From a virus: a stretch of DNA of 21,992 nt. The notes under the pieces were generated by a model. That model was not told the DNA's origin and searched no databases. It was given only the letters and a program-made list of their open reading frames with translations. Of the stretch, positions 1 to 21,992 are shown piece after piece. Position numbers and translations under genes: made by a program. The stretch lies in the IMG/VR virus record IMGVR_UViG_3300017991_003649, positions 1-21,992 of that record. One strand, written 5' to 3'. The first letter of the stretch is position 1; each line of letters starts with the position of its first letter.

Positions 1-1
1 C

Positions 2-133
2 GGTAGTCTTGGCAAAAAGGGCAAGGTGCCAAAGCCAGAAGATGTTGACAAAGACGCTGAGGAATTTCGCGATCTTGATCACATCAGGCTACATTTAGAA
101 GGAAAAGGCTACAAACCTCGCGTTTCTGAATAA
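2..133 (+). CDS. C-terminal fragment of an unknown protein (5' truncated by window)
   Basis: An open frame runs from the window edge to a TAA at 131-133 and gives 43 residues. The fragment is highly charged, with a basic start rich in Lys/Gly followed by an acidic Glu/Asp stretch and a basic tail ending in PRVSE. No domain is recognisable and the N-terminus lies outside the window. The codon pattern is coding-like and the stop is followed by hairpin-forming, non-coding sequence, which fits the end of a transcription unit. Function unknown. Confidence 0.6.
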   Translation, partial: GSLGKKGKVPKPEDVDKDAEEFRDLDHIRLHLEGKGYKPRVSE

Positions 134-207
134 CCCTCTCTCGGGCCTGTCACCGAGACAAAAGATAGAGACAGGTGGCGGGGTATCGGTTATGCCGACT
201 CTCCATT

Positions 208-236
208 CGGCCCCTCATATGAGGGGCCGTCTTATG
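208..236 (+). terminator. Perfect 22-base palindrome, probable terminator
   Basis: Positions 208-229 form a perfect inverted repeat (arm CGGCCCCTCAT, centre CATATG) followed by TCTTAT. In RNA this gives a GC-rich stem with a small loop and a short U-containing tail. It lies between the end of the upstream gene and the 119-aa cistron, as expected for a terminator. A perfect DNA dyad could also be a protein-binding operator. Confidence 0.55.
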
Positions 237-256
237 TCCAAAGATATACCTTCTGT

Positions 257-265
257 CAAATATAA
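257..265 (+). promoter_or_regulatory. Candidate AT-rich late-type promoter element
   Basis: CAAATATAA lies 61 bases upstream of the ATG at 326, after the 208-229 hairpin. The 8-mer AAATATAA recurs in the gaps before the sheath gene (9893-9900) and the collagen gene (17446-17453). T4-type late promoters are a single AT-rich octamer (TATAAATA), so a diverged equivalent is conceivable. This rests on only three intergenic copies; another copy lies inside a gene at 5185-5192. Confidence 0.28.
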
Positions 266-325
266 GATGTTGGAATTTGATCCGTTGTGGATACGGATAC
301 TTTTTGTTGACAGAAGGAGATTGTC

Positions 326-685
326 ATGGCTAGCCAACCCGCGAACACTGAGATTACTGTTTATCGTCGGGTGAGGGCTCAGGTCGAGGCAAAGCGCCAT
401 GACCCTGTAAACATCATCGGTAGAATCCGCCCCCAGATTTTGGTGGTTCCTGCTGAGGAGATCAGGGTTGTGGAAACTCGCGACAACCTGGTAACCGACG
501 CTTGGCGTCTTGGTCACCCGCTTGTTCGCTACGCTCGCGCCGAGAAGACACCTGCAGACCTCTACGCAAGCGCTTCTGGCATGGACTTCCCAGTTCGTCT
601 CACGAACACTCACCGGGATCGTTTCATGCAGAAGACTGCAGAGAATGTCACAGACGACATTCACCAAGACGCCCGCGATGCGTAA
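326..685 (+). CDS. Unknown 119-aa protein, probably abundant, monocistronic
   Basis: The start is the ATG at 326, with a good Shine-Dalgarno (AAGGAGA, 314-320) five bases upstream. The product is 119 residues, with no signal peptide or membrane segment. The N-terminal half is basic with short beta-like stretches, and the C-terminal half is rich in Asp, Arg and Thr. I do not recognise the family. Arg is mostly CGT/CGC and Ile ATC, unlike the AGG/ATA-rich kinase downstream and closer to the sheath gene. With a hairpin terminator on each side this suggests a strongly expressed single gene, possibly a minor virion or decoration protein; that role is inference only. Confidence 0.75.
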   Translation: MASQPANTEITVYRRVRAQVEAKRHDPVNIIGRIRPQILVVPAEEIRVVETRDNLVTDAWRLGHPLVRYARAEKTPADLYASASGMDFPVRLTNTHRDRFMQKTAENVTDDIHQDARDA

Positions 686-708
686 TCGTAAGCAACACCT
701 GGTATTTG

Positions 709-740
709 AAAAGGGAGCGCAATCTTGCGCTCCCTTTTCT
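709..740 (+). terminator. Rho-independent terminator after the 119-aa gene
   Basis: A perfect 14-bp inverted repeat (709-722 with 725-738) has a GGGAGCGC core and a run of four T at its 3' end. It follows the stop at 685 by 23 bases. Its 3' sequence TCCCTTTTCTGTAG is shared with the terminator after the sheath gene. The flanking A/T pairs would let it work partly on both strands. Confidence 0.85.
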
Positions 741-750
741 GTAGGAATAT

Positions 751-1692
751 ATGAGATCATTAATACAAGAATATGTAAATAAATTCAAATCACTGAAAGT
801 GCTGGTAATAGGTGATGTAATACTTGATCATTATGTTGTTGGCACAGCCACCAGGATAAGCAGGGAAGCACCAGTACCAATACTTGAGGTAGATAGCGAA
901 TTTGATAGGCTTGGTGGTGCTGGAAATGTTGCTGCCAACATTGCTAGTCTTGGCGCAAAAGCCCATTTGGTGTCCGCCATAGGCCACGACGATCTTGGCG
1001 TTAGGACACAATGCCATAATCTTGGCATACGAACAACTTTGTTTCCATTTCTTCCAAGAACAATCAAGAAAACCAGAATGTTGTCTGGTAACCAACAGTT
1101 ATTACGTGTTGATTGGGAAGATTATTTAATTTTATCAATAGAACAGAGAGACCAGATATATAGGAAACTTGCAGAGTTGATGCCAGAGCATGATGTCATA
1201 CTCATAAGTGATTATAACAAGGGCATGATTATAGAAGATGTTTTGTATCAAGCCAGGAGTATGAGGAAACCAGTAGTTGTTGATCCAAAACCAAAGAACC
1301 AGAAATGTTATCATGGTGTCGATTTAATAACACCTAACTTTGATGAGGCATTGGAAATGCTTGGTTCTGACGATGCATCCCCAGAAATGGCTGCTAATGA
1401 TTTGAGCATGAAGTTTGGTTGCAGCACGTTGGTTACTTTGGGTGCTGGTGGTATGTGTTTGTGCGGTGATACACGACAATTTGCCACAATACCAACAGTT
1501 GCTAAAGAAGTTTGCGATGTAACCGGTGCTGGTGATACCGTTGTTGCGGTTATGGCTTTATGTATGGCGGCACATATTGACTTGTTGCATGCCTCCAATT
1601 TGGCCAATATAGCGGCCGGGATTGTGGTTGGAAGGGTTGGCACATCCTGGATCACCACCGAAGATCTTGTGGCGGCCGGGCAACGCCTCTAA
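751..1692 (+). CDS. hldA: PfkB-family heptose-7-phosphate kinase (HldA / HldE kinase domain, RfaE1)
   Basis: A 313-aa ribokinase/PfkB-family sugar kinase. In HldE/HldA this domain phosphorylates D-glycero-beta-D-manno-heptose 7-phosphate at C1 on the way to ADP-heptose, the precursor of the LPS inner core. Visible motifs are GDVILD (residues 21-26), ISREAPVP at 36-43 (close to the RfaE ISPEAPVP signature), GGAGN (55-59) followed by a typical sugar-binding stretch, SGNQQLLRVD near 111-120, and DVTGAGD (256-262) with catalytic base Asp262 and the anion hole. The length matches the kinase half of HldE; the C-terminal cytidylyl/adenylyltransferase half is absent. The ATG at 751 lies only 10 bases after a terminator stem, and its ribosome site (TAGGAA) is inside the terminator tail. 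Another PfkB sugar specificity cannot be excluded. Confidence 0.85.
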   Translation: MRSLIQEYVNKFKSLKVLVIGDVILDHYVVGTATRISREAPVPILEVDSEFDRLGGAGNVAANIASLGAKAHLVSAIGHDDLGVRTQCHNLGIRTTLFPFLPRTIKKTRMLSGNQQLLRVDWEDYLILSIEQRDQIYRKLAELMPEHDVILISDYNKGMIIEDVLYQARSMRKPVVVDPKPKNQKCYHGVDLITPNFDEALEMLGSDDASPEMAANDLSMKFGCSTLVTLGAGGMCLCGDTRQFATIPTVAKEVCDVTGAGDTVVAVMALCMAAHIDLLHASNLANIAAGIVVGRVGTSWITTEDLVAAGQRL

Positions 1693-1728
1693 ACAAAAAT
1701 ATTATAGTTTAAGAATAAGGAGATATCC

Positions 1729-2235
1729 ATGATATCTGTCCCTTACGTTGTCTATGCACGTATCGATCCGGATAGGGCTCGCGGACGTCGTTTGGAGTAC
1801 GTTCGAGATATGGAAAAAATTGTTACGCAGATCAAGATGGACCTTGATGATGCTGGCGGCTTTGTGTTGGCAGAATCGCAGATTGCATCAACGCCACAAT
1901 TCGGGAATTTCCCTGCCCGTGTTACTATCGTTGGCTTTGACAACATTCCAGAGGACAATTTTCAACCAGCAACTAAGATTACTAAAGATGCACCAGGAAC
2001 AGACCCAGCATCTGCTGACGTTTTATATGTTCCACCACAAAATCGTAAAGTAAAGAGCGGTTATGAAGGCACCATGACATTGCATCCACAGGGTCAGCAA
2101 TTAGATCCAAAAACTAGAGCGTATATGCTTGCTTTGAAAACGAATTTGGAATCTGCCAGCCCGTGGCTCGGTGACATTCGTAGAATTGATTATATGGGTA
2201 TAATTTTCGGTGAGCGCGGTTATAGCTTCCAATAA
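1729..2235 (+). CDS. Unknown 168-aa protein
   Basis: The ATG at 1729 has a strong Shine-Dalgarno (AAGGAGA, 1718-1724). The protein is soluble, without membrane segments. An Arg-rich N-terminal section is followed by a likely amphipathic helix (about residues 25-45), a Pro/Asp-rich middle and a C-terminus ending in GERGYSFQ. I recognise no family. The next gene starts 9 bases after its stop, so the two are probably co-transcribed. Position between the kinase and the neck genes suggests, weakly, a structural or assembly role. Confidence 0.75.
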   Translation: MISVPYVVYARIDPDRARGRRLEYVRDMEKIVTQIKMDLDDAGGFVLAESQIASTPQFGNFPARVTIVGFDNIPEDNFQPATKITKDAPGTDPASADVLYVPPQNRKVKSGYEGTMTLHPQGQQLDPKTRAYMLALKTNLESASPWLGDIRRIDYMGIIFGERGYSFQ

Positions 2236-2244
2236 GGAGACACA

Positions 2245-2625
2245 GTGCATATAGTCACTGAAGATCGAGTAATATCAGTCAACAACGGTGTTCAAGTCAT
2301 GCTTGAAGTTGGCGATAAAGTGGAGACCGTTACTGAAGGCTCGATTATGCGTAAGGCACTAATGGTTGGTGATGGTGACAATGCAAAATATTATGTTGCG
2401 TCAAGTGCTCAGGACAACTGGCTTTTGAAATTTGTTGAGAGATTGTGCAAAAAGATTAATCATGGTCCTGCTCGAGTTGTTCATAAGACTCCGCCGAAGA
2501 AGAGGATTCGCACGATTCGCACGTTTCTGGATGAGTTGATTCCTGTTGATGTTCCTTCTGATGTTCCTTATGATGTTCCTTCTGATGATGGCGCTGACAA
2601 GGCTGAACCACCCGCCAAGCCCTAA
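2245..2625 (+). CDS. Unknown 126-aa protein with Asp-Val-Pro-Ser repeat tail
   Basis: It starts with GTG at 2245, supported by AAGGAGA at 2234-2240 four bases upstream. Residues 1-70 look like a small beta-rich domain (alternating Val/Ile with Gly/Asp turns). They are followed by a basic linker and an acidic Pro-rich tail made from a 12-base tandem repeat (DVPS/DVPY units, DNA 2548-2583). The last 170 bases lie opposite a minus-strand gene that also reads through the repeat. Family and function unknown. The globular N-terminal half supports a real gene; the repeat tail is probably disordered. Confidence 0.65.
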   Translation: MHIVTEDRVISVNNGVQVMLEVGDKVETVTEGSIMRKALMVGDGDNAKYYVASSAQDNWLLKFVERLCKKINHGPARVVHKTPPKKRIRTIRTFLDELIPVDVPSDVPYDVPSDDGADKAEPPAKP

Positions 2626-2818
2626 CGTTTCTTCCCTCTATTCCTTTTAAATGGACCATTTCTCTTGGGATTGGAACTGATATTGGAATGTCTGGGAATG
2701 AAGCGTAAACATAATCTTCATCAACAAAGGATATTTTGCCGTCTCTGTCCTTGCCTTCTCTGATTACGTCCCCGGCAAGTGGGGGCGCGAATTGAGATGC
2801 GCGACTTTTATGCCCCAT
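2456..2818 (-). CDS. Unknown 120-aa minus-strand protein, 3' end overlaps the plus-strand gene
   Basis: It reads leftward from an ATG at 2816-2818; an in-frame stop just upstream leaves no alternative ATG. Residues 1-60 look like a genuine small domain, with a GDVIR motif, FVDEDYVY and PIPREMVHLKG, resembling an SH3-like barrel. Codon use there is phage-like, and the plus strand (2626-2886) has no gene. From about residue 66 the frame runs antisense to the plus-strand gene and becomes a low-complexity His/Gln/Lys/Glu tail followed by a Cys/Ser/Glu-rich end. There is no good Shine-Dalgarno, which lowers confidence. The protein could be cut short by an unseen sequence error; otherwise this is a real 170-base antiparallel overlap. 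Confidence 0.5.
   Translation of the reverse strand: MGHKSRASQFAPPLAGDVIREGKDRDGKISFVDEDYVYASFPDIPISVPIPREMVHLKGIEGRNVRAWRVVQPCQRHHQKEHHKEHQKEHQQESTHPETCESCESSSSAESYEQLEQDHD
2548..2583. repeat. Three 12-base tandem units inside two opposed reading frames
   Basis: Three units of GATGTTCCTTCT or GATGTTCCTTAT lie head to tail. On the plus strand they encode Asp-Val-Pro-Ser/Tyr; on the minus strand they encode the Lys/Glu/His/Gln-rich tail of the 120-aa gene. The unit length is a multiple of three, so unit gain or loss keeps both frames. Confidence 0.8.
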
Positions 2819-2856
2819 ACTTTATCTTTGCTTGTTACATAAGGATACTTGAGTTC

Positions 2857-2893
2857 TAGACACAAAAATAACTACGGGATCATATTGTGTCTA
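2857..2893 (+). promoter_or_regulatory. Inverted repeat covering the GTG start at 2887
   Basis: TAGACACAA (2857-2865) pairs perfectly with TTGTGTCTA (2885-2893) across a 19-base spacer. The right arm contains the GTG start codon at 2887, and the spacer holds the only weak ribosome-site candidate (ACGGGA). As RNA this would bury the start codon; as DNA it could be an operator between the diverging genes at 2818 and 2887. The function is inferred. Confidence 0.4.
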
Positions 2894-3129
2894 AGTTTGC
2901 TTTTATATGCGACAGGCATGATTCAATAAAATCTTGGTCTGATGACATTGAAGCAGAAGCCGATAAGATAGAGAACACCAGATTACGCAGACGAATAATT
3001 TCACTTGCCAGAAAGATACAAAAAGAGGTAGTGAAAGCCAAAGACTCTGGTCAGTCTATGGAAAATCGTTTGATGGAGTACAGTCAAGCCATAGAAGGTC
3101 TCGGGTTCAAGAGATCTAAGAAAACATAA
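2887..3129 (+). CDS. Unknown 80-aa protein, GTG start
   Basis: The start is GTG at 2887; no in-frame ATG fits the charged helical body better. The product is 80 residues, mostly helical and charged. Residues 18-70 are rich in Lys, Arg and Glu with a coiled-coil-like spacing of hydrophobics, and the C-terminus is basic (RSKKT). There is no recognised family. It sits 15 bases before the gp13-like gene, so it is probably co-transcribed with it. The weak Shine-Dalgarno and the inverted repeat over the start suggest controlled translation. Confidence 0.6.
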   Translation: MSKFAFICDRHDSIKSWSDDIEAEADKIENTRLRRRIISLARKIQKEVVKAKDSGQSMENRLMEYSQAIEGLGFKRSKKT

Positions 3130-3144
3130 TTCAAGAGGATAGCT

Positions 3145-3882
3145 ATGGCAATCATATCACCAACAGACTTACCAAAAGTCCTAAGAGTTGACTCAAACCC
3201 ACTTAAGTTGCGCATTTTACATCACTTTGGTCACCCAAATGTCAGAGTCGAATTGACAGAAGAGCAACTTGAAGAGATGTTGAGGGTTGTTGGCGATTTT
3301 ATAGCCCAATATTTTCCCAAGGAAGAGAGGTATGCTTTTTTCTACACCAAACCTCTTGTAGCAACTTATGACTTGCCAGAGGATGCATATTGGGTAAGGG
3401 AAGTGGGTTGGGACCCAGTAGTTACCAGGATCAATGACATTTTCAGCGCCGAGATGTTCCTGTTTAATATCGGCAATATAACTGGTATCCAGAACATGTT
3501 ACTGGACTATCACCTACTTCAGGCGTATCGCAAGTTTTCCCAACGTATTTTAAGTACAGAGGGAAGTTGGGAGGTTGGTGGAGACAACAAAATCCGCCTG
3601 AAACCCACTCCGAAAGGCAGCTTCCCGGTTATTGTTCGATATATTCCATCAGTTGATGAATTTAAGCTTCCATCAGCAAAAGACGTTTGCACTAGAGCAT
3701 TAATAGCTGAGGCTAAGATCATACTGGGTCACACCCGTCGTAAACTCACATTACCATCACCGGACGGAGGTACTTTACAGTTGGATGGCGCTGAACTCGT
3801 CAATGAAGGGCGAGAGGAAAAGAAGGAAATCATCCAAGACGCCATTAATCTTGGTGAACCACTAGGTTTCATTATTAAATGA
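3145..3882 (+). CDS. Neck protein, T4 gp13-like
   Basis: A 245-aa protein matching the T4 gp13 pattern; gp13 forms part of the head-tail neck. The N-terminus has a 'LRILHHFGHPNVRVELTEEQL' type segment, like the gp13 start where a small domain is followed by a ligand helix. The C-terminus has a LPSPDGGTLQLDGAELVNEG-type stretch then an acidic helix ending in PLGFIIK, close to the gp13 ending (LPGGVTVDGQ..., then PPFGILVG). The protein is shorter than T4 gp13 (about 309 aa), with a compact middle. The ATG at 3145 is preceded by AGAGGA at 3134-3139. In T4 gene 14 follows directly; here about 4 kb of accessory genes lie between. Confidence 0.78.
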   Translation: MAIISPTDLPKVLRVDSNPLKLRILHHFGHPNVRVELTEEQLEEMLRVVGDFIAQYFPKEERYAFFYTKPLVATYDLPEDAYWVREVGWDPVVTRINDIFSAEMFLFNIGNITGIQNMLLDYHLLQAYRKFSQRILSTEGSWEVGGDNKIRLKPTPKGSFPVIVRYIPSVDEFKLPSAKDVCTRALIAEAKIILGHTRRKLTLPSPDGGTLQLDGAELVNEGREEKKEIIQDAINLGEPLGFIIK

Positions 3883-3923
3883 CACATCAAATTTCTCACG
3901 CAGATATCAGATTTTCATGGTAG

Positions 3924-3985
3924 GGGCGAATTGGTTCGTCGCCCGGTGGAGTGGCGTGGTTGGAGCCGACTCCACATTATTTTAG
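3924..3985 (+). terminator. Two tandem hairpins between the neck gene and the ATPase
   Basis: The first stem is GGGCGA (3924-3929) with TCGCCC (3939-3944). The second is GTGGAGTGGC (3946-3955) with GCC-G-ACTCCAC (3965-3975, one bulged base), followed by ATTATTTTAGG. The second, with its T-rich tail, could be a terminator or attenuator marking the start of the accessory block. It lies just upstream of the ATPase ribosome site, so it could also act on translation. Confidence 0.4.
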
Positions 3986-3995
3986 GAGACAATAT

Positions 3996-5048
3996 ATGTC
4001 AGTGAGCGTAAATTCTCAAATGCAGAGGGTTTCTGACCTTTTGGTTGGTGCTGGTGCCACAGAAGATGAAGTCAAGGCCCTACTTATTAACCTCGCAGAA
4101 AGGTCAAAGTCTGGATACATACAATGGGCGACTGATGACAATCAGATATTCTGCCCATGTAGTAATACCTGCAATGAACTAGTACCTGGCATATATGAGG
4201 CACACTCGTCTGATCGGCGTGGATTCTATTTTGAGAGAATTCCGATTAAGACTGAGAACCTACTTCACTTACCAAATACAACGAGTGATAACGTCATCGA
4301 AGAGATAATTAAGTTTTGGGAAAGAGAAGAGGTCTTTAGGCGGTATAAGTTGGCTTATAAGCGTGGCATTTTGCTTTATGGCCCACAGGGTACCGGCAAG
4401 AGTTGTACAATACAGCTTGTGATGGAAGACGTTGTCAATCGTGGCGGCATAGTTCTCAAGTACACCAACATAAGGCTGGTTATCAGAGGCCTTAGAATTT
4501 TAAGGCAGATACAACCAACTACGCCGCTTGTTGTTCTCATGGAAGACATCGATTCTATCATTGAGGAAGATAGCGAAAGTGACGTGTTGCAACTTCTTGA
4601 TGGTGTTGATAGCATAGACAAAGCGGTGTTTTTGGCCACAACCAACTATCCCGAGAGGCTTGGTAAGAGAGTTATTAACAGGCCAAGCCGATTTGATAAG
4701 AGAATCGAAGTTGGACCACTTACTAGGGAAAACAGAAGGCTATATTTTGAATTCTTGCTAAAGAATGGTGAACAAACAGCCGATGATGCCAATATTGATA
4801 TGGATCGCTGGGTCGATGATACGGATAACATGTCAATTGCACATCTGAAGGAATTGTTCTCCGCAGTGATTATTTTGGGTGATACATACCCAGAGGCATT
4901 GGAAGTTCTGAAAAGCATGAGTTCGGTAGAGTTAGACAGCGAAGACTTCGAAAAGAATAGTAAACCAGCAGTCGGATTTGGAAGGGGTAGGGTTCCAAAA
5001 ATGGTCAGACCAGCTCTTGATTACGAAGATGATGAAGATGACTGGTAA
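3996..5048 (+). CDS. AAA+ ATPase, BCS1/VPS4-like core
   Basis: A 350-aa protein with one AAA+ module. Walker A is GPQGTGKS at residues 129-136, and Walker B is LVVLMEDID around 178-186, with the Glu-Asp form seen in BCS1-type ATPases. Next come a sensor-1 ATTN and an arginine-finger-type RPSRFDKRI. The N-terminal 110 residues hold a Cys cluster (CPCSNTC) that could bind a metal. The C-terminus is very acidic (DYEDDEDDW). I chose the ATG at 3996 because TAGGAGA precedes it by six bases; an upstream in-frame ATG at 3951 lies inside a hairpin. Family members remodel proteins using ATP; the substrate here is unknown. Its 3' end overlaps the start of the SEC-C gene by 11 bases. Confidence 0.88.
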
Positions 5049-5214
5049 AGAGCCCGACAAAGTAAGAATTGAGTTCATAAATGTTGGGGAACAACCAGAT
5101 AGGACTATTCGAATTGCACCAATAATAGATGGTATTCCGCCAAGTCCGGGTCGCAATGACCCATGCCCCTGCAATAGTGGCAAGAAATATAAAAAGTGTT
5201 GCGGCAGGCGATAA
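5038..5214 (+). CDS. Small SEC-C zinc-motif protein
   Basis: A 58-aa protein ending in a textbook SEC-C motif ([22 protein letters not shown] about 5149-5208): CPC...CC, with the last metal ligand Cys rather than His. SEC-C binds zinc and in SecA mediates SecB and ribosome contacts; it also occurs as a short tag on many unrelated proteins. Residues 1-40 are beta-like ([10 protein letters not shown]). The ATG at 5038 overlaps the ATPase stop, and GAAG at 5025-5028 is a suitable ribosome site; ATGs at 5029 and 5032 are also in frame. Overlap with the ATPase implies coupled translation and a shared process. Confidence 0.75.
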
Positions 5215-5244
5215 GCCAAAGCCAAAGCCATTAAGGGGAAATAG

Positions 5245-6294
5245 ATGGCCAGACGGAAGACTCAAAGTATGAAGGCTATGGATATGACTGCCAAATTCAA
5301 TGAGGCAGTGGGTAGTGCTCCAGAAGGTAAAGTTGCGTTGTTTATGCATCGCAATCCAGATCCAGATGCCATGGGTGCTGCCGTAGGTTTACAGTGGCTT
5401 ATGCAAAAGGGATATGGAAGAGAAGTTGTTATTTTCTATAATGGTGAAGTTAGTCACTGGCAAAACAAAACCATGCTCAATGTTCTTGAGATTAGAATGG
5501 TGCCAGAAAGTGAGTATGTTGCTGATGATTATGCCATGACCGTAGTCGTAGATGCAACCACAAGTAACGCCAGTCCCAGTGAGGCAGACATCGTAATAGA
5601 TCATCACAGATCAAACGAAAAACATGCAAAATGTGCGATGGTTGAGGCTGTTGGTTCTGCATCCACGCTTGTTTGGGAATTGATCAGGGATGCTGATATT
5701 ACATTTGAAGATGATACCGATGAGAGAATTGCAACCTCAATGTTCATTGGTATAAGAGTTGATACCAATGAACTCATAAGTGAAACGGCGACCGATAGAG
5801 ATTATACTGCATCACAACAGCTGGCCCAGCATTTGGATAGAAAGAAGTTGGCTGCGGTTATCAACTATCCACTTCCACCGTACTTGTTTGAGCTAAGAAA
5901 ACTTCTTGATCAGGATGGCAATAGTGCTATCGAAAAATCATATTTTGTTGGCACTGTTGGTATTATATCGAAGGCCAAGCGAGATGCACTACCAATGATT
6001 GCTGATGAACGAGTTAGGGTAGAGGGAACTGAGACAGCGATTGTGTTTGCTGTTGTTGATAATGGCATCGATGTTAGTGTCAGAAGCCAAAATGCGTCCA
6101 TCGATATCGATGCTTTTTGTAAGAAGATATTTGGCAGTGATTTTGCCGGTGGCAAGTCCGGTGCTGGTGGGGCCTTCGTTCCACTCGGTATCCTTGGATA
6201 TGATAACCTGCCAGGTGAGAAAGTTAATGAGCTTTGGGAAGCACAGAAAAAGGCTCTATTCCACAAAATATTGCATGTAGCTCAGGGTAATTAG
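5245..6294 (+). CDS. DHH-DHHA1 phosphoesterase (NrnA / nanoRNase-like)
   Basis: A 349-aa DHH-superfamily protein with all metal-binding motifs: HRNPDPDA (residues 35-42), Asp103 in VVVDATT, DHH at 119-121 and Asp173 in RVDTNE. The C-terminal DHHA1 substrate-binding part shows a Gly-rich GGKSGAGGAF at about 302-311, like the GGGHxxAAG motif of NrnA. The family hydrolyses short RNA oligomers, pAp or cyclic dinucleotides with Mn2+. The length matches NrnA (about 310-350). The ATG at 5245 has AAGGGGAA at 5233-5240. The next gene starts 2 bases after its stop. Substrate cannot be read from sequence: nanoRNA turnover and removal of defence signal nucleotides are both possible. Confidence 0.85.
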   Translation: MARRKTQSMKAMDMTAKFNEAVGSAPEGKVALFMHRNPDPDAMGAAVGLQWLMQKGYGREVVIFYNGEVSHWQNKTMLNVLEIRMVPESEYVADDYAMTVVVDATTSNASPSEADIVIDHHRSNEKHAKCAMVEAVGSASTLVWELIRDADITFEDDTDERIATSMFIGIRVDTNELISETATDRDYTASQQLAQHLDRKKLAAVINYPLPPYLFELRKLLDQDGNSAIEKSYFVGTVGIISKAKRDALPMIADERVRVEGTETAIVFAVVDNGIDVSVRSQNASIDIDAFCKKIFGSDFAGGKSGAGGAFVPLGILGYDNLPGEKVNELWEAQKKALFHKILHVAQGN

Positions 6295-6296
6295 AT

Positions 6297-7190
6297 ATGG
6301 CTAACGTAATAGAAAGACTGGTCAGTGATGGCTTGATCAAGCCTCCCAGATGGTTACCTAGCAACATCCATTATCTTACGATAATGGGCTCAGTGGCATA
6401 CGGAGTGTCCACCGACGTGTCGGACATGGATATTTATGGGTTCTGTATACCACCAAAAGAGATTGTATTTCCGCATCTTGCTGGCGAGATCATGGGTTTT
6501 GGCAGACAGCACACCAGGTTTGACCAGTATCAACAACACCACGTGGTTGATAATTCTGGAAACAAAGAATACGATTTTGCTATATACTCCATAATTCGTT
6601 ATTTCCAACTTGTTATGGAAAACAATCCCAACATGATTGATTCTCTGTTCACGCCGCATCGTTGCGTGTTGCATTCAACGTTTGTTGGTAACATGGTCAG
6701 AGAGAATCGCAGGATGTTCTTACATAAAAAGTGCTGGCACACTTTCAAAGGTTATGCTTATAGTCAGGTAAAGAAAATGGCGCGTAACCCAGAGGGTAAG
6801 CGAAAAGAAACTGTAGATAAGTACGGTTTTGATGTCAAATTCGCTTACCATGTTGTCAGATTAATCAATGAGGTTGAGATGATTTTGACTGAGGGCGATC
6901 TTGATTTAGAACGCAACAGGGAGCAACTTAAAGCTATTAGGTCTGGAGAGTGGACTAAAGAACAGATCGAGAAGTACTTCGAGACTAAGGAACGAGAACT
7001 TGAGTCACTCTATACAACAAGTAAGCTTCCGCACGGCCCAGATGAGGATAAGATCAAGGCTCTGTTGCTTCAATGCTTAGAACACCACTACGGTAGTCTA
7101 TCCAGTTGTGTCATAAGTGAGAGTGACGCCATTATCGCATTACGCGAAGTCCGGAAGACACTTGATAGATATTCACACGTCATGGGGTAA
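6297..7190 (+). CDS. Nucleotidyltransferase, RlaP/YcgL-type (Pol-beta fold)
   Basis: A 297-aa protein with the Pol-beta nucleotidyltransferase signature: GSVAYG (31-36), then DMD at 43-45 as two of the catalytic acidic residues, followed by a helical C-terminal region rich in Lys/Glu. The form 'MGSxAYGVSTxxSDxDxxG' is that of the COG3541 YcgL/RlaP group, often encoded beside RNA ligases in phages and bacteria and presumed to act in RNA repair or end modification. No RNA ligase is in this window. The start is 2 bases after the DHH stop, with AGGG at 6284-6287 as the ribosome site. tRNA or RNA end-labelling are alternatives; the substrate is unknown. Confidence 0.82.
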   Translation: MANVIERLVSDGLIKPPRWLPSNIHYLTIMGSVAYGVSTDVSDMDIYGFCIPPKEIVFPHLAGEIMGFGRQHTRFDQYQQHHVVDNSGNKEYDFAIYSIIRYFQLVMENNPNMIDSLFTPHRCVLHSTFVGNMVRENRRMFLHKKCWHTFKGYAYSQVKKMARNPEGKRKETVDKYGFDVKFAYHVVRLINEVEMILTEGDLDLERNREQLKAIRSGEWTKEQIEKYFETKERELESLYTTSKLPHGPDEDKIKALLLQCLEHHYGSLSSCVISESDAIIALREVRKTLDRYSHVMG

Positions 7191-7222
7191 TTCTCCAAAT
7201 ATATTGAAATTGGAGGACAATC

Positions 7223-7390
7223 ATGCCCAAAGACATCATACGCAAATTCCAAAAGAAATATGGCAAAAAGCGCGGTAAAAGCATATACTACGCAACCGCC
7301 AACAAGCAGGGTCGAAACCCAGAGACTTTCCGTAAGGAGTCTAAAGATAGGTTCGACCAAATGCTAGACGAAGCACTAGAACATATATAG
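7223..7390 (+). CDS. Small basic 55-aa phage protein
   Basis: A short gene: ATG at 7223 with TGGAGGA (7211-7217) six bases upstream, and TAG at 7388-7390. The protein is strongly basic in its N-terminal half (KKYGKKRGKS), then has YYATANKQGRNPET, then an acidic helix at the C-terminus. Short phage proteins with a YGxxxGxxxYYATANKxG-type pattern are, to my recollection, common but uncharacterised. It ends the accessory block and is followed by a terminator-like hairpin. CTCCAA (7193-7198) can pair with TTGGAG (7210-7215) and cover part of the ribosome site. Confidence 0.78.
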   Translation: MPKDIIRKFQKKYGKKRGKSIYYATANKQGRNPETFRKESKDRFDQMLDEALEHI

Positions 7391-7413
7391 CCAAATCAAA
7401 TACGAATTTTTCT

Positions 7414-7450
7414 GTCGTCCGCTTCTTATCGGAAGCGGACGACTGCATTT
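7414..7450 (+). terminator. Terminator hairpin closing the accessory block
   Basis: A perfect 12-bp stem (GTCGTCCGCTTC, 7414-7425, with 7432-7443) with a 6-base loop, followed by TGCATTT. It lies 24 bases after the stop of the 55-aa gene. The stem is strong but the U-tract is short. Confidence 0.72.
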
Positions 7451-7519
7451 CAAAGATAGTGTATGGAATATAATCCGTGGATAAAGAACAGGTTGCGCAT
7501 TATAGAGGGGAACATAATT

Positions 7520-7864
7520 ATGGTTCCTGGATGTGAGCCAGTGTCTGCTGCCACCAGTAGTGGATTTCCGGCAGATATTAGGGATGCATGCAACTGTTCA
7601 TATATTACACTAAAAGCGGCGATGGAAGCCATACCGGAGGCTGAAATAATCTGGAGTACGCGTGATGATCAACGATACTTTGTTTTACCAGATGGACCTC
7701 CACCGGATTATGGTGAGTGTCCAGGAGAATCTTGCCCCACTGATTGGTATGGCATATTGAGAGAGCATGCGAATTGCGAACAACCTCCAGAAGAGGAAGA
7801 ATCGCTATGTTTCAACAAGCCAGGTAATGGTTTGATTTTTGATTTTCATGGATGCAACATATAA
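7520..7864 (+). CDS. Unknown Cys-rich 114-aa protein
   Basis: I prefer the ATG at 7520, which has AGAGGGGA (7504-7511) eight bases upstream; an in-frame ATG at 7463 has no ribosome site and lies close to the terminator. The product has about eight Cys (GC, CNC, CPGESC, NC, LC, GC) spread along an acidic, Pro-rich chain, plus FVLPDGPPP. There is no membrane segment or export signal. The spacing matches no zinc finger I know. Its stop overlaps the start of the gp14-like gene (TAATG), so the two are translationally coupled, hinting at a virion or assembly role. Confidence 0.65.
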   Translation: MVPGCEPVSAATSSGFPADIRDACNCSYITLKAAMEAIPEAEIIWSTRDDQRYFVLPDGPPPDYGECPGESCPTDWYGILREHANCEQPPEEEESLCFNKPGNGLIFDFHGCNI

Positions 7865-8427
7865 TGGCCATTTACAATTTTGATAACTCACAGCAGTTTA
7901 GTTCATTGGGTGGTGTGTCTGATTTTAGGACAGATGCTGCCAAGTTTCAGCCTCAACAATCACTATATGACCACAGCAACCCAGACTTAGCTACAGCAGA
8001 GGCCATCGCCCTTGAGACAATCAGAATTTCAGGTGCTCCCGTAACGATAATTCCTAGAACCAGGGATAATAAGTACGATGAGACCTGGATGGAGGATGCC
8101 GATCCGACTTATTTCAGGGGTTATGACTTAAAGGCATTTTTTGTTGCAACACCACCAGAAACGGTTCTCACCAAATGGGGCAAGGATGCGCCGACCACGT
8201 TGGATCTTAGGTTTTCTAGGGCGGAGTTGTTTGGGATTTTTGGCGACAGAATGATACAGATTGGTGATGTCATTGTTGTCCCACACAACAGTCTGATCAT
8301 TAAAGCCAACAGGTTTAGGGTTTTACATCCGGGAGAAACAGGCAACTATCGTTATCGTTGGATGTACCTAACAGTGACTGTTGAGAACCTTAATAAGGAT
8401 AAGGCTCACGAACCGAGGGACATATGA
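7864..8427 (+). CDS. Neck protein, T4 gp14-like
   Basis: A 187-aa protein resembling T4 gp14, the second neck component that joins head to tail. Recognisable are an ATAEAIALETIRISGAP-type helix near residues 45-60 followed by VTIIPRTRDNKYDE, as in the gp14 'LVAESIQMRGVECYYVPRE' region, a W-x-EDADPTY segment, and a C-terminal RVLHPGETGNYRYRW stretch (gp14: EPYDPFYQLGQ). The chosen ATG overlaps the previous stop by one base; another ATG at 7852 is in frame but lacks support. It is shorter than T4 gp14 (256 aa). The next gene overlaps by four bases (ATGA). Confidence 0.68.
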   Translation: MAIYNFDNSQQFSSLGGVSDFRTDAAKFQPQQSLYDHSNPDLATAEAIALETIRISGAPVTIIPRTRDNKYDETWMEDADPTYFRGYDLKAFFVATPPETVLTKWGKDAPTTLDLRFSRAELFGIFGDRMIQIGDVIVVPHNSLIIKANRFRVLHPGETGNYRYRWMYLTVTVENLNKDKAHEPRDI

Positions 8428-8735
8428 AGCGCATCAAAGCACAAGAACTAAAAGAAGTGCTTATGGCAGACATGGAATCTGCTAGGGCAGATGTTCTGGA
8501 TGTATCTGGCGACGTAATTTCTGATAGGGTGACTGACATCTCCAGGAATGTTATAAAACCAGACACCGTTGTTGGTAAGGATAAGGTTTGGGTTGGTGTT
8601 TATGGTGATTCTTTCGACGAGGCTGTTAAAGAAGAAAAGTTTGGTACTCGCCCATTTGCTAACACAATGAACTGGGTAAGAACAAGAGAACCGTTTGTTG
8701 CGGCTTTGAAAACAAAGATTCCATGGGTTAAATAA
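8424..8735 (+). CDS. Unknown 103-aa protein between gp14-like and gp15-like genes
   Basis: The ATG at 8424 overlaps the previous stop (ATGA), and GAGGGA at 8414-8419 supplies the ribosome site. The product is helical at the N-terminus and then beta-rich (VWVGVYGDSF), ending in a basic WVK. Size and position between two neck/tail-completion genes resemble small head-tail joining proteins of other phages, but I recognise no signature. Its stop overlaps the next start by one base (TAATG), so neck-gene translation is coupled through it. Confidence 0.72.
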   Translation: MKRIKAQELKEVLMADMESARADVLDVSGDVISDRVTDISRNVIKPDTVVGKDKVWVGVYGDSFDEAVKEEKFGTRPFANTMNWVRTREPFVAALKTKIPWVK

Positions 8736-9559
8736 TGCCAGTACATGATTTTACATTTAGACCGCCACAATCATTGCAACCGCATAAGCAGGTGTTTCAG
8801 GATCATCATCCCGATGTAACACCAAGGCCACCAAAACTTCCAAATTATGACAAGAGAGTTGATATTGTTGAGAGCCCACAGAATACGTCACCAGAACAGG
8901 TGATAGAGGTTTTATCTAATGGGTTTCATACTCTTGATGAGCACATGAAGATGTGGCTTAGTGGTATTAAAGTCCCGACACTCGATAGTTATAAGGTTGC
9001 GTCTGTTCATGTTGCTGCTAGCGATAGATCGGTTCTTGACTGGGCTCAGGACTTCTTCGATGGCCGCGTTCCACTACCTGTCATTTCTGTACATAGGTCT
9101 AGTTGGGCATTTAATCCGGCGATGTACTCACCACCATATCACCCAATTTCTAAGAAATTCACTGACAGATCTCGCAAGAGAATGAGGAACATTTTCAGGC
9201 CGATGCCATTCAAAGTAGAGTATATGATCAGTATTTGGACAGAGTTCAAGAGGGATGTTGAATATATTGAGTCAAATATCGTTAGACGCCATAACCCAAT
9301 GGCAACTTTTCAGATGGAAGATGAGCATCTGCGACAAATTATTCATTCTTATTATAATGGGACAACGAACAGTAGTGATATAGAAATTGAGGCCAAACAG
9401 AGGCCTAAAGTTATTTATGATATAAGTCTTAGCGTTGATTATGGAATACCACTTAACGAGAAAATTGTACCAACAGTACTTGGTCGTGTGGTATCCATCA
9501 AGGAATTAACTACAAGACAAACTCTAGAAACATATAAAGTAGAAGACATAGTACCTTAG
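8735..9559 (+). CDS. Tail sheath stabiliser/completion protein, T4 gp15-like
   Basis: A 274-aa protein, nearly the length of T4 gp15 (272 aa), which forms the hexameric ring ending the tail and joining it to the neck. The key stretch is at about residues 150-190 (PMPFKVEYMISIWTEFKRDV, then IESNIVRRHNPMATF), which fits the gp15 pattern of a beta strand, 'y.l.ift.yedd...i.eqilp.F.p'. The N-terminal 40 residues are Pro/His-rich and probably extended. The start overlaps the previous stop (TAATG). Position after gp14-like and before sheath agrees with this role. Confidence 0.65.
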   Translation: MPVHDFTFRPPQSLQPHKQVFQDHHPDVTPRPPKLPNYDKRVDIVESPQNTSPEQVIEVLSNGFHTLDEHMKMWLSGIKVPTLDSYKVASVHVAASDRSVLDWAQDFFDGRVPLPVISVHRSSWAFNPAMYSPPYHPISKKFTDRSRKRMRNIFRPMPFKVEYMISIWTEFKRDVEYIESNIVRRHNPMATFQMEDEHLRQIIHSYYNGTTNSSDIEIEAKQRPKVIYDISLSVDYGIPLNEKIVPTVLGRVVSIKELTTRQTLETYKVEDIVP

Positions 9560-9594
9560 TATTTTATTCATTATTCTATTAGAGGAGATAAACT

Positions 9595-9870
9595 ATGGCT
9601 AATAAGCCACAGAAGCGCCCACTGACCCAGGCAGAGATTAAAAAGAAGAAAGAGCTTGAGAAGGGAAGTGGCGAGAAAATTACGGTCTATAGCCGCGCTA
9701 AGCGCACAATACCAATACAAGTTAGAGAACCAGGCAAGGATTTCTATGTTGCCGAAAGAACTATTCATCTTGGTCGTGGCAAGAAGTATACAGATTATAA
9801 GTCGCGCTTCAATATGGACCAGATAGACAATCTTCGTAAGAAGGGCGAAATCCAGGTCGTGAACGGCTAA
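9595..9870 (+). CDS. Unknown basic 91-aa protein upstream of the sheath
   Basis: The ATG at 9595 has AGAGGAGA (9580-9587) at good distance. The product is Lys/Arg-rich: residues 1-30 form a charged segment (KKKKELEKGSG), followed by a small beta-rich part (ITVYSRAKRTIPIQV, FYVAERTIHLGRGKKY) and a short C-terminal helix. I recognise no family. It is not overlapped with either neighbour, unlike the neck genes, and its codons (CGC/CGT Arg) suggest good expression. It may be a small virion or assembly protein. Confidence 0.75.
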   Translation: MANKPQKRPLTQAEIKKKKELEKGSGEKITVYSRAKRTIPIQVREPGKDFYVAERTIHLGRGKKYTDYKSRFNMDQIDNLRKKGEIQVVNG

Positions 9871-9891
9871 TATTCCCCATCCTATTCCATG

Positions 9892-9900
9892 CAAATATAA
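9892..9900 (+). promoter_or_regulatory. Candidate AT-rich late-type promoter element before the sheath
   Basis: CAAATATAA, identical to the copy at 257-265, lies 35 bases upstream of the sheath ATG. See the entry at 257 for the reasoning and caveats. Confidence 0.3.
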
Positions 9901-9934
9901 CCATGACGGTACTTAGCATGAATAGGAGAAGACT

Positions 9935-12790
9935 ATGGCTGTTTATCTGTCGCCGGGTGTCTACCCTCGCGAGATTGATCTAAGCCTGCTCGCCACTGGC
10001 GTAGGTCCTGTTCGTCCTGTGTTCATCGGGACTGCCCAAAAGGGTCCGATGAATACTCCCACCCTTATCACGAGTTCGGCACAATACATCGACGTGTTCG
10101 GTGAGCCATTCCCAGAGAGTTACCTGGGATATGCTGTATTGGCCTACTTCGAAAAGGGCGTGGAGTGCTTCGTAGAGCGCGTAGGCGTCGAGGCAGAAGA
10201 TGGACAGGTTGAAGATTTGGCCAGCATTGCCATTGACACCAGCGGGGCAAGGATCGAAGGTTGGGGTCGTATTCCGGTCTTTACCGGGATCGATTTTGGT
10301 AAGATCCAATTGCGCACCCCAAGCGCAGAAGAGCCTTTTGCATTCCATGTGGCATCGGTCGATAACATTGATTATAGTGATATCGCCATTGATTCATCCG
10401 GATCAGCCACGGCAACTCTGAGTTTTACTGGCTCCGGTTTGTCGGATGCCTACACTGGGTCAATTGACGACTCATTTGTTGTTCTCATAACAACAAATCC
10501 AGATCAAACCGGTGGATCAGTTCTTGATGGTGCAGAATTCACCATTACTCAGAACAGCACTGGTGATGTGATTGAGAGCGGCACAATCGTTGAGAGCGTC
10601 ACCCCAGGCGAATCAGAGCCAATAGATGTTGGCGATACTGGGTTGAGCTTCTCAATTGTTGTTACTGGTTCAATCCCAATCGGAGAAGGTGACACATTCA
10701 CCTTTGAAGCACATCCGGATAACCTCACTTTCGGATTCAATGTCGATCGTGCTGGTTCTGTCACGGAGTACTCATTCACTGATGGTGACACCTATACTGA
10801 TATTGATAGCTTCGTAACCGCATTCAACACATTGATTGGCGGCGGCGAAGATTATCAGGCAGTAAACATCGATGATGAGCTTTATGTTCGTACCGATACT
10901 GCCGGCCAGCCAGTCCAGCTGATGTCAACCGAAGCATGGTCACTTGAGGTTGGTCAAAGCCTCTATGCTTGGGATATCCCACGCAGCTACCTGATTTCAA
11001 CTGATGCTGGTCCGTTCAACATCACGACTTCAAATGATAGAGTTACCATTAATGCGATTGGCGATTCAACCACCACAGTTGAATTTTCCATCCCGCATGG
11101 TCTTGACCAGAGCGCATCAGCCATCGCTAGTGCGATACACCTTGGTGGTGTCCAGCTTGGTGTTCGCTATTGGCGCAGTTATGCCATGCAGGTCACTGAT
11201 GATGAGTATAGAGTTGTCATCGAAACCGATGTTGGCCAACAGTTCAGCATGTTGGAGATGCTTTCTAACTCTAGTAACATTAAGACCTTGCGTTTTGCGG
11301 AAGAGCTTGAAATTCTCTACCCGTATAAGCGCAACTACCGTGGTTTCTGGGACAGCAGAGTTGAGCTGCCAGAAAGCGGTAGCATCACCCCAGAGACGCC
11401 TGCAAGTTGTGAGTCAGACCCTGGTAGTGCTGCATGCGCTGTTGATAGTGCCTACTACTCCAACATTGTTGGATGGTTTGTTGCACCATCGGCCGGTACT
11501 TGGGTTGATGAATACACCATAACTGTCAGAATCTTTACTGAGGGTATTGGTGATTCAGCCAATCGTTATGTTGTTGAGGTTTATGACAGCAACGACCTTA
11601 TCGTTGAACGTGTTGAGGATGTATCATTTGACTCATCTGATGAACGATATATTGGCAATGTGGTTAACCCAGGTTCTTCTATCGGTGGAACCAATGGTAA
11701 TGCTCTGATAAACTGGGATGACCGTCCGTCATGGCTTGCCAATGATCCAATGGATTCAAGCTTCGAAGTTCGCAATCCGGCTGAATTTCATCAGGTGCCA
11801 TATACTGGTCAAGCTAATGGTATCCCAGAAGATCCGATCTACAGTTCAGAGCTTGATCGCGCAATTATTGGTAACCCAGCTCTTGGTTCTGGCTTGTTTG
11901 CCTTTGAGAACCCAGAAGCATATGATGTAAATCTTTTATCAACTCCTGGTTTCTCATCCGGTGCTGTCATTGGTCAGTCAATCCAACTGTGCCAGTCACG
12001 TGGTGACATGCTTTATGTTGTTGATCCGCCTTACGGCCTTCGCCCACAACAGGTCATCGATTGGCATAATGGCATGCTTACATCTGATCTTGGTCAGGCG
12101 ATCAACAGCTCCTACGCCGCACTTTACTGGTCATGGCTGAAGATCTTCGACCAGTTCAGTGGCGAGGACATCTGGATTCCACCGAGTGGACACGTTCTGT
12201 CGGTATTTGCTTACACTGCTGAAGTTGGGGAACAGTGGTATGCCCCAGCCGGTCTACAACGCGGTCATTTGTTGACCCCGATCGATATCGAATACAACCC
12301 GAACCTCGGTGAAAGGAATGCCCTCTATGGTTCAGGAAACGCGGTCAACCCGATTGTGAACTTTACCCAGGAGGGTATCACAATCTGGGGCCAGAGAACG
12401 CTCCAGCGATTTGCTTCTGCGCTCGATCGTGTGAATGTTCGAATGCTCTTGATCTATATGAAGAAGAATTTGGTAAGAGCGCTTCGACCAGTCGTGTTCG
12501 AACAGAACGATCGCATCTTGTGGTCGCAGGTACTTAATATCACAGAGCCATTCCTTGGTGACATTGTGGCAAGACGTGGTATTGAGGCCTTCAAGGTTGT
12601 GTGTGACGAGACCAATAATACGCCAGAAAGACGTGACCGTAACGAGCTGTGGGTGAGTGTATTCTTCAAGCCCGTTAAGGTTGCAGAATTTGTGGTTCTG
12701 AACTTGGTTATCCTGAGAAGCGACGCGTCCTTCTCCTCTGACGAAGTTTTGGCAGCTGGCGGCGTAGTCACCAACCAGTCCGCAGCGTAA
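9935..12790 (+). CDS. Tail sheath protein, T4 gp18-like, unusually large
   Basis: A 951-aa contractile tail sheath subunit. The N-terminus (YLSPGVYPREID, then TAQKGPMNTP and a 'Y.DVFGEPFPESYLGYAVLAYFEKG' stretch at about residues 48-75) is diagnostic for myovirus sheaths. The C-terminal domain from about residue 820 carries the conserved LQRFASALDRVNVRMLLIYM and FKVVCDETNNTPE segments that form the inner sheath core. T4 gp18 is 659 aa. The excess lies at about residues 110-500: Ser/Thr/Asp/Gly-rich, beta-stranded, exposed protrusion-type domains. The ATG has AGGAGA at 9923-9928. A terminator follows, so this is probably its own strong transcript. In infection the subunits assemble around the tube and contract. 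Confidence 0.93.
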   Translation: MAVYLSPGVYPREIDLSLLATGVGPVRPVFIGTAQKGPMNTPTLITSSAQYIDVFGEPFPESYLGYAVLAYFEKGVECFVERVGVEAEDGQVEDLASIAIDTSGARIEGWGRIPVFTGIDFGKIQLRTPSAEEPFAFHVASVDNIDYSDIAIDSSGSATATLSFTGSGLSDAYTGSIDDSFVVLITTNPDQTGGSVLDGAEFTITQNSTGDVIESGTIVESVTPGESEPIDVGDTGLSFSIVVTGSIPIGEGDTFTFEAHPDNLTFGFNVDRAGSVTEYSFTDGDTYTDIDSFVTAFNTLIGGGEDYQAVNIDDELYVRTDTAGQPVQLMSTEAWSLEVGQSLYAWDIPRSYLISTDAGPFNITTSNDRVTINAIGDSTTTVEFSIPHGLDQSASAIASAIHLGGVQLGVRYWRSYAMQVTDDEYRVVIETDVGQQFSMLEMLSNSSNIKTLRFAEELEILYPYKRNYRGFWDSRVELPESGSITPETPASCESDPGSAACAVDSAYYSNIVGWFVAPSAGTWVDEYTITVRIFTEGIGDSANRYVVEVYDSNDLIVERVEDVSFDSSDERYIGNVVNPGSSIGGTNGNALINWDDRPSWLANDPMDSSFEVRNPAEFHQVPYTGQANGIPEDPIYSSELDRAIIGNPALGSGLFAFENPEAYDVNLLSTPGFSSGAVIGQSIQLCQSRGDMLYVVDPPYGLRPQQVIDWHNGMLTSDLGQAINSSYAALYWSWLKIFDQFSGEDIWIPPSGHVLSVFAYTAEVGEQWYAPAGLQRGHLLTPIDIEYNPNLGERNALYGSGNAVNPIVNFTQEGITIWGQRTLQRFASALDRVNVRMLLIYMKKNLVRALRPVVFEQNDRILWSQVLNITEPFLGDIVARRGIEAFKVVCDETNNTPERRDRNELWVSVFFKPVKVAEFVVLNLVILRSDASFSSDEVLAAGGVVTNQSAA

Positions 12791-12813
12791 GTTCTGATTA
12801 CTCATAACGTTGC

Positions 12814-12844
12814 AGAAAAGGGACCCAAATAGGGTCCCTTTTCT
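12814..12844 (+). terminator. Rho-independent terminator after the sheath gene
   Basis: A perfect 13-bp stem (AGAAAAGGGACCC 12814-12826 with 12832-12844) and a 5-base loop, with TTTT in its 3' arm. It shares TCCCTTTTCTGTAG with the terminator at 709-740. It lies 24 bases after the stop. Confidence 0.87.
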
Positions 12845-12887
12845 GTAGAATTATTACCCGTTCTATCCAAGTTGATAGGAGGATCTT

Positions 12888-13274
12888 ATGGAATGTGAAA
12901 GGTGTGGTGTTGATGGCACACCACAAACAGAAGCGTTTTTGGCCATGGTGTTATCTTATGAGAAGATGGCTGCTGAGGGATTAGATCCAGACACTGATAG
13001 AGAAACTCTGAGGAATGGTGCCAATATCAAGTTTCCCATGATTGTGCATTATCCAGTATCTGAAGCACCAGAACTAGAAGCATTTCCTAGCAATAAACAT
13101 GGTCTGGTATCGTTATGTATAAAATGTATGCACGAAATGGAATTAGATCCTGAGGTTGTCTCACCAGGAAACCCACGAGATGCGGTTGACTTTAAGAAGT
13201 TATATGACGAGGCCCTGCCTTCGATTCAAGACAGGGCCATATCAGACGTTAAGAAAAGAGTGAGTAATAATTAG
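12888..13274 (+). CDS. Unknown 128-aa protein with two CxxC zinc-type motifs
   Basis: The ATG at 12888 has TAGGAGGA (12875-12882) upstream. CERC at residues 3-6 and CIKC in the second half could form one four-Cys zinc site. The middle is acidic and helical (LDPDTDRETLRNG), and the C-terminus is a charged helix. There is no catalytic motif. The gene lies between sheath and tube, where T4 has none, and ends tail to tail with a minus-strand Cys-rich gene, overlapping it by four bases. Function unknown; a small zinc-binding regulator or virion-associated protein is possible. Confidence 0.75.
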   Translation: MECERCGVDGTPQTEAFLAMVLSYEKMAAEGLDPDTDRETLRNGANIKFPMIVHYPVSEAPELEAFPSNKHGLVSLCIKCMHEMELDPEVVSPGNPRDAVDFKKLYDEALPSIQDRAISDVKKRVSNN

Positions 13275-13768
13275 GATTTCTTTTTCTTGAAGTCCGGACA
13301 TTGGTTGCATTTTCGGTCTGTGGTCAAGGTATGCTTGCTACATTTATACGCATCGACCTTATTGATTTTTCCACCACAACATTCCTGATCTACCTCACCT
13401 ATTTTGCCACCATTATTCTCACAGTTATCCGCTTTTTTATCCTGTGGGAATATAAAATATCTGATTCTATTTAGTAGATCAATACCCTGCTCTGGAACTA
13501 CCATCTCCAATTCGTCGAGGTCAACACGAACCTGCTTTAGGCGCTCTTCGTGTTCCTTTTTTCGCTTTTCCATTTCTTCAAGGTACTTCTGGGCCTCCTC
13601 TGGCAGTTGATTTTTAGAAGCGCCCAAAGGAATGCCAAGCGGACATCCCCATTCGTCCTTCCCCCACCCGCCATGTTGCTGTTCCATGGCTTTTCTAAAA
13701 TTCTCGTCATTGCGGCAGTGGAAGCACATTTGGTGTAATTTGCATTGTTGTGATTCTATGAAAGACAT
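13271..13768 (-). CDS. Unknown Cys-rich minus-strand protein (165 aa), moron-like
   Basis: It reads leftward from the ATG at 13766-13768, with a near-perfect AAGGAGGAG ribosome site just upstream on its strand; an in-frame ATG at 13879 adds 37 residues without a ribosome site. Cys/His groups occur at the N-terminus (CKLHQMCFHC), in the middle (CPLG), and at the C-terminus (CCGGK, CSKH, CNQC). Between them is a long charged helix (about residues 55-90, Lys/Glu-rich), probably a coiled coil. It looks like a multi-zinc protein. It sits against the direction of the tail operon and has its own upstream region, as expected for an independently expressed insertion. No family recognised. Confidence 0.72.
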   Translation of the reverse strand: MSFIESQQCKLHQMCFHCRNDENFRKAMEQQHGGWGKDEWGCPLGIPLGASKNQLPEEAQKYLEEMEKRKKEHEERLKQVRVDLDELEMVVPEQGIDLLNRIRYFIFPQDKKADNCENNGGKIGEVDQECCGGKINKVDAYKCSKHTLTTDRKCNQCPDFKKKKS

Positions 13769-13893
13769 TGGCTCCTCCTTGTCAGAGTAAAATACTGTCG
13801 GATGATGTACACGATCACTAGCATAACATCTATAATGTAAATACTTCTGATCAAACATAAAACGGATGATACCAAACAAATAAGGAGAGCAAT

Positions 13894-14415
13894 ATGCCAG
13901 GCTTCAATATTGGTGGATCAGGTGGTGAACAGATCATCAGTGGGCCTAACTCGGTTAGTGAGCCGCGCAGAACATATCGGTGGATATTTGAAACGTTGGA
14001 TGGCATGAACCAGAATGCTCTGGTATACCTGAAGACCTGTTCAAGGCCGAATGTTACTCTCGAGCCAATCGAGATGCACCACAACCAGGAAAGGGCATGG
14101 TTTGCTGGTCGTACCAACTGGGAAGCTATTTCCATGAATTGGTATGATATTGAGCAGGACCTCGACACTTCACAATCTATTTATGATTGGCTTGAAGTTA
14201 CTACCCAGATTCCGGACGCAAACGTCTCGCTTCCCTCTACATATAAGAAAAAGGGTAAGTTGCAGATGACGGACCACGAAGGTTCAGCCAAGGAAACATG
14301 GGAATTACACAATTGCTGGCCGACCAATGTCAACTGGAATGAGCTTGACTATTCAACCAATGACATCGTTTTGATCTCAGTCAGCATGCGCTATGATCGT
14401 GCGGTGAGACAGTAA
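13894..14415 (+). CDS. Tail tube protein, T4 gp19-like
   Basis: A 173-aa protein, near T4 gp19 (163 aa), which stacks as hexameric rings forming the inner tail tube. A Gly-rich start (MPGFNIGGSGG) is followed by a YRWIFETLDGM strand, a long middle, and a C-terminus of the tube type: ELHNCWPTNVNWNELDYSTND then a strand SVSMRYDRAV (gp19-like 'LkNAWP..V....LdYs..eI..V..tlrYD'). The ATG at 13894 has AAGGAGA at 13882-13888. It is followed by a terminator-like hairpin, then by a second member of the same family. Confidence 0.85.
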   Translation: MPGFNIGGSGGEQIISGPNSVSEPRRTYRWIFETLDGMNQNALVYLKTCSRPNVTLEPIEMHHNQERAWFAGRTNWEAISMNWYDIEQDLDTSQSIYDWLEVTTQIPDANVSLPSTYKKKGKLQMTDHEGSAKETWELHNCWPTNVNWNELDYSTNDIVLISVSMRYDRAVRQ

Positions 14416-14440
14416 GAGTTGATCCACAACCAGATGTAAT

Positions 14441-14472
14441 ATGGCCACCTGCTTGTGGGTGGCCATTATTTT
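14441..14472 (+). terminator. Terminator-like hairpin between the two tube genes
   Basis: A perfect 9-bp stem ATGGCCACC (14441-14449) with GGTGGCCAT (14458-14466), followed by TATTTTA. It lies 25 bases after the first tube stop and just ahead of the second tube gene, so it may lower transcription of the second copy. Confidence 0.65.
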
Positions 14473-14484
14473 ACGGAACAAGAC

Positions 14485-15000
14485 ATGCCCGGATTTGTAA
14501 TTAATGGTCAGGGTGGCGGTCAAGAGACCCAAAATCCTTCTGCAAGTGATTTTGGCGCTGGTGATCCACATCGTGCCTATAGGTGGGCTCTAAAAAGCTT
14601 GGGGTCGATAATAATTGATGAATTGATGCCGGTATATGAGATGAATGTCCCGGCAGAGACCCTACAAGTCCTTGAGATAAAAGGTGTTTCACAAGTTTAT
14701 AAATTCGCCAAAAGTATAGTTTTTGAAGATTGCAACGTAACATTTTATGATGTTGGCCAAATGCATACCATCATGCATGGATGGAGGAATTTGGTTTGGA
14801 GTGATAATGATGGCCTACAAAAAGAATATAAGAAAATAGTGGAATTCATGTTACTTGGTAATGAAGGTGAAAATGTTAGAGGATATAAATTGCATAATGC
14901 GTGGCCCAAAAAAATAGGCCATAGCCAACTCAGCATGTCAACAAACGAATTCAAGCTATTAACAGTAACATTTGCATTTGACTGGATAGAAGTAAGTTAG
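14485..15000 (+). CDS. Second tail-tube-like protein (paralog of the preceding gene)
   Basis: A 171-aa protein that matches the preceding tube gene in layout: MPGFVINGQGG start, AYRWALKSLG at the position of TYRWIFETLDG, YKLHNAWPKKIGHSQLSMSTNEFKLLTV near the C-terminus, then a final aromatic strand. I chose the ATG at 14485 because its first residues match the paralog; an upstream in-frame GTG at 14455 lies inside the terminator hairpin. Codons are more AT-rich than in the first copy, suggesting lower expression. It could be a tube-end or baseplate-proximal ring protein, or a minor tube subunit. Confidence 0.78.
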   Translation: MPGFVINGQGGGQETQNPSASDFGAGDPHRAYRWALKSLGSIIIDELMPVYEMNVPAETLQVLEIKGVSQVYKFAKSIVFEDCNVTFYDVGQMHTIMHGWRNLVWSDNDGLQKEYKKIVEFMLLGNEGENVRGYKLHNAWPKKIGHSQLSMSTNEFKLLTVTFAFDWIEVS

Positions 15001-15045
15001 AAGTATTTTATATTACGGATTATTATTTCATCAGGAGGACAGGCA

Positions 15046-16062
15046 ATGTCTAAATCCGATCAGGATGACCGTACCAATAAAGAACTTGATATCGCGAGTT
15101 TGGATGACTTCAGCAAACACAAGATTGACTTGTCTAAAGAAGCAGAAGGTAAAACTCAATCCGAACTGTTGGATCTGGTTCTGTCAAAAGAAGAAGATGA
15201 ATTGGTGCCGTGGGAACCAGTGAACCTACCCAGTGAAGGTGCCTATTATGATGGTGCTCTTCCTGGAGGAACAGTTGAAGTTAGGCCAATGGGTATTTAC
15301 GCTGAAAAGGTATTGTCGACACTGCGTCTGGCCAAATCTGGTGAAGCCCTTGATTTGATCTATAGCAAGTGCGTCCGCTATCCTGGTGACTTTGATCCGC
15401 TCAACCTATTGGTTGGTGATAGCACCTTCCTTCTCTATTACCTTCGTGGTATAACATTTGGCAACATGTACGAATTCATTGTCAAGTGTAGTGATCCAGA
15501 GTGTGGTTGCTCCATGACAAAGCAGTTCGACTTTAATACTCTGGCCGCCACCATTAAGGGGCCGGTGACAGAAATCGGTGAAGAGCCGTTTGAGGTTAGG
15601 CTTCCGTATCTCAGTGAGTCACTCGGAGCAGATTTTATTGTAAAGGTCAGGCTGGTTCGGCGATATGATCTCAAGACGATCATCTCCGGCCGCAAAACCA
15701 GGGATAAGCTACTTGCTCCGACCAATGCTCGACCAAGCTCCTTGTCTAAGAATTTCCGCAAGGTGCAGACAACCAGGTCACTCAATGACATTGTCGAGAA
15801 GAACCTGAATCTCGTCATTGTGGAAGCCATGGGTGAAACCAGCCAGTCTAAGATCAATGGTCTGGTCAGCAGGTTACATTCTTCTGATTCATCCACTATC
15901 AGGGAATTCCTCAATGACGTATCTCCCGGCATCGACACCACTGTCACCATCAATTGTGATGAATGTGGCAATGAGATGCAAGTCACTCTGCCAATCACCG
16001 AATCCTTTTTTCGTCGAACGGTCATCGGAGGAAATAGAGAACACGTGGAAGCACCTTCTTAG
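15046..16062 (+). CDS. T4_baseplate / gp26-like protein, tail-assembly chaperone position
   Basis: A 338-aa protein. An acidic N-terminal region (1-55) is followed by a LPSEGAYYDG motif (about 63-72) and PMGIYAEKVLSTLRLAKSG, the signature start of the T4 gp26-type baseplate family. A YYLRGITFGNMYEFIVKCSDPECG region and a C-terminal CDECGNEM complete likely zinc-binding Cys pairs. The ATG has AGGAGGA (15031-15037). It follows the tube genes, where many phages encode a tail-assembly chaperone made in two forms by frameshifting. A second frame overlaps its 3' end (see 16013-16249). Whether it is a baseplate part, a chaperone or both is inference. Confidence 0.72.
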   Translation: MSKSDQDDRTNKELDIASLDDFSKHKIDLSKEAEGKTQSELLDLVLSKEEDELVPWEPVNLPSEGAYYDGALPGGTVEVRPMGIYAEKVLSTLRLAKSGEALDLIYSKCVRYPGDFDPLNLLVGDSTFLLYYLRGITFGNMYEFIVKCSDPECGCSMTKQFDFNTLAATIKGPVTEIGEEPFEVRLPYLSESLGADFIVKVRLVRRYDLKTIISGRKTRDKLLAPTNARPSSLSKNFRKVQTTRSLNDIVEKNLNLVIVEAMGETSQSKINGLVSRLHSSDSSTIREFLNDVSPGIDTTVTINCDECGNEMQVTLPITESFFRRTVIGGNREHVEAPS

Positions 16063-16249
16063 GCAACAATTTGTCTTAAAAGACGGTTGCGGTTTAAGTC
16101 TGTTTGAACAATCTATTATGACTTCCGAAGAACGTCAAGTATGGATAGACATGCTGAGCGAGAAGAGGGAGCAGGAAAAGAGAGAAGCTGAGGCTTCCAA
16201 GAACGCTGGTTCCCAAGTACACGGTCCGGGTTCCGGACCGCCATCCTGA
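16013..16249 (+). CDS. Frameshift extension of the gp26-like protein (+1 frame)
   Basis: The +1 frame relative to the gene at 15046 is open through its 3' end and continues to TGA at 16247-16249. It lacks an ATG with a ribosome site near the overlap; the first ATG past the overlap (about 16118) has none. At 16006-16011 the main frame reads TTT TTT followed by C, so tRNA-Phe can slip from TTT to TTC and continue in this frame at 16013, giving about 322 + 78 residues. The extension has a helical, charged ending (FEQSIMTSEERQVWIDML, then REQEKREAEAS), typical of chaperone C-terminal extensions such as lambda GT. Independent initiation is the alternative. Confidence 0.55.
   Translation, partial: VERSSEEIENTWKHLLRQQFVLKDGCGLSLFEQSIMTSEERQVWIDMLSEKREQEKREAEASKNAGSQVHGPGSGPPS
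16222..16240 (+). other. Strong hairpin near the end of the extension frame
   Basis: CGGTCCGG (16222-16229) pairs perfectly with CCGGACCG (16233-16240) across a 3-base loop. It lies inside coding sequence for Gly/Pro/Ser residues, 7-8 bases before the TGATG stop/start at 16247-16251. There is no T-run after it, so it is not a typical terminator; it could slow ribosomes or control the coupled start. Confidence 0.6.
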
Positions 16250-16821
16250 TGAGCATGGGACATCAAAGATATTCAAAAGGACGGCCCATGCTCGACAAAG
16301 TCATTAACAAAATCCGCAAGTGTGGTACTTATGCCTCTCTATACTGTTTAGAAGAGGACCTAAACGGAGTCGGCCTAACTCTACAGGCAACCGCCCAGAA
16401 TAAGATGGTTATCTGCAAAATTGTGGACAATAGGCCACTGGCAGATAAGATTCTTGAAGATTATATTTATGTTGGGTCCACACCAGATCGCGACCGCGAG
16501 ATTGGGTTGGCGATGGTTGAGGCCATCATTGAATTTGTGCAGGAAGCTGCTGGAGATCCGGCAGAAGTTGTTGATATTGGGCGCAGTTGGCAGAACACCA
16601 CGCAGTTTTATGCTGAATTCGATTCTGTTCAGGCCAATGGTGATGTGATTGCTGTCGCCGAACAAAAGCAAGAAGTAGTAACTGAGGGTGTCATACAGGA
16701 CGTTTTAGATGATATGTCTGTTAATTTCGGGTATGACCCAATGGTTGCATCGGTATCTGATGACCTCGATGTAGAGATAGAAGACGATCCATTTGTCAAT
16801 AGTGTTGTGGACAGCATCTAA
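16249..16821 (+). CDS. Unknown 190-aa protein with acidic C-terminus
   Basis: The ATG at 16249 overlaps the extension stop (TGATG). An in-frame ATG at 16288 has a better ribosome site (AAAGG, 16276-16280) and would give 177 residues; both are possible. The protein begins with a basic helix (LDKVINKIRK), has a compact beta/helix middle (VICKIVDNRPLADKILEDY, then a helix IGLAMVEAIIEFV), and from about residue 135 an acidic disordered tail. No family recognised. It is coupled to the gene before it and to the next by TAATG, so it is part of the tail operon, in the usual slot of tape-measure or baseplate genes, but too short for a tape measure. Confidence 0.7.
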   Translation: MSMGHQRYSKGRPMLDKVINKIRKCGTYASLYCLEEDLNGVGLTLQATAQNKMVICKIVDNRPLADKILEDYIYVGSTPDRDREIGLAMVEAIIEFVQEAAGDPAEVVDIGRSWQNTTQFYAEFDSVQANGDVIAVAEQKQEVVTEGVIQDVLDDMSVNFGYDPMVASVSDDLDVEIEDDPFVNSVVDSI

Positions 16822-17420
16822 TGTCATTTAACGACATACCAGTCCCACCAGGAAGAGGCTTCAGGGATAAGGCTAACGACAAAAAATGTTCGATAGCCCC
16901 CAAGCCAGAGTTTCCATGTTATCCAACTGGTCTCAAAGCCAATGGTCTTATTCTACATGCCTTGCTTGGTAGAGTAACATCTAACAATGGTACAGTTCAT
17001 GAAATTGAGACCATGTATGACGAGGATAACCAATATTTAGAAATAGACGTGCCAGATTGTTACCTTGACATGCTTGAGAACATTTCTTTGGGGCCAAATC
17101 TATGCCGTTATATGCGATGGCTGGTATGCATTGGCATTGGTGAAATTGCCAACAACCTCGTTTGGCTTGACATGGTTGAGATGACAGAGCTCATTCCGGG
17201 TAAGAGGTACCAAACACCAGACCCATTCTTTGAGGATACTCTGGCAGTATTCCGAAACGGCAAGAAGGTCCAGAAATCAGATTGCGATGGATTCACGATC
17301 ATTGACGACACCACGTTCGAACTCAATAACACATATCCCGACACAGAACGATTCTCGGTTGCGTACATGAAGAAGGCGGTCATAGAAACTGACCCAGAAC
17401 CGCCAGAATGCTACACCTAG
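16821..17420 (+). CDS. Unknown 199-aa virion-type protein
   Basis: The ATG at 16821 overlaps the previous stop (TAATG). The N-terminal 30 residues are Pro/Lys-rich with several Cys; the middle has helical segments (YLDMLENISL, CRYMRWLVCIG). The C-terminal 50 residues contain LAVFRNGKKVQKSDCDGFTI followed by FELNNTYPDTERFSVAYMKK, a beta-repeat style seen in phage tail-tip and fibre proteins ('v.v..NG..q..g.dyti...'). This suggests a virion or fibre-attachment protein, although I recognise no named family. It ends 60 bases before the collagen gene. Confidence 0.72.
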   Translation: MSFNDIPVPPGRGFRDKANDKKCSIAPKPEFPCYPTGLKANGLILHALLGRVTSNNGTVHEIETMYDEDNQYLEIDVPDCYLDMLENISLGPNLCRYMRWLVCIGIGEIANNLVWLDMVEMTELIPGKRYQTPDPFFEDTLAVFRNGKKVQKSDCDGFTIIDDTTFELNNTYPDTERFSVAYMKKAVIETDPEPPECYT

Positions 17421-17445
17421 ATACTCCCCTTACTCGTCCCACCAA

Positions 17446-17453
17446 AAATATAA
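17446..17453 (+). promoter_or_regulatory. Candidate AT-rich late-type promoter element before the collagen gene
   Basis: AAATATAA, as at 258-265 and 9893-9900, lies 28 bases upstream of the GTG start at 17481. Low confidence for the reasons given at 257. Confidence 0.28.
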
Positions 17454-17480
17454 TAGTAAGAAACATTATGGAGACCACTA

Positions 17481-20400
17481 GTGGCCGTCCCAGAGATTCC
17501 CTGTAATCCTCGTAGTTCATCGTCTCAGTTTTATGATGTCAGGGCGAGTGACTTATACGACGATCGCATACCAGATCCACATAATGGCGATGTGGCCGAG
17601 GGTCAGCAGGCCTTACAGGCTGACCTAAACATGCTACGTACCCACATGCGCATAATGAAGGGTACGCAGTATTGGTATGATCCATGGGACTTTTGTGGTT
17701 GTCAAGGAGCTCAAGGTCCACAAGGTGGTTATGGATTTCAGGGATTTCAAGGCGAGATGGGTCCACAGGGTCAATTTGGCCCTCAGGGTAACCAAGGTTA
17801 TGGCCATCAAGGTCCACAGGGTGATGTTGGTGAAGGCGTCCAGGGTGGGCAAGGTCCACAGGGCGATGAAGGTATTGATGGCATTGATGGCATTGATGGC
17901 CAACAGGGTGCCCAGGGTGACCTAGGATATCAAGGTCCAGCCGGCATTGATGGCATCCAGGGTCCGCAAGGTGAGAAGGGTGAACTTGGTAATCAAGGTC
18001 CACAGGGTAACCTCGGTCCTCAGGGCATGGAGGGATCACAGGGTGACATAGGCCCACAGGGCATTGAGGGTCCACAGGGCGATCGTGGCCCACAGGGTCT
18101 TGAAGGTCCACAGGGTGATAAGGGCCACCAAGGTGAGGAAGGTCCTCAAGGTGATCGTGGACCTCAGGGTTCAGAAGGTCCGCAGGGTGATAAGGGCCAC
18201 CAAGGTTCCGTTGGTCCGCAAGGTCAAGAAGGCCCTCAAGGTGATGTTGGCCCACAGGGTGCCGAAGGTCCTCAGGGCGATCAAGGTTATCAAGGCATTG
18301 AAGGTCCACAGGGTGATATCGGCTTCCAGGGCAACCAAGGCAATCAAGGTGAAAAGGGTGACCAAGGCCCGCAAGGCTTCCGTGGCTTCCAGGGTAGTAC
18401 CGGTGCTCAGGGTAACCAGGGTAGTCAAGGCGAAAAGGGTCACCAAGGTGACCAAGGCGTTCAGGGTTATCAAGGTAAAGTTGGTGCCCAAGGCAACCAG
18501 GGCCACCAAGGTGACCAAGGCCCTCAGGGCTTCGTAGGTATACAAGGCGTACAAGGCTACCAAGGTAAAGTCGGTGCTCAGGGTAGTCAAGGCGAAAAGG
18601 GTCACCAAGGTGATCAAGGTCCGCAAGGTCTCACTGGTGTCCAAGGTAATCAAGGTAATCAAGGCGAAAAAGGCCACCAGGGTGACCAAGGTCCTCAGGG
18701 CTTTATTGGTGTTCAAGGTACCCAGGGTAATCAGGGTGACTTCGGTCCTCAGGGAACGCAAGGATGGCAAGGAGAAAAGGGCCACCAAGGCGACCAAGGC
18801 CCACAAGGTACAATCGGATTTCAGGGCAATCAAGGTAACCAAGGCGAACTTGGCCCACAAGGTTATAGAGGTGTCCAGGGCTATCAAGGTAAAGTTGGTG
18901 TCCAAGGTAATCAAGGTCATCAAGGAGACCAAGGTCCTCAGGGCTTTATTGGCGTGCAAGGTGTTAAGGGTAACCAAGGTGATTTTGGGCCACAGGGATC
19001 TCAGGGTTGGCAAGGAGAAAAAGGCCATCAGGGTGATCAAGGTCCACAGGGCATCGTTGGTAGCCAAGGCAATCAAGGCCACCAGGGAGAGCTTGGCCCA
19101 CAAGGTTATAGGGGTGTTCAGGGTTACCAAGGTAAAGTTGGTGCCCAAGGCCATCAAGGTGACCAAGGTCCGCAAGGCTTTGTTGGTGTACAGGGTGTCC
19201 AGGGTTATCAAGGCGACTTTGGCCCACAGGGAGCACAAGGTTGGCAGGGTCTTAAGGGCAACCAGGGTGATACCGGCCCACAGGGCAATCAAGGCCTAAA
19301 GGGATTCCAAGGTGATGAGGGTCCACAGGGTTATCAAGGCAATCAAGGTGAGTTAGGATTCCAGGGTCCACAGGGGTTCTTTGGTCCACAGGGTTATTCA
19401 CCACAAGGCCCACAAGGTCCAGAGGGAGACCAAGGCCCACAGGGTATCAGAGGACCGCAAGGCTGGCAGGGTAGTCAGGGATGGCAGGGCAACTTTGGCC
19501 CTCAGGGTGATACCGGCAACCAGGGTAATCAAGGTTTTGGACATCAAGGTGTCCAGGGACCATCTGGCATCGATGGACAGCAAGGTCCTCAAGGTTGGCA
19601 AGGCATTGTTGGCCAAGTAGGTCCACAGGGTCACCAAGGAAATCAAGGTGACCAAGGTCCACAGGGATGGCGCGGTTACCAAGGTGACGTCGGTGCAACT
19701 GGTGCACAAGGTCCTCAGGGCTGGCAAGGTGATGAGGGTGATCAAGGCCCACAAGGCTTTGTTGGCCCACAGGGATTCACTGGCGTCCAAGGTGTCCAGG
19801 GTTATCAAGGTGATTTTGGTCCTCAAGGTACACAGGGCTGGCAGGGAGACCAAGGCCCTCAGGGTTTACGCGGATTTCAGGGCGGCATTGGCTTCCAGGG
19901 CAATCAAGGATGGCAGGGTCTCAAGGGCGACCAGGGAGACCAAGGCCCTCAGGGTCTACGCGGATTCCAAGGTTACACTGGCCCACAGGGAATGCAGGGC
20001 AACCAAGGTCTGAAGGGTAACCAAGGCGACCAAGGCCCACAAGGTTTTGTTGGTGCGCAGGGTAACCAAGGTGAACGTGGATTCCAAGGTTGGCAAGGAA
20101 ACATTGGTCCACAAGGCAACCAGGGTAATCAGGGCGAAAAGGGTGACCAAGGATTCCAGGGCAATCAAGGTTTCCTTGGCCCACAAGGTTTTTCTCCACA
20201 AGGCCCACAGGGTCCAATAGGATTCCAGGGAGATCGGGGTCCACAAGGTGGTCAGGGGTTCCAGGGCAACCAGGGTTTTAAGGGAGACCAAGGAAATCAG
20301 GGAGACCAAGGCCCACAAGGACTCCGAGGATTTCAAGGTCTGAAGGGTAATCAAGGTGACCAAGGTCCACAGGGGGATCAGGGGTTCCAGGGTCTCAAGG

Positions 20401-21818
20401 GCAATCAGGGAAATCAGGGTCCACAAGGACTTCGAGGATTCCAAGGCAATGTCGGCCCTCAGGGCGACTTAGGATTCCAAGGTTGGCAAGGTGATCTTGG
20501 CCCGCAAGGTGACGAAGGGTCACAGGGCAACCAAGGATTTGGCCAACAGGGTGTTCAAGGCCCGGCTGGTATTGATGGTCAACAGGGTCCACAAGGTTGG
20601 CAGGGTGTTGTCGGCCAGATAGGACCACAGGGGTTCCAGGGTTGGCAGGGAGAAAAAGGCCCGCAGGGTGACCAAGGTTGGCAGGGTAATCAGGGATGGC
20701 AAGGTGGTCAAGGCCCTCAGGGGTGGCGTGGTTATCAGGGTAATGTTGGTTCTCAAGGCTTTACCGGCGTCCAGGGTGTTCAGGGTTATCAAGGCGACTT
20801 TGGTCCACAGGGGGCGCAAGGTTGGCAAGGTGATCGTGGTTATCAAGGCAACCAGGGATTCCTTGGTCCCCAAGGTTTTTCTCCTCAAGGACCACAAGGC
20901 CCAACGGGAGACCAAGGGGATCAGGGTCCGCAGGGACTTCGTGGATTCCAGGGAGACCAGGGACCTCAAGGTAATCAAGGTCTTAAGGGAGACCAGGGAC
21001 CTCAGGGTAATCAAGGTCTAAAGGGAGACCAGGGACCTCAGGGTAATCAAGGTAATCAAGGTCTTAAGGGAGACCAAGGACCTCAGGGTAATCAAGGATT
21101 TCAGGGTCCACAGGGTCTGAAGGGAGATCAAGGTCCACAGGGAGACCAAGGATTCCAGGGTAATCAAGGGGATCAAGGGGATCAAGGGGATCAAGGGGAT
21201 CAAGGACCTCAGGGTAATCAAGGATTCCAGGGTAATCAAGGGGATCAAGGGGATCAAGGACCTCAGGGTAATCAAGGATTCCAGGGTAATCAAGGGGATC
21301 AAGGGGATCAAGGGGATCAAGGGGATCAAGGGGATCAAGGGGATCAAGGACCTCAGGGAGACCAAGGGGATCAAGGATTCCAGGGAGATCAAGGTCCACA
21401 GGGTAACCAAGGATTTCAGGGTCCACAGGGATGGCAAGGAGACCAGGGCTTCCAGGGACCCCAGGCTCCATTTGATGCTGTGTTCTGTGTACAATTTGGT
21501 AGGGATAATAATGTTTCAAATTCCTACCTTGATTGGGCCGGGTCTACGCCATCAAACCAATCACCACATGTGTTACCATTTAATGTCACACTTGTTGCTA
21601 TTTCAGCCGCAACAAATGGTAACGAAACATGGACGGTCGAGGTTAGGGATGAAACTGGAACGATTTATGCTGGTGCATCTTTGGCTATAGCCGCATCGGA
21701 TAGTGGCTATTCTGCTGGGTATTCAGTAGACCTTGATGCTGGTGATAAAGTTACTGTATACGTCAATGGTTCTTCTATTAGTAAACCGACTGCCACATTG
21801 TGGTTTAAGAGGCGATAA
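17481..21818 (+). CDS. Giant collagen-like fibre protein (Gly-X-Gln repeats)
   Basis: A 1445-aa protein starting with GTG at 17481 (TGGAGA ribosome site, 17469-17474). Residues 1-70 form a non-repetitive N-terminal domain with a helix ([14 protein letters not shown]), probably the attachment end. Residues 73-1328 are collagen-like, about 418 Gly-X-Y triplets with a few interruptions. X is mostly Pro, Asn, Asp, Phe, Trp, Tyr or His, and Y is nearly always Gln; no Pro at Y. A Cys-Gly-Cys (72-74) at the triple-helix start could cross-link three chains. Residues 1329-1445 are a beta-rich C-terminal domain ([28 protein letters not shown]), likely a trimerising or receptor-binding knob. The protein should be a long thin trimeric tail or head fibre. 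The stop overlaps the next start (TAATG). Confidence 0.92.
18699..19175 (+). repeat. Tandem 81-residue (243-base) collagen repeats
   Basis: Two head-to-tail copies of a 27-triplet module start at 18699 and 18942; the second lacks one triplet. A third partial copy starts at 19176. Each runs GF(I/V)[44 protein letters not shown]. Copies differ mostly in synonymous and X-position changes, indicating older duplication. Confidence 0.8.
19524..20630 (+). repeat. Two 35-residue blocks 1002 bases apart within the collagen gene
   Basis: Blocks at 19524-19628 and 20526-20630 are both 105 bases and match at about 31 of 35 residues: GNQ, an interrupted GFG(H/Q)Q, GVQ, GP(S/A), [13 protein letters not shown](I/V)V, GQ(V/I), GPQ. 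Their offset is exactly a multiple of three. A third related part (GYGHQ and GID repeats) lies near 17790-17900. Confidence 0.75.
21168..21347 (+). repeat. Short tandem repeats of GGGGATCAA (Gly-Asp-Gln)
   Basis: Units of nine bases, GGG-GAT-CAA, occur four times (21168-21203), twice (21240-21257) and six times (21294-21347). The groups are separated by two identical 36-base spacers (21204-21239 and 21258-21293). Units are identical in sequence, unlike the rest of the gene, so they look recently expanded by slippage or recombination and could vary in number between isolates. Confidence 0.9.
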
Positions 21819-21992
21819 TGGCAACACCGAGAGAACTAAATCTTAGCACTACCGGGACAACTGTATCGTTTGCTGATTTAGGTGGGCGCATCTTCACGCA
21901 CCCAACGGTTGATTTTGACCTATTATCAGAATTCAGTGTTAATAATATCGCCAAGTCGTCAGACATACAGGCAGCAATCGATGCTGGTGACA
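21818..21992 (+). CDS. N-terminal part of a probable tail-fibre protein (cut by window end)
   Basis: The ATG at 21818 overlaps the collagen stop (TAATG), and the frame stays open to the end of the window (58 complete codons). The first residues ([20 protein letters not shown], then a HPTVDFDLLSEFS segment and an IQAAIDAGD helix) resemble the N-termini of phage fibre or virion proteins carrying repeated beta domains. Its close coupling to the collagen gene suggests a joint structure. The rest lies outside the window, so the family is not certain. Confidence 0.62.
   Translation, partial: MATPRELNLSTTGTTVSFADLGGRIFTHPTVDFDLLSEFSVNNIAKSSDIQAAIDAGD

Follow-up and report, generated by a model that had tools for sequence, protein, structure and literature searches.

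Introduction

Frameshifting between the G and T frames of tail-chaperone genes is widely conserved among long-tailed phages 'except T4', according to the review by Atkins and colleagues (PMC5009743). The GT protein of phage Mu is made by a −2 shift, and a +1 shift has been predicted for the tail chaperone of HSTV-2 (PMC5009743). In T4, gp26 and gp51 are described as hub assembly chaperones, and gp51 as essential but not part of the particle, its function being unknown (PMC3004832). Among +1 shift sites elsewhere, that of influenza A PA-X is UCC_UUU_CGU (PMC3498833).

Here we analyzed the window, the whole 21,992-nt stretch of a virus record from IMG/VR (IMGVR_UViG_3300017991_003649), in which a gp26-like gene very probably yields a short and a long form of a tail chaperone from one start by programmed +1 frameshifting at 16006-16012, as judged from sequence comparison. 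As in lambda gpG/gpGT, a tube gene lies directly before the gene in the window, the tape-measure gene comes next in the relatives LIS04 and immuto, and the gene is predicted to make a short form and a low-abundance long form through a shift near its 3′ end that appends a C-terminal T-type extension. Unlike the lambda pair, the shift is +1 in 64 of 68 dereplicated loci, and the proteins are of the PF12322 and T/DUF6760-like types, in which similarity to G or T was not detected. The locus would be a variant on the lambda G/GT theme. Mu GT and HSTV-2, compared by description only, likewise belong to contractile-tailed phages that reach the +1 frame in a tail-chaperone gene. The window site shares the UUU_CGU P/A-site pair with PA-X, and the TTTCTTT variants found in relatives carry CUU_U, the +1 shift site of bacterial prfB. 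As the genes are unrelated to PA-X and prfB, these likenesses are convergent at most.

Results

The gp26-like gene of the window and its neighbors

A preliminary description made from the window alone had noted a gp26-like frame ending at 16062 while its +1 frame continues to 16249. The window sequence and the ORF list confirmed this arrangement: the 338-aa frame is overlapped by a +1 frame that is open between 15818 and 16249 (Table 1). Its gp26-like identity was borne out by a match to PF12322 over residues 72-323 (E=1.5e-12, 48.1 bits vs the curated cut-off of 24.5) and by a match to the 'baseplate hub' family PHROG 150 (E=4e-16). The PF12322 homology stops at residue 323, directly after both Phe codons of the slip site. 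Past this site the 0-frame tail of the short form is 16 residues, and the long form, in which gp26 is joined to T, would be 400 aa. The stop codon of the T frame and the start codon of the next gene overlap as TGATG, so that translation of the latter would be coupled to the T frame.

Table 1. Positions of the frameshift gene, its elements and neighboring tail genes in the window
Feature	Position	Strand	Basis
Tail sheath protein	9935..12790	+	PHROG 23 E=1.4e-82
Tail tube protein (gp19-like)	13894..14415	+	PF06841 E=2.9e-11
Second tail tube-like protein (gp19-like)	14455..15000	+	PF06841 E=8.5e-8; directly 5′ of frameshift gene
Short form, T4 gp26-like (PF12322) hub/tail assembly chaperone (predicted)	15046..16062	+	PF12322, PHROG 150
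Slip site UUU UUU C, in frame as UCC_UUU_UUU_CGU	16006..16012	+	Sequence; context shared by L013/L014
T domain in +1 frame, stop TGA 16247-16249	16010..16246	+	Family conserved in relatives, AlphaFold2
GGAGGA, Glu codons in T frame	16027..16032	+	Not enriched in relatives
Next gene, 190 aa	16249..16821	+	ORF list, sequence

Two adjacent gp19-like tube paralogues are also present in a relative, L014 (1623-2150 and 2197-2757); one of the two may form a specialized ring. The sheath protein of the window is 951 aa long, with about 650 residues preceding the conserved sheath core, and a Cys-rich 202-aa ORF lies on the minus strand opposite and between the tail genes (13271-13879). A tape-measure gene was not found downstream of the frameshift gene within the window. 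This gene adjoins the frameshift gene in Listeria phage LIS04 and Flavobacterium phage immuto, and a putative tail protein is encoded there in Bacillus phage SP-15. Shortly 3′ of the tail genes, at a place where one would look for a tape measure, the window encodes a 1445-aa collagen-like protein with G-x-Q/G-P-Q-G repeats and a GTG start (17481-21818).

The T family lies in the +1 frame of most gp26-like loci

Using gp26 queries only, we searched for relatives among named phages by tblastn and obtained about 100 further loci by scanning IMG/VR and cellular genome contigs. Distant gp26 homologues were detected in Bacillus SP-15, Listeria LIS04, Flavobacterium immuto, Microcystis Mel-JY01, Xanthomonas XacN1, Rhodothermus RM378, Streptococcus GXN1, Agrobacterium Atu_ph07 and two huge phages. 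In each of the named-phage relatives, the gp26 frame stops shortly past a Phe-Phe (or Phe-Leu) pair, where another frame opens. A tblastn search of plasmids with the gp26 proteins of the window and SP-15 gave no match, a genome contig scan with query A3 gave no relative, and the wide alignment A1 was too diverse for a motif scan. The gp26 gene of L014 is split into two frames (2803-3105 and 3108-3740) far 5′ of the slip site, probably by a sequencing or assembly indel; in the relative L002/L013, gp26 reads through as a single frame.

In total, 109 gp26-like loci were collected without reference to T, which was then placed with a profile of the region downstream. T was located in the +1 frame at 104 loci and in the −1/+2 frame at four, and one locus ran into the contig end. 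After dereplication (<70% identity), the +1 and −1/+2 frames accounted for 64 and 4 of 68 loci, respectively; as the loci share ancestry, these counts do not represent independent events, and the random third positions of upstream codons were used as an internal control. The conservation of the T protein family in 104 of 109 loci indicates that the +1 overlap is more than chance.

T evolves as a protein. In the T frame past the 0-frame stop, 12 independent close pairs differ by 91, 78 and 286 changes at codon positions 1, 2 and 3, respectively, a third-position bias that constitutes a coding signature. AlphaFold2 modeled the window fusion with a mean pLDDT of 80, and T was predicted as a helix-turn-helix (helices at residues 327-348, 352-356 and 360-389) with a charged tail. 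The window T domain did not match DUF6760 (PF20546) in the Pfam profile search. DUF6760 matched T of the relative L077 just under the cut-off of 27 (7.8e-6, 26.3 bits), and others weakly but in register. Direct searches of Pfam and PHROGs with T gave only weak matches, such as that of one relative only to the tail assembly chaperone family PHROG 32580 (E=0.048). As for known G or T proteins, no sequence match was found in PDB, and Foldseek gave nothing significant there, with E=3.8 for the HK97 chaperone.

Slip codons are conserved at the nucleotide level

The TTTTTTC heptamer pointed out in the preliminary description is present in the window, with TTTTTT at 16006-16011 and C at 16012, and is read in frame as TCC TTT TTT CGT; its context, TTTTTTCGTCGAACG, is identical in L013/L014. 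On this site, the P-site tRNA on UUU could re-pair with UUC at +1. The 7-mers counted from the first Phe codon in the 64 dereplicated +1 loci are TTTTTTT (53), TTTTTTC (4), TTTCTTT (3), TTCTTTC (2), TTTCTAT (1) and TTTTTTA (1). In the same loci, the information content at the third position is 1.80 and 1.88 bits for the two slip codons vs 0.01-0.08 bits for upstream codons, and only 74% of the Phe codons elsewhere in these genes are TTT. Thus, the slip codons are kept at the nucleotide level, their third positions being fixed while the upstream ones are random. Re-pairing at +1 is permitted in 63 of the 64 loci, on UUU_U, UUU_C or CUU_U (at the first Phe codon in L003); the sole exception is LIS04 (UUU_A), which lacks perfect +1 re-pairing.

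The base preceding the run differs with the direction of the shift. It is T in only one of the 64 +1 loci, as compared to 31% expected from other third positions (P~1e-9), and in all four −1/+2 loci (Fisher P 6e-6 vs the +1 loci), a comparison that rests on these few −1/+2 loci (n=4). In three of the four, a canonical −1 heptamer results from this T, namely U_UUU_UUC in L005 and Atu_ph07 and U_UUU_UUU in XacN1. The +1 loci look as if they avoid the −1 heptamer U_UUU_UUY, and selection on the direction of the shift would be the simplest reading.

The GGAGGA 3′ of the slip site, which had also been pointed out in the preliminary description, is present in the window but is not a conserved element: as a stimulator it was rejected, SD-like 4-mers near the slip site not being enriched among the 64 dereplicated +1 loci (6/64 downstream and 8/64 upstream, at a control rate of 9%). 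No general 3′ RNA structure was found across the loci (median z −0.4). In one subclade (L055, L031, L058, L057, L064 and L083), a strong short hairpin of the GGGCC...GGCCC type is located 5-6 bases 3′ of the slip site and is a possible stimulator; the 0-frame stop falls within the hairpin loop or close to it.

Alternative routes to the T frame

We considered whether T is a separate gene whose translation starts in the overlap, either at a ribosome site of its own or through termination-reinitiation. A start codon (ATG, GTG or TTG) occurs in the T frame near the junction in 39 of the 64 dereplicated +1 loci, and GenBank annotates short ORFs in this frame in SP-15 (L004), immuto (L006), Atu_ph07 (L012) and also Mel-JY01. 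However, 25 of the 64 loci have no such codon in the stretch that reaches from 20 codons 5′ of the junction to 12 codons 3′ of it, a start with an SD-like sequence is found in only 8 of the 64, and no start codon of T is conserved across the +1 loci. In the window, start codons of the T frame are located only upstream, within the gp26 frame, 13-18 codons before the junction, and none has an SD-like sequence, in agreement with the earlier remark that the overlap lacks an ATG with a ribosome site. Moreover, the annotated ORFs of SP-15, immuto and Atu_ph07 begin inside or past the conserved first helix of T, the slip codons are fixed at synonymous positions, and the domain is fused in eCIS and in T4 gp51. 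A separate T gene is therefore highly improbable. Instead of carrying T as a gene with its own start and ribosome site or losing the overlap, the relatives keep both the slip site and the two overlapping frames, as the preliminary description had anticipated for a frameshift. That the overlap reflects an error of sequencing or the decay of a gene is scarcely conceivable: the window is a single metagenomic contig, and L014 has an apparent indel elsewhere in gp26, but the changes in T are biased to third codon positions and the same layout occurs in >100 records including the complete isolate genomes of SP-15, LIS04, immuto, Mel-JY01 and RM378, a conservation that refutes this reading.

Two further explanations would bring expression into the same frame at the slip site itself. 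The ribosome might slip by −2, as reported for phage Mu GT (PMC5009743): the P-site tRNA-Phe can re-pair two bases back at the T6-T7 runs UUU_UUU_U/C, which would give one extra residue (FFF), and the TTTTTTA of LIS04 suits −2 better than +1. Clean re-pairing by −2 is, however, impossible at the TTCTTTC and TTTCTTT variants, where +1 works (UUU to UUC and CUU to UUU), and we consider a −2 shift unlikely. Alternatively, RNA polymerase might slip on the T run, which comprises at least seven T's in 53 of the 64 loci. Seven T's are a short run for transcriptional slippage, and the TTTCTTT, TTCTTTC and TTTCTA sites retain the +1 T frame in spite of lacking a long homopolymer, which makes this explanation very unlikely.

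T-like tails in eCIS proteins and T4 gp51

In extracellular contractile injection (eCIS) loci of cellular genomes, gp26 and a T-like tail are encoded in one frame and fused immediately behind the FF(W) position, the same residue as the slip junction of the phages. The gp26 gene follows the sheath and gp19 tube genes, and, of three regions that were inspected, two also contain Pvc16_N and/or AAA genes. DUF6760 matched the eCIS tail of L124 above the cut-off (2.2e-7, 31.3 bits).

In T4, PF12322 covers residues 1-206 of the 208 in gp26 (9e-64) and 1-201 of the 249 in gp51 (4e-52). When eight T4-like phages were aligned, gp26 stopped at the junction and gp51 continued with a tail of ~50 residues. 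In profile comparisons, in which the likeness is remote and short throughout, T scored 23.6 against the gp51 tails (hhalign; maximum of 150 column shuffles, 14.7) and 18.2 against the eCIS tail (shuffle maximum, 14.2), and the eCIS tail scored 23.3 against the gp51 tail (shuffle maximum, 14.0). Genes 26 and 51 are divergent in T4 and adjacent on one strand in EC-F2 and KM3, the latter arrangement being as expected from tandem duplication. T4 gp51 is paralogous to gp26 and bears a T-like tail; we infer that it is equivalent to the long form and that gp26 corresponds to the short form. In contrast to the frameshift proposed for the present phages, T4 uses two separate genes and no frameshift. 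In an open-access literature library, we found no paper that equates gp26 and gp51 with short and long forms.

Discussion

The programmed +1 frameshift to a long form, proposed in the preliminary description, gains support from features that can be read in the sequences: the two frames, the conserved slip nucleotides, the conserved T family, the eCIS fusions and the pair of short and long paralogues that gp26 and gp51 appear to form. From these we infer that slippage occurs, how large and how frequent it is, and that the products act as chaperones. Most ribosomes would read on to 16062 to produce the short gp26-like chaperone of 338 aa, and some would slip forward by one base on the T run to produce the longer protein with T. 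If lambda gpG/gpGT is taken as a guide, coating of the tape measure would fall to the short form, and the long form would bring in tube subunits or hub parts.

The frameshift has apparently been replaced by the duplicated genes 26 and 51 in T4 and by a single in-frame fusion in bacterial eCIS. It is probable that one ancient two-form tail chaperone, the gp26 domain with or without T, is made by three routes: a +1 (rarely −1) frameshift in the majority of phages that carry gp26 but do not belong to the T4 group, duplication of the gene in T4 phages (short gp26 and long gp51), and, in eCIS, an obligatory in-frame fusion that would yield the long form only. A single base 5′ of the Phe-Phe run would largely decide the direction of the frameshift. 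T4 would have a G/GT pair after all, with gp51 as the GT equivalent.

The family provides a large natural data set of bacterial +1 shift sites, including the PA-X-like UUU_CGU, with a simple candidate rule for direction, and it corrects how the T frame, overlooked or cut short by gene callers, is annotated. Conservation of the device extends over very diverse phages. Should gp26 and gp51 be the short and long forms, T4 would be an exception in appearance only: these results suggest that T4 would not depart from the tail-chaperone frameshift but would have split the two forms into two genes, which opens the roles of both proteins to direct tests.
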